Positions 1-64,000 of a DNA stretch of 64,000 nt are shown in pieces. Position 1 is the first letter of the stretch. Each line of letters opens with the position of its first letter. The stretch covers positions 1 through 64,000 of the forward strand of contig CAILJB010000064.1 in assembly GCA_903834465.1 (NCBI GenBank), given 5' to 3'. Under the pieces are notes generated by a model that worked only from the letters and a program-made list of their open reading frames with translations, was not told the DNA's origin and searched no databases. The DNA comes from an uncultured Pseudomonadota bacterium (GTDB taxonomy: Bacteria; Pseudomonadota; Gammaproteobacteria; Methylococcales; Methylomonadaceae). A program made the position numbers and the translations under genes.

Positions 1-682
1 GTGCAGCGTTGAACTTTTGACAACTCAGTGATTCAAGTAGTTGAACGCTATAATTTTCAGACCAATCACAAAGATTTCTGCTAGTGTGATTCAGTTGTGC
101 CACCACCTCTCTATTTTTTGGATTACGACGAAATTCTTTAATGTAAGCCTCTTGTGCTTCAGGGAGTTTTCTTAACCTTTCCAAAATAGCACCTAAATTA
201 TCATAAATGTTATTTGAATTAGGATTTATTGCTATTGCCTGACAAAAACAGCTCTCTGCATCTTGAAGTTTTTTTTGTTTCATTAGTGCTACGCCTAAAT
301 TTATATGAGCATCTAACAAATTTGAATTTATGTTTAGAGCTTGTATATAACAAATTTCGGCTTCTGCAAACAATTCGTAAGCTAAATACTGATTTCCCAA
401 ATTAGTTATAGCATCTGCATCATTTGGAAATAATTCAACAGTTTTTCTTTTTACGTTTAATGCGTCAGAAGTTCTACCTAAGTTTTGTAATGAACTGCCC
501 AAAACTTTCCAAGCAAAACTATTATATTTAGGAAATTCAGCAATAAAGGCTTCCGCACTTTCAACCGCATCAACAAATAAACCTTGATTGTAAAGATTAA
601 GTAAATGTTGCTGCTCTTCAATGGTTGGCGATATCATGATAGCCCGTTTATTCTTTAGTTTCTGGGTCACTTTCTTTTTCAT
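1..682 (-). CDS. TPR protein, N-terminal part of an OGT/SPINDLY-like glycosyltransferase (runs off left edge)
   Basis: An open frame on the minus strand starts at ATG 682-680 and runs without a stop past base 1, giving about 227 residues of an unfinished protein. A GAGGA ribosome site lies about 7 bases before the start. After a short lead come at least four tetratricopeptide repeats with the usual G-x-x-L/A-x-x-x-x-A pattern, such as TNLGNQYLAY, INLGVALMKQ and DNLGAILERL. The last visible part carries the segment NLCDWSEN. In bacterial TPR proteins an LCDWS segment commonly marks the junction to a GT41-type O-GlcNAc-transferase-like domain, so the missing C-terminal half is probably that enzyme. 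The TPR assignment is firm and the transferase is inference. In such proteins the TPRs bind acceptor proteins in the cytoplasm. Confidence 0.75.
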   Translation of the reverse strand, partial: MKKKVTQKLKNKRAIMISPTIEEQQHLLNLYNQGLFVDAVESAEAFIAEFPKYNSFAWKVLGSSLQNLGRTSDALNVKRKTVELFPNDADAITNLGNQYLAYELFAEAEICYIQALNINSNLLDAHINLGVALMKQKKLQDAESCFCQAIAINPNSNNIYDNLGAILERLRKLPEAQEAYIKEFRRNPKNREVVAQLNHTSRNLCDWSENYSVQLLESLSCQKFNAA

Positions 683-716
683 AATAAATCCTCGACGGTA
701 GTTTTAATTGATAATT

Positions 717-1328
717 TCAATTTTGCACATCCCAAATCAAGCGTGGATCAAAACTTTTTGCTGCAAACATGGTTAGCACCACAACGGCTGCAAAAGCGGT
801 TGCGGCTGAACCTGCGATAACTTGTGCCACGCCACCTAAGTTCACTAACGAAACTAAAATCGAAATCATAAAAATATCCAACATTGACCAACGCCCCACA
901 AACGCAATAATACGATACATGCGTGTCCATAATTTCGCATTGACTTGCCAGCGGTAATGCACGCACAAAAGCAGTAAAGTCAAACCAAGTAATTTTAAGA
1001 GCGGTACTAAAATGCTTGCGACTAAAACGAGCATCGCAATGGGCAACATGTTACCGTGAATCAACGCGATAATGCCGCCCAAAATGGTATGTGGTTCACC
1101 CACGCCTAAACGTGTGACGGTCATAATCGGAAACAAATTCGCGGGAATATACAACGCAAAACCGCTTATCAATAAGGCTAACGTGCGTTGAAAACTGTGT
1201 GGCAAACGGGCGTGTACTGTGCTGCCACAACGTGAACAATGTGTTGATGTAGCACTTTTGGGTGTTAATTTCCCACAATCATGACAGCGATATAACCTTT
1301 GTGTCATTGCCGTATTATTTTTTTTCAT
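717..1328 (-). CDS. PqiA-type inner-membrane protein, C-terminal-half unit
   Basis: A 203-residue PqiA-family protein. Two CxxC pairs near the N-terminus (CHDC and CSRC, residues about 15-35) form a zinc ribbon and are followed by about four membrane segments. PqiA proteins belong to the Pqi/Let lipid-transport systems, where they sit in the inner membrane beside an MCE-domain PqiB. It overlaps the upstream PqiA-like gene by 14 bases, so the two are cotranscribed. Together they are about 410 residues, close to the 417 of E. coli PqiA, which carries both units in one chain. No pqiB or pqiC follows; the next gene is the TPR protein. Confidence 0.8.
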   Translation of the reverse strand: MKKNNTAMTQRLYRCHDCGKLTPKSATSTHCSRCGSTVHARLPHSFQRTLALLISGFALYIPANLFPIMTVTRLGVGEPHTILGGIIALIHGNMLPIAMLVLVASILVPLLKLLGLTLLLLCVHYRWQVNAKLWTRMYRIIAFVGRWSMLDIFMISILVSLVNLGGVAQVIAGSAATAFAAVVVLTMFAAKSFDPRLIWDVQN

Positions 1329-1938
1329 GTGAATTCAACTGCTCAATGCGTTGCCAAAATAATGTGCTATCAAAATTACTCGCTAACATCACCGTCACCA
1401 GTAAAAGTAAAACAAACGCCGTTAAGCCTAAACCAAATTTTAATTCTGCCATCGAAGCAAGTTTTACACAGGCGACAATGATGCCAAGTAAATAAACTTC
1501 AAGCATTGCCCATTCATCAATATGTTGCAGTGTGCGTAACCAAAGACTTAGATGACGATTGGCGCGATTGAAATATAAATGACCGCTAATCAGCAGCGAT
1601 AACACAATGCTTAAAATGGGAAATAATACGCTGGCTAAAAAAACCACGAGTGCTACCGCCCACATGCCTTCGTCAAATAACGTCATCACACCGCTCCAAA
1701 GCGTCCCATCGTGTGCATTCCCTAAAACTTTAATCCCAACGATGGGCAATAAATTCGCCGGAAAAAGTAAAAATAAACCAGTTAGTGACAGTGCAAAGGT
1801 TCGGGCAATACTGTCCGTACGCGGGTGATGCAATAAATAGCGACAACGCGGACAATGTGCCTTTTCACCAACAACGGGCGTGTTGCGGCGTAATAGCAAA
1901 TCACATTCAGGACAGGCAAGGTAGTTCGAAATTTTCAT
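1315..1938 (-). CDS. PqiA-type inner-membrane protein, N-terminal-half unit
   Basis: A PqiA-family protein of about 207 residues. It opens with a CPEC...CPRC zinc ribbon and continues with about four hydrophobic segments and the family-like stretch FPANLLPI. The frame could start at GTG 1962, but ATG 1938 puts the zinc ribbon right after the start as in relatives; neither start has a good Shine-Dalgarno, so the choice is tentative. It is the first gene of a two-gene minus-strand operon with the next PqiA unit, and it faces away from pilB with fewer than 100 bases between. Probable role: membrane partner in lipid trafficking or envelope stress. The partner MCE protein is not in the window. Confidence 0.78.
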   Translation of the reverse strand: MKISNYLACPECDLLLRRNTPVVGEKAHCPRCRYLLHHPRTDSIARTFALSLTGLFLLFPANLLPIVGIKVLGNAHDGTLWSGVMTLFDEGMWAVALVVFLASVLFPILSIVLSLLISGHLYFNRANRHLSLWLRTLQHIDEWAMLEVYLLGIIVACVKLASMAELKFGLGLTAFVLLLLVTVMLASNFDSTLFWQRIEQLNSHEKK

Positions 1939-2034
1939 GGAGTTAATTTTAACGTATGACACTGTGTCATCGGGTGATTGATGATAGAATTTTCGCCATT
2001 ATTTCTGATTTATTCCGCTTTTGAGAGCGTCATT

Positions 2035-3741
2035 ATGGCTACAGTTAACGATTTGCAATTTAATAGTCTCATCAACAATTTAATTAAAGAAGGTTTTTTA
2101 ACCGCTCCCGATGCCCAAAAGCATTATCAAGATGCACAAAAACAAGGTGTTTCGCTAATCAACTATCTGGTTACTCGTAAAATTGTGAATTCCACATTGA
2201 TTGCGTCAAAAATTTCATTGGAATTTGGTGTACCGATTTTTGATTTAGATGTGATTGATACTCAACATTTGCCAAGCGATTTGATAAGCAATGTTTTGAT
2301 TCAAAAATACCATGTTTTACCTTTACACGTTCGGGGTACGACATTATTTGTCGCCATTTCAGACCCGCGCAGTTTTCAAGGATTTGATGAAATTAAATTT
2401 AGTAGTCGCTTAAATCCTGAGCCAATTTTAGTAGAAGAACACAAATTAGCCAAAACCATAGAGCGGTTAATTGAAGCAGCCGATCAATCCATGAGTGATT
2501 TATTGGATTCGGATTTGGATAATTTAGATATTTCCGGTGGTGATGATAATGCTTCTACTACTACGGGCGACACTGAAGATGCGCCGATTGTACGTTTTGT
2601 AAACAAGATTTTGTTAGATGCAATCAAAACAGGCGTTTCGGATATTCATCTTGAACCGTATGAAAAAGTATTTCGCATCCGCTATCGCTCTGACGGCATG
2701 CTACACCAAATTGCCGCGCCACCGGCAAGTATTGCAAATCGTATTGTTTCGCGGATAAAAGTGATGTCGAAAATGGATATTGCTGAGCGACGTGTTCCGC
2801 AAGATGGTCGTATTAAAATGATTTTATCGAAAACCCGCGCCATTGATTTTCGGGTAAATACTTGTCCTACATTGTTTGGCGAAAAAGTGGTGTTACGGAT
2901 TTTAGACCCAACAAACGCGCAATTAGGCATTGAAAAATTAGGTTTTGAACCAGAACAGCAAAAATTATTTTTAGATGCTATTCACAAACCTTACGGGATG
3001 GTACTTGTTACAGGCCCGACAGGAAGTGGTAAAACCGTAACATTATATACGGGCTTAAATATTCTCAATACGCCTGAACGCAATATTTCAACGGCTGAAG
3101 ACCCCGTGGAAATTACGGTAGAAGGCATCAATCAAGTCAACGTCAATCCTAAAGCGGGCTTGTCTTTTGCTTCCGCATTACGCGCCTTTTTACGGCAAGA
3201 TCCTGACATTATTATGGTAGGCGAGATTCGCGATTTAGAAACTGCTGAAATTGCGGTTAAAGCCGCACAAACGGGGCATTTAGTGTTATCGACGTTGCAT
3301 ACTAATGACGCGCCACAAACGTTAAATCGACTCATGCAAATGGGGATTCCGCCATTCAACATTGTTTCGGCAGTAAATCTGATTATGGCGCAACGATTAG
3401 CGCGACGTTTATGTGAAGCGTGCAAAGTTCCCGTCGAATATCCTGAAAGTTTGTTAATTGCCGCAGGCTTTAAGCAACAAGAACTAAGACAACTAAAGCT
3501 CTTTAAAGCAGTTGGATGTGAAGCATGTAGCGGCGGTTTTAAAGGACGTGTGGGGATTTATCAAGTGATGACGCTAAGTGAAAAAATGCGAATGTTAATT
3601 CTAAATGGCGGCAACACGATGCAACTTGCCGAACAGGCTACGGCAGAAGGTATTAACGATTTACGCGCATCGGGATTAAATAAAGTGCGTTTGGGCGTGA
3701 CGAGTCTTGAAGAAATTGATCGTGTCACAACCGAAAACTAA
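2035..3741 (+). CDS. pilB: Type IV pilus assembly ATPase PilB
   Basis: The hexameric cytoplasmic ATPase that powers pilus extension. From ATG 2035 it is 568 residues, the usual length for PilB. The frame extends to a TTG at 1978, but the N-terminus after 2035 matches the family and a GAGAG sits just before it. Domains: an N-terminal MshEN/N1 region (about 1-160), the N2 region, then the RecA-like ATPase with Walker A GPTGSGKT (about 327-334), Walker B IIMVGEIRD (about 392-400) and His box LSTLHTNDAP. The C-terminal part has the four-cysteine zinc site (CEAC twice). pilC and pilD follow within a few bases, the classic pilBCD order. No pilin gene is adjacent. Confidence 0.96.
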   Translation: MATVNDLQFNSLINNLIKEGFLTAPDAQKHYQDAQKQGVSLINYLVTRKIVNSTLIASKISLEFGVPIFDLDVIDTQHLPSDLISNVLIQKYHVLPLHVRGTTLFVAISDPRSFQGFDEIKFSSRLNPEPILVEEHKLAKTIERLIEAADQSMSDLLDSDLDNLDISGGDDNASTTTGDTEDAPIVRFVNKILLDAIKTGVSDIHLEPYEKVFRIRYRSDGMLHQIAAPPASIANRIVSRIKVMSKMDIAERRVPQDGRIKMILSKTRAIDFRVNTCPTLFGEKVVLRILDPTNAQLGIEKLGFEPEQQKLFLDAIHKPYGMVLVTGPTGSGKTVTLYTGLNILNTPERNISTAEDPVEITVEGINQVNVNPKAGLSFASALRAFLRQDPDIIMVGEIRDLETAEIAVKAAQTGHLVLSTLHTNDAPQTLNRLMQMGIPPFNIVSAVNLIMAQRLARRLCEACKVPVEYPESLLIAAGFKQQELRQLKLFKAVGCEACSGGFKGRVGIYQVMTLSEKMRMLILNGGNTMQLAEQATAEGINDLRASGLNKVRLGVTSLEEIDRVTTEN

Positions 3742-3753
3742 AAGGTCTAATCT

Positions 3754-4986
3754 ATGGCAGAGCAAAAAAAAGTACCCGTTAAAGAAATTGAATTTATCTG
3801 GACAGGTAAAGATAAATTTCGCAGAAAAGCCTCGGGAGAGATTTTCGCAGTTGATGAAAAAACGGCACAAGTTGAATTACGCCGTAGAGGGATTAACGTC
3901 ACGCATTTGAAGAAAAAACCACAATCTATTTTCAGTAAAAAAATTCAAAAAATAACGCCTGCTGATATTGCAATTTTTGCACGGCAATTAGCAACAATGC
4001 TTAATGCAGGGGTTCCAGTCGTACAAGCATTAGATATTGTCGGGCAAGGAAATGAAAATCACAGTATGCGGGATTTACTTTTAACGATTAAATCCGATGT
4101 AGAAAATGGTGACAGTTTGACCCAAGCCTTGCGTAAACATCCCAGTTATTTTGATGAATTATTTTGCAATCTTATCGAAGCCGGTGAACGCTCGGGGGTT
4201 TTAGAATCGCTATTGGAGAAAATTGCGACCTATAAAGAAAAAAGTGAATCGATGAAAAAGAAAATCAAAAAAGCCCTGACTTATCCGGTTTCTGTGGTGC
4301 TGATTGCATTTATCGTCACCGCTGTCTTATTAGTTTTCGTTGTTCCTGTATTTGAAGATTTATTTAAAAGTTTTGGCGCAGATTTACCTGCTTTCACCAA
4401 AATGGTCATTGCCATGTCAAAATGGATGCAACAATTTTGGTGGATTATTACCGCCATTTTGGTTGGACTGTTTTATACCTTTAAGTTTTTCAAACGCACG
4501 TCCGAACCGTTTAATTATTTTATCGATAAAACCTTATTAAAAACGTCTGTTGTAGGTGTGATTATTAACAAATCAGCGATTGCGCGATTTTCTCGCACGT
4601 TAGCGACGATGTCAGCAGCAGGTGTGCCATTAGTTGAAGCGTTAGAATCATCTGCGGGAACGTGTGGAAATCGGGTTTATAAAATAGCCGTTTTGAAAGT
4701 GCGTGACGAAGTCGCGGTTGGGCAACGGTTACAATTTGCCATTGCAGAAGCAGGATTATTTCCACACATGGTGCAGCAAATGATTCAAATTGGTGAAGAA
4801 TCGGGTTCGTTAGATGCGATGCTGTCTAAAGTGGCAGATTTTTACGAAGAAGAAGTGGATAATTTAGTCGATAATTTAAGCAGTTTAATGGAACCGATGA
4901 TTATGATGATATTGGGTGTTTTAGTAGGTGGTTTAATCGTGGCGATGTATTTGCCGATTTTCAAACTTGGTTCGGCGATACACTAA
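3754..4986 (+). CDS. pilC: Type IV pilus inner-membrane platform protein PilC
   Basis: 410 residues, normal for PilC/GspF. The protein has two repeated T2SSF domains: the first begins about residue 70 (FARQLATMLNAGVPVVQAL) and the second about residue 275 (FSRTLATMSAAGVPLVEAL). Each is followed by a hydrophobic segment, and there are three membrane spans in all. It is the inner-membrane platform that couples PilB rotation to pilin insertion. It starts 12 bases after pilB and its TAA overlaps the pilD ATG by one base, so pilBCD is one translationally coupled operon. An upstream ATG at 3707 in the same region is in another frame and is ignored. Confidence 0.96.
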   Translation: MAEQKKVPVKEIEFIWTGKDKFRRKASGEIFAVDEKTAQVELRRRGINVTHLKKKPQSIFSKKIQKITPADIAIFARQLATMLNAGVPVVQALDIVGQGNENHSMRDLLLTIKSDVENGDSLTQALRKHPSYFDELFCNLIEAGERSGVLESLLEKIATYKEKSESMKKKIKKALTYPVSVVLIAFIVTAVLLVFVVPVFEDLFKSFGADLPAFTKMVIAMSKWMQQFWWIITAILVGLFYTFKFFKRTSEPFNYFIDKTLLKTSVVGVIINKSAIARFSRTLATMSAAGVPLVEALESSAGTCGNRVYKIAVLKVRDEVAVGQRLQFAIAEAGLFPHMVQQMIQIGEESGSLDAMLSKVADFYEEEVDNLVDNLSSLMEPMIMMILGVLVGGLIVAMYLPIFKLGSAIH

Positions 4987-5852
4987 TGCAACTTTTTAAC
5001 GAATTAGTTTTATTGACCACGCCTTATGCGTTTACGGTGTTAATGGGTGTTGTTGGTTTATTGGTGGGCAGTTTTTTGAATGTGGTGATTTATCGTTTGC
5101 CCATCATGATGCAGCGGCAATGGCATAGCGACTGTTTAGCGTATTTGAAGCTGGATGAAAAATCACAACCATACGAGATATTTAATCTCGCCTTGCCTGC
5201 GTCACGTTGTCCGCATTGCAAAGCACAGATTTTGGCACGGCATAATATTCCTGTGTTGAGTTATTTATGGTTGCGGGGGCGATGTGCTTCTTGTGAACAG
5301 CCCATTGCACAACGCTATCCTTTCACGGAATTTTTCACGGCGTTAGCGTCGATGATAGTGGCATGGCATTTTGGCTACGGTGAACAGGCGGCAGCGGCAT
5401 TGTTATTGACATGGGTGTTAATCACATTAAGTCTTATCGATTTAGACCATCAATTATTGCCCGATATTATCGTGTTACCGATGTTATGGGTGGGGTTAAT
5501 TTTAAGTTTATTTAACGTTTTTACAGATAGTTCGAGCAGCATTATCGGTGCATCAGGCGGTTATTTATTGTTGTGGTCAGTTTATTACGGTTTCAAATTG
5601 ATTACCGGCAAAGAAGGCATGGGACGTGGTGATTTTAAATTATTAGCCATGTTTGGTGCGTGGTTGGGTTGGCAATATTTGGGATTGATTATTTTGTTGT
5701 CATCATTGGTCGGTGCGACCATCGGTATCACGTTAATTTCTCTCAACAAGCAAAAACGCGATACACCCATTCCGTTTGGCCCTTATTTAGCGATGGCAGG
5801 ATGGATTGCATTGTTGTGGGGGGATAGATTGAATGCGTGGTATTTTGGGTGA
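4986..5852 (+). CDS. pilD: Type IV prepilin leader peptidase / N-methyltransferase PilD
   Basis: 288 residues, typical for PilD. It cleaves the prepilin leader and methylates the new N-terminus in the inner membrane. The N-terminal GSFLNVVIYRLP signature is present. Next comes the zinc-binding loop with two CxxC pairs (CPHC and CASC) of the methyltransferase part, then the two catalytic aspartate motifs, LIDLDHQLLPD and GMGRGDFKLLA (the GxGD motif). About seven membrane spans are visible. It is coupled to pilC by a TAATG overlap. coaE and yacG, which often follow in gammaproteobacteria, are absent; yciO comes next after 79 bases. Confidence 0.95.
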   Translation: MQLFNELVLLTTPYAFTVLMGVVGLLVGSFLNVVIYRLPIMMQRQWHSDCLAYLKLDEKSQPYEIFNLALPASRCPHCKAQILARHNIPVLSYLWLRGRCASCEQPIAQRYPFTEFFTALASMIVAWHFGYGEQAAAALLLTWVLITLSLIDLDHQLLPDIIVLPMLWVGLILSLFNVFTDSSSSIIGASGGYLLLWSVYYGFKLITGKEGMGRGDFKLLAMFGAWLGWQYLGLIILLSSLVGATIGITLISLNKQKRDTPIPFGPYLAMAGWIALLWGDRLNAWYFG

Positions 5853-5931
5853 GAGATTCTGCCGCACTGGAACAGTGGTGAATGCGCTATAATATTGCAT
5901 CTCCCATTTTTTAGTCTTACCTTAAAACATC

Positions 5932-6552
5932 ATGGCTCATTACCTCGAGATTCATCCCGAAAACCCGCAATTACGTTTAATTCACCGTGCAATTGAGATT
6001 ATTCGCAGCGGCGGCATTATCGTTTATCCAACCGATTCGGCTTACGCGCTGGCATGTCATTTGGACGACAAAGGGGCTTTAGAGCGCATTCGACGCATTC
6101 GACAATTAGACGACAAACATAATTTCACGCTGGTTTGCAAAGATTTAGCGCAAGTGTCTAGTTTTAGCAAAATCGGCAACGATGCGTTTCGTTTGATTAA
6201 ATCTTTAACACCCGATGCGTTTACCTTCATTTTAGAAGCTACCAAAGAAGTGCCGCGTCGTTTGCAACATCCTAAGAAAAAAACCATTGGTATATGTATT
6301 CCCAAAAACACCATCGCGCAAAAATTGGTCGAAGAACTTGGCGAGCCATTATTCACGACCACTCTAATTTTGCCTTCTGATACCGAGGCGTTATCTGATC
6401 CGTATGAAATTCGAGAAAAATTAGACGATTTGGTGGATTTAATTATCGATGCCGGTGTAATTGATTACCAACCGACTACGATTATTGATTGCACAGCGAA
6501 TTCTTGCGTGATTGTGCGGCAAGGCAAAGGCATTGCGCCTACATTGGATTGA
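5932..6552 (+). CDS. yciO: YciO-type member of the TsaC/Sua5 family
   Basis: 206 residues, the same length as E. coli YciO, with a single YrdC/Sua5 domain. Family segments are clear: YPTDSAYALACHL near residue 32, the RIRQL stretch, HNFTLVCKD, and KEVPRRL before KKTIGICIP. The TsaC/Sua5 fold makes threonylcarbamoyl-AMP for tRNA t6A. YciO proteins share the nucleotide-binding pocket, but in E. coli YciO does not replace TsaC, so the exact substrate is open. It lies head-to-tail with the site-2 protease gene, one base apart. Confidence 0.9.
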   Translation: MAHYLEIHPENPQLRLIHRAIEIIRSGGIIVYPTDSAYALACHLDDKGALERIRRIRQLDDKHNFTLVCKDLAQVSSFSKIGNDAFRLIKSLTPDAFTFILEATKEVPRRLQHPKKKTIGICIPKNTIAQKLVEELGEPLFTTTLILPSDTEALSDPYEIREKLDDLVDLIIDAGVIDYQPTTIIDCTANSCVIVRQGKGIAPTLD

Positions 6553-6553
6553 G

Positions 6554-7222
6554 ATGACAGTCATGATGAATGAACTCACGTTAGTGCAACGAATCGTGGT
6601 GTGGATTCTGCCGGTAATTTTTGCAATTACGGTGCATGAAGTCGCGCACGGTTGGATGGCAAAAAAATATGGTGATAACACCGCCGCGATGTTGGGGCGT
6701 TTAACGCTAAATCCGTTTAAACATATCGATTTGGTCGGCACAATCATTTTGCCTGGATTGTTATTGATGACCGGCACGGGGTTTATTTTTGGTTGGGCAA
6801 AACCCGTTCCTGTTGATGCGCGTTATTTCAAAAGACCGCGTCAAAATATGGCCATTGTCGCACTCGCCGGGCCTGTGTCGAATTTACTCATGGCAATTGG
6901 TTGGGCATTGGTGGCGCGTATTGGCGTAACGGTAGGGACGGGAAATGAAACCCTTTCGTTACCGCTCATTTATAGCGGCGTGGCAGGCATTTCGATTAAC
7001 CTCGTATTGATGTTGCTGAATATGTTGCCGATTCCGCCACTTGATGGCAGTCGAATTTTGTCGGGGATTTTGCCGAGTTATTGGGCGTGGCAATTTAATA
7101 AATTAGAACGTTTTGGCTTTATTATCTTACTGGTGATGCTCTATACCAAAGTGCTAAACGTGGTTTTAGATTACCCGTTGTACTTTATTCAACAGTGGTT
7201 TTTTACGCTGGCTGGTTTGTAA
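6554..7222 (+). CDS. Site-2 protease family (M50) membrane metallopeptidase
   Basis: About 222 residues from ATG 6554; alternatives at 6563 and 6566 change little. It is mostly hydrophobic with five or six membrane spans. The zinc site HEVAH lies in the first span (about residue 29), and the second catalytic motif NMLPIPPLDGSR is near residue 160. The central FGWAKPVPVD segment is typical of the small, PDZ-free S2P group found beside tryptophanyl-tRNA synthetase or sua5-like genes in many bacteria. It cleaves within the membrane; the substrate is unknown. It is not RseP, which is longer and carries PDZ domains. It is cotranscribed with yciO. Confidence 0.9.
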   Translation: MTVMMNELTLVQRIVVWILPVIFAITVHEVAHGWMAKKYGDNTAAMLGRLTLNPFKHIDLVGTIILPGLLLMTGTGFIFGWAKPVPVDARYFKRPRQNMAIVALAGPVSNLLMAIGWALVARIGVTVGTGNETLSLPLIYSGVAGISINLVLMLLNMLPIPPLDGSRILSGILPSYWAWQFNKLERFGFIILLVMLYTKVLNVVLDYPLYFIQQWFFTLAGL

Positions 7223-7264
7223 AAAAATCTTTTATTTTGACTCTTTTAAAATTTTAATTATTTC

Positions 7265-8005
7265 ATGAATTCAATTCTTTTAGGCGTAAACATTGACCAT
7301 GTCGCCACCCTTCGTCAAGCGCGAGGCACGCGTTATCCTGATATTTTGCAAGCGGCGTTAGTTGCCGAACAAGCCGGTGCAGACGGTATTACCGCGCATT
7401 TGCGTGAAGACCGTCGTCACATTCAAGACCGCGATATTGATTTACTCAAAGCAAATATTCACACCCGTTTGAACTTAGAAATGGCGGTAACAGATGAAAT
7501 GCTTGCGATTGCGTGCAACGTTCAGCCTCAGGCGTGTTGTTTAGTTCCTGAAAAACGGGCGGAATTAACCACGGAAGGTGGTTTGAATGTACGGGAGAAT
7601 TTGCCGCGTTTGCGTGTTGCTTGTCACAAATTAGCCGATGCAGGTATTGAAGTGTCGCTTTTTATTGACCCCGATGAAGCGCAAATTGACGCGGCGGTAA
7701 AAACGGGCGCACCGGTTATTGAATTACACACCGGTGCGTACGCCGATGCGTCAACTCATGCTCAACAATTGGAAGAATTAGCGCGAATCCAACACGCTGC
7801 TCGTTATGCACATGCTGCCGGATTACAAGTGAATGCAGGACATGGTTTGCATTTTCATAATGTACAAGCCATTTGCGCCATTCCTGAAATCGTCGAACTC
7901 AACATTGGTCATGCGATTATCGCACAAGCGGTTTTTTCAGGATTGGCACAAACGGTGGCAGAATTAAAAACAGTGATGGAAAAAGCACGAGCGTTGGCGT
8001 TATAA
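7265..8005 (+). CDS. pdxJ: Pyridoxine 5'-phosphate synthase
   Basis: 246 residues. It makes pyridoxine 5'-phosphate from 3-amino-1-hydroxyacetone phosphate and 1-deoxyxylulose 5-phosphate, the last ring-forming step of the DXP-dependent vitamin B6 route. The N-terminus [16 protein letters not shown] is diagnostic. [29 protein letters not shown] and the phosphate-binding VNAGHGLH are also intact. It starts 42 bases after the M50 protease and its 3' end overlaps the convergent sigma-54 regulator by 6 bases. It is not next to recO or acpS, its frequent neighbours in gammaproteobacteria. Confidence 0.96.
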
Positions 8006-8965
8006 AGATGTGAAAAAACCGTGTTTTTGCATCCGGTAAAGCAAGGTGTCGCGGGTAATGCCCAATAATTTTGCGGATTTACTGCGATTTCCTTGCGTGC
8101 GGTCAAGGGCTTGATGAATCAAATTTGCTTCTAAGGAATCTAATTTAATGCCCACGCTTGGTAATACAAAATCATGCGATTCCACGCGACTCGATTCATC
8201 TTGAAATTCAATTGGCAAATGTTCGGGTTCAATGATTTGACCCGAAAACAAAATGCTCAACCGTTCACACAAATTTCGTAATTCTCGAATATTTCCCGCC
8301 CATTTATAGTGTTTCAAAAGTTTCAAACTGACTTTGCTAAATTTAGGGGCTGTGATGCCATAATTTTTTTCAAATAAGGTAAAAAAGTGTGCTATCAACA
8401 ATTCAATATCTTCGCTACGTTCGGCTAAACGCGGTAACTCAAATGGCACGACATTTAAACGAAAATATAAATCCGAACGAAATGTTCCGTTATCAATCAA
8501 CGTGGTTAAATCCGAATTAGTTGCGGCAATCACGCGCACATCTACTTTATAAGGGCGAATATCGCCAACGGATAAACATTCGCCAGTGTCTAAAAAACGT
8601 AATAATTTTGCCTGAATCGACAATGGCAATGAATTGATTTCGTCTAAAAATAATGTGCCACCATCTGCGGCTTGCAGTAAACCTTGCGTGTTATGGGTCG
8701 CGCCGGTAAACGAGCCTTTTTTGTGACCAAATAATTCCGATTCAATCAAACTTTCAGGTAAAGCGGCGCAATTGAGGGTTAAAAATTCTTTTTTGGCGCG
8801 GGGACTCGCATTTTTAATGGCGTGAGCAAACACTTCTTTGCCCGTTCCTGTGTCGCCTTTTAATAAAACCGTGACATCGGTTGCCGCTACAATTCTTGCG
8901 CTCCGAATGAGCGAATCTAACGCGGGTGATTGACCAATAATAGTTGTGAAATTATCCATAATCAT
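8000..8965 (-). CDS. Sigma-54-dependent activator lacking a receiver domain (PspF-like layout)
   Basis: 321 residues: an AAA+ sigma-54 interaction domain (about 8-235) with the Walker A variant GDTGTGKE, the sigma-54-contacting loop GSFTGA, Walker B TLFLDEI and the R-finger region, then a C-terminal Fis-type helix-turn-helix (about 285-318, [20 protein letters not shown]). There is no N-terminal receiver, GAF or PAS domain. Such proteins are controlled by a partner protein or by expression, as with PspF. Its ATG overlaps the stop of the TauE/SafE gene by one base (TAATG), and that gene overlaps pyrF. It is therefore the last gene of pyrF - TauE/SafE - regulator. Its target promoter is not evident here. 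Confidence 0.93.
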
Positions 8966-9696
8966 TATGAGTGCATCGAGTGTAGATTAGTAATTGCCAT
9001 TGGATTTAACGAGGGAAAAGCGGCAAATAATGCGAGCGTAATCATAATTAACCCGACGATTTGTTTAAAACGTTGCATTGCGGCAAGGCGCGTTAATACA
9101 CTAATCATCACGCCAACGCCCATCACCGCAGGCAACGTACCTAAACCAAACGCCACCATCGTCAACGCGCCTTGAAAAATACTGCCGCTGGCAACAGTTA
9201 ATGCCAATGCAGCATAGACTAAGCCACACGGTAGCCAACCCCAAACCATGCCAAACAAATAAGCCTGCTTATAATCTTTTACAGGAATTAACTTACGTCC
9301 AAATGGTTCGAGTTTTCGCCAAAAATGCAGCCCTAATTTTTCAATATAAGCAAAACGCGGAAACCATCCAGCAATATAAAGACCTGCACCAGTCATAATT
9401 AGCGCGGAGAGAATTTGCAATAATCGATGTCCGTGCGCTTCGCCTAAGGGCAGCGTGATTAACACTTCGAGCAATCCCACCAGCGCGCCAGCAATGCCAT
9501 AACTGGTAATACGTCCCGCGTTGTAACTGAGAATGAAAGGGAACAACCGTTTTTTGTCTTGGCGAATTTCAGGACTCAAACTAAATGTAAGTGAGCCAAT
9601 AATCGAGCCACACATACCAATGCAATGCAGACTACTAAATAAGCCCATTAGCAACGCGACTAAAAATGAGGAGGTGAAATTGGGATCAAAAATCAT
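8965..9696 (-). CDS. Sulfite exporter TauE/SafE-family membrane protein with HCIGMCG motif
   Basis: 243 residues, about six membrane spans. The first span contains SSLHCIGMCG, where one His and two Cys could bind copper. A second half-site, WLPCGLVYAAL, lies near residue 155. In proteobacteria this subgroup (UreH-like membrane domain) is often found beside cbb3 oxidase or copper ATPase genes and is suspected to act in copper handling, although it is usually labelled a sulfite exporter. A paralogue at 43663 sits next to the copper ATPase. It overlaps pyrF by 4 bases (ATGA) and the sigma-54 regulator by 1. Function is inferred only from the family. Confidence 0.82.
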   Translation of the reverse strand: MIFDPNFTSSFLVALLMGLFSSLHCIGMCGSIIGSLTFSLSPEIRQDKKRLFPFILSYNAGRITSYGIAGALVGLLEVLITLPLGEAHGHRLLQILSALIMTGAGLYIAGWFPRFAYIEKLGLHFWRKLEPFGRKLIPVKDYKQAYLFGMVWGWLPCGLVYAALALTVASGSIFQGALTMVAFGLGTLPAVMGVGVMISVLTRLAAMQRFKQIVGLIMITLALFAAFPSLNPMAITNLHSMHS

Positions 9697-10418
9697 GAGA
9701 ATTGTGCAGCAATTTGCGCTTGCATGGTTTCAGCCATCGCTTTGCGATTCGCCGCATCACGAATGGGACGACCGACCACGATATAATCTGCGCCATTTTG
9801 GAATGCCATTTCAACACTCACAACACGTTTTTGGTCATCTTCTTCGCGATTATCAACGGGGCGTACACCCGGTGTGATGACGAGTAATTTATTGTCTAAT
9901 TGTTCGCGCAACATCGAAACTTCTAAACCCGATGACACAATCCCATCACATCCAATGGCTAAAGCACGTTTAGCACGCGATAAAACGAGTTCACGCACAT
10001 CACATTGAAACCCTAAATCGTCTAAATCACCACGGTCTAAACTGGTCAATGCTGTGACGGCTAATACTTTTAAATCGCCTTTTTTTGCTGCCGCCGCTTC
10101 CATAATGGCATCGTTACCGTGAATCGTGGCTAAATCTACGCCTTTTTGACTTAACGCGGCAATCGCGCGTCCAACGGTCGCTGGAACGTCGAAAAATTTT
10201 AAATCGACAAACACTTTTTTGCCACGTTGTTTAAGCCATTCGATAAAACCAAAATAGTCGCCGCACATAAAAAGTTCCATGCCGACCTTGTAAAAAACCA
10301 CCGAATCCCCCAATTCTTCAACTAAGGCTTTCGCCTCTTCAATACTTGGCACATCAAGTGCCATAATTAAACGTTCGTTTACAGGAATAGGTTTACTTGA
10401 AATAAAAGATTGCGTCAT
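9693..10418 (-). CDS. pyrF: Orotidine 5'-phosphate decarboxylase
   Basis: 241 residues. It converts orotidine monophosphate to UMP, the last step of pyrimidine synthesis. The active-site motif DLKFFDVPATV (Asp-Lys-x-x-Asp) is present, with the N-terminal ALDVPSIEEA strand and the C-terminal phosphate-binding VVGRPIRDA. It is the first gene of the minus-strand run and ends in an ATGA overlap with the TauE/SafE gene. In enteric relatives pyrF is often followed by yciH; that is not so here. The 133 bases upstream are shared with the divergent gene at 10552. Confidence 0.96.
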   Translation of the reverse strand: MTQSFISSKPIPVNERLIMALDVPSIEEAKALVEELGDSVVFYKVGMELFMCGDYFGFIEWLKQRGKKVFVDLKFFDVPATVGRAIAALSQKGVDLATIHGNDAIMEAAAAKKGDLKVLAVTALTSLDRGDLDDLGFQCDVRELVLSRAKRALAIGCDGIVSSGLEVSMLREQLDNKLLVITPGVRPVDNREEDDQKRVVSVEMAFQNGADYIVVGRPIRDAANRKAMAETMQAQIAAQFS

Positions 10419-10551
10419 AACATTAACTAAGTCTGAAAGTAAAAACAGCGGCTATCTTACCGAATCTTAGCCGGTTCGATAAATGTTATTTGTTTTCGGG
10501 CAATTCGCGTAAAATTAAAACGCAACCTTGCTTTATTCCCGCAGGAATTCT

Positions 10552-10929
10552 ATGAAAAAACTATTTTTAATCCCATTATTACTGATTTCGACTACTATTT
10601 TTGCTGAAGAAGCCTCTAAAGAGGATTGGCAAAACACTACCATTAGTGATGCAACCATCAAAAAAATTCAAGAATCAAAATACGTTTACAAAAAATGTGT
10701 TGTCGATGAAATGCAAAAAGCACCTTATCAAACACAAGAAAGTCGTCAGGCTACCGAAGCGATTGTGAAACAATGCGAAAATGTTTTAGCAAAAATGCGC
10801 GAAGTCTATATTGCTGAAAAAGTACCCGAAGTCATTGCCGATAGACATTTAAAACAAATGCGCTTGCAAACCACACGTTTAGTTTTACAAGATATGATGT
10901 TTAATGAAGCGGCGCGTTCCGTAAAATAA
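10552..10929 (+). CDS. Small predicted periplasmic protein, unknown function
   Basis: 125 residues from ATG 10552, chosen because a GCAGGA ribosome site precedes it and a clear signal peptide follows (MKKLFLIPLLLISTTIFA, cut before EEAS). The frame also opens from 10528, without support. The mature part is about 107 residues, mostly helical and charged, with two cysteines (in YKKCVVDEM and KQCENVL) that could form a disulfide. No family was recognised. It lies 27 bases upstream of the DUF2760 gene in the same direction, so it may be the first gene of the Hsp70-like operon. Confidence 0.75.
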   Translation: MKKLFLIPLLLISTTIFAEEASKEDWQNTTISDATIKKIQESKYVYKKCVVDEMQKAPYQTQESRQATEAIVKQCENVLAKMREVYIAEKVPEVIADRHLKQMRLQTTRLVLQDMMFNEAARSVK

Positions 10930-10956
10930 TAAAAACTATAAAAAGAGGTCTAACCA

Positions 10957-11661
10957 ATGGATATAACAGCTTATACGATTGATTTAACACTTAAACCAAC
11001 GACGTTTGACGCATGGCACGTCTGTTTGGCGGGAACAGCCGCAATTTTAGCGGCTGCACTGATTATCACATTGTTGTCGATGGTGATTTGTTTAGCTCGT
11101 CGTAAAAATAATCATGAAGAACCAACCGTTAAAATTGTTGAAAAAGTAGTGCAATCTGAACCCGTTGTACAAATTGTTGAAAAAATCGTCGAAGTACCGG
11201 TTGAACGTATTGTCGAAGTTGAAAAAATTGTCGAGAAAATCGTTCAAACGCCAGCACCTGCGCCGGTTGTATTAAAAGAAGCGAGTGCCGACGCGGCGTT
11301 ACAATTGCTGTATTTGTTACAAAATGACGCACGTTTTATTGATTTCATCAAAGAAGACATGAGCGCACACAGTGACGAAGATGTCGGTATGGTGGCGCGT
11401 GTGATTCACGAAGGTTGTAACAAAGTGTTAGACGAACATTTCTCTTTCGCGCACATTTGCAAAGAAAACGAAGGCGACCGTATTACGTTGTTAGATGGTT
11501 ACGATGCGGCAAAAGTGCGCGTGACGGGCAATATTGTTGGAAATCCACCATTTACTGGCACGATTATTCACAAAGGTTGGCAAATTACAGACGTGCGTTT
11601 GCCTAGTACGGTTCAAGGCTATAACGCCAGCATCATTGCACCTGCAGAGGTTGAATTATGA
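10957..11661 (+). CDS. DUF2760-family membrane-anchored protein, partner of the Hsp70-like gene
   Basis: 234 residues. One membrane span (about 24-47) is followed by a Val-Glu-Lys-rich repeat stretch (about 55-102, repeats of EKIVE/VPVERIVE) that probably forms a rigid stalk. The C-terminal domain (about 115-234) begins ADAALQLLYLLQNDARFIDFI, which fits DUF2760. DUF2760 proteins are typically encoded directly before an Hsp70-like ATPase, as here, where the stop overlaps the next ATG by 4 bases. The pair probably forms a membrane-tethered chaperone module; its clients are unknown. A GAGG ribosome site precedes the ATG. Confidence 0.85.
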   Translation: MDITAYTIDLTLKPTTFDAWHVCLAGTAAILAAALIITLLSMVICLARRKNNHEEPTVKIVEKVVQSEPVVQIVEKIVEVPVERIVEVEKIVEKIVQTPAPAPVVLKEASADAALQLLYLLQNDARFIDFIKEDMSAHSDEDVGMVARVIHEGCNKVLDEHFSFAHICKENEGDRITLLDGYDAAKVRVTGNIVGNPPFTGTIIHKGWQITDVRLPSTVQGYNASIIAPAEVEL

Positions 11662-13703
11662 GTTTTTTTGAACAAATGAAGAAAAAAGCGGCTGAAACTT
11701 CGCCCAAAAAAGATTCAAAAAAAACTGAAGACGTAAATGAATCGGAAGTTGTTGAAGACGTTGAGTCAAATGACGAAAATGTAGATGAATCAACACCTGA
11801 ACATGAAAACACAGAAAGCCATGAAATGACTTTTGATGCAGTTGAGCCAGTGCAAAACACATCAAGCGAAATAGATACTTCCGAAGGTAAACATTTTTCA
11901 GTCGGTATCGATTTAGGGACGACACATTGCGTATTGTCTTATGCCGATGTAACCGCTGGCGATGATGAATTTTCGCAACAAGTGATGGGCATTTCGCAAT
12001 TAACGTCGCCCAGCGTTGTTGAGGAAAAATTACAATTACCGTCATTTTTATATCAAGCACATGACGCGGAATTACCAGCGGGTTCAATTGTTCTGCCATG
12101 GAACTCAGAACCGAATTATATCGTCGGTGAAATTGCCAGAAGTTTAGGAAGTAAAACGCCAATTCGTTTGGTGTCGAGCGCAAAAAGTTGGTTGTGTCAC
12201 GCGGGGGTGGATTGTAAATCAGCGATTTTACCAGCCGAAGCACCTGATGATGTGCAACGTGTGTCGCCGTTTGACGCGACAAAAGCCTATTTAGAACACA
12301 TGAAAGACGCTTGGTTGCATTTGTATCCGAACGCGCCACTTTCTGAACAAGATTTAGTGATTACGGTTCCGGCATCTTTTGACCCTGCAGCACGCGAATT
12401 AACGGTTGAGGCGGCACGTTCTATTGGTTTAGGGCAAGCGATTTTGCTCGAAGAACCGCAAGCGGCGTTATACAGTTGGATTGAGCAAACGCAAGGTGAA
12501 TGGCGCAAACAAGCCAAAACGGGTGATGTGATTTTAGTCATCGACGTAGGCGGGGGAACGACCGACTTATCGCTTATCGCTGTGACAGAAAATGATGGCG
12601 TACTCGATTTAACGCGGGTTGCCGTGGGCGACCATATTTTGCTCGGCGGCGATAATATGGATTTGGCATTAGCTTATACAGTTAAAGCCAAACTCGAAAA
12701 AGACGGCAAACGTTTAGAACCCTGGCAAGTACAAGCCCTAACGCACGGTTGTCGTGAAGCCAAAGAAAAAATCTTTTCAAGCGATGTAGATAGCGTGCCG
12801 CTCGTCGTGCCGAATCGTGGTTCATCGCTCATTGACGGTACGTTGCGTAGCGAATTGACGCGTGACGAGGTGAATAGCGTTTTGATTGATGGTTTCTTAC
12901 CAAAAGTAGAGGTGAGTAATCGCCCCGTTTCTCGTCCTCGCGCTGGTTTGCAAACAAAAGGTTTACCGTACGCTCAAGACGCAGGCATCACACGTCATTT
13001 GGCTGCATTTTTAGCCAAACAACAAAATGCCGCAGACGAATTTGATTCGATTAACTTACCTGAAGGCGCAACGTTCTTGCATCCGACAGCGGTATTGTTC
13101 AACGGTGGCGTATTCAAAGCGCAAGCGTTAAGCAATCGTTTAATGGAAGTATTAAATTCGTGGCTCACAACTGAAAATGCGCCCGAAGCACGTTTATTAG
13201 CCGGTGCAGATTTAGATTTAGCCGTGGCGCGTGGCGCAGCGTATTACGGTTTTGTGCGAAAAGGTAAAGGCGTTCGCATTAAAGGCGGTACGGCAGCAGC
13301 GTATTACGTTGGTGTTGAAAGCGCGATGCCTGCTGTACCTGGAATGCCACCTGAAATTCAAGCCTTGTGTATTGCGCCATTTGGTATGGAAGAAGGTACG
13401 CAAGTCGAATTGGCAGATGATGAATTTGGTTTGGTTGTTGGTGAACAAGTGCGTTTCCGTTTCTTTGCTTCGACCACACGACGCGAAGATGTCGTCGGCA
13501 CACGTTTAGATTATTGGCAAGATGACGAATTGTCCGAACTGAATGAAATTGAAGTGACACTTGACCAAGAAAATCGTCGTGCAGGGGAAGTGGTCTCTGT
13601 GCATCTAGGTTCAGCCGTAACAGAAGTTGGTACATTAGAATTACAAGCGTTTTCAAACAAAGATGATGGACGCTGGAAAATTGAATTTGATGTGCGTAAC
13701 TAA
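11658..13703 (+). CDS. Hsp70-family (DnaK/HscA-like) protein with acidic N-terminal extension
   Basis: 681 residues. The first 78 residues are acidic and disordered, rich in Glu, Asp, Ser and Thr. The Hsp70 nucleotide-binding domain begins at residue 80 with FSVGIDLGTTH. The phosphate-2 motif VIDVGGGTTDLSL and the adenosine motif LFNGGVFKA are intact, so it should bind and split ATP. The C-terminal part (about 520-681) does not look like the standard DnaK peptide-binding domain and lacks a lid. It is the non-canonical Hsp70 class that travels with DUF2760. It is not dnaK or hscA, which have different neighbours. It is translationally coupled to the DUF2760 gene and followed by a strong terminator. 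Confidence 0.88.
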   Translation: MSFFEQMKKKAAETSPKKDSKKTEDVNESEVVEDVESNDENVDESTPEHENTESHEMTFDAVEPVQNTSSEIDTSEGKHFSVGIDLGTTHCVLSYADVTAGDDEFSQQVMGISQLTSPSVVEEKLQLPSFLYQAHDAELPAGSIVLPWNSEPNYIVGEIARSLGSKTPIRLVSSAKSWLCHAGVDCKSAILPAEAPDDVQRVSPFDATKAYLEHMKDAWLHLYPNAPLSEQDLVITVPASFDPAARELTVEAARSIGLGQAILLEEPQAALYSWIEQTQGEWRKQAKTGDVILVIDVGGGTTDLSLIAVTENDGVLDLTRVAVGDHILLGGDNMDLALAYTVKAKLEKDGKRLEPWQVQALTHGCREAKEKIFSSDVDSVPLVVPNRGSSLIDGTLRSELTRDEVNSVLIDGFLPKVEVSNRPVSRPRAGLQTKGLPYAQDAGITRHLAAFLAKQQNAADEFDSINLPEGATFLHPTAVLFNGGVFKAQALSNRLMEVLNSWLTTENAPEARLLAGADLDLAVARGAAYYGFVRKGKGVRIKGGTAAAYYVGVESAMPAVPGMPPEIQALCIAPFGMEEGTQVELADDEFGLVVGEQVRFRFFASTTRREDVVGTRLDYWQDDELSELNEIEVTLDQENRRAGEVVSVHLGSAVTEVGTLELQAFSNKDDGRWKIEFDVRN

Positions 13704-13712
13704 TTAAAAACT

Positions 13713-13744
13713 AGGTGAAAGGTAAAACGCCTTTCACCTTTTCC
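13713..13744 (+). terminator. Intrinsic terminator of the DUF2760-Hsp70 operon
   Basis: A perfect 10-base stem (AGGTGAAAGG / CCTTTCACCT) with a 7-base loop, followed by TTTTCC. It lies just after the Hsp70-like stop and 23 bases before darP. Confidence 0.85.
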
Positions 13745-13766
13745 TTAAACCTTTTACCGATTAAAA

Positions 13767-14417
13767 ATGACTGAATATATCATCCGAAACCATACCGACG
13801 AAGACGAAGAAGACTACGAATACGACGACGAAGGTAATATCGTTTATTACGCCGTTCGTCCCAATAAGACCCAAATCAAAAAAGAAATTTCCTTGTTATT
13901 AGCGTTAGGTGAAGAGATTTCGACATTGCCTTCTGCACAAATTACGGCATTAGGATTGCCCGTAAAATTAGACATCGCAATTCGTGAAATAATAAAAATG
14001 CCGCACAAAAGTGCGCGTAAACGCCAACTTAAATTTATCGCACAACAGTTTTACAAAATGGAAAGCGATGTTGAACCGATTTTGGAAAAAGTAGCGAAAT
14101 TTAAAAATCAAAGTGGTCATGCGGTGCGTGAACATCACATTGTGGAAAAGTGGCGCGAACGGTTATTGAATGAAGGGCATGATGCTTTAACGGAATTATT
14201 AGACGAATATCCGCACGCAGATCGTCAGCAATTACGCCAATTAGTTCGAAATGCTCAAAAAGAAAAAGAATTAGCAAAACCACCTAAGTCTTCGCGGTTG
14301 TTATACCGTTATTTAAAAGCGTTATTTGATGTGGAAGATGATTGGAGCGGTGAAGAAGAAATGGCGATTGCTATAGATTCTAACGATACGAACGATGATT
14401 TTGATGACGATTATTAA
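13767..14417 (+). CDS. darP: DarP/YjgA-type ribosome-associated protein
   Basis: 216 residues, longer than the E. coli protein (183) because of acidic tails at both ends. The DUF615 core runs from about residue 30 (RPNKTQIKKE) through LPVKLDIAIREI and KSARKRQLKFIAQ to LLDEYPHADRQQLRQLVRNA. E. coli DarP/YjgA binds the large-subunit precursor and promotes 50S maturation. The gene stands alone between the Hsp70 terminator and the convergent HDOD gene, whose stop it overlaps by 3-4 bases. Residues 8-25 (EDEEDYEYDDEG) are unusually acidic. Confidence 0.92.
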   Translation: MTEYIIRNHTDEDEEDYEYDDEGNIVYYAVRPNKTQIKKEISLLLALGEEISTLPSAQITALGLPVKLDIAIREIIKMPHKSARKRQLKFIAQQFYKMESDVEPILEKVAKFKNQSGHAVREHHIVEKWRERLLNEGHDALTELLDEYPHADRQQLRQLVRNAQKEKELAKPPKSSRLLYRYLKALFDVEDDWSGEEEMAIAIDSNDTNDDFDDDY

Positions 14418-15874
14418 GCAAAAAACGTCATCGCTTCGTGAATACGCTCTTGCGCTTTATGTAATACATTGAGCGAGAAATCTCCGTTTAATTTACCTTG
14501 ATTGAGTTTGACATACGCTGGAATCGTATTGAGATAAGGCAAATATTTTGCCTTACGCGAACCGAAATAACTGTGCAGTTTTGCCAAAATCACAATATCA
14601 ATCAGGGTTAAATTCTCCTCGCCGCTTTCATAAAACCAATCTTCAGCAAATTTTGGAATATTTACCAAATTGGCTGGAAAATCTAAATTGTGCAACATAA
14701 GCGTCCCGACCGGTGGACTTAAAAAGGGCAGGGCAGTTTTCAATTCCAACAAATCTGGCGAATAATCCAATTGTTGTTCAGCAAAATTAAACACGGGAAT
14801 TTTACCAATATCACAAATTAGACCCGCTAATAACGCATCTTCTGGACTAACTGTTTTGCTTTCCTTTGCCAAAATATAACATAAGCTGGACAAGTAGATG
14901 CTATTCCGCCAATTCGTTTGCATCATCGCCATCAATTGTTGATTTTTACATTGAAACAATTGCTTCACACTAATACCCATTACTACGCGCCGCGTTGCAT
15001 CTAAGCCCAAACGAATTACCGCATTATGGCAGTTCGTAATCGGAGCCTCAGCGGCATAAAACACACTGTTTGAAACTTGAATGAGTTTCGCCACAATCGT
15101 TGCGTCAAACTGTACAATGTTAACGATTTCTGGAATGGTAATATCGGGTTCTTGCAATGCCTGTTTTAACCGTAAAGCGACTTGCGGCAAACTTGGCAAA
15201 CTTAACGTATTTTCACGATAGGCATGGGCAAAATCGGCGAAAAAACGATTATTGGGTATTTCGCGCGGCAAACCACTTTTAATAAATTCACCGCCTGCTG
15301 TGTAACGATATTTGCGTTGACTAAGCCGCTGTAAAAACAACCGTGAAACAGCCAACACAATACTCGGTTCAGTTGTGATAGCCGTTGAACCGCACAAATA
15401 ACCACTATTTAACGGCAACCCCGCTTGTGGTGTATCAAAGTTAATCGTGTAGGGGAAAATTCCTTCGGGACGTAATTCGATGCTGCCTTGCAAGAGATAA
15501 AATACATGTTCTGTGCGTTGTCCAGTAAGAAAAACAACAGATTCTGCGTTGTAATGCAGCGTTTTATGTTCAATTTGCTCTAATGTACTTTCGGGTAAGT
15601 AACGTAATGGTGTAAATTTTCTAAATAATCTGACGGGTTGAGACTCTTCGTTAACTAAAATGGGTTCGGTACGAGCGGTAGGATTTACAACGCTAACTGC
15701 AACAGATGATTTAGCTGGCGTGGCAGAATTAACCAATTCGTTAAAAATAGCTAAACTCTCACTTGTACCATGTGTTTCAGGTTCTGAACTCGAAAAAATA
15801 CTCAACAATACGTTTTGCGGTAAAGCAATAAGCTGTTGTAGTGACCGATAAAAGGCAAGAATTGTTTCTAGCAT
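14414..15874 (-). CDS. Cyclic-nucleotide-like plus HDOD domain protein (second of a tandem pair)
   Basis: 486 residues. A CRP-like beta-barrel domain (about 85-185; FYLLQGSIELRPEG) is followed by an HDOD domain (about 205-480; LPSLPQVALRLKQAL, ISVKQLFQCKN, LLAGLICDIGKIPVF). HDOD is a catalytically dead relative of HD phosphohydrolases and acts as a protein-interaction module in regulation of motility or c-di-GMP responses. The barrel lacks an obvious cNMP arginine-serine pocket, so ligand binding is uncertain. It begins one base inside the stop of its paralogue at 15874-17244, and the two proteins align along their full length, so this is a tandem duplication. There is no helix-turn-helix. 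Confidence 0.88.
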   Translation of the reverse strand: MLETILAFYRSLQQLIALPQNVLLSIFSSSEPETHGTSESLAIFNELVNSATPAKSSVAVSVVNPTARTEPILVNEESQPVRLFRKFTPLRYLPESTLEQIEHKTLHYNAESVVFLTGQRTEHVFYLLQGSIELRPEGIFPYTINFDTPQAGLPLNSGYLCGSTAITTEPSIVLAVSRLFLQRLSQRKYRYTAGGEFIKSGLPREIPNNRFFADFAHAYRENTLSLPSLPQVALRLKQALQEPDITIPEIVNIVQFDATIVAKLIQVSNSVFYAAEAPITNCHNAVIRLGLDATRRVVMGISVKQLFQCKNQQLMAMMQTNWRNSIYLSSLCYILAKESKTVSPEDALLAGLICDIGKIPVFNFAEQQLDYSPDLLELKTALPFLSPPVGTLMLHNLDFPANLVNIPKFAEDWFYESGEENLTLIDIVILAKLHSYFGSRKAKYLPYLNTIPAYVKLNQGKLNGDFSLNVLHKAQERIHEAMTFFA

Positions 15875-17244
15875 TAAGCAAACATACTCATTGCGGTGTC
15901 AATGCGTTGCTGCGCTTTGACCAAAATATCCAATGAAAAATCGGGATTTAATTTACCATTTTTCAATTTGGCATACGCAGGAATTGAATTGATATAAGGC
16001 AATTCTTTTGCGCGTGCTGAACCAAAATAGCTGTGTAATTTTGCCAAAATCACTACGTCAATCAGTGTTAATTTATCGCTATCGCTCTCATAGTACCAAT
16101 CTTCCGCATGTTTAGGAATTTCAGTAATTTCGGTGGAAAATCCTAACGTATGTAGCACCAAAGAGCCGACTGGTGGATTCAAATACGGCATGACCATTTG
16201 CAAATCGTTTAAATTTGGATATGTTTCAGGGTGCTGTTCGGCAAAATGAATTAACGGAATTGCACCAATATCACACACTAAACCAGCTAACAGCGCATCT
16301 TCAGGGTTAACTTGACCAGATTCTTGTGCAAGTACGAAACTTAAACTGGAAACATGTAAACTTTTTTTCCATAATTCTTGCATTTTTGCCATAAGTTGGG
16401 GAGATTTGCTTTGGAATAATTGTTTGACACTAATTCCCATGACTAATTTGCGAGTGGTCTCCAATCCAAGACGAGTCACCGCATCATGGCAATTTTTAAT
16501 TGGGGTTGTGGGTGCATAGAGTGCGCTATTGGCAACTTGAATCAATTTAGCAACAACAGGGGCATCGACTTGGACAATTTTAATCACATCGTTGACACCA
16601 ACATCGTCTTTTTCCATGGCTTTACGCAGCTTAATCGCCACTTGCGGCAAAGAAGGCAAACTGAGCTTATTTTCACGATATGCGTCAGCAAAACTATTAA
16701 AAAATTGAGTGTCTGGAATTTCTTTTGGTAATTCAATATCAATAATTTCTAAATTATTGCTTTGTTGCATTTTGCTTTTATTTGTCCACCATTGCACGAT
16801 GGTAGTGGGAATAGACAAAACCACGCTGGGGGCTTTTGTTGTCGCCGTCGCGCCACAAACCTTACCACTATTAAGCGGTAAATTAGCTAACGCTGAACCT
16901 TCACTTATAGAATAATTGGCACCACCATCGGATTCAAGTTCGATATTGCCTTTAAGTAGGTAATAAATGTGTTCGCTTTTTTCACCCAATGTAAAAACAA
17001 CCGAGTTCGGGGCATACGCCAATGTGCTTTGCTCGATTTGTCCGATGTCTTCATCATTCAAATCACGGATAGGGGCTAGTTTTTTTAATATAGCTAAGGG
17101 TTGCTTATCATGACTTATTGTAGTTGGTTTTGCATTTCCGTTAACTACGAGGGGGCTGTCCGCCGTCTTCATTGCGGGTTGATCTGAAGTTTCTTCAGTA
17201 TCCGCGGTTTTCTTAGAAAAAAGACTACTTGCCCAAGATTTCAT
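15874..17244 (-). CDS. Cyclic-nucleotide-like plus HDOD domain protein (first of a tandem pair)
   Basis: 456 residues with the same layout as the following gene: a variable Ser/Thr/Lys-rich N-terminus (about 1-45), a CRP-like barrel (about 55-150; IYYLLKGNIELES) and HDOD (about 175-455; LPSLPQVAIKLRKAM, ISVKQLFQSKS, LLAGLVCDIGAIPLI). The two copies share long identical stretches, such as the shared tail motif YFGSxxAKxLPYxNxIPAYxKL, but have diverged, mainly in the N-terminal linkers. Its TAA overlaps the next ATG by one base. A signalling adaptor role is inferred from HDOD proteins in general; no partner is encoded nearby. Confidence 0.88.
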   Translation of the reverse strand: MKSWASSLFSKKTADTEETSDQPAMKTADSPLVVNGNAKPTTISHDKQPLAILKKLAPIRDLNDEDIGQIEQSTLAYAPNSVVFTLGEKSEHIYYLLKGNIELESDGGANYSISEGSALANLPLNSGKVCGATATTKAPSVVLSIPTTIVQWWTNKSKMQQSNNLEIIDIELPKEIPDTQFFNSFADAYRENKLSLPSLPQVAIKLRKAMEKDDVGVNDVIKIVQVDAPVVAKLIQVANSALYAPTTPIKNCHDAVTRLGLETTRKLVMGISVKQLFQSKSPQLMAKMQELWKKSLHVSSLSFVLAQESGQVNPEDALLAGLVCDIGAIPLIHFAEQHPETYPNLNDLQMVMPYLNPPVGSLVLHTLGFSTEITEIPKHAEDWYYESDSDKLTLIDVVILAKLHSYFGSARAKELPYINSIPAYAKLKNGKLNPDFSLDILVKAQQRIDTAMSMFA

Positions 17245-17302
17245 ACTTGTATCAATCCGATAATGCTTTTGATGAGGATTCCCCGCATCAAAGCGAAGTT
17301 AA

Positions 17303-17719
17303 TTATTTAGTCAGGTTGTAAAAAATAGCTGTTTTGGAAAAAGAATCGTGCCAACAGCGATTATTTTTATCTATCAAAGCCCACAAGAAGCCACATCCTA
17401 ATACACCCCATGACACAATCGCGCCACTAAAACGCCAAAAGGCTTGTAACCATGTGATAGGTTGGCAATCGAACGTTAAAACTTGAAGTTTCCATGCGCG
17501 TAATCCCAATGTTTGTCCACCATGTGTCCAAAACCAGCCATAAAAAATAAAACTGATTGTTACCAAATAAAACGAGTAAAAAATTTGTTGTGTTTCAATT
17601 GCTTGCCCAGCATTGAATGGCAAAATCAACGCGGTTGCCACAAATAGGATACTTATCAACAATAACAAATCATAAATAATTGCAGCAAAACGGCGTATTA
17701 AACTTGGTGAATGTAACAT
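17303..17719 (-). CDS. RDD-family membrane protein
   Basis: About 138 residues from ATG 17719; a TTG at 17746 would add nine residues. The RDD family name comes from an Arg and two Asp. Here they appear as SLIRRFAAIIYDLLLL near the N-terminus, GQTLGLRAWKLQV in the middle and DKNNRCWHDSFSKT at the end. Three membrane spans are visible. RDD proteins are inner-membrane proteins of mostly unknown role; some act in Na+/H+ exchange. A 59-residue membrane peptide is encoded just upstream on the same strand. Confidence 0.88.
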   Translation of the reverse strand: MLHSPSLIRRFAAIIYDLLLLISILFVATALILPFNAGQAIETQQIFYSFYLVTISFIFYGWFWTHGGQTLGLRAWKLQVLTFDCQPITWLQAFWRFSGAIVSWGVLGCGFLWALIDKNNRCWHDSFSKTAIFYNLTK

Positions 17720-17761
17720 GGGTTTTAAACAAATACGCCGTAACAATAATGCAACACGAAA

Positions 17762-17941
17762 CTAAATTTTAAACAACGATAATTTTTGCCCAAAATACAT
17801 CGTCATCGCCAATAATGCACTAAACATCAATAATGAGAAAAAGAAAGGCGGACGATGAAATAATAACACCATCAAATCAGTTACAAAAAAACTGGTCAAG
17901 ATAGGTTGGTCAATCAAGCTAGTGATAATCTTTTTAAACAT
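17762..17941 (-). CDS. Small membrane protein (59 residues), upstream partner of the RDD gene
   Basis: A short frame on the minus strand, ATG 17941-17939 to TAG 17764-17762. A GGAG ribosome site lies 6-7 bases before the ATG, which argues that it is real. The protein begins MFKKIITSLIDQPIL and has two hydrophobic stretches (about 14-27 and 32-48, with FFFSLLMFSALLAMTMYF). It ends 15-42 bases before the RDD start, so the two probably share a transcript. No family recognised. It may help fold or modulate the RDD protein, which is inference from position only. Confidence 0.6.
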   Translation of the reverse strand: MFKKIITSLIDQPILTSFFVTDLMVLLFHRPPFFFSLLMFSALLAMTMYFGQKLSLFKI

Positions 17942-18110
17942 AACAACTCCAAAATTTGAACGCGCATATTTTACCGCGTATGCAAAGAATAAAAAAACGG
18001 CGTGCTGATTTTACTCTATTCAAAAGGGCAATGTAAAAGAAAAGAAGTGTTGATTAACTGAGCATGAATTGCAATGATATAGCCAACATTGTGAATAAAA
18101 CCAATCGAGT

Positions 18111-19514
18111 GTGACTGCTATTTTAAACTTCTTCAAAAATTTTTTAACTTTGGACGATGTACCAACAAGATTACCTGAAATTGCACAGAAAATACCTGTT
18201 GGCGCAACCATTATTCCACGTCCAGAACATTGTATTTCACGCAAACAAGTCAGTGATAATGCACTGAAAGTTTTGTATCGCTTGCGTAAAGAAGGTTTCG
18301 ATGCGTATTTAGTTGGCGGCGGCGTGCGGGATTTATTGCTCGGACGTGAACCGAAAGATTTTGATGTCGTTACCGACGCTGAACCGGAACAAGTTGCGCG
18401 AATTTTTAGTAATTGCCGTTTGATTGGAAAACGGTTTCGATTAGCACATATCTGTTATGGTCGTGACATTGTGGAAGTTGCCACCTTTCGTAAAGCCAGC
18501 GACGATGCTAAACAAAATGCCCGTTTAACTAAAGAAGGACGCATTTTACAAGATAATATTTACGGCTCGCTCGAAGAAGATGTGTGGCGACGTGATTTCA
18601 CCATTAACGCGCTTTATTACAATATTCGGGATTTTTCAATTGTCGATTTTGTTGGTGGCATGGCGGATCATGAAGCCTGTTTGATTCGTTTAATTGGTGA
18701 TGCCAGTGCGCGTTTTCGAGAAGACCCTGTACGCATGTTACGCGCGGTGCGTTTTGCGGTGAAATTAGGTTTTAAGTTACACGAAGATTGCGAACAAGCC
18801 ATCCCCGTTAACGCGCATTTACTCGCCAGCGTTCCCGCCGCGCGTTTGCATGATGAAATGTCAAAATTATTTCTGACCGGCTATGGCGTGCAAACTTTTG
18901 AAATGTTGCGACAACATGGTTTGTTTGGTGTGTTATTTCCCGCCGTTGAGAAAAGTTTGTCGCACGAAGAAGCGCATTTTCCCAAAATGATGGTGATAAA
19001 CGCGCTGAAAAATTCCGATAATCGGATTGCTGAAAATAAACCGGTTACGACTTATTTTTTATTGGCGGCGTTATTGTGGGAACCCATGTTGCATCGCGCT
19101 AAGGAAAAAATCGCAAAAGGTACACCAGATGCCGATGCGTATCACGAAGCAGCGAGTGAAGTTTTAACGCAACAAGTTCGGCGTATTGCCATTCCGCGTC
19201 ATTTGACGTTAGCGATTCGGGAAGTGTGGAGTTTGCAACCCAAATTCGCCGCACGGTCAGGCATGAAACCAAATCGTTTGATGACACATCCGCGTTTTCG
19301 CGCTGCGTATGATTTTTTGGTGTTACGCGCTCAAGCGGGCAGTGCGCCAGCGGAATTAGCGGAATGGTGGACAGCTTATCAAAGCGCGAATGAAACCGAG
19401 CAACGCAAAATGACACAACCGAAACAACAACCTAAAAGTGCTAAACCTAAACGAAAACGCCCGTATCGCAAAAAAACAAAAAATCCCGCTATTGCTATAC
19501 ATTCAGAGTCTTAA
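18111..19514 (+). CDS. pcnB: Poly(A) polymerase I
   Basis: 467 residues from GTG 18111; there is no in-frame ATG nearby. Class II nucleotidyltransferase that adds 3' poly(A) tails to RNA and so promotes decay. The pre-domain segment RPEHCISRKQVSDNALKVLYRL is the usual PcnB lead and separates it from CCA-adding enzymes. The catalytic block follows: LVGGGVRDLLLG and DFDVVTDAEP with the two metal-binding aspartates, then RRDFTINALYY and RFREDPVRMLRAVRFAVKLGF. The C-terminal tail is very basic (KPKRKRPYRKKTK), typical for RNA contact. folK starts 6 bases later; the pcnB-folK-panB-panC order is common in gammaproteobacteria. Confidence 0.95.
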   Translation: MTAILNFFKNFLTLDDVPTRLPEIAQKIPVGATIIPRPEHCISRKQVSDNALKVLYRLRKEGFDAYLVGGGVRDLLLGREPKDFDVVTDAEPEQVARIFSNCRLIGKRFRLAHICYGRDIVEVATFRKASDDAKQNARLTKEGRILQDNIYGSLEEDVWRRDFTINALYYNIRDFSIVDFVGGMADHEACLIRLIGDASARFREDPVRMLRAVRFAVKLGFKLHEDCEQAIPVNAHLLASVPAARLHDEMSKLFLTGYGVQTFEMLRQHGLFGVLFPAVEKSLSHEEAHFPKMMVINALKNSDNRIAENKPVTTYFLLAALLWEPMLHRAKEKIAKGTPDADAYHEAASEVLTQQVRRIAIPRHLTLAIREVWSLQPKFAARSGMKPNRLMTHPRFRAAYDFLVLRAQAGSAPAELAEWWTAYQSANETEQRKMTQPKQQPKSAKPKRKRPYRKKTKNPAIAIHSES

Positions 19515-19520
19515 TTTTTT

Positions 19521-20018
19521 ATGGTTATCGAAACAGTCGCTTATTTAGGGTTAGGCAGTAATTTAGACACGCCTATCGAACAATTGCGTGATGCACGGAT
19601 GGCAATTTGCGCTATTAACGGTATTGAGGAAATTGCATTTTCGAGTTTATACCGTAGTCCACCGATGGGTTCACAAAATCAACCGGATTACGTCAATGCC
19701 GTCATGGCAATTAAAACAAATTTGCCACCACTAATTTTGCTCAGTACGTTGCAACATATTGAAAATGAACAGGGACGTGTTCGCACAGAACGGTGGGGCG
19801 CACGCACGTTGGATTTAGATATTTTGTTATTTGGCGACCAAATTTTAGATTTTCCCAATCTTATTGTGCCGCATTACGGTATGACAGAACGGGCGTTTGT
19901 GTTGTATCCGTTATTTGAAATTGCACCCGATTTAATGATTCCTAAACATGGCACTCTTGCTGAATTAGTAGCACGTTGCCCATTAGATGGTTTAGAGCGT
20001 TTAGCCAATGCCACATAG
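19521..20018 (+). CDS. folK: 2-amino-4-hydroxy-6-hydroxymethyldihydropteridine pyrophosphokinase
   Basis: 165 residues, normal length. It transfers pyrophosphate from ATP to 6-hydroxymethyl-7,8-dihydropterin in folate synthesis. It shows the N-terminal AYLGLGSNLDTP, the pterin-site segment SSLYRSPPMGSQNQPDYVNAV and the ATP/Mg motif RWGARTLDLDILLF with the DLD aspartates, followed by PHYGMTERAFVLYPL. It follows pcnB by 6 bases and overlaps panB by 11 bases, so it lies inside one operon. Confidence 0.96.
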   Translation: MVIETVAYLGLGSNLDTPIEQLRDARMAICAINGIEEIAFSSLYRSPPMGSQNQPDYVNAVMAIKTNLPPLILLSTLQHIENEQGRVRTERWGARTLDLDILLFGDQILDFPNLIVPHYGMTERAFVLYPLFEIAPDLMIPKHGTLAELVARCPLDGLERLANAT

Positions 20019-20826
20019 TTATTTAACATCAAACTCAAGCCAACCAGTGACACATTTGGATTTGCTCACAATGAAACAGCGCGGGGAAAAATTTGCGTGT
20101 TTAACCGCCTACGATGCAAGTTTTAGCGCATTGATTGATGCAGCAGGCATCGATGCAATTTTGGTTGGCGATTCGCTTGGCATGGTCATTCAGGGGAATC
20201 CGACGACTTTGCCCGTAAAAATGGATGACATGGTTTATCACACGCGCTGTGTGACGAAAACGTGCAAACGCGCTTTAGTGATTGCTGACTTACCATTCAT
20301 GACTTATGCAACGCCTGAAATGGCTGCTCAAAATGCGGCGGCGTTAATTCAAGAGGGTGGCGCACAAATGGTGAAATTGGAAGGTGCTAAAGTCGAAATT
20401 ATTCAATTTTTGGTTGCCCAAGGCATTTCAGTTTGTGGGCATTTAGGTTTATTGCCGCAATTTATTCATCAACTCGGTAGCTATAAAGTGCAAGGCAAAG
20501 TGGCAGAAAGTGCGGCGCAATTACTCGCCGATGCGTTAGCAATACAAAACGCGGGGGCGGCAATGTTGGTTTTAGAATGTGTCCCTGCTGATTTAGCGCG
20601 AAAAATTACTGAAAAATTAACCATTCCCGTCATTGGTATTGGCGCTGGTAAATGTTGTGACGCGCAAGTTTTGGTTGTCTACGATATGTTGGGCATTAGT
20701 ACCGGCAAACGTCCTCGTTTTTCTAAAAACTTTCTTATCGAAACAAATTCCATTGAAACCGCACTAAAAAATTATTGTCACGCGGTTAAACAAGGCGATT
20801 TTCCCACTGCGGCACACAGTTTTTAA
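20008..20826 (+). CDS. panB: 3-methyl-2-oxobutanoate hydroxymethyltransferase
   Basis: 272 residues. It makes ketopantoate from 2-oxoisovalerate and methylenetetrahydrofolate, the first step of pantothenate synthesis. Motifs: LTAYDASFSALIDAAG, the metal-site VGDSLGMV, ADLPFMTY, GGAQMVKLEG with the catalytic region, and the C-terminal IGIGAGKCCDAQVLVVYDMLG. The last motif usually reads GxGxxxDGQ, so the CCDAQ form is a small departure. The ATG at 20008 overlaps folK by 11 bases. panC follows after 17 bases. Confidence 0.95.
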   Translation: MPHSYLTSNSSQPVTHLDLLTMKQRGEKFACLTAYDASFSALIDAAGIDAILVGDSLGMVIQGNPTTLPVKMDDMVYHTRCVTKTCKRALVIADLPFMTYATPEMAAQNAAALIQEGGAQMVKLEGAKVEIIQFLVAQGISVCGHLGLLPQFIHQLGSYKVQGKVAESAAQLLADALAIQNAGAAMLVLECVPADLARKITEKLTIPVIGIGAGKCCDAQVLVVYDMLGISTGKRPRFSKNFLIETNSIETALKNYCHAVKQGDFPTAAHSF

Positions 20827-20843
20827 TTTTCTCTCCACAAATT

Positions 20844-21683
20844 ATGCAAATTCTTCACACTGTTTCTGATATTCGCCACTGTATTAAAAACTGGCGTAAT
20901 GCTGGTCAGCGAATCGCTTTCGTACCAACAATGGGCAATTTACACGCGGGGCATTTGCAACTTGTGCAAGAAGCAAAACACCACGCAGATAAAGTCATCG
21001 TCAGTATTTTCGTTAATCCAACGCAATTTGGTGTTAATGAAGATTTCGCGGATTATCCACGCACAGAAACGGCAGATTGCGAGAAATTAGCGGCAGAAAG
21101 TTGTGATGTTGTTTTTCTGCCTACTGTCGAAATGATTTATGCACCGAATGCTCAAACAACAGTTAGCGTTTCAGACGTGTCTAAAAATTATTGTGGCAGT
21201 TCACGCGCAGGGCATTTTGATGGTGTGGCAACCGTTGTGTGTAAATTGTTTAATATCGTGCAACCGGATATTTCGTTGTTTGGTTTAAAAGATTTTCAGC
21301 AATTTGTCGTTATTCTGACGCTGGTGCGCGATTTACATTTACCGATTGAACTGATTGGCGTGCCAACAGTACGCGAACTGGATGGATTAGCGATGAGTTC
21401 ACGCAATGGTTATTTGAATAGTGTAGCACGAGAAACTGCGCCGAAACTTTATCAAACATTGCAACAAGCACGAGATGAACTTATAGCTGGGCAAGCGATA
21501 ACTGTTGTTGAGCAACATGCCATCACTAAATTAACACAGGCAGGGTTTATCGTAGATTATTTCAAGGTTGCCAAACGCAGTGATTTACAGTTTGCCACGT
21601 TAGATGATAACGCCCTGATTATTTTAGTTGCCGCAAAATTAGACACAACTCGCTTAATTGATAATTTGTGGGTAGATAAATAA
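20844..21683 (+). CDS. panC: Pantothenate synthetase (pantoate-beta-alanine ligase)
   Basis: 279 residues. It joins pantoate and beta-alanine with ATP. Motifs: FVPTMGNLHAGHLQLV (HIGH-type ATP site), SIFVNPTQFG, the SRAGHFDGVATVV loop, LFGLKDFQQF (usually GxKDxQQ), and the KMSKS-like MSSRNGYL. It is followed by ppx rather than panD, so aspartate decarboxylase for beta-alanine must be elsewhere or replaced. It is in the pcnB-folK-panB-panC operon. Confidence 0.95.
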   Translation: MQILHTVSDIRHCIKNWRNAGQRIAFVPTMGNLHAGHLQLVQEAKHHADKVIVSIFVNPTQFGVNEDFADYPRTETADCEKLAAESCDVVFLPTVEMIYAPNAQTTVSVSDVSKNYCGSSRAGHFDGVATVVCKLFNIVQPDISLFGLKDFQQFVVILTLVRDLHLPIELIGVPTVRELDGLAMSSRNGYLNSVARETAPKLYQTLQQARDELIAGQAITVVEQHAITKLTQAGFIVDYFKVAKRSDLQFATLDDNALIILVAAKLDTTRLIDNLWVDK

Positions 21684-21721
21684 TTCGTTGATTACCAATA
21701 ACTCAAAAATAGGAACTTTTC

Positions 21722-23221
21722 GTGTTAAAAAAACCGCCTAGTTGCGTTGCCGCTGTAGATTTAGGGTCAAACAGCTTTCACATGATTGTTTGCAGTTTGA
21801 CCGACGGTAAACTGCAAACAATTGATCGTTTAAAAGAAATGGTGCGTTTAGCGTCTGGGTTAGATAAAAGAAATTTTCTCGACGAAGTCACACAAGAACG
21901 TGCGCTGGCATGTTTAGAACGCTTTGGACAGCGTATTCGTCATTTTCCACCTGAGAGCGTTAGGATTGTTGGTACAAGTACCTTGCGGACGGCTCGAAAC
22001 GCTGCACAATTTTTAGAAAAAGCCGAACTTGCTTTAAATCATCCGATACACATTATTTCAGGCATTGAAGAAGCACGGCTGATTTATCAGGGGGTAGCAA
22101 ACAATTTGAGCAGTCAGGCTAAATTACGTTTAGTCATGGATATTGGCGGCGGAAGTACCGAATACATCATTGGTTCAGGTGATAATCCTCTCGACAAGGA
22201 AAGTTTGCCGATGGGTTGTGTGACGGTGAGCAATTTATTTTTTAAAGATGGTAAATTATCAAAAACAGAGTTCAACCAAGCCGTCTTATTTGCTCAGCGG
22301 CGTTTAGAACCGTTTCAACAAAAATTTCAAGCAGGATTATGGGACGAAGCCATTGGCGCATCGGGTAGTTTACGAGCAATTGATAAAGTGTTGTTGGCAA
22401 AAAATTGGAGTAATAACGGTATTACTCGTGAAGGCTTGGAACTGCTCGTGCAACATATTTATAATACGCCGCACATTAACGCGTTGAATTTGCCTGAACT
22501 GGATCCCGAACGGTTGCCGGTTTTTGTCGGGGGTGTTGCAATTGTCTATGCGACATTTAAAAGTTTGAATATTACGCAAATGACGATTTCAGATGGGGCG
22601 TTGCGTGAGGGGCTAATTCATGATTTGTTGGGACGAATTTATGACCATGATATTCGCTCTGCCACTGTTCGTCAGATTGCAGAACGTTATCATGTCGATA
22701 TTTTACACGCGCAACGTATTAAACAAACGGTGGATTATTTATTGGCACAATTGCCTGAAGATTATTTTCAAATCGATCACGAACAAGCACGGCAATTTTT
22801 GCATTGGGCGGCAGAATTACACGAACTTGGACACGATATTGCCCACAGTCAATACCATAAACACAGTGCGTATGTGATTGAAAATGGTGATTTCGCAGGC
22901 TTTTCGCGTCAAGACCAAATGTTATTAGCGGCAATTGTGCGCGTGCATCGCCGTAAATTTGCATTAAAAGTATTTGCAGATTTACCCGCCCCATGGCATT
23001 ACGAAGCTCCGAAATTGGCATTATTACTACGACTTTCTGTGTTATTACATCGCAATCGTCAAGATTATGAAGTACCACAATTCCAATTTTCGTGGGTAAA
23101 ATCCAAAATAAAATTACGTTTTCCTGATGGTTGGCTCGACACTTCTCCACTTACACAAGCGGATTTATTGTACGAAGCGGAAAATTTAAAAATCGCTGGT
23201 TTAAAACTCGAAGTTGCATAA
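21722..23221 (+). CDS. ppx: Exopolyphosphatase (Ppx/GppA family)
   Basis: 499 residues from GTG 21722, with an AGGAAC ribosome site 6-7 bases upstream. It splits terminal phosphate from polyphosphate; relatives also act on pppGpp. The actin-like fold motifs are intact: AAVDLGSNSFHMIV (phosphate 1), LVMDIGGGSTEYIIG (phosphate 2) and VGGVAIVYATF. The C-terminal third is the HD-like domain typical of long Ppx proteins (about 315-499; HELGHDIAHSQYHKHSAYVI). The assignment as Ppx rather than GppA rests on length and is not certain. It is 38 bases after panC. Confidence 0.9.
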   Translation: MLKKPPSCVAAVDLGSNSFHMIVCSLTDGKLQTIDRLKEMVRLASGLDKRNFLDEVTQERALACLERFGQRIRHFPPESVRIVGTSTLRTARNAAQFLEKAELALNHPIHIISGIEEARLIYQGVANNLSSQAKLRLVMDIGGGSTEYIIGSGDNPLDKESLPMGCVTVSNLFFKDGKLSKTEFNQAVLFAQRRLEPFQQKFQAGLWDEAIGASGSLRAIDKVLLAKNWSNNGITREGLELLVQHIYNTPHINALNLPELDPERLPVFVGGVAIVYATFKSLNITQMTISDGALREGLIHDLLGRIYDHDIRSATVRQIAERYHVDILHAQRIKQTVDYLLAQLPEDYFQIDHEQARQFLHWAAELHELGHDIAHSQYHKHSAYVIENGDFAGFSRQDQMLLAAIVRVHRRKFALKVFADLPAPWHYEAPKLALLLRLSVLLHRNRQDYEVPQFQFSWVKSKIKLRFPDGWLDTSPLTQADLLYEAENLKIAGLKLEVA

Positions 23222-23223
23222 CT

Positions 23224-24465
23224 ATGCCGCGTGCGCTTGTCCTTATTTTGTATTTTTTAGCAGGGCTTTTAGGGCTAGCATGTTTACTATGTATGCTGGT
23301 ACTCGCGTATGGTTTGAGTTCTGAAACGAATCAGTCCGCACCAACACCGCTTACCTCCGAACATATTGTTCAAGCACGAAAAATTTTGCACGAAGGTACA
23401 AAAATAAAACCGGATGAAATTGCGGCGATTACACTTTCTGAAGCAGATTTAAACCTTGCGGGAAATTACTTGCTGAATCGCTATCGGCAAAGCGCGATGC
23501 ACATTGAATTGGTGAATAACAAATTACGTTGCACCGCATCGCTGACCTTACCACAAAATCCTTTCGCCAATTATTTTAACGTTAGTTTTCGTTTAGGCAG
23601 CGAAAGTGGAGAAGCGTTACCGCATATTGCAAAATTCAAAGTCGGTAAATTGCTGTTACCTGCAAAATTGGCGGATTGGGTCATTCACGCACTCATTCAC
23701 TATTCGTTTTTAAATGAATATTTTATTTTGGCGACGCAACCGATTCAACAAGTTGAAATTGCAGATAAAACACTGACGATTTTCTACGATTCCAATTTAC
23801 CAAATCATTCTTTTAATGTGGAAAGTCGTCAACTTTATCAGCAAAAAATTACCGAAATTATCGAACAGCATGATTCTAAATGGCGGTTATCGTTGGCGGA
23901 ATTGTTAAAACCGGTTTTTGAATTAGCTTATCAACGCGCCACGCTGGCGACAGCCATTCAAGAAAATCGCAGTGCCATTTTAGCCATTAACGATTACGTT
24001 AATTCTATGGAAAATCCCCAATATGCGGCGTTTTTATATAAACGTTCGGATTTAGCGCAGCATTTTATGGGGACAGCGGCATTGACCGCATCAACAAATA
24101 GTCGCGTGGCAAATGCGCTGGGCGAAGTGAAAGAATTGAGCGACGCGCAAGCCGGTGGCAGTGGTTTTAGTTTTATCGATTTAGCCGCCGATAAAGCGGG
24201 GAGTCGTTTTGGGGAATTAGCCGTATCGTCGCCAGAAAATGCACGTCATCTTCAACAATTCGTCGCCCAAATCAAAGATTACAGTGATTTTATGCCTGAC
24301 CCGCGTGATTTACCTGAACACATGAGCGAAACCGAATTTAAACGTATTTTTGAATCAACGCAAAGCTCCGCTTATTTAACCCTTTCCGCGCACATTGACG
24401 CACGCATTGCGATGATGCCGCTTTATCAAAAAACTTCAACTTCTGAGGCTTTTCATGACAAATGA
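23224..24465 (+). CDS. Membrane-anchored protein of unknown function
   Basis: 413 residues from ATG 23224, three bases after ppx; the frame extends upstream into ppx, but the hydrophobic N-terminus marks this start. One N-terminal membrane span (about 4-28, LILYFLAGLLGLACLLCMLV) anchors a large soluble domain, probably periplasmic. No signal cleavage site and no enzyme motif was recognised. The C-terminal third has helical, Asp/Glu-rich segments. Its stop overlaps the start of the spermidine-synthase-like gene by 11 bases, so the two products are likely made together. Confidence 0.75.
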   Translation: MPRALVLILYFLAGLLGLACLLCMLVLAYGLSSETNQSAPTPLTSEHIVQARKILHEGTKIKPDEIAAITLSEADLNLAGNYLLNRYRQSAMHIELVNNKLRCTASLTLPQNPFANYFNVSFRLGSESGEALPHIAKFKVGKLLLPAKLADWVIHALIHYSFLNEYFILATQPIQQVEIADKTLTIFYDSNLPNHSFNVESRQLYQQKITEIIEQHDSKWRLSLAELLKPVFELAYQRATLATAIQENRSAILAINDYVNSMENPQYAAFLYKRSDLAQHFMGTAALTASTNSRVANALGEVKELSDAQAGGSGFSFIDLAADKAGSRFGELAVSSPENARHLQQFVAQIKDYSDFMPDPRDLPEHMSETEFKRIFESTQSSAYLTLSAHIDARIAMMPLYQKTSTSEAFHDK

Positions 24466-26017
24466 GATTGCACAACCTGCACCTATTTCGCCGTTTGGAC
24501 GTTTGGGATTACTCATGACGGTGCTAATTAGTGGCGCGTCGGTGATGGTAATTGAACTATTAGGCACACGTTTAATTGCGCCGTTTTATGGCACAAGTTT
24601 ATACGTTTGGTCGTCGTTAATTTCAGTGACAATGGTGGCATTAACGTTAGGGTATTTTATTGGCGGACGTTGGTCAGATTCGGCAAAACGTACAGGCTTG
24701 TCATTTATTATAGCGTTAGCCGCGTTTTTAACGTTGATGATTCCGTGGCTCACGCGACCTGTTTTACTGGCAACCGATTCTCTGGGCTTACGCGGTGGCG
24801 CATTTGTCAGTGCGTTAATTTTGTTTTTACCTAGCTTGATGATGCTTGGCATGGTCAGTCCGTTTGCGATTAAATTATCAACGTCTCAGATAAATAATAT
24901 TGGCAATACTTCCGGCACAATTTACGCCGTCAGTACCTTGGGAAGCGTGATTGGAACGTTAATTTTAGGTTTGTTTTTATTTCCACTCGTTGGTTCGCGG
25001 GAAATTTTAATTGCCACAGGCTTATTACTTTTTGCGCTGGCGTTAGTGATTGGTTGGATTGAACGTAAACAATTGCAATCAACGGCGACGTTAATACCGA
25101 GCGTGCTTTTGGTCGTTATTGGATTAGCATTATTGCCTAACGTGGTGAAAGCAGGGCAGATACGTCCGAACGAAAAATTCAACGTGCGTTTTGAACAAGA
25201 AAGTTTATACGGCTGGGTGCGCGTGATTGATGTCGCGGCGCGTGATTTACGTTTGCTCACCTCAGACGGTTCGGCAATTGGTGCGTCGAGTATTAAACGT
25301 GGTGAAAGCCAATTAAGTTATCAAGACATTGTCGGACTTATTCCGGCGTTGCGTCCGCAAATGACTAAAGCGTTAATTGTTGGTTTGGGCGCAGGACACA
25401 TGGCGAAAGTGTTAAACGAACGTTATGGCATCATTGTCGATACGTTGGAAATTGATCCAGCAGTCGCACAAGCGGCGGTCGATTATTTTGATTTTAAACC
25501 GACTGGTAAAGCAATCGTTGGCGATGCGCGGTATGAAATTCGCCATTTAACGGGGCAGTACGATTTAATTATTCATGATTGTTTTACGGGCGGCTCTGAA
25601 CCGGCGCATTTGTTGACGGTTGAAACGTTGCAGCAATTACGCGGTTTATTGTCGGAACAAGGTATTTTAGCGGTGAATTTTGTGGCATTTTCAGAAGGCA
25701 AAAACAGCGCATTAAACACCGTAAGTAAAACCTTGGCGCAAGTTTTTCCACAACAAACGACGTTTATTTCTGAACCAAATAAAGATTTTAATGATTTTAT
25801 TTTTCTCGCTTCGGCGCAACCGGTAGACATTCATAACGAACGATTAAAAATTGAACAGCAAGCCTGGTTACAAAATCGGTTATTTCCTATCGATAACCAA
25901 AATGGCGTGATTTTGACTGACAATTTTAATCCACTTGAACATTTGCAAATCGCTAAAGCTGAAAAATATCGGCATTTTTTAATTGATATGTTTGGGGAAG
26001 AATTGTTTGTGCGCTGA
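24455..26017 (+). CDS. Membrane-fused spermidine-synthase-like protein
   Basis: 520 residues. The first 220 residues hold about seven membrane spans, beginning SVMVIELLGTRLIAPFYGTSLYVWSSLI, a conserved start of the fused MFS-like/spermidine synthase family. The C-terminal domain (about 230-510) is a Rossmann methyltransferase-fold aminopropyltransferase: ALIVGLGAGHMAKVL (dcAdoMet binding), VDTLEIDPAVAQAA, GDARYEIR and YDLIIHDCFTGG, where soluble SpeE has D-x-x-D-P in the catalytic loop. The altered loop makes true spermidine synthase activity doubtful. It is coupled to the unknown gene before it by an 11-base overlap. Confidence 0.85.
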   Translation: MTNEIAQPAPISPFGRLGLLMTVLISGASVMVIELLGTRLIAPFYGTSLYVWSSLISVTMVALTLGYFIGGRWSDSAKRTGLSFIIALAAFLTLMIPWLTRPVLLATDSLGLRGGAFVSALILFLPSLMMLGMVSPFAIKLSTSQINNIGNTSGTIYAVSTLGSVIGTLILGLFLFPLVGSREILIATGLLLFALALVIGWIERKQLQSTATLIPSVLLVVIGLALLPNVVKAGQIRPNEKFNVRFEQESLYGWVRVIDVAARDLRLLTSDGSAIGASSIKRGESQLSYQDIVGLIPALRPQMTKALIVGLGAGHMAKVLNERYGIIVDTLEIDPAVAQAAVDYFDFKPTGKAIVGDARYEIRHLTGQYDLIIHDCFTGGSEPAHLLTVETLQQLRGLLSEQGILAVNFVAFSEGKNSALNTVSKTLAQVFPQQTTFISEPNKDFNDFIFLASAQPVDIHNERLKIEQQAWLQNRLFPIDNQNGVILTDNFNPLEHLQIAKAEKYRHFLIDMFGEELFVR

Positions 26018-26134
26018 GTTTTATTGGCTGATTTTTAAGTATTATTTTCGTTGTAATCGTTATCATGTTGTCATAAAACTAGCCTAGCCTATGGTAAAAA
26101 TGTTCTCTGCCAACAAACTAATAGGTACTTGTGT

Positions 26135-27910
26135 ATGTCAGCGTTAGGATTACAATACGAACTGCTTTCTATTCTCAAACATAAAAAACTTACACCTTAT
26201 TTTCAACCGATTGTTTCATTAACACAGAATAAAATTATCGGTTATGAAGCCCTTATTCGTGCGCCGTCAGACAGTTCGCTACACAATCCACAAAATCTTT
26301 TTCAAATTGCAGATCAACACGAATTGCTTACGCAACTCGATTATGTTTGTCGTGAAATTAGTATTTCGCATTACGCCCGTTTTAATTTAGATTCTAAGTT
26401 ATTGTTTATTAACGTTAGTCCACAGGTTTTGATGCGACCGCAATTTAAAAGTGGCGAAACGCTACGCTATTTAGAACAATTTGGCTTAAATCCGCAGGAT
26501 GTTGTGATTGAACTAACTGAACATAAACCGTTTGATGATTATGAGCTGATGTGTGAGGCAGTTATTCATTATCGCAGTATGGGATTTGAAATTGCTTTGG
26601 ATGATTTGGGGGCGGGCTATTCATCGAGTTTGCGGCTGTGGTCAGAATTGTCACCCGAATACATCAAAATCGACCAGCATTTTATTCAAGAATTACAGAA
26701 TGATTCATTAAAGCTCAATCTGGTTCGTTCGATTCAAGGAATTGCTAACGCGCTTCATTGTAATGTGATTGCCGAAGGCGTGGAAACCGAAGACGAATTT
26801 AAAATGATTAACACATTGGGAATTTCGCACGCGCAAGGCTATTACTTTGCGCGACCTGCGGCGATACCGCTTGCCAAAATAGACGCGGCATTATTTTCAG
26901 CAGATAAATTCTCAGAAGAGAAAAAGTTTTGGTTGAATTCCGCTCCGGTGAAAATGATTAGCCAATTTATTGAACCCATTTCCGCAGAAATGCCCATCAA
27001 CGAAGTCATGACACTTTTTCAAAAGCATAATGACTTGACGGTTTTGCCTTTAGTTGATGACGACATTGCAATCGGTATTATTTTTCGAGATATTTTTCTA
27101 TCGAAACTTTTTTCTAGTCGTTACGGTATGGATTTACACGGTCGCAAAGCCATTAAAACATTTATAGATCAAATTCCATTAAGTATTGATTGTAATACGC
27201 CTATCGAATTAGTGAGTAAACAACTGACTTCAACGCAGCATTCCGAACAGGCGTTAATTATTACGCGTGATAATAAATACATTGGTATCGTGACGGTGTT
27301 ATCACTGCTTGAAGCCATTACCCAACAACAAATTGATAACGCTAAACACGCCAATCCGCTGACATTATTACCGGGTAGTGTGCCAATGAATGCGGAAGTT
27401 AATCAGTTACTTGCCAGCAAAACGCCGTTTGGTTTTGGGTATTTTGATTTGGACAATTTTAAACCGTTTAATGATATTTACGGTTACAGCGCGGGCGATG
27501 ACATTATCAAAGCGGTTGCAACGACATTGGCACAATGTTTACCGCCAGAAAGTGGTCGTATTGGACATATTGGCGGTGACGATTTCATTGTAATTTTTAC
27601 AGGTGACGATTGGTTAGAACGGTGTCGAAAAATTTTGGCAACGTTTGAACAACAAGTTCATAAATATTACACACCTTTAGACATCGAAGCGGGAGGGATT
27701 TGGGCAGAAAATCGAACCGGTGAGAAATGTTTTTTTCCTATGACAAGTTTATCGGTGGGTTTAGTTTCCCCCGAAACGACTTGTAACTGCCAATCGCATG
27801 TGGATGTTGCAGATTTAGCCTCCGAAGCGAAAAAATTGGCTAAAAAAACTGAAGGCAACAGTTATTTTGTAAATCATCGTCATCATCCGCAGATATTAGA
27901 AAAAATTTAA
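26135..27910 (+). CDS. EAL - CBS pair - GGDEF cyclic-di-GMP protein
   Basis: 591 residues from ATG 26135; the frame also opens at TTG 26129. The EAL domain comes first (about 10-245) with its active residues visible: YEALIRAP, INVSPQV, VIELTEH, ALDDLGAGYSS, IKIDQHF, VIAEGVETEDE and AQGYYFARP. It should therefore hydrolyse c-di-GMP. Two CBS repeats (about 275-400) could bind adenine nucleotides. The GGDEF domain comes last (about 405-590), and its signature is GGDDF rather than GGDEF or GGEEF, so cyclase activity is questionable; no RxxD I-site precedes it. There is no membrane span, so it acts in the cytoplasm. It stands alone with 117 bases upstream. Confidence 0.92.
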   Translation: MSALGLQYELLSILKHKKLTPYFQPIVSLTQNKIIGYEALIRAPSDSSLHNPQNLFQIADQHELLTQLDYVCREISISHYARFNLDSKLLFINVSPQVLMRPQFKSGETLRYLEQFGLNPQDVVIELTEHKPFDDYELMCEAVIHYRSMGFEIALDDLGAGYSSSLRLWSELSPEYIKIDQHFIQELQNDSLKLNLVRSIQGIANALHCNVIAEGVETEDEFKMINTLGISHAQGYYFARPAAIPLAKIDAALFSADKFSEEKKFWLNSAPVKMISQFIEPISAEMPINEVMTLFQKHNDLTVLPLVDDDIAIGIIFRDIFLSKLFSSRYGMDLHGRKAIKTFIDQIPLSIDCNTPIELVSKQLTSTQHSEQALIITRDNKYIGIVTVLSLLEAITQQQIDNAKHANPLTLLPGSVPMNAEVNQLLASKTPFGFGYFDLDNFKPFNDIYGYSAGDDIIKAVATTLAQCLPPESGRIGHIGGDDFIVIFTGDDWLERCRKILATFEQQVHKYYTPLDIEAGGIWAENRTGEKCFFPMTSLSVGLVSPETTCNCQSHVDVADLASEAKKLAKKTEGNSYFVNHRHHPQILEKI

Positions 27911-27974
27911 CTGCTCAATGCACTAAATTGAAAATTTACAGTAGTTAATCACGCTTAATTTATTCGCACCTAAA

Positions 27975-27996
27975 GCCTTGTGATACAATTCAAGGC
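27975..27996 (+). promoter_or_regulatory. Dyad over a possible -10 element upstream of bamA
   Basis: Inverted repeat GCCTTG-N10-CAAGGC whose loop contains TGATACAAT, a fair -10-like sequence. It lies 49 bases before the bamA ATG. It may be an operator or simply chance; no clear -35 was found. Confidence 0.3.
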
Positions 27997-28044
27997 AATC
28001 AACTCGTTGTTTCCATTTTTGTTTTAATCGTTAAAATTGCGTCT

Positions 28045-30393
28045 ATGAAATTAAAAACCCTTTCTCGTGTCATTTTACTTTGTTTAGCAATTTCGCCAAT
28101 TGTTCACGCTGCTGAAGAATTTATTGTTCGAGATATTAAAATTAAAGGCTTGCAACGTATTTCTGAGGGGACGGTTTACAACTATTTGCCTGTGACAGTT
28201 GGCGAACGTTTTTCATTAGACAATACGGCATCGGCGATTAAATCACTGTTTAAAACCGGATTTTTTAAAGATATTTCAGTTGAACGTGACGGTTCAACAC
28301 TGGTTGTCAACGTTGTTGAACGCCCTTCAATTGCGAAAATTGTATTTGAAGGTAACAAAGATTTAAGCAAAGATGATTTAACCAAAGCACTCAAAAAAAT
28401 TGGTTTATCCGAAGGCAAAACGTTTGATCGGCAGTTACTTGATAAAGTTGAACAAGAACTTAATCGCCAATATCTCAGTCATGGTAAATATGGGTTAACT
28501 ATTAAAACCGAAGTGACTGATTTAACACGCAATCGTGTTGCAATTTCCATCAAAATTTCTGAAGGGCGTGTTGCCAAAATTAAAGAAATTAACATTGTCG
28601 GCAATAATAATTTTGCTGAAGCCGATTTGCTCAAAAAACTTGAATTAAATACGTCAAATTTATTGTCGTTTTACACCAAAGATGACCAATATTCGAAGCA
28701 AAAACTGGCTGCCGATTTAGAAACATTGCGTTCGTATTATTTAGATCGCGGTTATATCAACTTTAATATTGAATCCACTCAAGTCGCCATTACACCAGAT
28801 AAAAAAGATATTTATGTCACCATTAACGTCAAAGAAGGTGATGTTTATACACTTGATAAAGTGAAACTCGCCGGCAATTTGGTTGTTCCTGCCGAAGAAT
28901 TGATTAAACTGATGAAAGTCGGACCTGGCGAAGTGTTTTCACGCAAAAATGCGACAGAAACATCAAAAGCTATTTCCGATCGTTTAGGGGATGACGGTTA
29001 TGCTTTTGCGAACGTCAACATGGTGCCAGAAATTAACGAAGCGACAAAAACGGTTAATATGACTTTTTTTGTTGATCCAGCAAAACGGGTGTATGTGCGT
29101 CATATTAACATCAAAGGTAATAGTAAAACCCGTGATGAAGTATTGCGCCGTGAAATGCGCCAAACGGAAGCGAGTTGGGCATCAAGTTCAAAAATTGAAC
29201 GTTCAAAAACCCGTTTGGAACGCTTAGGGTATTTTGAAGATGTCAGCGTTGAAACGCCAGCTGTTGCTGGAACTGCTGACGAAATCGATGTAAATTACAC
29301 TATTACGGAAAAGCCATCGGGTAATTTGATGGCTGGCGTGGGTTATTCACAGGTTCAGGGTATTGTTTTAAACGCTAATATCTCGCAAGACAACGTTTTT
29401 GGTTCAGGTAAACGGGTTAATTTAGCTTTCAATAACAGTAATTATTTAACCAGTTATCAACTTGGTTTTTTCAACCCATATTTCACGGTTGATGGTGTAA
29501 GTCAGGGCTATAGTTTGGGTTATACCAAACGTAATGCGGCACAAATCAACTTAGCTAATTACAGCACGAATGTAATGAACGCAGGGATAAACTTTGGTAT
29601 TCCCATCAATGAATACGATCAAGTGCGGGTGGATATGGATGTTAAACACACCACGTTAAGCACAACTGCTTACACGACAGAAACGATTGCCAAATTTATC
29701 AATGATTCGCAAGGCAAGGCATTTTTAACATTTGCTCCGGCACTAAGTTGGTCGCATGACACGTTAAATCGTGCCATATTTCCAAGTAAAGGTTGGCAAC
29801 AACGTTTTTCAACGTTGGCAACTGTGCCAGGTAGCGATTTGGAATACTACAAGGCGAGTTATAAACATCAAATGTATTTCCCCGTAGCAAAAGATTTTAC
29901 TTTTAAATTACAAGGGGAAGCGGCGTATGGTAATGGTTATGGGAATACCAAAGGTTTACCCTTTTTCGAAAATTATTTTGGTGGTGGTACAGGGTCTGTG
30001 CGCGGATTTAAAAATAATACGTTAGGGCCGCGCGATTATGGAACTTATATCGATCCTACTACATTATTGACTACGACCATGGGGTATCCTATCGGGGGAT
30101 CCTCAAAAGTAATTGGTAGTGCGGAATTATTTTTTCCAGTACCGTTTATGGCTGATACGAAATCTGTACGGTTAGGAACATTTTTTGATGCAGGTGCTAT
30201 CAGTAAAAGTTTCAATATCAATGACATGAAATATTCTGCGGGTGTTTCAGGAGAATGGATGTCACCATTTGGTGCATTATCAGTCAGTGCGGCAATGCCT
30301 CTAAACGCTCACTCAAGTGGCAAAGATTCGTATGGAAATGCGATTGGCGACCAAAAACAAATTTTCCAATTCAACTTTGGACAAAACTTTTAA
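28045..30393 (+). CDS. bamA: Outer-membrane protein assembly factor BamA
   Basis: 782 residues, the usual length. It inserts beta-barrel proteins into the outer membrane. A signal peptide (cut after VHA, residue about 22) is followed by five POTRA domains (about 23-420; first one FIVRDIKIKGLQRISEGTV) and a 16-strand barrel. The barrel carries the lid-loop motif GTGSVRGFKNNTLGPR, equivalent to the conserved VRGF. The last residue is Phe after FQFNFGQN, the beta-signal. skp follows, as in most gammaproteobacteria. The rseP gene that usually precedes bamA is missing, and an EAL/GGDEF gene sits there instead. Confidence 0.96.
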   Translation: MKLKTLSRVILLCLAISPIVHAAEEFIVRDIKIKGLQRISEGTVYNYLPVTVGERFSLDNTASAIKSLFKTGFFKDISVERDGSTLVVNVVERPSIAKIVFEGNKDLSKDDLTKALKKIGLSEGKTFDRQLLDKVEQELNRQYLSHGKYGLTIKTEVTDLTRNRVAISIKISEGRVAKIKEINIVGNNNFAEADLLKKLELNTSNLLSFYTKDDQYSKQKLAADLETLRSYYLDRGYINFNIESTQVAITPDKKDIYVTINVKEGDVYTLDKVKLAGNLVVPAEELIKLMKVGPGEVFSRKNATETSKAISDRLGDDGYAFANVNMVPEINEATKTVNMTFFVDPAKRVYVRHINIKGNSKTRDEVLRREMRQTEASWASSSKIERSKTRLERLGYFEDVSVETPAVAGTADEIDVNYTITEKPSGNLMAGVGYSQVQGIVLNANISQDNVFGSGKRVNLAFNNSNYLTSYQLGFFNPYFTVDGVSQGYSLGYTKRNAAQINLANYSTNVMNAGINFGIPINEYDQVRVDMDVKHTTLSTTAYTTETIAKFINDSQGKAFLTFAPALSWSHDTLNRAIFPSKGWQQRFSTLATVPGSDLEYYKASYKHQMYFPVAKDFTFKLQGEAAYGNGYGNTKGLPFFENYFGGGTGSVRGFKNNTLGPRDYGTYIDPTTLLTTTMGYPIGGSSKVIGSAELFFPVPFMADTKSVRLGTFFDAGAISKSFNINDMKYSAGVSGEWMSPFGALSVSAAMPLNAHSSGKDSYGNAIGDQKQIFQFNFGQNF

Positions 30394-30399
30394 AAGCAT

Positions 30400-30429
30400 T
30401 TTCAGTTTATTACCCTTATCACTTATAAT
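30400..30429 (+). promoter_or_regulatory. Possible sigma-70 promoter for skp-fabZ-lpxA
   Basis: TTTCAG (30400-30405), an 18-base spacer, then a consensus TATAAT (30424-30429), 51 bases before the skp ATG. The -10 is perfect and the -35 weak. It begins 7 bases after the bamA stop. Confidence 0.4.
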
Positions 30430-30479
30430 TTAAGCATTATTATTTATTTCCAACGAAACTCTCGGAGAATTCTATCTTT

Positions 30480-30980
30480 ATGAAAACCAAAATTGCGTTA
30501 TTCTTAGGCTTAATTTTTGCGGCAAACATCAGTTATGCCGATTTAAAAGTGGGCTTTGTCAACATTCCCGCTGTACTTGAAAAAGCACCCCAAGCTGAAA
30601 AAGCTAAAAAACGTTTGGAACAAGAATTCTCGCCCCGCGACAAACAACTGGTTTCACAACAAAAAGACATTCAAAACATGGAAGAGCGTTTAAACAAAGA
30701 TGCGGCCGTATTAGGTGAAGCGGCACGCGGTAATTTAGAAAAAGATATTTTGAACAAAAAACGTGATTTTAAACGTACTCAGCAAGAATTCAGCGAAGAT
30801 TTCAACGTGCGTCGTAATGAAGAATTAGGTAAATTACAACGTCGTATTGTTGAAGCAATCCGCGGCATTGCCAAAGATCAAGGCTTTGATTTACTACTTA
30901 CTGACGGCGTAATTTATGCCAGCGAACAAATCGATGTGACTGCACAAGTGCAACAAAAATTATCTACCATGCCTGAATAA
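30480..30980 (+). CDS. skp: Periplasmic chaperone Skp/OmpH
   Basis: 166 residues. A signal peptide of about 20 residues (cut after SYA) is followed by DLKVGFVNIPAVLEKAP, the conserved first strand of OmpH. Next comes a long charged coiled coil (about 40-120, LVSQQKDIQNMEERLNK) that forms the tentacles, then the C-terminal strand FDLLLTDGVIYASEQIDVT. Skp holds unfolded outer-membrane proteins in the periplasm for BamA, which is encoded just upstream. lpxD normally follows skp but is missing; fabZ comes next after 61 bases. Confidence 0.93.
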   Translation: MKTKIALFLGLIFAANISYADLKVGFVNIPAVLEKAPQAEKAKKRLEQEFSPRDKQLVSQQKDIQNMEERLNKDAAVLGEAARGNLEKDILNKKRDFKRTQQEFSEDFNVRRNEELGKLQRRIVEAIRGIAKDQGFDLLLTDGVIYASEQIDVTAQVQQKLSTMPE

Positions 30981-31041
30981 GTTGTTATCACCTCTCATTC
31001 TTAAATCCTATCCCCCGCCTCTTTAAAGTGAAGTTAAAACC

Positions 31042-31485
31042 ATGTCTGTTAAGTTAGATATTCTCCAAATCCAAGCCTTTCTACCACATCGTTATCCGTT
31101 TTTATTAGTGGATAAAGTGGTGGCATGTGAGCCAGGCGTTAGGTTATTAGGGGTGAAAAACGTCACTTATAACGAACCCTTTTTTCAAGGGCATTTTCCA
31201 CAAAAACCCGTTATGCCAGGTGTTCTCATTTTAGAAGCAATGGCACAAACTACCGGTTTGCTTGCATCTGAAACTGCTGGTGCGGAATTAAAAGGCATGA
31301 TTTATTATCTTGTCGGCATCGACAAAGCTAAATTTAAACGTCCCGTTGTGCCAGGTGATCAGTTGATGCTTGAAGCACGATTTGTTAAAAGTAAACGTAA
31401 TGTTTGGGCATTTGAATGTAGCGCAGAAGTAGATGGTGAATTTGTCGCCAGTGCTGAAATTCGTTGTGCAGCTGTGGTCGAGTAA
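31042..31485 (+). CDS. fabZ: 3-hydroxyacyl-ACP dehydratase
   Basis: 147 residues, a single hot-dog fold. It dehydrates 3-hydroxyacyl-ACP in fatty acid synthesis and competes with LpxA for 3-hydroxyacyl chains. The start [14 protein letters not shown] is typical. The active pair is His51 in [12 protein letters not shown] and Glu65 in LILEAMAQ. It is placed between skp and lpxA with only 3 bases to lpxA. Confidence 0.96.
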
Positions 31486-31488
31486 ATT

Positions 31489-32259
31489 TTGATTCATCCC
31501 TCTGCAATTATAGATTCACGCGCACAACTCGCAGAAAATGTGCGAGTTGGTGCATTTTCCATTATCGGCGCGGATGTAAAAATAGACGCCGGTACGGTCA
31601 TTGCGCCACACGTTGTGATTAAAGGTCACACTTCACTAGGCAAAGATAATCACGTTTATCAATTTTGTTCGATTGGTGAAGACCCACAAGATAAAAAATA
31701 TGCAAACGAAATCACGCGCTTAGAAATTGGCGACCGAAATGTGATTCGTGAATACACCTCGATGCACCGTGGCACGCAACAGGATAATAGCCTGACAAAA
31801 ATCGGTAGCGATAATTTATTTATGGCATATACCCACGTCGCGCACGATTGCATTATTGGCAATCACGTCATTATGGCAAATGGTGCCTCGCTTGCTGGTC
31901 ATGTGCGCTTGAATAGTCACGCAATTTTGGGCGGATTTACGTTAGTGCATCAATTTACACAAATTGGTCAATACAGTTTTTCAGCCATGGGCAGCGCGAT
32001 TACGCAAGATATTCCACCGTTTGTAATGGTCGGCGGTCGTCCTACTCGTCCACACGGTATCAATTCGGTTGGCATGGAACGTAATGGCATTTCTGCCGAA
32101 GATATTCGTCTGATTCGCAAGGCTTACAAAATGATTTATAAAATGAATTTACGGCTTGAAGATGCCATTGATCAAATGGAAGATTTAGCCGGTGACAGTA
32201 AAGAATTGTCCGATATGGTGAATTTTTTACGCAATGTCACACGCGGAATTTTGCGTTAA
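31489..32259 (+). CDS. lpxA: UDP-N-acetylglucosamine O-acyltransferase
   Basis: 256 residues from a TTG start at 31489, three bases after fabZ. A left-handed beta-helix of hexapeptide repeats fills residues 1-185 (IHPSAIIDSRAQLAENVRVG and onward), and the catalytic His lies in VAHDCIIGNHV. The C-terminal helical domain (about 190-256) includes LIRKAYKMIYK. It starts lipid A synthesis by acylating UDP-GlcNAc. lpxB, the usual next gene, is absent and rnhB follows at once. Confidence 0.95.
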   Translation: MIHPSAIIDSRAQLAENVRVGAFSIIGADVKIDAGTVIAPHVVIKGHTSLGKDNHVYQFCSIGEDPQDKKYANEITRLEIGDRNVIREYTSMHRGTQQDNSLTKIGSDNLFMAYTHVAHDCIIGNHVIMANGASLAGHVRLNSHAILGGFTLVHQFTQIGQYSFSAMGSAITQDIPPFVMVGGRPTRPHGINSVGMERNGISAEDIRLIRKAYKMIYKMNLRLEDAIDQMEDLAGDSKELSDMVNFLRNVTRGILR

Positions 32260-32262
32260 ATC

Positions 32263-32832
32263 ATGTTAATTGCAGGTGTAGACGAAGCAGGGCGTGGTTG
32301 TTTAGCGGGTAATGTTTTTGCCGCTGCTGTGATTTTAAATCCTGATTTTCCCATTGCTGGTTTAGCCGATTCGAAAGTATTAAGTGCGAAAAAACGCGAA
32401 ATCTTGTCTGAACAAATCAAAAAATATGCTTTAAGCTGGTCAATTGCTCAAGCGAGTGTTGAAGAAATCGACGACATCAATATTCTGCAAGCCACATTTT
32501 TAGCGATGCAACGTGCGGTTGAAGGTTTAAACATAAAACCATCCGAAGTATTAGTTGATGGTAATCAATTACCGCGTTTAACCATTCCCGCACGCGCCAT
32601 CATTCAAGGTGATAAAACCATTCAAGAAATCAGTGCTGCGTCAATTTTAGCGAAAGTGGCGCGTGATGAATCCATGGACGAATGCGCTAAAATGTATCCA
32701 AACTATCGTTTTTCAAAACACAAAGGCTACGGCACGAAAGAACATTGCCAAGAAATCGAGCAATTCGGTATTTTAGATATTCACCGAAAATCATTTAATC
32801 CAGTTAAAACAATGCTACTGCAACCAAAATGA
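32263..32832 (+). CDS. rnhB: Ribonuclease HII
   Basis: 189 residues. It nicks RNA-DNA hybrids and removes single ribonucleotides. Catalytic acids: Asp7-Glu8 in AGVDEAGRG, Asp in VLVDGNQLP, and Asp in the [16 protein letters not shown] region, where [20 protein letters not shown] is typical. It begins 3 bases after lpxA and overlaps truA by 4 bases (ATGA). In E. coli rnhB follows lpxB, so the order here looks like that block with lpxB removed. Confidence 0.95.
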
Positions 32833-33632
32833 AACGCATCGTTTTAGGTATTGAATATGATGGGAGTCATTTTTACGGTTGGCAATGGCAAGTTCAACAT
32901 CGCAATGTTCAAGATGTGCTTCAACAAGCCTTGAGCAAAATCGCGCAACATCCCATTACCGTGCAATGCGCGGGGCGAACCGATACGGGTGTTCATGCGT
33001 TCGAACAAGTGGTACATTTTGATACAACCGCCGTGCGAAGTTTGGAAGCGTGGCATCGAGGTACCAATACGCATTTACCGCCAGATGTTCGTGTCATTTG
33101 GGCGCAAGAAGCCGTTAGTGATTTTCACGCACGTTACAGTGCAATTGCGCGTTTTTACCGTTATGTTATTTTGAATCGCGCCACACCTTCTGCACTGTCA
33201 CACGGACAAACAACGTGGTGTCCATTGCCTTTGGATGCCGAAAAAATGCACGAAGCCGCGCAAAGTTTAATTGGTCAACATGATTTCACCTCATTTCGAG
33301 CGCAAGGTTGTCAATCGAAAAGCCCGTGCCGCAGAATGTATTTTGTTGATGTTCGCCGTGAAAACGAAAAAGTCATCATTGAATTGTCAGCCAATGCGTT
33401 TTTACATCACATGGTGCGTAACATTGCCGGCGTTTTAATGGCAATTGGCGCGGGAAAACAACCCGTTTCATGGACACGCGAATTGCTAGATGTAAAATGC
33501 CGAAAATTAGGCGGTGTGACTGCGCCACCGGATGGATTGCATTTAGCTGGCGTATATTATCCAGAACATTACGGCATTACCAAAAATCCTATTTTTAACA
33601 AACTACCTGCTGACGCTCGGCGTTTCGATTGA
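32829..33632 (+). CDS. truA: tRNA pseudouridine(38-40) synthase
   Basis: 267 residues, usual length. It isomerises uridines 38-40 in the anticodon arm. The nucleophile is Asp52 in [11 protein letters not shown]. Other family segments are [33 protein letters not shown] and [13 protein letters not shown]. It overlaps rnhB by 4 bases. truA is more often linked to asd/fimV or trpF, so this coupling to rnhB is less usual. Confidence 0.95.
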
Positions 33633-33638
33633 GATTTT

Positions 33639-34235
33639 ATGAATTATTTATCCTTTTCTATTCACGGCAACGCCGATGGTCACAACGAAATTTTAGAAAT
33701 GCTAACGGGATTGTTGGGATTTTTTGAAGGCGCAACGACTGGCGGTTCATCCAATGGCTCAAGTTTTTTAGAAGGCATTGCAAGTCTTGCCAATATTCAT
33801 CCGTTATTAGTACATTTTCCAATTGCCTTTTTGAGTTTATTTGTTGCTATCGATTTAATCGGTACGGCGACAAAAAAATCTGAATTACGCAAATTCGCAG
33901 GCGGTTTGCTTTATTTGGGAACGGTATTTGCGGGTTTGACAGTTTGGGCGGGACTGCACGCGGCTGAAACTGTGCCACATGGTCACAATGTTCACGACAT
34001 TATGGAACGTCACGAACAATTGGGAATTTCAATTTTAGCGTTATCACTGGCATTAACAACATGGCGATTGCGCCGACCTGTTGAAGGTTGGGGGATATAC
34101 AATTTTTTGACTGTGATTTTAGCCGGTGTGTTGATTGCTGGCGCAGATTTAGGGGGATTGATGGTTTACAAACATGGCGTAGCCGTTCAGGCAGTGACCG
34201 TTTCGCCCGAAGACAGTCACCACCACGCGGAGTAA
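33639..34235 (+). CDS. DUF2231-family membrane protein
   Basis: 198 residues, four predicted membrane spans. The segment NIHPLLVHFPIAFLSLFVAIDLIG carries the two His residues that mark DUF2231 proteins. More His residues lie in loops (HGHNVHD and the C-terminal HHHAE), so heme or metal binding is possible. The family role is unknown. It is 6 bases after truA, so probably the last gene of the lpxA-rnhB-truA transcript. The His-rich N-terminal region (ISIHGNADGHNE) is not typical of the family. Confidence 0.75.
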   Translation: MNYLSFSIHGNADGHNEILEMLTGLLGFFEGATTGGSSNGSSFLEGIASLANIHPLLVHFPIAFLSLFVAIDLIGTATKKSELRKFAGGLLYLGTVFAGLTVWAGLHAAETVPHGHNVHDIMERHEQLGISILALSLALTTWRLRRPVEGWGIYNFLTVILAGVLIAGADLGGLMVYKHGVAVQAVTVSPEDSHHHAE

Positions 34236-34240
34236 TGCGT

Positions 34241-34783
34241 TTATTTTTTACTTTTTAATTCTTTTTGTAACGTTTTTAGCGCGTCCCATTTTCCGTCTGC
34301 GGCTAATTTAGCTTGTTTTGCCCACGTTGCAGGGTCGTATATTTTAAATCGGTTTCCTGCCGCATCGAGAATATTTCGAAGCGTTTTTGCGTTACTATTT
34401 GCCAATGCTGTAAACGTTGTAATATTTTCAGCAACCAACAATTCGGCAATTTTTTTACCGACACCTTCAATTTTGGTTAAATCGTCTGATTTAGTAATTT
34501 TTGCCGGAACAGCAATAACGCAATTTTGAACGTGATAACCATTAGCGTGTGCAGAATCATCGGCTCTTTCATCGTTCACCCAACGACCATCGTCTAATAA
34601 ATAACGATACTGATACGATTTTCCAGCACGGAGTTCTAACGTGGTTTTTAACGAGCCATCTTTTTTCTTTTTCAAACGAACGCCCATGGCTTCGTCCCAA
34701 TTGTTAAAATCACCTAATAAAAGACCACCTGTTGCATCAGCAACGACTTCTGCTGGGAGAATAAAATTTACTTTTGTTGTCAT
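34241..34783 (-). CDS. Glycogen-binding-like (CBM48/AMPK-type) domain plus helix-hairpin-helix protein
   Basis: 180 residues. The N-terminal half (about 1-88) resembles isoamylase early-set/AMPK glycogen-binding domains: LLGDFNNWDE, a K-rich strand, SYQYRYLLDDGRWVNDE. The C-terminal half (about 95-180) has helix-hairpin-helix character, DDLTKIEGVGKKIAELLVAENITTF, as in DUF4332-type proteins. There is no signal peptide. Whether it binds sugar polymers or nucleic acid is unknown; HhH proteins often bind DNA non-specifically. It runs convergent to the DUF2231 gene with a 5-base gap and stands alone. Confidence 0.72.
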   Translation of the reverse strand: MTTKVNFILPAEVVADATGGLLLGDFNNWDEAMGVRLKKKKDGSLKTTLELRAGKSYQYRYLLDDGRWVNDERADDSAHANGYHVQNCVIAVPAKITKSDDLTKIEGVGKKIAELLVAENITTFTALANSNAKTLRNILDAAGNRFKIYDPATWAKQAKLAADGKWDALKTLQKELKSKK

Positions 34784-34952
34784 ATTTAATTCCTAGTTTG
34801 TGTGTCATTTAAAATAATCGAAATACGCGAAATTCAACTTTTAATGAGATTAACAGATGAATGTGAAAAGCACATTAAATTATTTTATGAAAATGCCGAA
34901 ATAACCCCCGTTGTGTCTATAGTTAAAAACCAACGCATATCAAGCACTATAG

Positions 34953-34986
34953 TTGTCATATAAATGTCATAAAAAACTCCTATGCT
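34953..34986 (+). promoter_or_regulatory. Pho box and -10 element upstream of the chemoreceptor gene
   Basis: Two 7-base half-sites, TTGTCAT (34953-34959) and ATGTCAT (34964-34970), are spaced 11 bases start to start with an AT-rich 4-base gap. A 10-base gap then leads to TATGCT (34981-34986). This is the layout of PhoB-activated promoters such as E. coli phoA, where the Pho box replaces the -35. It suggests induction of the chemoreceptor under phosphate limitation. Confidence 0.6.
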
Positions 34987-35042
34987 GAATTTTGGTTGTT
35001 TGTATCAATAAATGAATTATGTTATTTAAGGGTTAATAGGAA

Positions 35043-37274
35043 ATGCTCGCAATTAAAAACAAAGCCAATATCATGAGTTTCAAAACGAAAATAACATTAG
35101 GTTTTTTTACCATTATTGGATTGATGGTCGTTGTGATTGTTTCGACACTGATTAACTATTCACGCACTGAACAAGATTTACAAAAAATAAAAGATGTGTT
35201 TTTGCCAAATGCGTTACTGTCTGGGCAAATGGCACGCGATATTGTTCAAACACAGCAATTTTTAAATAATGTTTCTGCAACACGAAATCCCGCCGCTTTT
35301 GTGGATGCCGAACATTCACGGGAAGATTTTAAAAACGGTATTGAACAATATCGACAATATGCCGCCAACGATGCCAATAAATTAAAAGCCATTGATACAT
35401 TAGAAATGGGATTTAACCAATTTTATACTGATGGAAAACGGATGGCGGAAGCCTATTTAAATGAAGGCTCGGAGGCGGGCGATCAACTGATGAATGATTT
35501 TGACCACGCCGCCAGCAAATTATCGTCACAAATGATTCGACTCAGAAATAGCGAATCCAATGGTGCAAAGGCGAGCATTCAAAATATTTTTGATGATACG
35601 CAAAAAATGCGTAACACTTTATGGCTGATGGCAGCGGTCATTATTGGTTTAGCGATTACGATTGCGTTGTTATTAAGTTATTATTTAGGTAAACAATTAG
35701 GTATTGACCCCTCTCACGCCAAAACGATTGCCAAAGAAATCGCAGAAGGTAATTTGTCGCGTGATATTCAGTTGCACAAAAACGATAAAGACAGTCTGCT
35801 GCACTCAATTAAAAATATGCAGCAAAAATTATTGGTGCGCCGCACCGAAGAACGACAAGCCGCTGCCGAAATTTTACGCATTAAAATTGGTTTAGATAAT
35901 GCCAGCAAAGGCATCATGATGGCCGATAACAATCGAAATATTATGTATCTCAACAATGCGGCGAAAAAAATATTAAAACAATATGAAGTAGAAGTTAAAG
36001 AATCTGACCTACGTTTTAATGTCGATGATTTAATTGGTTTGAACATCGACATGTTCCACAAAAATTCTGCTCATCAAATAGAATTGCTCAATTCGATGAC
36101 GGAAAGTATTTTTTCTTATGCAAAATTGGGTAGTCGTACGATGACAGTTGTGGCAAGCCCAATTCTAAACGAACAGGGTCAACGATTAGGCACAGTTGCC
36201 GAATGGTACGATTGCACTGCTGAAGTGATTGTTGAACAAGAAGTTGCCGAAATTGTAACCGCGGCAAGTCATGGCGATTTTTCACAACGTTTTAATTTAG
36301 AAGGTAAAGAAGACTTCTTACTTGATTTAACAAAAGGTTTAAATCAATTGCTCGAAACGTGCGAAGCGGGATTGAGTGATATTGCACATGTGTTAGCCGC
36401 CATTTCGCGTGGTGATTTGACTGAAACCATCACCAATCATTATGAAGGCACATTTGGCGAACTTAAAAATGACACCAATGCCACGGTTGAAAAACTCAAA
36501 ACGATGATTGTACAAATTAAAAATGCGACGGATAACATTTATAACGGCGCAAAAGAGATTTCTTCCGGTAATAATGATTTGTCTCGCCGCACAGAAATGC
36601 AAGCGGCGCGTTTACAAGAAACCACGGCGAGTATGGCGCAATTAACGCAGGCGGTACAACACAACGTGAATAATGCTCAACAGGCAGATGAATTAGTTGC
36701 CAATGCGGTCAATATTGCAATGCAAGGCGGTGAAGTCGTTGAAAACGTCGTTAAAACGATGAGCGATATAAACGAATCATCGAGTCAAATTGAAAATATT
36801 ATCACTGTGATTGATGACATTGCTTTTCAAACCAACATTCTTGCGTTAAATGCAGCAGTAGAAGCGGCTCGAGCCGGTGAACAAGGAAAAGGTTTTGCTG
36901 TGGTTGCTGTCGAAGTACGAGCGTTAGCACAACGTTCAGCTGTGGCGGCGGATGAAATTAAAAAATTGATTGCCGATTCAGTTACTAAAGTGAATGGCGG
37001 TAGTCAATTAGTGGCGCAAGCGGGGCAAACGATGGATAACGTTATCCATGCAATCCAAGGTGTCACGCAAATTATGAGTGAAATTAGTAGTGCGTCTGCC
37101 GAGCAGAATGCCGACATTGTTCAAGTCAACCAAGCCATTAACCAAATGGATAATGCAACGCAACAAAATGCGGCTTTAGTTGAAGAATCTGCGGCGGCGG
37201 CTGAATCATTAGAACAACAAACGCAAATGCTCGTGACCAGCATCGATAGTTTTAGAATCGATGACCTTAGTTAG
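35043..37274 (+). CDS. Methyl-accepting chemotaxis protein with PAS-like domain
   Basis: 743 residues from ATG 35043; ATG 35073 is an alternative. There are two membrane spans (about 20-42 and 190-212) with a periplasmic four-helix-type sensor between them. A HAMP domain (about 213-265), a PAS-like domain (about 280-395, [15 protein letters not shown]), a second HAMP-like segment and the signalling domain (about 500-735) follow. The signalling tip [20 protein letters not shown] is canonical, so it should drive CheA. No C-terminal CheR pentapeptide (NWETF type) is visible. Its promoter carries a Pho box. No che operon is nearby. Confidence 0.94.
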
Positions 37275-37297
37275 TAAAAAAATTTCAGCTTAATAAA

Positions 37298-37334
37298 CCC
37301 TGCCAATTTTCAACGAAACTGGCAGGGCTTTTGA
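37298..37334 (+). terminator. Intrinsic terminator after the chemoreceptor gene
   Basis: Stem CCCTGCCA / TGGCAGGG around a 14-base loop with a further AA/TT-like extension, followed by CTTTTG. It lies 23 bases after the chemoreceptor stop and just before the convergent HvfA-like genes. Confidence 0.75.
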
Positions 37335-37351
37335 ATTTACGTTACTAAAAA

Positions 37352-37645
37352 TTATTTTTTGGGTTCAGGCGTTTTTACCGAGCTTTCTTTACTTTTTGCA
37401 GCTTCAGTATTTTTACCTTCGTTGTCTTTTGTAGCAGGTTCTGATTTTTTAGCCGCACATGCACCTTCGGCAGTTTTTGGAGCATCCATTTTCATGTTTG
37501 CGCCACATGCCATTTCAGCTTCTGCTAATTGCATATAACCTGACGGTAATTCAGTCACGCCAAACGGATTTACGTCTGCACTCGCAATCCCTGAAATCAA
37601 TGCCGCACTAACAGCAAAAGAAGTTGTAATTTTTTTCATGTTCAA
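37352..37645 (-). CDS. Small HvfA-like secreted peptide with degenerate core (second of pair)
   Basis: 97 residues. Signal peptide (cut after IASA), then DVNPFGVTELPSGYMQLAEAEMACGA, which matches the conserved leader of its larger neighbour. Only two Cys remain in the mature chain (MACG and EGACA). The rest is Lys/Glu/Pro-rich and lacks the EGxCG repeats. It starts 8 bases after the stop of the larger gene and has its own GAGGA ribosome site, so both are on one transcript. It may be a decayed copy or a non-modified partner. By family resemblance it belongs to the HvfA-type metallophore precursors, but the core is weak. Confidence 0.65.
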   Translation of the reverse strand: MNMKKITTSFAVSAALISGIASADVNPFGVTELPSGYMQLAEAEMACGANMKMDAPKTAEGACAAKKSEPATKDNEGKNTEAAKSKESSVKTPEPKK

Positions 37646-37653
37646 TTCCTCGA

Positions 37654-38268
37654 TTATTTTTTAGCAGGATGCACGTCATATAACGGCGAGTTGTCTAATG
37701 CTTTGCCCGTTGATTTCGTTGCACCACACGAACCATCTTTGCCTTTGGTCATTTCACCACAGCCTTGCATGTTTTCGCCGCAACCTTGCATTTTTGCACC
37801 ACATGCGCCTTCTTTGGTTTTAGCATCTGGGCAATTTTTCATATTATCTGCACACGCTGCACCACAACTGCCTTCTTTACCTTTCATATCGCCGCCACAC
37901 GCGCCTTCCTTCATCATTGCACCGTGCATATCGCCGCATGAGCCTTCTTTGCCTTTCATCATCGCACCACAAGAGGATTCCATGCCTTTTTTCATTTTAT
38001 CGCCATCCATCATGTCGCCGCATTTACCTTCGGCAACTTTTGCACCGGCGTTAGATTTTTTACCCGCACATGCGCCTTCAGCGGTTTTGGGTGCGTCCAT
38101 TTTCATGCTTGCGCCGCACGCCATTTCGGCAGCGGCAAGTTGCATATAGCCTGATGATAATTCCGTTGCACCAAACGGATTAGTTTCTGCATTAACAGCG
38201 GTTGCCGCAACGCTAGAAATTAACGCTGCGCCCATCGCAGCAGCAAACGGGGTAGTAATTTTTTTCAT
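37654..38268 (-). CDS. HvfA-like Cys/Met/Gly-rich secreted peptide, candidate RiPP copper metallophore precursor
   Basis: 204 residues. Signal peptide (cut after AVNA), then NPFGATELSSGYMQLAAAEM, the conserved lead of HvfA-type low-complexity proteins. The rest is built from Cys-containing pentads: EGKCG, EGSCG twice, EGACG twice, plus EGACA, DGSCG and two QGCGE, with 13 Cys in all and many Met. In Haemophilus HvfA, EGKCG Cys residues are converted to oxazolone/thioamide copper ligands by a DUF692 (MNIO) enzyme with a DUF2063 partner. Neither enzyme gene lies in this window, so modification would have to be supplied in trans. Copper-related genes follow within 2-6 kb. An AGGAG site precedes the start. 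Confidence 0.75.
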   Translation of the reverse strand: MKKITTPFAAAMGAALISSVAATAVNAETNPFGATELSSGYMQLAAAEMACGASMKMDAPKTAEGACAGKKSNAGAKVAEGKCGDMMDGDKMKKGMESSCGAMMKGKEGSCGDMHGAMMKEGACGGDMKGKEGSCGAACADNMKNCPDAKTKEGACGAKMQGCGENMQGCGEMTKGKDGSCGATKSTGKALDNSPLYDVHPAKK

Positions 38269-38313
38269 TGTGAAAACTCCTATGGACTAAAATAATTATT
38301 GTTATTAAAAACA

Positions 38314-38335
38314 TCGACACTCAAGCCATTGTCGA
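38314..38335 (-). promoter_or_regulatory. Perfect 6-base dyad upstream of the HvfA-like operon
   Basis: TCGACA-N10-TGTCGA, 46 bases before the start of the larger HvfA-like gene. The spacing suits a dimeric repressor or activator. No regulator gene is adjacent. Confidence 0.4.
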
Positions 38336-38356
38336 ATCATGCTTATCATATCAAAG

Positions 38357-39466
38357 TTATCGCCGTTGCTTTATTTCTTGGCTTAATTGATAGGCAGCCA
38401 TCGCATATAACGGGCTGTGGTTATAGCGAGTAATGACATAAAAATTCGGCAATCCCAACCATAATTCATCGCCATCCAACTGTTCAAACGCGAGTAATTT
38501 CACATTGGTATTGGCAGATATATTTTCATTCGTACTGACATTAACACGACCTAATTGCGCTAAAGTTGAGTTAGGTTTTAAGTCTTTACTTAGAACAGAT
38601 TTGTATTGCGTGCCAATCGCATTGGCGCGAACGGCAATATCTTGACCGCGTTGCCAATCATTTTTTGCAAAATAATTCGCCACGCTGGCAATCGCATCGC
38701 GTGGATTGTGCCAAATATCACGGTGTCCATCGTGTTCAAAATCTTTGGCTAACGCTCTGAAACTGCTGGGCATAAATTGCGGATACCCCATTGCGCCGGC
38801 GTAAGAACCGAGTGGTTCGCGCGGATTCATGTTTTCTTCACGGCATAGCAATAAAAAGTTTTCGAGTTCACTAGTAAAAAAAGCACTGCGGGGCGGATAA
38901 GCAAACGCTAACGTCGCTAAGGCATCAAGGACGCGATGATTGCCCATATTTTTACCGTAGCCGGTTTCTACACCAATAATGGCGACGATAATTTCCGAAG
39001 GCACACCCGTTTGTTGCGACACACTGGTTAATGCTTCTGCATTCTCGCGCCAAAATTTCACCCCACCGTCAATTCTTGCTTCCGTTAGAAAAATTTTGCG
39101 ATATTTATACCAAGGCAATCCTTCAGAAGGTGAGGCGATACGCTTCAAAATGCTTTCTTTGATAACTGCTGATTCCAACAATTTTGTCAATTCAAATTCA
39201 TTGAAATGATGTTTTGTGACCATTTGCCGCACGAAATTTTTAACGTTGGCGTTAATCGATAACGGTGTTGTTATTTCAGGCAACGTTGGTTTTGCAATCG
39301 GTGGTGAGGGTTTTGGTTGAGCAGCAGTCGGTAGTGCAATCTGTTCAGTAAGCGGCACAGTGGTGATTTCACGTTCTGGCGTGGTGCTACATGATGTTAA
39401 ATTTAATGCTGCGGTAATTGTTAGCGCGTAATAAAAATAACGGGGAAAAGTAATCAATCTTTTCAT
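38357..39466 (-). CDS. mltB: Lytic murein transglycosylase B, lipoprotein
   Basis: 369 residues. The N-terminus is a lipoprotein signal with lipobox LTSC (Cys26), so the enzyme is anchored to the outer membrane and faces the periplasm. A Pro-rich linker (about 40-70) leads to the SLT_2 domain. The catalytic Glu is Glu167 in GVETGYGKNMG, followed by ALATLAFAYPPRS and GAMGYPQFMPSS. It cleaves peptidoglycan glycan strands to anhydro-muropeptides. It is transcribed away from the copper cluster and lies 88 bases downstream of the HvfA-like upstream region. The fit to MltB is good in length and motifs. Confidence 0.93.
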   Translation of the reverse strand: MKRLITFPRYFYYALTITAALNLTSCSTTPEREITTVPLTEQIALPTAAQPKPSPPIAKPTLPEITTPLSINANVKNFVRQMVTKHHFNEFELTKLLESAVIKESILKRIASPSEGLPWYKYRKIFLTEARIDGGVKFWRENAEALTSVSQQTGVPSEIIVAIIGVETGYGKNMGNHRVLDALATLAFAYPPRSAFFTSELENFLLLCREENMNPREPLGSYAGAMGYPQFMPSSFRALAKDFEHDGHRDIWHNPRDAIASVANYFAKNDWQRGQDIAVRANAIGTQYKSVLSKDLKPNSTLAQLGRVNVSTNENISANTNVKLLAFEQLDGDELWLGLPNFYVITRYNHSPLYAMAAYQLSQEIKQRR

Positions 39467-39716
39467 GACATCGTTTTAAAAATTAGGGAAATCAGCTATT
39501 AACGGTAGATATTATTCTTGTCGATACAATTGTTCAACCAAAGTGCGGCAAATAACATATAAATACTGCGGCATATCACATGTTTTTTAAAATTCAATCA
39601 CATGATTCGATGATAACATATTGAAATTAAATAAATTATTTTTTGGTACAAACCATGCAATAGAAGTTGAAATATTCGCATTTTAACTCCACTTATCCAA
39701 CGTAGAGGTTTTAGCC

Positions 39717-39932
39717 ATGAACAACGAAACAACTCGTAAATCAGCAAAAAATAATAACACCGCATTATTACTGGGAGCAGGGCTTGCTGTGACATCAATG
39801 ATTATTTTACCGGCGTTTGCCATGCGATTAGGTTTGGGCGCAAGTTTAACGGGGGCGTTACGCATTGCCTTGATGAAAGCCTCTAGCAAAGCCGTACAAG
39901 GTCAATTGATACAAGATAAAGCCAATTGTTAA
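39717..39932 (+). CDS. Small membrane protein at the head of the copper cluster
   Basis: 71 residues with a GAGG ribosome site. Two hydrophobic helices (about 16-36 and 40-55; ALLLGAGLAVTSMIILPAFAM and LGASLTGALRIALMKA) are separated by an Arg, with a polar N-terminus rich in Asn and Lys. The last residue is Cys. No family recognised. The 250 bases upstream separate it from the divergent mltB. The next gene, a metal-site mini-protein, has its own promoter, so this gene may be transcribed on its own or with the cluster. Confidence 0.55.
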   Translation: MNNETTRKSAKNNNTALLLGAGLAVTSMIILPAFAMRLGLGASLTGALRIALMKASSKAVQGQLIQDKANC

Positions 39933-39950
39933 TTCAAAAATATTGCATGA

Positions 39951-39979
39951 TTGTGACCGCCACTAAGTTTTGCTACTAT
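39951..39979 (+). promoter_or_regulatory. Sigma-70 promoter before the metal-binding mini-protein
   Basis: TTGTGA (39951-39956), 17-base spacer, TACTAT (39974-39979) with an extended TG one base upstream. It lies 35 bases before ATG 40014 and likely drives the small copper genes. Confidence 0.55.
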
Positions 39980-40013
39980 GTCAGTTGAGTTATAACACCT
40001 ACAGGTTAGTGTG

Positions 40014-40169
40014 ATGAGTGAAGAAAAAAAAGCCTGCGACTTATGTGGGCTTACAGTTGAAGTGTCGGGTTTTACGTTAAAAATGAAAGACGGTGAAAAA
40101 ATCTTTTGTTGCGAAGGCTGCAAAGGAATTTATCAAATGCTGCATGAAGACGAAATATTACCTGAATAA
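40014..40169 (+). CDS. 51-residue metal-binding mini-protein, like the Cys domain of copper ATPases
   Basis: A short frame, ATG 40014 to TAA 40167-40169, with an AGG ribosome site about 8 bases upstream. It begins MSEEKKACDLCGL and contains FCCEGCKGIYQMLHED. The pattern CxxC ... FCCxGC is that of the putative metal-binding domain found at the N-terminus of CcoI/FixI-type copper ATPases (ATPase-cat_bd family), here made as a free protein. It likely holds Cu(I) or delivers it to the ATPase encoded 1 kb downstream, whose own N-terminus lacks this domain. It is 12 bases from the next gene. Confidence 0.7.
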   Translation: MSEEKKACDLCGLTVEVSGFTLKMKDGEKIFCCEGCKGIYQMLHEDEILPE

Positions 40170-40181
40170 TTTTAAGGTTCG

Positions 40182-40490
40182 ATGATGACAAGCAAAGCCG
40201 TGAAAAAAGCACACAAATCTATTTGGCAAGATGGTGATTCGATGCCAAAAGAAATTTTTAAAGGCTCTATCGCCTCAGCCGTCGTTTATAGTGGGAGTAA
40301 AGTAATGAGTATCGCAGTTAAGAATCCAGTTGTCGTATTTGGTTTGGGACTTGTCAGTGGTTTTTTGATTCACAAATACCGCAAAGACATTATCGCAAGC
40401 ACTACCAAAGTGGTTGATGCGGGTAAAGACTTCGTTTTACAACAAAAAGAAAACTTGGAAGACTTAGTCGCTGAAACTAAAGAAAGCTAA
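40182..40490 (+). CDS. Single-span membrane protein of the copper cluster
   Basis: 102 residues. A basic start is followed by one membrane span (about 43-62, NPVVVFGLGLVSGFLIH), then a charged helical tail (about 63-102). No Cys, so no obvious metal site. No named family recognised. It begins 12 bases after the metal-binding mini-protein and ends before a strong terminator, so those two form one short transcript. A tethering or scaffolding role for the copper chaperone is inferred from position alone. Confidence 0.6.
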   Translation: MMTSKAVKKAHKSIWQDGDSMPKEIFKGSIASAVVYSGSKVMSIAVKNPVVVFGLGLVSGFLIHKYRKDIIASTTKVVDAGKDFVLQQKENLEDLVAETKES

Positions 40491-40505
40491 GTTTTATTAG
40501 ATTCA

Positions 40506-40548
40506 ATTTAAAAACGGGTTTTTCTAGCATCGCGCGAGAAAAGCCCGT
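40506..40548 (+). terminator. Intrinsic terminator inside the copper cluster
   Basis: Long stem AAAACGGG-TTTTCT / AGAAAA-GCCCGTTTT with one mismatch-type bulge, then GTTTTCC. It separates the small-gene transcript from the HMA-like/ATPase genes. Confidence 0.75.
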
Positions 40549-40577
40549 TTTGTTTTCCAACCGATTTCATTAAGCCT

Positions 40578-41198
40578 ATGTCCATTCAAAAACAATGTGT
40601 ATTGCGCCATCGCGCCGAAGGTCATGTCCGATTTCAATTGCCTGCGGAATTATGTTATCGGGATGTTGCCGAAAATGTCGCCGCAAAAATTAAAGCCATT
40701 GACGGTGTTTATCGCGTTAATTTTTATGCTAGACAAGGTAAAGTTTCGATTCGTTTTCAAGAAAACGTGTGTGATTTTAAACAGTTGGTTAAACAATTAT
40801 TTGAGCTATTTGCTGAATTAGAAAAGACTGGTGCGTTAATTATTCAAAATGAAAAAAAGACAAGTGCAATTAAAAAATTAGGCACGAAAGTTAGTGCAAA
40901 AGCCGATAACTTTGCCGTGACACGCTGGTTTAAAGCTAAAACGGTCGAAGCTAAAGAAACATTACAGGCTGCAAAAATTATTACCAAACTCAGTTTAAAA
41001 AAACCAAATGGGCTGATTAAAGATCCTGAAAAAGCCATTATCGATTTTTTGAATGATATTTTGGTGTTGTTTTTAATTCGCACACATTGGGAACACATTA
41101 CAAAATTATGGCTACTCAGTCCGTTTAAATACCGCTACGAGTGGCTCGCTACGTTTTATATGTTCTTCTTGTTAATTCGTTCGCGTAGACCAAAATAA
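40578..41198 (+). CDS. HMA-like domain protein with C-terminal membrane segment
   Basis: 206 residues. The N-terminal 85 residues have a ferredoxin-like HMA fold pattern (RHRAEGHVRFQLP, AIDGVYRVNFYARQGKVSIRF), but there is no CxxC pair, so it is of the metal-free HMA_2 type. A Lys-rich linker (about 85-135) and one C-terminal hydrophobic segment (about 180-200, FYMFFLLI) follow. The following ATPase begins with a similar CxxC-less HMA-like region, so the two probably interact. It is 15 bases upstream of the ATPase and cotranscribed with it. Confidence 0.68.
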   Translation: MSIQKQCVLRHRAEGHVRFQLPAELCYRDVAENVAAKIKAIDGVYRVNFYARQGKVSIRFQENVCDFKQLVKQLFELFAELEKTGALIIQNEKKTSAIKKLGTKVSAKADNFAVTRWFKAKTVEAKETLQAAKIITKLSLKKPNGLIKDPEKAIIDFLNDILVLFLIRTHWEHITKLWLLSPFKYRYEWLATFYMFFLLIRSRRPK

Positions 41199-41213
41199 AA
41201 AAAGGTAACATCA

Positions 41214-43649
41214 GTGACCCACAAAAACTTCCAAATAGTTCACCAACTCGCGCGACGCATTCGGATTACGTCGCCGATTATTAAAAATGACCAAGAACGC
41301 GCGTATATTTTTGAAATTATTTTAAAAAAACGCCCTGAAATTAAGCGTGTCAAAACCGTTTATGAGATTGGTTCTGTCACCATCGAATTTGACCCCGCAG
41401 GTTTGCCGAAAAAGAATTTGCTGATTTTGCTCGATGCTGTTTTAGGCAATATCGCGCACAAAAGCCCCGCATTAGCGCATCACGAACGCAAACATTTTGA
41501 TGGCAAACTGCAAGATATTGATTTAGCTGTCGAAGGAATGAGCTGCGCGTCATGTGCGCTCTTAATTGAAATGGTTTTAAAACGCGACGAGCGTGTGAAA
41601 GAGGCGAGTGTGAATTTCAGCACCTCGACGCTTTCGGTTCAAGGACAATTAAGCAAAGACGATGTGGGGCAATTAGTCAGTCATATTGGTTATACAACCT
41701 ATCCAATGGATACGCTTTCACAACGTAAAAAACTTATCGAAAAAGAACAAAGTCGCGTTGCCACAGCTAAACATCGTTTTATGTGGTCGGCGATTTTAAG
41801 CACGCCCGTGATTATTGCAGGTATGGCAATGGTTACGTCACGCAAACTGCATTGGATGCAACTCGCTTTAACAACGCCCGTGGTGTTTTGGGCAGGCTTT
41901 CCCTTTTTTGCGAAAGCATGGCGGTTAGCTAGGCAACGCGCGGCAAACATGGACTCGCTCATCGCCTTAGGTGTTGGAAGTGCTTACGGTTATAGCTTGC
42001 CTGCATTTTTAAATCGTCGCGGACATTTATATTTTGAAGCGGCGGCGGCGATTATTACTTTCGTTTTACTCGGACGTTATTTAGAAGAACGTGCCAAAGG
42101 CAAAGCAGGCGAGGCAATTCGCCAATTAGTGGATTTGCAACCACAAACGGCAACTCGATTAAAAGGGGATTTGGAAGAAATCGTAGATGTAGATTTGCTC
42201 GAAATCGATGACATCATTTTGGTTCGACCTGGTGAAAAAATTCCAACGGATGGCATCGTTATTTACGGCGTTTCAACGGTTGATGAATCGATGGTCACAG
42301 GTGAAAGTTTGCCTGTTGTGAAAAATGAAGGTTCCAAAGTCATTGGTGGTTGTGTGAATGGAAATGGTGCATTGCGCGTAAAAGTCACTGCAATCGGCAT
42401 GGATACCGTTTTAGCGGGCATCGTTCACATGGTTGACCAAGCGCAATCCACAAAATTACCGATTCAAAAACACGTCGATAGAATTTCAGCCATTTTTGTG
42501 CCGTCGGTGATGGCGTTATCAGCTTTAACGTTGGTTGGTTGGCTTGCGGCAGGCGCGTCATTTGGTTTTGCATTCGGCAACGCAATTACAGTTTTGTTAA
42601 TTGCTTGCCCTTGTGCGTTAGGATTAGCAACCCCTGCGGCAATTATGGTCGGCGCAGGGCAAGCCGCACGCGAAGGCATTTATATTCGCAACGGTGAAAG
42701 TTTAGAAACCGCCGCAAAACTCAACGTTATCGTGTTCGACAAAACAGGCACAATTACCGAAGGCAAACCGAAAGTGACGGACTTGTTAAAACTTTCACGA
42801 TTAAGCGAAGTCAATATCATCAAATTAGCCGCCTCAGCGGAACATAATTCGGAACATTTTTTAGGCAAAGCGATTGTGGCTTACGCTGTCGAAAAAGAAA
42901 TTGAATTAGAAACGTGTACCCATTTCCAAAGCGAAACAGGACGTGGCATTGAAGCCGAGATTGATGGCAAAACTATTTTGCTTGGCAACAAAGCGTGGTT
43001 GATTGAACAAAGCGTTTCAATTGACGGTTTGCAAAATGCGGCAGGTGATTTTGCTTCGCAAGGAAAAACCCCCGTTTTCATGGCAATCAACGGCAAAGAA
43101 GCGGCGGTTTTTGGCATTGCCGACAAAGCGCGACCTGATGCAGCAGCGGCAATTTTACGATTAAAAAATCAAGGGATTGAAACCTTAATTGTCACAGGCG
43201 ACACCGAAAAAACCGCGCTTTATATTGCCGCAAAAGTGGGCATTGAAACCGTGATTGCAAATGCCACGCCTGAGCAAAAATTAAGCGTGATTCGAGACTA
43301 TCAAGCCCAAGGTAAAAAAGTCGGCATGATTGGCGATGGCATCAACGACGCGCCAGCACTTGCGGCGGCAGATGTAGGTTTTGCAATTGGTACAGGAACG
43401 GATGTGGCAATTGAATCAGCAGATATGACGTTGGTTCAGGGTGATATTTCCAAAGTCACAAACGGCATTGAATTAAGCAAAAAAACGATTACTGTCATCA
43501 AACAAAATTTATTTTGGGCATTTGGCTACAACACCATTGCGATTCCCGTTGCGATGGCGGGACGTTTAAACCCGATGATTGCCTCAGCGGCAATGGCACT
43601 AAGTTCTGTGTCGGTGATAGTGAATTCGTTACGTTTAAATAAAAATTAA
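41214..43649 (+). CDS. Cu(I)-type P1B ATPase
   Basis: 811 residues from GTG 41214 with an AAGG ribosome site. Order: a CxxC-less HMA-like region (1-90), an HMA domain with MSCASC (about 102-165), eight membrane spans with the metal-site [12 protein letters not shown] in the sixth, the phosphorylation motif [11 protein letters not shown], and the hinge [20 protein letters not shown]. The late spans carry FGYNTIAIP and [14 protein letters not shown] (YN and MxxSS), the Cu(I) set of class P1B-1. The nucleotide-site motif reads SEHFLGKAI rather than SEHPLAKAI, so the usual His-Pro is changed. It exports Cu(I) across the inner membrane, either for detoxification or to load periplasmic or membrane copper enzymes. 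It is followed after 13 bases by a TauE/SafE protein. Confidence 0.93.
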
Positions 43650-43662
43650 AAAAGGAGCTTTT

Positions 43663-44490
43663 ATGGATCATTCAACAATGGATCATAGTATGCACGTCAT
43701 GGCGGCTTCAGGCGGCTTTGATTATGGCTTGGCGTTTATGGCAGGATTACTCGGCAGCGGTCACTGTCTTGGAATGTGTGGCGCGTTGGTGTCGGGTTAT
43801 TTTATGAATTCGACCGCGACACGCAGTTATTTACCGTATTTGTTTTATCAAATTGCCCGAATCAGTATTTACACAATAGTAGGATTTGCGGCTGCGGCAT
43901 TAGGTGTTGTTTTAGTTTCAAGCGGCATTTTCGGCAAAGTACAAAGTATTCTACAAATGTTCATTGGCGCGTTGGTTATTATTTTAGCGTTTGGGATTTT
44001 GGGCTGGATTCCGTTTCAAGGTTCGATTCGTTTGTTGCCGATGGCGTTTATTCGTAAAGGTTACGCAGCGTCACGCACAAAAGGCGGTATTATCGGCGCG
44101 TCATTAGCAGGCTTGATGAATGGTTTAATGCCTTGTCCGTTGACGTTTGCGATGGCGGTCAAAGCGACTTCTGCCCCGACAATTTTAGACGGCGGTTTGT
44201 TAATGCTTACGTTTGGCGCGGGAACATTGCCGACAATGCTATTTATCAGCGTTGCCTTTGGAAAAATGCACGCAAATTTTCGTGGTTTGATGCTTAAATT
44301 TGCGGCAGTGATTATGATTGTGATGGGCTTAAATACCATTTACATGGGCTTATCGTTTTATACGATGGAAACGTTTATGCACCACAATTTCGTCCATGAC
44401 ATTAAAAACGAAATTGATGCCGCTATCGCGTTTTTGATGCAAATGCTTGAATACTACAAAGGTCTGCTCGAACATTTACAAAACAAATAA
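43663..44490 (+). CDS. TauE/SafE-family membrane protein with Met/His-rich start and HCLGMCG motif
   Basis: 275 residues, about six or seven membrane spans. The N-terminus MDHSTMDHSMHVM is rich in Met and His, as in periplasmic copper-binding sites. The first span carries GSGHCLGMCG, the second half-site is LMNGLMPCPLTFAM, and the C-terminal loops hold more His and Met (METFMHHNFVH). A paralogue lies at 8965-9696. Direct linkage to a Cu(I) ATPase (13 bases) suggests a copper role rather than sulfite export. An AAAGGAG ribosome site precedes the start. The family is firm; the substrate is inference. Confidence 0.82.
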   Translation: MDHSTMDHSMHVMAASGGFDYGLAFMAGLLGSGHCLGMCGALVSGYFMNSTATRSYLPYLFYQIARISIYTIVGFAAAALGVVLVSSGIFGKVQSILQMFIGALVIILAFGILGWIPFQGSIRLLPMAFIRKGYAASRTKGGIIGASLAGLMNGLMPCPLTFAMAVKATSAPTILDGGLLMLTFGAGTLPTMLFISVAFGKMHANFRGLMLKFAAVIMIVMGLNTIYMGLSFYTMETFMHHNFVHDIKNEIDAAIAFLMQMLEYYKGLLEHLQNK

Positions 44491-44500
44491 ACATTTTCAA

Positions 44501-44526
44501 ACGCCAACGTTTTTTTGCGCTGGCGT
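44501..44526 (+). terminator. Hairpin after the copper ATPase operon
   Basis: ACGCCA / TGGCGT arms around a loop that contains TTTTTTT. It lies 10 bases after the TauE/SafE stop. The T-run is inside the loop rather than after the stem, so it is a modest terminator candidate. Confidence 0.4.
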
Positions 44527-44535
44527 GTGTTCTTA

Positions 44536-44868
44536 TCAGATATTCCACCCACTCCAAAAAGCTCGATAAATCGACACCATTGAAATTTGCGTTGTAGTTT
44601 CGACTTTGACTCGCTCATCACTAACCGTTAATTTATTGCGCCGCGCATCTAACAACGCTAAATAATCTTTAACCCCGCGTTGGTATACAGTTTCCGTAGA
44701 CTGGTAAGTATTTTAGGCTGTTTTTTCGGCTTCCGACAATTGCCTTCTGCGTTCTTTAGCGGCGGACTGTGTCACAAACGCATTTTCAACGTCTTCTAGG
44801 TTTTTTCATAATTCAATGCGGCTTCTAGTCGTGCATCGACGGCTGCGGTGACGTGAAAATTATCACAT
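44536..44868 (-). pseudogene. Decayed 3' end of a TolC/NodT-family outer-membrane efflux gene
   Basis: Reading the minus strand gives VDARLEAALNYEK, then after a frame change near 44800 LEDVENAFVTQSAAKERR, an in-frame TAA at 44715-44713, then YQRGVKDYLALLDARRNKL and a final FWSGW before a TGA at 44538-44536. This is the recognisable C-terminal end of an RND outer-membrane factor (typically QEVEDAL ... YRxGxxxYLxVLDAQR ... GGGW). One frameshift, one internal stop and the absence of the first two thirds show that it is dead. It fills most of the gap between the copper operon and the Yellow-like gene. Its place suggests a former CusCBA-type metal efflux system. Confidence 0.75.
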
Positions 44869-45032
44869 GCCATCCATACTTAAAATTCCTAAATGTCCTA
44901 AAAAATAACATAGACTGGCATCTTTAATCTCCGCTATTAAGTTTATAAATACCGCTATGAATAAAGATCATTTAACAGTTTTCAATTGATACCGTAATGT
45001 TGTTGCTAATCCAAATTTTATGGGAGCTATCA

Positions 45033-46124
45033 ATGAAAAAATTCTTAAACTTTACAATCTTTATTTTACTGACCGCATTTCAATTTGGTGCAAATGCGGA
45101 TGAAAACTTTGAAATCCTTGCTAAGCTGGATAAAGCTCCTGGCAATGTGACTGCAACAGGCGATGGCAGAATTATTATGAGTTTGCATCAGTTCTATCAG
45201 CCTGAATATACCGTGATGGAATATAAGAACAGGGAATTAGTGCCATTTCCAAATAAGGAGCTATCAGCGGCTAATTCTAAAGCAGAACTAAAACTCGATT
45301 CCGTATTAGGTATCCGATCAGCAAACAGCATTGTGTGGATGCTAGATAATGGAATGCGTAGCGGTGTTACGCCAAAATTGGTCGGATGGGACATTAAAGC
45401 CAATAAACTGCATCAAGTAATTGCACTGCCTGAGCCGATAACCCATAAAGATTCATTTGTGAATGATTTTGCGGTTGATACCAAACATCATCATATTTTT
45501 ATCAGCGATCCAGCAGGTGGAGAAAATGCTGGTTTGATTGTTGTTAATCTTGATACAGGAAAATTAAGACGAGTCTTGGAAGGGCATAAGAGTGTATTAC
45601 CTGAACATGTTGATTTGATTATTGATAACGTTCCAATTCAGGTTAAAGATGATTCTGGCAAACTGACCCGTCCACATATCGGCGTTAATCCTATAACCGA
45701 AGATTTGGATAATGAATGGGTTTATTTTGGGCCGATGCACGGACATAACCTCTATCGCATCAAAGCACAAGATTTGGTCAATGAAAGGCTTGCCAACACA
45801 GAACTGGCTGACCTTGTTGAACGCTATAGTAGTAAGCCTATTTCTGATGGCATTAGTATTGATAAAAACAATAATATTTACTTGGGGGAACTGGCAGAAA
45901 ATGCCATTGGTGTGATTTCACCTAATCGTAAATACCAACGATTGACTCAATCTCCTAGATTGTCTTGGGTGGACTCATTCAGTTTTGGAATTGAAGGTCA
46001 GTTATATGCCGTCGTCAATCGCCTTCATCAATCAGCAAGTTTGAATGGTGGTGTACAAACGGCAAAACCACCCTTTTATTTATTAAAGGTGAACGCATTA
46101 GCGACTGGATTAGCTGGTAGATAG
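45033..46124 (+). CDS. Secreted major-royal-jelly/Yellow-like beta-propeller protein
   Basis: 363 residues from ATG 45033, chosen for its GGGAG ribosome site and because a signal peptide follows directly (MKKFLNFTIFILLTAFQFGANA). The mature protein has features of MRJP/Yellow propellers: WMLDNGMRSGVTPKLVGWDIK, FVNDFAVDTKHHHIFISDPAGG, HIGVNPITED, VYFGPMHGHNLYRI, SDGISIDKNNNIYLGELAENAIGVI. Bacterial members are often annotated as L-dopachrome tautomerase-related or SMP-30-like. A periplasmic or secreted hydrolase/lactonase-type role is possible, but the substrate is unknown. It stands alone. Confidence 0.8.
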   Translation: MKKFLNFTIFILLTAFQFGANADENFEILAKLDKAPGNVTATGDGRIIMSLHQFYQPEYTVMEYKNRELVPFPNKELSAANSKAELKLDSVLGIRSANSIVWMLDNGMRSGVTPKLVGWDIKANKLHQVIALPEPITHKDSFVNDFAVDTKHHHIFISDPAGGENAGLIVVNLDTGKLRRVLEGHKSVLPEHVDLIIDNVPIQVKDDSGKLTRPHIGVNPITEDLDNEWVYFGPMHGHNLYRIKAQDLVNERLANTELADLVERYSSKPISDGISIDKNNNIYLGELAENAIGVISPNRKYQRLTQSPRLSWVDSFSFGIEGQLYAVVNRLHQSASLNGGVQTAKPPFYLLKVNALATGLAGR

Positions 46125-46200
46125 ATAAGTTTTTATTGTTCCAACGCTCTGCGTTGAATACTCAAGAAGACGCTCCAGCGTCCTGTACGCAACGCACATT

Positions 46201-46232
46201 AAAAGGCGGAATGAGTGCCGCCTTTTGTGTTT
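46201..46232 (+). terminator. Terminator downstream of the Yellow-like gene
   Basis: Perfect stem AAAAGGCGG / CCGCCTTTT with an 8-base loop followed by GTGTTTT. It lies 77 bases after the stop. Confidence 0.65.
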
Positions 46233-46246
46233 TGGGTTGGTATGCA

Positions 46247-46270
46247 GTGCAATACTTTTCACTATTGCAC
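46247..46270. repeat. Short palindromic repeat (REP-like)
   Basis: GTGCAATA ... TATTGCAC, perfect 8-base arms, followed by CCCTACC. The style (TGCAATA / GTAGGGTG) is that of dispersed intergenic palindromes. A related element lies at 53342-53372, on the far side of the HEPN-pxm segment. Confidence 0.5.
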
Positions 46271-46320
46271 CCTACCGCGCTATTGCGTCTTACGAATTAT
46301 GAGTTAGCTGTTGCTATTTT

Positions 46321-47058
46321 TTAATTGTCATCAAATGTATTTAAATAATCTTGGTATAGTTTTCTAAATATTTCATCAATTAGCACAAGTATCGAAAAAC
46401 AAATAAAGTAGTTTTCATATTTGTAATTTTCATCTATCAATGTTTTTAGAGTTGGCAAATTTTGTTGATATGATTGAGTGTTATGTGCAACTCTGTTTCT
46501 CTGCTTGTAAAGATGATTATCATAAATTTTTTTTAATGAAACACCATTATTGATTTCTGTGAATAAACTATTTCCGTCACTTGCAAAATGTTTTTTCTCT
46601 ATTCCATTCCAAATACTTTTATATTCATTGAACCTTTTCTGTGACCAAATTGCCAAATTTGTATCATTAAAAATACTTGAAATTTCGTTATTTATTTTTG
46701 TGATAATTATGTTTTTTTCACTGTCAGTTAGTATTTGGTAGTTAGATGAGCGTTTTTTTATTTGTTCAACTAATCCTTTATAAATGGATTGTTTTTCCTT
46801 ATATGATGAGCATTCGCCTAATGGATTTTTAGTAAACTCGTATCTGTATTCATAATCAACTGTTGCCAATTCCCAACAAATACATTTCATTTTCTGTTCT
46901 TGAAAACCTGTCATTTTTAAGAATACAGATTGCATTACATAGTCGCATAATGGAAATGTTTCAATACCGCTCCCAATTCCTGCACTTGCAGACACAGTAT
47001 CTTTAAGAATGTCTGTTATGGGCGATAAAATAAAGTTTGTATGAGTGTTAGGACGCAT
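46321..47058 (-). CDS. HEPN-motif protein, second gene of an AT-rich two-gene cassette
   Basis: 245 residues from ATG 47058; the frame also opens at TTG 47076. The C-terminal helical part contains QRNRVAHN (residues about 186-193), the Rx4-6H signature of HEPN ribonuclease-type domains, followed by a long helix (FICFSILVLIDEIFRKLYQDYL). The middle is Lys/Asn/Ile-rich and AT-rich compared with neighbours, a sign of transfer. It overlaps the upstream gene by 11 bases, so the two are translationally coupled. HEPN proteins are common in toxin-antitoxin, abortive-infection and CRISPR contexts. The motif is what is seen; a defence role is inference. The precise family was not recognised. Confidence 0.6.
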   Translation of the reverse strand: MRPNTHTNFILSPITDILKDTVSASAGIGSGIETFPLCDYVMQSVFLKMTGFQEQKMKCICWELATVDYEYRYEFTKNPLGECSSYKEKQSIYKGLVEQIKKRSSNYQILTDSEKNIIITKINNEISSIFNDTNLAIWSQKRFNEYKSIWNGIEKKHFASDGNSLFTEINNGVSLKKIYDNHLYKQRNRVAHNTQSYQQNLPTLKTLIDENYKYENYFICFSILVLIDEIFRKLYQDYLNTFDDN

Positions 47059-47767
47059 ATTTTTGGTAAATTTCAATTGATGAACTAATTCTTGCCCTTA
47101 AATGCCCCAAATTGCTTGGTGCTTTTATATGCGAAGGGTCTTTTCTAAACGCTGCTATTTTAGTATCAATTTCATTTTTAAGTTCTTCTTTTCTTATGAA
47201 GTCCATTGTCTTATTTTCAAAAACTATTGTATATATCAGTCCAAAGAAATACACATCTAAATCTATTATCGATGGGAATTCTTTTTTAATTTCCAATGAG
47301 TTTAAAGCCTGTTGTAAATTTTGATAACGGTCATCATATTTTTTTGCAGGGAAAGTTGTTGAAAACTGTCCATACTTGTCATCAGTATCAGCAACGACTG
47401 AATAAATATATTCTTCGTAATACTTTTCCATTTGTGGTTTGTAGCTGCGTGCAATATAGTTTGCGGTACCATCTTTCTTATATTGGGACAACAAAGATAA
47501 ACATCTAACAAAATCAATTTCTGTTACGTTACTTACACTTTTTACTACAAATATTTTAGCAAAATCGGGTTCAAAGAATTGAACCAAATCTTTATCTAAA
47601 AAGTATAATGAAGCTCTGCTTTCTTGTGGTAATAAGGCTACACCTTGTATATTTATATTTCTAAAAACAGAAGAATAATATTTTTGTTGTTGTTCATCTG
47701 AAATAGAAGGTACTAAATATGAAAATCCTAAAAATGTAGTTTCAAAAAAATCTGGTGCAACATTCAA
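47048..47767 (-). CDS. Unknown protein, first gene of the HEPN cassette
   Basis: 239 residues from a TTG at 47767; no ATG in this frame lies nearby and no ribosome site is clear. An ATG at 47780 in the neighbouring frame reads MDNKF and would join at NVAPDFFETTFLGFSY after a one-base change, so the true N-terminus may have been damaged by an indel. The protein is soluble, mixed alpha/beta, with no recognised domain; notable segments are SLYFLDKDLVQFFEPDFAKIF and LDVYFFGLIYTIVFENK. It is AT-rich, like its partner, and overlaps it by 11 bases. It could be a sensor, antitoxin or effector of the HEPN protein. Confidence 0.55.
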   Translation of the reverse strand: MNVAPDFFETTFLGFSYLVPSISDEQQQKYYSSVFRNINIQGVALLPQESRASLYFLDKDLVQFFEPDFAKIFVVKSVSNVTEIDFVRCLSLLSQYKKDGTANYIARSYKPQMEKYYEEYIYSVVADTDDKYGQFSTTFPAKKYDDRYQNLQQALNSLEIKKEFPSIIDLDVYFFGLIYTIVFENKTMDFIRKEELKNEIDTKIAAFRKDPSHIKAPSNLGHLRARISSSIEIYQKYAS

Positions 47768-47892
47768 ATTTATTGTCCATATTTTATTTACTTATTTTCT
47801 GTTTATAGGTTGTTTTGCACACCAATTTTTTAATTCATTACCGCATTTTGACTAGCCGCCCGCGTAACCTCTGGTAAAACTAATCGTTTTGT

Positions 47893-47924
47893 TAAAAACA
47901 CCTCGCCTGAAACTCGCTAGGCGA
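47893..47924 (-). terminator. Terminator downstream of the LysR gene
   Basis: On the minus strand, TCGCCT / AGGCGA arms with a 10-base loop are followed by GGTGTTTTTAAC. It lies between the LysR stop and the HEPN cassette. Confidence 0.5.
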
Positions 47925-48006
47925 TTCTAACACAACATTTTATCCAGAATCCCTACCAGATTTATTGTTACAACCGTTACGACGTGGAACATTGTAACGA
48001 TTAAGT

Positions 48007-48930
48007 TTATGTAGCGTTGATAGCTTTACTGGTCGTGATGACTTTTTCCCTGAGCCATTGATGGGCTAAATCTTTATCATAAAGCGGATGCCAAATCATC
48101 GCTAAATCATAAACAGGAAGTTCCAGAGGAATAGGAAAGATTTCCAATGGTGCATATTTTTTGAATTGTTCTGCAATCAGGTACGGAAGTGACAGAATCA
48201 TATCAGTTTCGGCGACTATCAACGGTGCGGACAAAAAATGGGGAACGATGAGTTTTATACGTCGTTCCCTTCCCAATTCTGTTAACTTTTCATCAATAAT
48301 TCCAATAGGGCTACCCGTGCGCGAAATGAGCATGTGCGGTACATTGAGATAATCCTCTAACGAGGGAGGACTGGCAATCACAGGATGATTTTGTCGCACA
48401 ACGCAAACCATGCGGTCTGAAAAAAGCGTTTTTGAATACAAATAAGACGGTGGGTTTAAGACTGACGTAAAACCCAAAACCATATCCAGACTACCATTTT
48501 CCAGTTGTGCCGCTGGAAAGGAGGATTCGGTACGTTTGAGATGAAGGTCAATACCTGGCGCACTTTTCTCTATCAGCCTCGACAAGGCAGGCATCAGCAA
48601 AAATTCCAGATAATCAGTAGCGGCTAGGACAAAACGTTGATGACTGGTTGCCGCATCGAACTCCATAGGCGGTTGAATAAGGCGTTCCATTTCCACCAAT
48701 AATGCCCTGAGCGGCTCGATTAACACTAACGCGCGTGCAGTCGGTTTCATTCCTGTCGGGGTTTTTACTAGCAATGGATCATCCAGTTGCTGACGCAGAC
48801 GATGCAGGATATGGCTCATTGCCGATTGGGTAACGAACATCTGTTCGGCGGCGCGGGTTACGTTCAACTCCCGCATCAACACATCAAATGCCACCAAGAG
48901 ATTCAAATCAAACGTTCGTAGATTAAACAT
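48007..48930 (-). CDS. LysR-type transcriptional regulator divergent from pxmABC
   Basis: 307 residues. The winged helix-turn-helix (about 6-65; LNLLVAFDVLMRELNVTRAAEQMFVTQSAMSHILHRLR) is of the NodD/LeuO-like branch, and a LysR substrate-binding domain follows (about 90-295). LysR proteins usually regulate the divergent gene from a shared upstream region. Here that is pxmA, 235 bases away, with dyads placed as expected for an activator. The inducer is unknown. It is followed by a hairpin with a T-run. No pmo-linked LysR regulator was recalled for certain, so control of pxmABC is inference from position. Confidence 0.92.
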   Translation of the reverse strand: MFNLRTFDLNLLVAFDVLMRELNVTRAAEQMFVTQSAMSHILHRLRQQLDDPLLVKTPTGMKPTARALVLIEPLRALLVEMERLIQPPMEFDAATSHQRFVLAATDYLEFLLMPALSRLIEKSAPGIDLHLKRTESSFPAAQLENGSLDMVLGFTSVLNPPSYLYSKTLFSDRMVCVVRQNHPVIASPPSLEDYLNVPHMLISRTGSPIGIIDEKLTELGRERRIKLIVPHFLSAPLIVAETDMILSLPYLIAEQFKKYAPLEIFPIPLELPVYDLAMIWHPLYDKDLAHQWLREKVITTSKAINAT

Positions 48931-49003
48931 TAGCGTAGTTTATTGGAAAAATAGATTGCTTTAAGCGTAGCCGACTTTGTGTCACAGCTTTATGAATTCT
49001 CTT

Positions 49004-49056
49004 AATGTTGCCATGAATCATTAACATTTCACAACATAGCCTTAAACAAATATCGT
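49004..49056 (+). promoter_or_regulatory. Putative LysR operator and pxmA promoter
   Basis: Dyad AATGTT (49004-49009) ... AACATT (49023-49028), directly upstream of TTCACA (49028-49033), a 17-base spacer and TATCGT (49051-49056). The dyad sits where a LysR activator would bind, just before the -35. AGCGTA recurs at about 48934, 48964 and 49065 as a possible second motif. Confidence 0.45.
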
Positions 49057-49074
49057 AGAGCCTAAGCGTATGGC

Positions 49075-49113
49075 ATGGCTTGTTCCCCCCTCACAAAGAT
49101 AATGACAAGCCAT
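49075..49113 (+). promoter_or_regulatory. Perfect 9-base inverted repeat in the pxmA leader
   Basis: ATGGCTTGT ... ACAAGCCAT with a 21-base loop that includes CCCCCC, 53 bases before the pxmA ATG. In RNA it would form a stable leader hairpin; as DNA it could be an operator. Confidence 0.5.
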
Positions 49114-49165
49114 TTCAGTACGCATTTATGAGTTATTTCACTACTTTAATTTTTAGGAGAACGCT

Positions 49166-49918
49166 ATGTCGGCAAATCGCTCACCTCGAGTATTCTTGGC
49201 ATATACAGGGGAAAAGGCGCGAATTGTCCGTGCTTATGACTACCTCATCCTCGTATTGGCATTATTTTTATTTATCGGTTCTTTTCACCTGCATTTTGCC
49301 CTCACCGTTGGCGACTGGGATTTTTGGGTGGATTGGAAAGACAGACAATGGTGGCCTTTAGTCACGCCACTCATCGGTATCACTTTTCCAGCGGCAGTAC
49401 AGGCGGTGTTGTGGACTAACTTTCGCTTGCCGTTAGGAGCTACGCTTTGTGTAGCTTGCCTATCCATAGGCACTTGGATTACCCGCATCTTCGCTTACCA
49501 TTACTGGAATTATTTTCCCATCAACATGGTGTTACCTTCTACGATGATGCCGAGTGCATTATTCCTGGATGCCATTTTGATGATGAGCAACAGTTTGACC
49601 GTGACTGCTATTTTTGGAGGTTCAGGCTTTGCGCTGTTATTTTTCCCCAGTAACTGGCCTATCTTCGCCATGTTCCATTTGCCGATTGAAGCAGGCAATA
49701 GCCAATTGACGCTAGCGGATATGTTTGGCTTTCAATACATCCGCACAGGCATGCCAGAGTATCTTCGCATCATTGAACGCGGCACACTACGCACTTATGG
49801 GCAGGTTGCAACACCGCTCGCGGCATTTTGTTCGGCTCTGTTTTGCACGTTGATGTACGCCTTATGGTGGCATATTGGATTATGGTTTGCCACGACCCGT
49901 TATCTCAAAAAAATTTGA
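49166..49918 (+). CDS. pxmA: Copper membrane monooxygenase subunit A, pXMO type
   Basis: 250 residues, about six or seven membrane spans. PmoA-family segments are clear: TVGDWDFWVDWKDRQWW, TFPAAVQAVLW, YFPINMVLPSTMMPSALFLDA, FPSNWPIFAMFHLP and YIRTGMPEYLRIIERGTLRTYG. The order A-B-C with A first, rather than C-A-B, identifies the pxm operon of gammaproteobacterial methanotrophs, whose substrate is not settled (methane, other small alkanes or ammonia). PmoA-family proteins form the membrane core next to PmoC. An AGGAG ribosome site precedes the ATG. pxmB follows after 10 bases. Confidence 0.93.
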   Translation: MSANRSPRVFLAYTGEKARIVRAYDYLILVLALFLFIGSFHLHFALTVGDWDFWVDWKDRQWWPLVTPLIGITFPAAVQAVLWTNFRLPLGATLCVACLSIGTWITRIFAYHYWNYFPINMVLPSTMMPSALFLDAILMMSNSLTVTAIFGGSGFALLFFPSNWPIFAMFHLPIEAGNSQLTLADMFGFQYIRTGMPEYLRIIERGTLRTYGQVATPLAAFCSALFCTLMYALWWHIGLWFATTRYLKKI

Positions 49919-49928
49919 AGGAGAACTG

Positions 49929-51236
49929 ATGATGAAAACCTCATTACTTAAAAAATCCCATCAAGAAAACTCCTTGCAAACCGCTCAGTTAAAAGAGAGG
50001 TCTGAGAGTCCTTTAAACTGGTTGTTGCTGTTAGGCATTGTTATCACGATTTATATGCTCGGCATTCAGTCCGCTATGGCGCATGGTGAAAAAAACTTAG
50101 AGCCTTATGTCCGAATGCGTACTATTCAATGGTATGACGTGCAATGGTCAAAGCAAAAACTCAATGTCAATGATGAAGTCACCGTGACGGGTAAATTTCA
50201 TGTTGCAGAGGACTGGCCGATTAGCGTACCTAAACCTGATGCCACGTTTCTAAACATCTCAACGCCAGGGCCTGTGCTGATTCGGACTGAACGTTATTTG
50301 AACGGTAAGCCCTATATGAATTCAGTCGCTTTGCAACCTGGCGGCGATTATGATTTTAAAGTGGTACTCAAAGGGCGTTTGCCAGGACGTTATCACATCC
50401 ATACCTTTTTTAATCTGAGTGATGCTGGACAAGTCATGGGACCTGGTACATGGCTGGATATTGGTGGAAACGCTGCCGATTTTAAAAACAATGTCCAAAC
50501 CCTCAATGGCGAGACGGTTAATATGGAAACTTACGGTCTAGGCAACGGCATTTTCTGGCACAGCTTTTGGGCTTTACTGGGAACAGGCTGGTTACTTTGG
50601 TGGGTACGCCGACCTTTATTTATTGCGCGTTACAGGATGTTGCAAATAGGTTTGGAAGAAGAGCTGATTACACCGTTGGACAAAAATATCGGGAAAGCCA
50701 TGTTAATCGGAGTTCCTGTGCTGGTGTTTGGTTTTTATTTCATGACGGTTAATCAATATCCAAAAACGATTCCACTACAGGCTTCGCTAGACCAGATTTT
50801 ACCCTTGACCGCCAAGGTGAATGCAGGTGAGGTTGATGTGGAAACCTTACGGGCAGAATACCACGTCTCTGAAAGAGCGATGACGCTTATGCTGAAAATC
50901 AAAAATGGCAGTGACAAGCCTATTCAAATTGCTGAATTTGCTACGGGTGGTGTACGTTTTCTGAAAAAAGGGATTTTAGCACCCGACCACAGTAATACAG
51001 ACAGTCTGGTTGCACGGGAAGGATTAGCACTGGACAATCCCGCACCTATACAAGCAGGCGAAGAACGCCAGGTGACGTTAGTTGCTAAGGATGTCGCTTG
51101 GGAATCGGAACGTTTAGATGGTCTCATCAATGATGCTGACAGTCGAATCGGCGGTTTGCTGTTTTTTTACGATGACTTAATCGGCGAGCGTTTTATCTCC
51201 AGTATCACTGCCGCTGTGATTCCTAAATTTAATTAA
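49929..51236 (+). CDS. pxmB: Copper membrane monooxygenase subunit B, pXMO type
   Basis: 435 residues from ATG 49929 with a GAAGGAG site; the frame extends further up into pxmA without support. Signal-like first span (about 30-51), then the mature start AHGEKN. Copper ligands by alignment to Methylococcus PmoB: the N-terminal His (His52) and the HIH pair (His156, His158) are kept. Of the second pair, the position equal to His48 is Gln67 (TIQWYD) and the position equal to His72 is kept (His91, KFHVAEDWP). Two cupredoxin domains flank two membrane spans (about 215-270). The last residues (AAVIPKFN) align with the end of PmoB. It lies in the periplasm-facing part of the complex. Confidence 0.93.
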   Translation: MMKTSLLKKSHQENSLQTAQLKERSESPLNWLLLLGIVITIYMLGIQSAMAHGEKNLEPYVRMRTIQWYDVQWSKQKLNVNDEVTVTGKFHVAEDWPISVPKPDATFLNISTPGPVLIRTERYLNGKPYMNSVALQPGGDYDFKVVLKGRLPGRYHIHTFFNLSDAGQVMGPGTWLDIGGNAADFKNNVQTLNGETVNMETYGLGNGIFWHSFWALLGTGWLLWWVRRPLFIARYRMLQIGLEEELITPLDKNIGKAMLIGVPVLVFGFYFMTVNQYPKTIPLQASLDQILPLTAKVNAGEVDVETLRAEYHVSERAMTLMLKIKNGSDKPIQIAEFATGGVRFLKKGILAPDHSNTDSLVAREGLALDNPAPIQAGEERQVTLVAKDVAWESERLDGLINDADSRIGGLLFFYDDLIGERFISSITAAVIPKFN

Positions 51237-51261
51237 CTTACTCAGCTAAGAGGTTACTATC

Positions 51262-52047
51262 ATGGCTACGACTACCGAAAAAATCAGCGAACAAATGAGG
51301 CTAATAACACAACAGGGCAAAATGCCGCCTTGGTATTTAAAAGACTTATACCGCTATCTTTCAGCCTTTGCCGTTCTCACTGTTATTTATATAGGATTTC
51401 GCATTTATCAGGGTGAGTTCGCCGTTTCTACGGGATTGGACTCAACTGACCCTGTTTTTGAGACGTACTGGATGCGGCTGTTTAACTTCAACGTCACCTT
51501 CGTGACCTTGTTTGCGGGTCTTTCGTGGGGATATTTATGGTTTTCCAGAGATAAAAATTTGGATACGCTGGAACCCAAAGAAGAAATCCGCCGATATTTT
51601 ACGCTGACCATGTGGATTAGCGTTTATACCTTTGCGGTATATTGGGCAGGTAGTTATTTTGCGGAACAAGATAATTCCTGGCATCAGGTCTCCGTCCGTG
51701 ATACCCCGTTCACAGCAAACCATATCATTGAGTTTTATTTTAACTTTCCGATGTATGTAATTCTGGGCGGCTGTGCCTGGTTATACGCAAGAACCCGTTT
51801 GCCGCTGTATGCCAAGGGTATATCGCTGCCTTTGACGCTGGCGGTCTTCGGACCATTCATGATACTTGTCAGCGTTGGCTTCAACGAATGGGGGCATACT
51901 TTTTGGTATAGGGAAGAGTTTTTCGCCGCCCCCATACACTGGGGTTTTGTGATTGGAGTTTGGTTTGCTCATGGTGTCGGCGGTATTTTGCTGCAAGGTG
52001 TTACCCGCTTGATTGAATTGCTCGATGAGCTGGAAGAAGCCGCTTAA
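51262..52047 (+). CDS. pxmC: Copper membrane monooxygenase subunit C, pXMO type
   Basis: 261 residues, about six membrane spans. Metal ligands proposed for PmoC are all present: Asp137, His141 and His154 (QDNSWHQVSVRDTPFTANH), and the second set Asn208, His212 and His226 (FNEWGHTFWYREEFFAAPIH). The likely copper active site in the membrane is thus complete, so the enzyme should be functional. It is the last gene of pxmABC, starting 25 bases after pxmB with a GAGG site, and is followed by a strong terminator. Confidence 0.93.
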   Translation: MATTTEKISEQMRLITQQGKMPPWYLKDLYRYLSAFAVLTVIYIGFRIYQGEFAVSTGLDSTDPVFETYWMRLFNFNVTFVTLFAGLSWGYLWFSRDKNLDTLEPKEEIRRYFTLTMWISVYTFAVYWAGSYFAEQDNSWHQVSVRDTPFTANHIIEFYFNFPMYVILGGCAWLYARTRLPLYAKGISLPLTLAVFGPFMILVSVGFNEWGHTFWYREEFFAAPIHWGFVIGVWFAHGVGGILLQGVTRLIELLDELEEAA

Positions 52048-52065
52048 TCTTGCCATCTTAAATTA

Positions 52066-52092
52066 GGGCAAGCTCATTGCTTGCCCTTTTAT
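52066..52092 (+). terminator. Intrinsic terminator of pxmABC
   Basis: Perfect stem GGGCAAGC / GCTTGCCC with a 5-base loop, followed by TTTTATTTTTT. It lies 18 bases after pxmC. Confidence 0.9.
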
Positions 52093-52120
52093 TTTTTGCC
52101 AAAGAAAGATTTGGAAAAGA

Positions 52121-53338
52121 ATGACCACACTAAAACAAACCAACCTCCATTATGCCTGGGTCATCCTAGCAGTGACTTTCGCTTGTCTTTTCACAGCTTC
52201 TGCACTGCGCTCCATTCCAGGAATTATCATGCTGCCTTTGGAACACGAGTTTCAGTGGAGTAGGGAAACTGTCAGTGGAGCAGTTTCTGTTAATTTATTA
52301 CTGTTTGGCTTGTCCACCCCTTTTTTTGGCAGGTTAATGGATTTATATGGGGCGAAAACGATTACGGTGTTGATGATTATCCTCATGACATTGGGAGCAG
52401 TCGGCACGTTGTTTATGCAGGAATCCTGGCAGCTGTACCTATTGTGGGGAATTGTGATGGGCGCAGGCTCTGGCGGTACGTCTATGGTGATGGGAGCAGC
52501 CGTCATTAACCGCTGGTTTCATCAAAAACGTGGCTTGGCTTTAGGAATACTGGGGGCGGCGTTTTCGTCTGGTCAATTAATTTTCACCCCGCTTATCATG
52601 TACTTAACGATACAGGCAGGTTGGCGTACCGCGATATTACTTATGACTGTGTTATTAGCATTGGTTGTATTGCCTTTAGTCGCTTGGCTGATGGTTGACC
52701 AACCTGCCAACAAAGAACTGAAGCCTTATGGCGCAAATGGAGAGACTTTGACTGTCCTCAAAGCGGATTCAAATCCGATGCGGTACGTTATGATGAGACC
52801 ACAATTTTGGTTGCTGGCAGCGAGCTTTGGAATTTGCGGACTCACCACATCAGGACTGTTTCAAACCCATTTAATTTCACACGGCGTTGAACACGGTTTC
52901 CCCCAAATGACGATGGCGGTGTCTTTGGGGTTGATGGGGGCAACTGACATCATAGGGACGATTCTGTCGGGATGGCTTTGCGACCGTTTCGGAAAACGCT
53001 GGCCTTTGGCTCTTTATTACGCATTTCGTGGTCTATCATTATTGCTGTTGCCTTATGTTGATACCACTGGGCAATTAATGGCATTTTCAGTGATGTACGG
53101 TCTAAACTGGCTGTCAACAGTTCCTGCAACGGCTGCATTGACCGCCGACTTATTTGGCAAACAAAATGTCGGCGTTGTATTTGGCTGGATTAGCTTTTCT
53201 CATCAAGTTGGCGCAGCCATCGCTTCTTTTGGAGCAGGCTATTTGCATCAGTTAGTGGGGAATTACACATTGGCATTTTTGATTTCTGGTTTGTTTGCAT
53301 TTGTCGCTACTGGACTTGTGGTTTTTATAAAAGATTGA
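52121..53338 (+). CDS. Major facilitator superfamily transporter (monocarboxylate/oxalate-formate-like)
   Basis: 405 residues, 12 predicted spans. The first loop carries the MFS A-motif as GRLMDLYGAKT, with a second copy GWLCDRFGKRW between spans 8 and 9. The start NLHYAWVILAVTF and the spacing resemble oxalate/formate antiporter-like (OFA/MCT) members. A GGAA ribosome site precedes ATG 52121. It follows the pxmABC terminator, so read-through or a separate promoter would be needed. Its position suggests transport of an organic acid linked to pXMO metabolism or to the LysR signal, but the substrate is not known. Confidence 0.85.
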   Translation: MTTLKQTNLHYAWVILAVTFACLFTASALRSIPGIIMLPLEHEFQWSRETVSGAVSVNLLLFGLSTPFFGRLMDLYGAKTITVLMIILMTLGAVGTLFMQESWQLYLLWGIVMGAGSGGTSMVMGAAVINRWFHQKRGLALGILGAAFSSGQLIFTPLIMYLTIQAGWRTAILLMTVLLALVVLPLVAWLMVDQPANKELKPYGANGETLTVLKADSNPMRYVMMRPQFWLLAASFGICGLTTSGLFQTHLISHGVEHGFPQMTMAVSLGLMGATDIIGTILSGWLCDRFGKRWPLALYYAFRGLSLLLLPYVDTTGQLMAFSVMYGLNWLSTVPATAALTADLFGKQNVGVVFGWISFSHQVGAAIASFGAGYLHQLVGNYTLAFLISGLFAFVATGLVVFIKD

Positions 53339-53341
53339 AGC

Positions 53342-53372
53342 TCGTAGGGTGGGGTTTGTGCCTCACCCCGCA
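53342..53372. repeat. Short palindromic repeat (REP-like)
   Basis: GGTGGGG / CCTCACC arms (one mismatch) with a 6-base loop, preceded by GTAG and followed by CCGCATTGCG. It marks the right border of the HEPN-pxm segment, opposite the element at 46247-46270. Confidence 0.5.
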
Positions 53373-53452
53373 TTGCGTTTTGAAATTAGCAACTCATACT
53401 TTTTTCAATTAAAGAACGAATAGCTTTAATCCTCTCTATGAATGCAGATGCC

Positions 53453-54259
53453 TTAGCCTAATCCAAAATCCTTTCTTAAACTTGAATCCACAAGACTTGC
53501 TGGCATGAAACGGCGTAATTTGCTCAATAATGCCGCCTGACCTTTAGGCAGACGGCGCATTTTCCATTTACCAAAAGCCGCCTCGACAATCGTATTCGCC
53601 ACGCCATCGGGTTCGGGCGCTTTACTCAAATTTTTATGATAGGCTTTCAATACACGACCGCGTTCGTCATCATAAGCTGAAATCAAGTTGGCTGCCTGTG
53701 GCGCGTTGTTATCTATATGGGTTTTGGTATAACCAGGTTCGACCAGTACCACGCGGATGCCAAATTGACGCACTTCATGGTCTAACGATTCAGATAAACC
53801 TTCAACGGCGTGTTTGGAAGCAGCATAGATTCCAGCATAAGGTGCAGGCAAAAAGCCTAACACCGAACTGACATTGACGATTCTTCCTGAACCTTGCGCT
53901 CGCATGTGCGGAAGCACCGCCTTTGTTGTACGCAAGATGCCAAGCACGTTGGTGTCGAACAGCGATGCCGCTTCACCAATCGATGTTTCCTCTACTGCGC
54001 CGACCATCATGAATCCGGCGTTATTGACGAGTACATCGATTCGTTTAGCGCGACCCATGATAGTTTGAATACCTTTTTGAACAGATGTTTCGTCACAAAC
54101 ATCCATTTCAATGAACTCTACGCCAGGGATTGGCTGTGTTTTAGCAATGTTACGCACCGTACCGAACACTACGCATCCTTGTTGAGCAAACTTTTCTGCG
54201 GCTACTCGCCCGATACCCGATGACACGCCTGTTACGATGACAACTGAATGATTAGACAT
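53453..54259 (-). CDS. Short-chain dehydrogenase/reductase
   Basis: 268 residues, classical SDR. The cofactor motif TGVSSGIGR is at about residues 10-18, LVNNAGF follows, and the catalytic Ser-Tyr-Lys set is VNVSSVLG and YAASKHAVEG. NADP is more likely than NAD because GTVRNIAK follows strand 2. The substrate is unknown. A TAGGAG ribosome site precedes the start. It lies 40 bases after the GST gene, so the two form an operon divergent from the HxlR regulator, a pattern seen in electrophile- or quinone-stress modules. Confidence 0.9.
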   Translation of the reverse strand: MSNHSVVIVTGVSSGIGRVAAEKFAQQGCVVFGTVRNIAKTQPIPGVEFIEMDVCDETSVQKGIQTIMGRAKRIDVLVNNAGFMMVGAVEETSIGEAASLFDTNVLGILRTTKAVLPHMRAQGSGRIVNVSSVLGFLPAPYAGIYAASKHAVEGLSESLDHEVRQFGIRVVLVEPGYTKTHIDNNAPQAANLISAYDDERGRVLKAYHKNLSKAPEPDGVANTIVEAAFGKWKMRRLPKGQAALLSKLRRFMPASLVDSSLRKDFGLG

Positions 54260-54299
54260 AAAAACTCCTACTATTGACTACGAATGTGAAAAATGAAAA

Positions 54300-54926
54300 T
54301 TACATGAAGTTTTTTGGCGCAGAACTTTGCCACGAAGGTAATTGCTCAATTGCACTGTACCAACGTGGAATTTCAACATAACCGTCCATTGGATAGCGTG
54401 CCATTTCTGCTAAATCCAAAAACGAACCCACTGAAAAATCCGCAAGCGTTACCGTATCACCCACTAGCCAATCACGTCCTTTCAAATGACTTTCTAAAAC
54501 GTCAGCAAAACGGCGGAATCTTTCCGTACCTTTTAATAACTCTGCGGCATCAGGTTCACCTAAATTCCGAAATTTTTTAATCAAATGTTCAAAAATAAAA
54601 ATACTGCAAGCACTGCCAAAATGCCCCGTTTGCCAAAATTGCCAGCGTGCAATATCCGCTTGAATGATTGGATTAGCTGGAAATAACGTATTAGTAGGCA
54701 CTTTCGAACACAAATATTGCATAATGGCGTTGGACTCCCATAATGCAAAATCGCCATCTACCAAAGTAGGAATCATGTGATTTGGGTTTAAATTTAAAAA
54801 TTCTGGCTGCATTTGCTCACCTTGCATTAAATCAAGTGCGTGTAATTCACACTCTAAATTTAAATGATGTAATACTGCAACAACTCGACGAGAATTTGGT
54901 GAAATGGGAAAATGGTACAGTTTCAT
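54300..54926 (-). CDS. Glutathione S-transferase family protein
   Basis: 208 residues. An N-terminal thioredoxin fold (1-78; MKLYHFPISPNSRRV, NPNHMIPTLVDGDFALWESNAIMQYL) with the cis-Pro and Glu-Ser glutathione site is followed by an all-helical C-terminal domain (about 88-205; WLVGDTVTLADFSVGSFL). It conjugates or reduces electrophiles with glutathione. It is the first gene of the GST-SDR operon. Its promoter region carries two palindromes that also face the hxlR-type gene. A TAGGAG site precedes the ATG. Confidence 0.92.
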   Translation of the reverse strand: MKLYHFPISPNSRRVVAVLHHLNLECELHALDLMQGEQMQPEFLNLNPNHMIPTLVDGDFALWESNAIMQYLCSKVPTNTLFPANPIIQADIARWQFWQTGHFGSACSIFIFEHLIKKFRNLGEPDAAELLKGTERFRRFADVLESHLKGRDWLVGDTVTLADFSVGSFLDLAEMARYPMDGYVEIPRWYSAIEQLPSWQSSAPKNFM

Positions 54927-54960
54927 GAAAAACTCCTACAAATTACGGTAAATGATAGTT

Positions 54961-54977
54961 ACTTGCTTATTGCAAGT
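54961..54977. promoter_or_regulatory. HxlR-type operator, site 1
   Basis: Perfect palindrome ACTTGC-TTATT-GCAAGT between the GST and HxlR genes. The 6-5-6 form matches the ACTTrC-N5-GyAAGT type expected for HxlR regulators. Confidence 0.6.
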
Positions 54978-54997
54978 GATGGCATAATTACACATAA

Positions 54998-55014
54998 ACT
55001 TGTTTTTTGCAAGT
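54998..55014. promoter_or_regulatory. HxlR-type operator, site 2
   Basis: ACTTGT-TTTTT-GCAAGT, one mismatch from site 1, with centres 37 bases apart. The two sites cover the likely divergent promoters of the GST-SDR operon and the regulator gene. Confidence 0.6.
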
Positions 55015-55047
55015 CACTATTTCTACAATTAAAATCTAAATTTATTG

Positions 55048-55437
55048 ATGAAAAAAACGGAAGAATATCGCTCAAAATGTCCACTCTCCATTGCGTTAGA
55101 ATTTATTGGCGATAAATGGAGCTTAGTGATTGTTCGTGATTTGTGTATGGGAAAAAGCAAATATGGTGATTTTCAAAATTCGCCAGAGGGAATTCCAACC
55201 AATATTCTTGCCAGCCGGTTACGCAAATTAGAAGAAAATGGCATTGTAATTAAAGAGCCATATCAAGATAGACCCGTGCGATATGCGTATTTTTTAACTG
55301 AGAAAGGCGCAGATTTATTGCCCATCTTGCAGCAATTAGTTATTTGGACACAAAAATATGTGCCGGATTGTTTAACGCCTCCTGAAAGTTTTTTTCAGGT
55401 AACGTCGCAGGATTTGTTGCGTAAAGACAAACTGTAG
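55048..55437 (+). CDS. HxlR-family transcriptional regulator
   Basis: 129 residues from ATG 55048; the TTG three bases earlier is less likely. A single winged helix-turn-helix of the HxlR type: CPLSIALEFIGDKWSLVIVRDL, then the recognition region IPTNILASRLRKLEENGIV and wing PVRYAYFLTEKG. Cys11 before the first helix is the position that senses electrophiles or oxidants in HxlR/YodB-like proteins. With a GST-SDR operon opposite and two palindromes between, it is very likely an autoregulated repressor of that operon that responds to reactive electrophiles. This last point is inference. Confidence 0.92.
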   Translation: MKKTEEYRSKCPLSIALEFIGDKWSLVIVRDLCMGKSKYGDFQNSPEGIPTNILASRLRKLEENGIVIKEPYQDRPVRYAYFLTEKGADLLPILQQLVIWTQKYVPDCLTPPESFFQVTSQDLLRKDKL

Positions 55438-55503
55438 TTTAATGTTCGAAGTGCTGACTAATTGATAAAACACAATTTGTGTGGCGGTTAATCTCTTAAC
55501 TTT

Positions 55504-55788
55504 ATGAATATTTCTATGACTTTAAACCCCGAAAATTTACTTTCCTTTTCACCACTGCATCGTTTGCAATGGGAAGAAGCTCAACAAAAAACCGTCATTT
55601 TGTATCCCGAAGGGATGGTTGAACTGAATCAAAGTTCAGCAGAAATTTTGAAACTTTGCGACGGTTCGCGCCAACTCGCGCAACTCGTACAAGAATTAGA
55701 AACAAAATTTGAAACGACCGGTTTAACCGATGATATTACCGCTTTTTTAGAGGTTGCCTTAAAAAATGGCTGGATTACTCAAAACTAA
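55504..55788 (+). CDS. pqqD: PQQ biosynthesis protein PqqD
   Basis: 94 residues from ATG 55504, with ATG 55516 as an alternative. PqqD is the RiPP recognition element that binds the PqqA precursor peptide and hands it to PqqE. Family features: a core ending [27 protein letters not shown] and the C-terminal helix [12 protein letters not shown]. It overlaps pqqE by 23 bases. pqqA, pqqB and pqqC, which normally precede it, are not here; the 66 bases upstream hold no pqqA-like Glu-x3-Tyr peptide. Confidence 0.9.
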
Positions 55789-56884
55789 TACCCCACCACG
55801 TTGGTTGCTCGCAGAGCTGACCTATTCGTGTCCATTGCAATGTCCGTATTGCTCGAATCCGCTCGATTACACCGCGTATAAAAATGAACTTAGCACCGAC
55901 GATTGGAAGCGCGTTTTAACCCAAGCGCGAAAAATGGGCGCGGTGCAACTCGGTTTTTCGGGCGGTGAACCGCTGACACGCCCTGATTTAGTTGAATTAG
56001 TGCAATACGCACGAGAATTAGGTTATTACTCAAATTTGATTACGTCAGGTTATGGGTTAACTGAAGAAAAAATTATTCAACTCAAAACCGCAGGTTTAGA
56101 CCATATCCAAGTCAGTATTCAAGCCAGCTCGCAAGAATTAAACGACCATATTGCTGGAACAGCCTCATTTGAACATAAACAAAATGTGGCACGTTTAGTA
56201 AAAAAACACGGTTATCCGATGGTGTTATGCGTGGTACTGCATCGGGAAAATATCCACCAAATGCCAGAAATTTTAGAAATGGCAGAAGCGTTAGGCGCAG
56301 ATTATTTAGAACTTGCCAACACGCAATATTACGGTTGGGCGCACATCAATCGAGATTTATTGTTGCCAACTAAAGAGCAATTCGAAACCGCCGAAGCCAT
56401 CGCGCAAGCGTTTAAAGAAAAAGTCGCTGGTAAAATGAAAATTTATTATGTCGTACCAGACTTTTACGAAGACCGTCCGAAAGCGTGTATGAATGGTTGG
56501 GCAACCACGTTTTTAACCATTGCGCCAGACGGCATGGCTCTGCCGTGTCATTCAGCGCGAGAATTGCCTAATTTTGACTGTCCAAATGTGAAAGATTTTA
56601 GTGTGTCTGAAATTTGGAATGATTCGAAAGCGTTTAATTTTTTCCGTGGTTTTGAATGGATGCAAGAACCCTGTCGCAGTTGCGATGAAAAAGAAAAAGA
56701 TTTTGGTGGTTGTCGTTGTCAAGCCTATTTGCTCACTGGCGACGCGAGTGCAACTGACCCTGTGTGCAGTAAATCGCCGCAGCATGGCGTGATTGATGAA
56801 TTGATTACTTCAGCGCGAACTTCAGCATTATCCGATGATGAAAAACCATTAGTTTTTCGGAATAGTAAAAATTCACGACGATAA
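55766..56884 (+). CDS. pqqE: PQQ biosynthesis radical SAM enzyme PqqE
   Basis: 372 residues. It forms the Glu-Tyr carbon-carbon cross-link in PqqA, the first step toward PQQ. The radical SAM cluster motif is Cys22-x3-Cys26-x2-Cys29 (CPLQCPYC), followed by [14 protein letters not shown] (SAM binding). The C-terminal SPASM domain has [17 protein letters not shown] and [17 protein letters not shown], which hold the auxiliary Fe-S clusters. It overlaps pqqD by 23 bases. PQQ is the cofactor of methanol and other alcohol dehydrogenases, which fits the pxm operon 4 kb away. Confidence 0.95.
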
Positions 56885-56906
56885 ATTTATAAAATTACAA
56901 AACGTC

Positions 56907-58904
56907 ATGAAATTAGATTGGGTTACATTATTACTGAGTGGGATTACGGCTTTTTCCTCGACTTGTTTCGCAGCAGATGACAAATTTACAGATATTTCAT
57001 TAGAAGAGTTAGTCGATGTTAAAACTACATCGATTACTAAAATGCCAATGTCCCTAAATAAATCTCCCGTTACGGCGTATGTCGTTTCACAAGACGAAAT
57101 TAGTGATAAAGGCTATCGTTTCCTTACGGATATTTTAAAAAATACACCTGAATTTTATGTCACAAATTTGGCGCAGACCGAAAAAGCCGTAACCGAGATT
57201 TACATTCGCGGTATTTTTGCCAATAACAAGATTACGTTACTTGTCGATGGCAATAAAATTAAAGCGCCAACAGGTGAACCGACAACGTTTTACGATGCTA
57301 TGCCGCTCATTGGTGTAAAACAAGTAGAAATTAGTTTAGGCGCATCTTCATCCGTTTATGGGGCGGATGCCATGCTCGCCACAATCAATTTAGTGACGAC
57401 AACAGGTGCTGATTTAAATGGTTTTAAAATCAAAGCAACAGGCGGAAATGCTGATACAGAGGAAGTTCAAGTCGCCGCGGGGAAAAAAATAAACGACGAT
57501 CTTAACGTTTCATTGACTGGAAGTTTTCATCATTCTGGTCAAGAGAATTTGAGAAAAAATTATCCTGAAATTTATGGCAATGCGGTTGTTGATTTAAATT
57601 TAGCTGAACAAAACTCGAATCTGCATTTCAAAGCGAATTACAAAGATTTAACTGTCAGCTATTACCGCACGCAAACTAAAAATAACAATGCCCTTTCATT
57701 TACGCCAAAACAATATTCTGGCGTACCTATCTGGGAACCTACCAATCAGACAGCAAATATAACTTATAATTCAGACATCAATCCATTTTGGCAGTCAAAA
57801 TCAAGTTTAAGTTATGAAAGTACCGAATTATCAAAAGACTCCAGTTATCGAACAGGTCTTGCACCTAATCAAGATATGACATGGTTTGGTGAGGCACTGC
57901 GTTTTTCAGAAACCGTTGCTTATCTCAAAGGCGACATCAATTGGCTGAGTGGCATTGAATTAAGTGCCATGAATTCGTTACCCAGAAACCAATACGATGT
58001 GCCGACTTTACCAAAATATCATCTCAAATATCAAAATTACGCCGTTTATACCCAACTCAATTATGACGTAACTGAAACGCTCGCCATAAATGGTTCGTTG
58101 CGAATGGATGCCGATTCTCGTTATTCACCTGTTTTCAATCCACGATTTGGTTTTTCTTGGCAGGCAATAAAAGAACTTCGCTTTTTTGGGTCTATTGGAA
58201 CTTCCTATTTAGCCCCTGCGCCTTCTTCGATGTATGAAACATGGAATATGCCAACGGATTCTGCTTATGGTCGTCCTAATTTGAATTTACGTCCTGAAAA
58301 AACAATGACCTCAGAACTGGGGATTAACGTTGAGCCATTTAAGGGGAATTCTCTCAAAATGTCAGGATTTTTTACCGATGGTACCGACTTGATAAGATTG
58401 ACAACTGTTGGAAATCTTGGCTATTGGGACAATATTGCAACGTCACAAACGTATGGTCTTCAAATAGTGGAACGCCACGCATTCACGCACGATTTGAGTG
58501 CGGATGTTAGTTATACGCTGACCAAAGGACAACAAGATGCAGAAAAATTAAATAGCATGGTGAATATCACTAACGTTCCCGAACACATGATTAAAAGTAA
58601 TTTGCTCTATGCTTGGGATAAATTCACATTCCGTTTTACAGAACGTTGGTTTGATAATATCGGCACGCATGAATCGAATAAAATTTACAAGGGAAAACCG
58701 ATGCACGGTGCCGCGATTTTTGACAGTAACATTCATTATGTGCAACCGATTCAGGCGGCAAAATTCAGTGTTGATTTAGGCGTAAATAATTTATTTGATA
58801 CGAAATACTATGTTGTACCCTTGTATGATAATTTCGCGGGCAGTCTGTCTGCTCAACCGCAAGAAACACGGCGTGTTTATCTAACTGTTGGTTTATCTTA
58901 TTAA
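56907..58904 (+). CDS. TonB-dependent outer-membrane receptor next to pqqDE
   Basis: 665 residues. Signal peptide (cut after CFA), then a TonB box-like start (DKFTDISLEELVDVKTTSIT), a plug domain (about 45-165; PVTAYVVSQDEISDKG, IYIRGI, VEISLGASSSVYGADAM) and a 22-strand barrel that ends in VYLTVGLSY with the terminal aromatic residue. It starts 22 bases after pqqE and so is probably cotranscribed. The place suggests uptake of PQQ, a metal (copper or lanthanide) chelate or another small ligand; sequence alone does not decide. It overlaps the convergent zinc-finger gene by 12 bases. Confidence 0.88.
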   Translation: MKLDWVTLLLSGITAFSSTCFAADDKFTDISLEELVDVKTTSITKMPMSLNKSPVTAYVVSQDEISDKGYRFLTDILKNTPEFYVTNLAQTEKAVTEIYIRGIFANNKITLLVDGNKIKAPTGEPTTFYDAMPLIGVKQVEISLGASSSVYGADAMLATINLVTTTGADLNGFKIKATGGNADTEEVQVAAGKKINDDLNVSLTGSFHHSGQENLRKNYPEIYGNAVVDLNLAEQNSNLHFKANYKDLTVSYYRTQTKNNNALSFTPKQYSGVPIWEPTNQTANITYNSDINPFWQSKSSLSYESTELSKDSSYRTGLAPNQDMTWFGEALRFSETVAYLKGDINWLSGIELSAMNSLPRNQYDVPTLPKYHLKYQNYAVYTQLNYDVTETLAINGSLRMDADSRYSPVFNPRFGFSWQAIKELRFFGSIGTSYLAPAPSSMYETWNMPTDSAYGRPNLNLRPEKTMTSELGINVEPFKGNSLKMSGFFTDGTDLIRLTTVGNLGYWDNIATSQTYGLQIVERHAFTHDLSADVSYTLTKGQQDAEKLNSMVNITNVPEHMIKSNLLYAWDKFTFRFTERWFDNIGTHESNKIYKGKPMHGAAIFDSNIHYVQPIQAAKFSVDLGVNNLFDTKYYVVPLYDNFAGSLSAQPQETRRVYLTVGLSY

Positions 58905-59114
58905 CGTGTTTTCCAACGCCGTCTGACATGTTAAACAATACTTGCATGCAATGGCTAATCGACGTTTTTCAGGAATCGGTTCTCCACATTCTTCACATTC
59001 AAACGCGGATTCGCCGGTATACATGGCTTTTCGCGCTTCTTCGATAAAGAGTTCTGTCATTTTATCCATGCGTTCAATAATGGCATCCGTGCCACCTGCC
59101 CATGCGGCTGACAT
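58893..59114 (-). CDS. DksA/TraR-type C4 zinc-finger protein
   Basis: 73 residues from ATG 59114; the longer frame up to 59198 lacks family support. The start MSAAWAGGTDAIIERMDK and the C-terminal zinc finger (CEECGEPIPEKRR, then CKYCLTC) match small YbiI/TraR-like proteins. Such proteins can bind in the RNA polymerase secondary channel, as DksA does. The second metal pair has one extra Cys (CKYCLTC). It follows the COG2509 flavoprotein after 7 bases on the same strand, so the two share a transcript. Confidence 0.82.
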   Translation of the reverse strand: MSAAWAGGTDAIIERMDKMTELFIEEARKAMYTGESAFECEECGEPIPEKRRLAIACKYCLTCQTALENTLIR

Positions 59115-59121
59115 AATTAAC

Positions 59122-60723
59122 CTAGCCTTGTATAGCGCGTGCAACCGCTTCGGCGACTTTAATGCCATCGATTGCCGCTGACAAAATTCCACCCGCATAA
59201 CCTGCGCCTTCGCCAGCAGGATATAATCCGACGGTATTTAAACTCTGGAAGTTTTCATTACGTTTAATCCGAATCGGTGATGAAGTTCGAGTTTCAACAC
59301 CTGTTAAAAGCGCGTCGTGCATGGCAAAGCCTTTAATTTTTTTGTCAAAAGCTGGCAAGGCTTCACGAATCGCCGTAATCGCATAATCAGGCAACGCGGA
59401 GCTTAAATCACCTAATTGCACTGACGGTGTGTAAGACGGTTGCACGCTACCAAATTTTGTCGAAGGTTGCCCAACCAAAAAATCCCCGACCAATTGCGCT
59501 GGTGCAGCATAATTTTCACCACCGAGTAAAAAGGCTTGTCTCTCCCAATGTCGTTGCAAATCCACACCCGCTAAAACATGCTGTGGATAATCTATTTCTG
59601 GCGTAATGCCGACAACAATTGCGCTATTGGCATTGCGTTCGTTACGCGAATATTGACTCATACCATTGGTAACAACATGACCTTCTTCCGAAGTCGCTGC
59701 GACGACCGTTCCACCCGGACACATACAGAAACTATAAACAGAACGCCCATTTTTGCAGTGATGCACCAATTTGTAATCCGCCGCACCCAATAAGGGATGT
59801 CCGGCATTATTTCCAAAACGGCATTGATCGATTAACGATTGCGGATGCTCTATTCGAAACCCCATCGAAAATGGTTTGGCTTCCATATAAACACCGCTGC
59901 GTTGTAACATCGAAAAAGTATCGCGTGCGCTGTGACCAATTGCCAAGACAACGTGCGAACTTTCAAGTATTTCGCCGTTTGATAATTGCACCCCGCGCAC
60001 TTGTCCATTTTCAATCAATAATTCGTCAACACGGCTTTGAAAACGAATTTCACCGCCTAAACCTTCAATGGTCGCGCGGATGTGTTCAACCATTGAAACT
60101 AAACGAAATGTACCAATGTGTGGTTTGCTTAAATATAAAATTTCTTCAGGTGAGCCAGCTTTGACAAACTCTTGCAATACTTTACGTCCATAATAATTAG
60201 GATCTTTGATTTGTGTGTACAACTTGCCGTCTGAAAATGTTCCTGCACCGCCTTCGCCAAATTGCACATTGGATTCGGCATTAAATTCACGCTTGCGCCA
60301 TAATGCAAATGTATCTTTGGTGCGTTCACGCACGGATTTTCCACGTTCCAACATAATGGGTTTAAAACCCATTTGCGCCAAAATTAACGTTGCTAATAAA
60401 CCGCAAGGTCCTGCACCGATAACAATGGGGCGTATTTTATTTGTTTGCGTAGCCTGGGCAGGCAAATGATATTCCGTATCGGGCGCGATGTTAATGTGAT
60501 GGTCGTTGGTAAAACGAGCCAGAATTTCGGCTTCATTATGCACTTCGACATCAATGGTGTAGACCATCATAATGGCATCGCGTTTTCGTGCATCATGACC
60601 TTGACGAAAAATATGGTAACGAATAAATTCATTTAAATCGATTTGTAGCCGATATAGCACAGCAGATTGCAAATCACTGGCAGAATGATTAAGTGGAAGT
60701 TTGAGTTCAGTGATTCTTAGCAT
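59122..60723 (-). CDS. COG2509-type FAD-dependent dehydrogenase
   Basis: 533 residues from ATG 60723, which gives the family start MLRITELKLPLNHS; ATG 60765 would add 14 residues. The N-terminal 90 residues are a family-specific domain (FRQGHDARKRDAIMMVYTIDVEV). The FAD-binding fold follows with IGAGPCGLLATLILAQMG, LERGKSVRERTKDTFALW and FGEGGAGTFSDGKLYTQIKD. The C-terminal GLYPAGEGAGYAGGILSAA completes the FAD site. Its enzyme role is not established in any species I recall. A DksA-like gene follows. The function call is limited to an FAD-dependent oxidoreductase. Confidence 0.85.
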   Translation of the reverse strand: MLRITELKLPLNHSASDLQSAVLYRLQIDLNEFIRYHIFRQGHDARKRDAIMMVYTIDVEVHNEAEILARFTNDHHINIAPDTEYHLPAQATQTNKIRPIVIGAGPCGLLATLILAQMGFKPIMLERGKSVRERTKDTFALWRKREFNAESNVQFGEGGAGTFSDGKLYTQIKDPNYYGRKVLQEFVKAGSPEEILYLSKPHIGTFRLVSMVEHIRATIEGLGGEIRFQSRVDELLIENGQVRGVQLSNGEILESSHVVLAIGHSARDTFSMLQRSGVYMEAKPFSMGFRIEHPQSLIDQCRFGNNAGHPLLGAADYKLVHHCKNGRSVYSFCMCPGGTVVAATSEEGHVVTNGMSQYSRNERNANSAIVVGITPEIDYPQHVLAGVDLQRHWERQAFLLGGENYAAPAQLVGDFLVGQPSTKFGSVQPSYTPSVQLGDLSSALPDYAITAIREALPAFDKKIKGFAMHDALLTGVETRTSSPIRIKRNENFQSLNTVGLYPAGEGAGYAGGILSAAIDGIKVAEAVARAIQG

Positions 60724-60816
60724 GAATTTTTGAATAGTTAGGTTGGTTAGAAATTTAAGTAACATTTAATGCGTTAAATTAGCAAAGCAGTTATTATCAT
60801 CACTTTTACAATCAAT

Positions 60817-60845
60817 TTGTTCGTTTGTTTTGGATATTGTAAAAT
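60817..60845 (+). promoter_or_regulatory. Sigma-70 promoter for the CheY-like gene
   Basis: TTGTTC (60817-60822), 17-base spacer, TAAAAT (60840-60845), 66 bases before ATG 60912. The leader contains the GC-rich GCAGCGCGGCGC. Confidence 0.5.
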
Positions 60846-60911
60846 GCGACTCAAGCTGCAGCGCGGCGCATCGTAAAATTAACCCAATTAAAATAGCCCT
60901 AGGAAAAGAAA

Positions 60912-61307
60912 ATGGATATATCACCAGAAATGTTGCAAAAAAAGATTCTTATTGTTGACGATGCCGCTTCCATGCGTACGTTGACAAAAGCCATCTTACG
61001 CGAAGCGGGTTTCGCTCATGTTTTTGACGTGCCGGGCGGTCGTGAAGCGTTATTGATGATGGCAAAAGTTAAAATTAACGTGGTAATTTGCGATTGGAAT
61101 ATGCCGGGAATGAGTGGTATTGAATTGTACCAGGCGGTTAAAGAAGATGACAAATTGGCTGTACCACCCTGGATTATGCTGACTTCATCTTCAGAAGGCG
61201 AAAAAGTAAAAGAAGCTATCTCAGTAGGCATTACGTCTTACATTGTTAAACCGTTCAAACCTGATAATTTAATTAACCAACTTGTTGCAAAACTAAAAGC
61301 TGGTTAA
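60912..61307 (+). CDS. CheY-like stand-alone response regulator
   Basis: 131 residues, receiver domain only. Phosphorylation residues are complete: acidic pair Asp16-Asp17 (LIVDDAASM), phospho-Asp61 (VICDWNMPGMSG), Thr91 (MLTSS) and Lys113 (YIVKPFKP). The pattern DWNMPxMSG is that of CheY. An AGGAAAAG ribosome site and its own promoter precede it, and no other che gene is adjacent. It may serve the Pho-controlled chemoreceptor at 35043 or pilus-based motility; that is inference. Confidence 0.93.
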   Translation: MDISPEMLQKKILIVDDAASMRTLTKAILREAGFAHVFDVPGGREALLMMAKVKINVVICDWNMPGMSGIELYQAVKEDDKLAVPPWIMLTSSSEGEKVKEAISVGITSYIVKPFKPDNLINQLVAKLKAG

Positions 61308-61316
61308 TTTTTCTCT

Positions 61317-61349
61317 GACGTAATCATGACAACGTGTCGTGATTACGTC
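61317..61349. terminator. Long near-perfect hairpin between the convergent cheY-like and topA genes
   Basis: A 15-base stem with one mismatch (GACGTAATCA...GACA / TGTC...TGATTACGTC) around ACG. It is flanked by a T-run before and an A-run after on the + strand, so U and A could pair to lengthen the stem. Neither strand has the normal U-tract after the stem, so it is an unusual terminator, or a palindromic protein site. Confidence 0.5.
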
Positions 61350-61357
61350 AAAAACCG

Positions 61358-63649
61358 CTATTCCACCTCGTTTGTTTCTACCGCTTCTATATAATTACAG
61401 CTTTTTTGCGGACACACTTTTTCCACACCGCGTTTTTTACTTTCTTTGAGCATTAACACTGGCCAATGGCATGTTGGGCAAGCCTCATCGAGTGGCGCGT
61501 ACCACAGTGCATAATCACACGTTGGATAATTTTCACACGAATAAAACAATTTGCCACTGCGTGCTTTACGTTTGAAAATTTGTCCTTTTTTACATTGTGG
61601 ACATTGAACGCCAGTATCTTGTGGTTTTTCGAGTGGTTCAATATAGCGGCAATCTGGATACGCGCTGCAACCAATAAATTTGCCATAACGACTACTTTTA
61701 TACACTAATGTCGATTTGCATTCGGGACATTCTCGACCTTCTACCACTTCGGGTTCAGCTTGCGCGGTATCAGATAAATTGCGCGTGTAACTACAAGTTG
61801 GATAATCTGTGCAACCGATAAAACGTCCGTTTCGACCTAAACGAATCGACAACCCTTTACCGCATTGAGGGCAGAGTTCGTCAATGGCTTCTTGCGTAAC
61901 ATCTTTGCGCTGCACACTTGTTTCTTTTTCGCGAACCAATTCACCGAATGGCTGCCAAAAACTGTGCATGAGTGGAATCCACGCTTTTTCACCTCGCGCT
62001 ACCGCATCTAAATCGTCTTCTAAATTAGCCGTAAAACTGTAATCTACATATTTTGTGAAATGTTCGGTTAAAAACTTATTCACAATCCGTCCCACATCGG
62101 TAGGATGAAAACGTTTTGTTTCGAGGGTGACGTATTCTCGATTTTGCAAGGTAGAAATAATCGACGCATACGTTGACGGACGACCAATGCCATGCTCTTC
62201 TAAGGCTTTAACCAAACTTGCCTCACCATAACGCGGTGGTGGTTCGGTAAAATGTTGGGCAATTAGCACATCATTTAACGTCACGCTATCGCCTTCGTTT
62301 AGCGGTGGTAAAAAACTTTCCTTATCATCGCCTTCTTTAGTGTCGTCTTTACCTTCCAAATATACCGCCATAAAGCCAGGATTTGCAATCGAAGAACCTG
62401 TAGCACGAAAAACGTGTTTTCCATCGGCACAGCTTAAATCAATCGCGACACCATTTAACGTCGCATGAATCATTTGACAAGCGATAGTGCGTTTCCAAAT
62501 CAATTCGTAAAGTTTGAATTGTTCTGGCGTTAGATAAGTTTGAATTTGACTAGGTAAATAACGCGCTGACGTAGGACGAACCGCTTCGTGCGCTTCTTGA
62601 GCATTTTTAGATTTCGTTTTGAATTCGGGAGGCGTTTTCGGTAAATTCGCTGCGCCGTACGTTTCACTAATTAACGCCCGAATATCAGCAATGGCTTCCG
62701 CTGATAAATTTACCGAATCGGTACGCATGTAAGTAATTAAACCAGCTGTTTCGCCGCCAATGTCGATACCTTCATAAAGCTGTTGGGCAACGGTCATGGT
62801 GCGTTTGGTGGTAAAACCGAGTTTTCGTGCCGCTTCTTGTTGCAATGTAGAGGTAATAAATGGTGGGGCAGGGTGACTTTTACGTTGTTTCTTTTCTAGT
62901 TTTGCAACAATCAACTTACCGTTTGCCGCATCAAGTAAGGTTTGTTTTGTCGTACCGGCAAGTTCTGCGTTATCGATACTGAATTGCGTGATTTTTTTAC
63001 TGTCAAAGTGCGTCAATTTGGCTTTAAAGGCTTGTTCGTGCGCGAAAACGGCGGCATCCACTGACCAATACTCGCGGCTTTTAAAGGCTTCAATTTCTAA
63101 TTCACGTTCAACAATTAAACGCAATGCAGGACTTTGTACTCGTCCAGCCGACAAACCTCGGCGAATTTTTTTCCACAACAACGGCGATAAATTAAATCCG
63201 ACTAAATAATCCAATGCCCGACGTGCTTGTTGTGCGTAGACTAAGTTGTAATTGAGTTCAGATGGTTCTGCAATGGCTTCAGTTACCGCTTTTTTGGTGA
63301 TTTCGTGAAATGCGACGCGATGCACTGCTTTTTTAGCCAACAAGTTTTTTTCATTGAGCAATTCTAACAAATGCCATGAAATTGCCTCGCCTTCGCGGTC
63401 AGGGTCAGTTGCTAAATAAAGCGTGTCAGCAGTTTTTAAGGCTTTGGTAATGGCTTGAATGTGACGTTGATTTCGCTCAATCACTTCGTATTTCATGGCG
63501 AAATCATGTTGCGGATCTACGGCCCCTTCTTTAGGTATGAGGTCACGAACGTGACCATAAGACGCAAGCACCTGAAAATCTTTGCCTAAATATTTTTCAA
63601 TGGTTTTGGCTTTGGCGGGTGATTCAACAATGACGAGGTTTTTGCTCAT
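61358..63649 (-). CDS. topA: DNA topoisomerase I
   Basis: 763 residues. It relaxes negative supercoils through a 5'-phosphotyrosine link. The toprim domain is first (about 1-140; VESPAKAKTIEKYL, ATDPDREGEAISWHL). The catalytic Tyr lies in GLITYMRTDSVNLS, and HGIGRPSTYASIISTLQNR is also typical. The C-terminal part has three clear four-cysteine zinc ribbons (CPQCGKGL, CPECKST, CPQCKKGQ) and a fourth, CPTC ... CPQKSC. Length is a little below E. coli (865), which has more C-terminal ribbon-like repeats. smg lies upstream on the same strand. Confidence 0.96.
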   Translation of the reverse strand: MSKNLVIVESPAKAKTIEKYLGKDFQVLASYGHVRDLIPKEGAVDPQHDFAMKYEVIERNQRHIQAITKALKTADTLYLATDPDREGEAISWHLLELLNEKNLLAKKAVHRVAFHEITKKAVTEAIAEPSELNYNLVYAQQARRALDYLVGFNLSPLLWKKIRRGLSAGRVQSPALRLIVERELEIEAFKSREYWSVDAAVFAHEQAFKAKLTHFDSKKITQFSIDNAELAGTTKQTLLDAANGKLIVAKLEKKQRKSHPAPPFITSTLQQEAARKLGFTTKRTMTVAQQLYEGIDIGGETAGLITYMRTDSVNLSAEAIADIRALISETYGAANLPKTPPEFKTKSKNAQEAHEAVRPTSARYLPSQIQTYLTPEQFKLYELIWKRTIACQMIHATLNGVAIDLSCADGKHVFRATGSSIANPGFMAVYLEGKDDTKEGDDKESFLPPLNEGDSVTLNDVLIAQHFTEPPPRYGEASLVKALEEHGIGRPSTYASIISTLQNREYVTLETKRFHPTDVGRIVNKFLTEHFTKYVDYSFTANLEDDLDAVARGEKAWIPLMHSFWQPFGELVREKETSVQRKDVTQEAIDELCPQCGKGLSIRLGRNGRFIGCTDYPTCSYTRNLSDTAQAEPEVVEGRECPECKSTLVYKSSRYGKFIGCSAYPDCRYIEPLEKPQDTGVQCPQCKKGQIFKRKARSGKLFYSCENYPTCDYALWYAPLDEACPTCHWPVLMLKESKKRGVEKVCPQKSCNYIEAVETNEVE

Positions 63650-63686
63650 TTAATCCATTCCGTTCGATAAAAAGGCGAGGCTTTTT

Positions 63687-64000
63687 TTAATGTACATAAG
63701 TGGGCAGTAGGTCATAAATCATATCTTCCATGCGCGCGAGGGCGAGTTCTTCATCGGGCTGATTAAGCAGCACAATTAACACAATCCATTTTAATTTATC
63801 CAGCGAGAGCGGTTCTTCTAAAGCAATCGCTCGATCTAATACTAATTCGCGGTTAATCGAATTCAAAATCCCGGTTCGTTCCAAACTTAGCAATAAATTT
63901 TGGCATTCCACATCCAAACGCGCGGTTTCATACGAACTAAAAATACGAAAAGAATTCGCAGCTTGTAACTGAATATCGCTCGCTTCAATTGTTAAGGACT
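63687..64000 (-). CDS. smg: Smg/DUF494 protein, 3' part (runs off right edge)
   Basis: On the minus strand the frame is open from base 64000 and ends at 63687, giving about 104 C-terminal residues. Segments SFRIFSSYETARLDVECQNLLLSL, GILNSINRELVLDRAIAL, LDKLKWIVLIVLLNQPDEE and MEDMIYDLL match the C-terminal two thirds of Smg (about 157 residues in E. coli). The true start lies beyond the window. The dprA-smg-topA order is typical of gammaproteobacteria, so dprA is expected just outside. The role of Smg is poorly known. Confidence 0.9.
   Translation of the reverse strand, partial: SLTIEASDIQLQAANSFRIFSSYETARLDVECQNLLLSLERTGILNSINRELVLDRAIALEEPLSLDKLKWIVLIVLLNQPDEELALARMEDMIYDLLPTYVH

Follow-up and report, generated by a model that had tools for sequence, protein, structure and literature searches.

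The closest described systems to the locus reported here are those of HvfA/oxazolin, fontiphorin (FonA) and gonophorin (PMC13097082): their precursors bear signal peptides (in our case a reading by eye) and, as here, are Cys-rich and contain EGxCG repeats, and they are paired with one HvfB-type MNIO and one HvfC-type DUF2063 protein, with the class-specific RR and DF residues. The HvfA-type product has been revised to a 5-thiooxazole (PMC13097082), an assignment that replaces the oxazolone/thioamide chemistry given in our initial annotation. Copper binding and detoxification have been reported for the class (PMC13097082), and by analogy the same might be expected of P1 and P2, the two peptides described below. 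Unlike in these systems, the precursors here lie apart from the enzymes, the repeats are irregular EG[S/A]CG units in a Met-rich context, a repeat-less tandem paralogue is present, no DoxX gene was found and P1 does not reach the HvfA cut-off of NCBIfam. Bulbicupramide (Mmr) of Microbulbifer (PMC12538549) likewise combines a conserved leader and a variable number of EGKCG units with an MNIO and a DUF2063 protein, but its genes form one cluster and its Cys count is 5-8. Methanobactin (MbnABC) is also an MNIO-made copper peptide of methanotrophs, but is made from a short precursor by MbnB/MbnC-type enzymes, and an MbnB-type enzyme was not found in the genome studied here. Finally, Antoine et al. 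(2025, PMC12452194) had already recorded stand-alone bufferin/oxazolin precursors and raised the possibility of their modification by enzymes from a different locus, adding that precursor genes are seldom found in genomes without MNIO and PME1 genes. The genus studied here is a clear case of such stand-alone precursors; going beyond that study, the split is seen throughout a genus whose sister genera are linked, and in two genomes HvfB and HvfC are also apart from each other.

The window is a stretch of 64,000 nt on contig C64 of a fragmented 2.82-Mb assembly that is 97.3% complete. The precursor pair occupies positions 37352-38268 on its minus strand:

37654..38268, minus strand: P1, HvfA-like precursor of 204 aa with 13 Cys and 20 Met
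37352..37639, minus strand: P2, paralogue of P1, 95 aa with 2 Cys; same signal and leader, a block MACGANMKMDAPKTAEGACA, and no strict EGxCG repeat

Both ORFs were found in place, with P2 14 nt downstream of P1, and they share the leader NPFG[A/V]TEL[S/P]SGYMQLA; thus, the earlier description of two linked peptides with a common leader holds, "secreted" being a reading of the signal peptide by eye. P1 runs from a Sec-type signal peptide (approximately residues 1-28, by eye) through the leader NPFGATELSSGYMQLA and a Cys-rich part to the tail LDNSPLYDVHPAKK. Its orthologues show, again by eye, an MKK start, a hydrophobic stretch and an ANAE-type boundary, and the leader is conserved in an alignment of 22 of them. 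The count of strict EGxCG units is five, as first annotated (EGKCG at residue 80, EGSCG at 108, EGACG at 121, EGSCG at 132 and EGACG at 153), accompanied by the near-units EGACA at 64 and DGSCG at 178; the units are mostly EG[S/A]CG, their spacing is irregular and the core is rich in Met. In 20,000 shuffles of mature P1 the count reached at most 2. The third position of the five units is K once, S twice and A twice, which had been taken as a departure from HvfA; the same variation occurs in enzyme-linked relatives, and FonBC processes Ala at this position as well as at position 5 (PMC13097082). The start of P2 is better read as the ATG at 37639 than as the listed TTG at 37645, which adds two residues. 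The paralogue had been said to have lost the repeats: the strict EGxCG units are indeed gone, but EGACA and a leader-proximal MACGANMKM block remain ahead of a charged, Lys/Glu/Ala-rich tail. At the C-terminus of P1 (window 37657-37700), the tail LDNSPLYDVHPxKK is common to most P1 proteins of the genus, unlike the end DxAAG[K/E/H] frequently seen in the enzyme-linked relatives.

Formal family models capture these peptides poorly. Pfam has no family for P1 or P2, and the NCBIfam HvfA equivalog NF050188 matches weakly, with P1 at 18.4 bits against a cut-off of 95 bits and P2 without a match; P1 is therefore not filed as an HvfA equivalog. Enzyme-linked relatives of P1 also fall short of this cut-off (21.9-39.9 bits), from which the model appears narrow. 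The HvfA-like identity proposed initially nevertheless stands on other features, namely the leader, the repeats, the hvfB-linked orthologues in 39 of 40 family genomes and the HvfB/HvfC pair in the genome. When compared with the EGKCG/Lys-Cys captophorin class, P1 has the several EGxCG-type repeats after a conserved leader and the genome has the HvfB-type MNIO and HvfC-type DUF2063 genes; the position directly upstream of the MNIO gene, which is usual for the precursor though not universal, is absent here. No match to DUF2282 (Bufferin 1) was found in P1, P2 or elsewhere in the genome. We place P1 and P2 with the known EGKCG captophorins, as a trans-encoded variant that includes a paralogue lacking the repeats.

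The statement that the peptides lack modifying enzymes is true of their neighborhood, where no DUF692 or DUF2063 gene was found, but not of the genome. The initial annotation had named the absence of any MNIO gene as the outcome that would speak against it; the genome-wide search gave exactly one MNIO/DUF692 gene (contig C78, 1326-2153; PF05114, 362.6 bits), of HvfB type, and exactly one DUF2063 gene (C78, 2150-2884; 94 bits). The two are intact and overlap by 4 nt. The MNIO scores 442 bits against NF003818 HvfB (cut-off 360) and the DUF2063 protein 289 bits against NF050145 HvfC (cut-off 142). Their closest solved structures are 3BWW (251.6 bits) and 3DEE (46.5 bits), respectively, identified as an MNIO and a PME1 protein of this pathway type (PMC13097082). 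The His/Glu/Asp motifs conserved in the MNIO family are intact. Lys-Cys MNIOs are marked by the residues corresponding to R15/R16 and D249/F250 of FonB (PMC13097082); we equate with these, by motif, GLGLRR and ERDFN, both present in our MNIO and in 55 and 56, respectively, of 57 family proteins. The Bufferin 2 (Cys-Lys) class has an Asp after the catalytic ERD, where this enzyme reads ERDF. No DoxX (HvfD-like) gene was found in the genome, nor any further HvfA-like precursor: only P1 and P2 match. As DUF2282 is also missing, they are the only candidate substrates found. At the end of C78, an IS605/IS200-type TnpB gene lies directly upstream of hvfB (L001, 18-1160).

We searched 101 genomes, finding P1 relatives in 84 and MNIO genes in 97; HvfA-like captophorin-type systems are present in nearly the whole family. 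In the other genera of the family, among them Methylovulum, Crenothrix, Methylobacter and Methyloglobulus, 39 of 40 genomes have the precursor immediately upstream of hvfB, which hvfC usually follows; the single exception is G036. In the other families of the order a precursor was detected in 25 genomes, and all 25 show the same arrangement (further unlinked precursor-like matches in some linked genomes were left out of these counts). In the window's own genus, which includes the assembly labelled UBA10906, 16 genomes contain both genes, and linkage is found in none of them. Thus, the separation of substrate from enzyme is genus-wide and rare among relatives; the contrast gives a Fisher p of 5e-16, in a calculation that ignores shared ancestry, such that the split may be a single inherited event. 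Within the region that matches, P1 itself shares about 70% identity with the linked orthologues from Methylovulum, Crenothrix and Methyloglobulus. Throughout the genus, precursors and enzymes sit inside different contigs among unrelated neighbors, including in the well-assembled G010 and G004, and P2 adjoins P1 in 10 of 17 genomes. In G005 and G015 the dispersal goes further: hvfC is on yet another contig, where it keeps its usual 142-aa and 130-aa neighbors while hvfB is gone, giving three separate loci for precursor, HvfB and HvfC (L226 on C2, L086 on C30 and L067 on C8 in G005; L228, L096 and L078 in G015). In G005, P1 is down to 113 aa and has few repeats, and the hvfC match of G015 contains one in-frame TAG. 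A second HvfA-like precursor type, beside sigma/anti-sigma-like or DoxX-like genes, occurs in G001 (L081, 4301-4657, contig C27) and G015 (L096, 2567-2857, contig C25) and is absent from the genome of the window.

Around the pair we note three further features:

38314..38350, minus strand: promoter-like element of P1, with TATGAT at 38350-38345 and then the dyad TCGACAATGGCTTGAGTGTCGA at 38335-38314
38357..39466, minus strand: SLT_2 lytic transglycosylase gene (MltB-like), directly upstream of P1 and the usual neighbor of the precursor in the genus
37298..37327, minus strand: inverted repeat CCCTGCCA...TGGCAGGG and, after it, a short T-rich stretch; terminator-like by eye

The dyad has the form TCGACA-N10-TGTCGA, the element lying 46-82 nt upstream of P1, and is a candidate operator or RNA hairpin. 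A TCGAYA...TRTCGA dyad preceded by a TTTGGTATnATA-like element was also seen upstream of most precursors of the genus and some linked relatives (L136, L113, L103); the motif score alone is not far above background, with chance matches not negligible. As some linked relatives have a similar element, the precursor seems to have retained a promoter of its own. By eye, no dyad of this type was seen upstream of hvfB, and a regulatory element shared between P1 and hvfB was accordingly rejected. Terminator and promoter scans returned only near-background matches; the inverted repeat, which lies downstream of both P2 and a convergent chemotaxis gene, went uncalled as its 14-nt loop exceeds the limits of the terminator scan.

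The position of the enzyme genes gives some indication of how the split arose. In G003, G009, G013 and G016, drawn from the two subgroups of the genus, 12-13 nt separate mnmE from the start of hvfB behind it, and in G006 and G012 mnmE is also directly upstream; elsewhere in the genus the neighbor is hemL, a DEAD-box helicase gene or an IS. The occurrence of the mnmE arrangement in both subgroups points to a probable relocation of hvfBC behind mnmE in their common ancestor, with later moves in several lineages. The precursor, for its part, is next to the MltB-like gene in most species and to flagellar genes in a four-species subgroup. In the MNIO tree, 57 captophorin-type enzymes separate from other MNIOs with support of 100/100, with eight MNIOs of relatives that have ERDD falling outside this clade; the tree is compatible with the genus as either a clade or a grade, and one or more losses of linkage both fit. 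The IS605-type tnpB was considered as the cause of the split and rejected, for the split is found in all genomes of the genus and several hvfB genes follow mnmE with no IS.

P1, MNIO and P2 are all under purifying selection, with median genus-wide dN/dS of 0.11, 0.07 and 0.185, respectively. Given this selection, and as no other substrate was found in the genome, the simplest reading is that the C78 pair modifies P1 in trans. Our favored account, in which we have good confidence, is that P1 serves as precursor of a Lys-Cys-class (EGKCG/HvfA-type) captophorin, as P2 perhaps does too, with the maturation enzymes encoded in trans; as judged from sequence, the distant HvfBC probably modifies P1, and P1 probably buffers periplasmic copper. 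In the proposed mechanism, P1 would be translated in the cytoplasm, where its NPFGxTELxSGYMQLA leader would bind HvfC and HvfB would turn the EGxCG cysteines into 5-thiooxazoles; the peptide would then be exported via Sec to the periplasm, there to bind Cu(I) and buffer copper in a cell with genes for pXMO and for pMMO, a copper enzyme. The relocation of hvfBC would have left the precursor with its own promoter and dyad. P2, a tandem copy without the repeats, would still dock on HvfC and offer at most one or two modifiable cysteines.

The role of P2 is where an alternative, itself compatible with this account of P1, has the most room. The conserved parts of P2 are the leader and the block EMxCGAxMKM (dN/dS of 0.09 for the two), while the remainder drifts; EGACA is also lost in G003, G007, G009, G010 and G014, and some species retain a single Cys. 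A FonA peptide with one repeat was left unmodified by FonBC while one with two repeats was modified (PMC13097082), so P2 may still dock on HvfC while being modified poorly; it could act as a minor substrate or compete for HvfC. Taken to its end, this would make P2 a leader-only competitor or tuner on the HvfC recognition domain that limits or times the modification of P1. We regard this as rather unlikely: P2 is missing from 7 of the 17 genomes of the genus with P1, MxCGAxMKM is itself a plausible Cu(I) site, and the P2 of the window retains EGACA, with FonBC accepting Ala after Cys (PMC13097082).

It is unlikely, to a somewhat greater degree, that P1 and P2 work unmodified as Met/Cys-rich periplasmic metal-binding peptides, with HvfBC a relic or serving another substrate. 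The separation of the genes in 16 of 16 genomes, the Met-rich core of P1 with its 20 Met and the situation in G005, where a shortened, repeat-poor P1 coexists with dispersed HvfB and HvfC, would all be in keeping with this. However, HvfBC has been kept in the genus, with an HvfB under strong constraint (dN/dS of 0.07) and intact active-site motifs; no alternative substrate was found in the genome; and the leader, whose only expected role is with the enzymes, ranks among the best-conserved segments of both peptides. Doubtful, too, is the more radical proposal that P2 is a dedicated "leader without core", an erstwhile captophorin precursor stripped of its repeats that would control HvfBC in trans; were it true, the supply of substrate, enzyme and inhibitor would be set from separate loci rather than from one operon.

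A methanotroph host with pMMO-type and pXMO genes, and peptides with signal-like sequences, might instead evoke methanobactin-like chalkophores secreted for copper uptake; the initial annotation had seen the peptide as a possible copper buffer or carrier alongside or instead of methanobactin. The chalkophore reading is very improbable, and a methanobactin partner is unsupported, as the sole MNIO scores 442 bits as HvfB and a mere 52 bits as MbnB (cut-off 325), and published EGKCG products are tied to copper detoxification (PMC13097082). That the separation is an artefact of assembly or binning, with the genes adjacent in the real genomes, is scarcely credible even though most genomes of the genus are fragmented metagenome assemblies and our MNIO gene is 1.3 kb from its contig end, since G010 has its precursor at 78 kb within a contig of 215 kb, between genes that are unrelated to it, the MNIO genes likewise lie 57 kb into 114 kb (G010) and 200 kb into 221 kb (G004), contradicting it directly for these two genomes, and the neighborhoods recur in independent assemblies.

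Given that RiPP mining usually looks beside enzymes, a genus-wide trans arrangement represents a class of substrates that such mining misses. The linked and split sister genera also form natural pairs for asking why such genes stay together and how regulation shifts after their parting. The hosts are lake methanotrophs of the order Methylococcales, in which copper handling governs methane oxidation.

The wider neighborhood of the pair includes several genes of related interest. The SLT_2 lytic transglycosylase gene is outside the copper-peptide system, and the other flank is occupied by the convergent chemotaxis receptor gene. At 40578-44490, 3 kb from P1 and P2, the window encodes a P-type ATPase that carries HMA domains, and the flanking genes code for small putative metal-trafficking proteins and for a DsbD_2-family protein; this proximity is no proof of a functional link, and part of the same neighborhood recurs beside the precursor in G003, G004 and G011. 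Two AMO/pmoA-family (PF02461) genes are present in the genome, one on C91, taken as pMMO, and one, pXMO-like, in the window; their presence, again, is no proof of a link to P1 and P2. The pXMO-like gene is followed by pmoB- and pmoC-like genes (49166-52047, the pXMO order A-B-C). Further along, at 55766-56884, the gene for a PqqE-like radical SAM/SPASM protein precedes a TonB-dependent-receptor-like gene.
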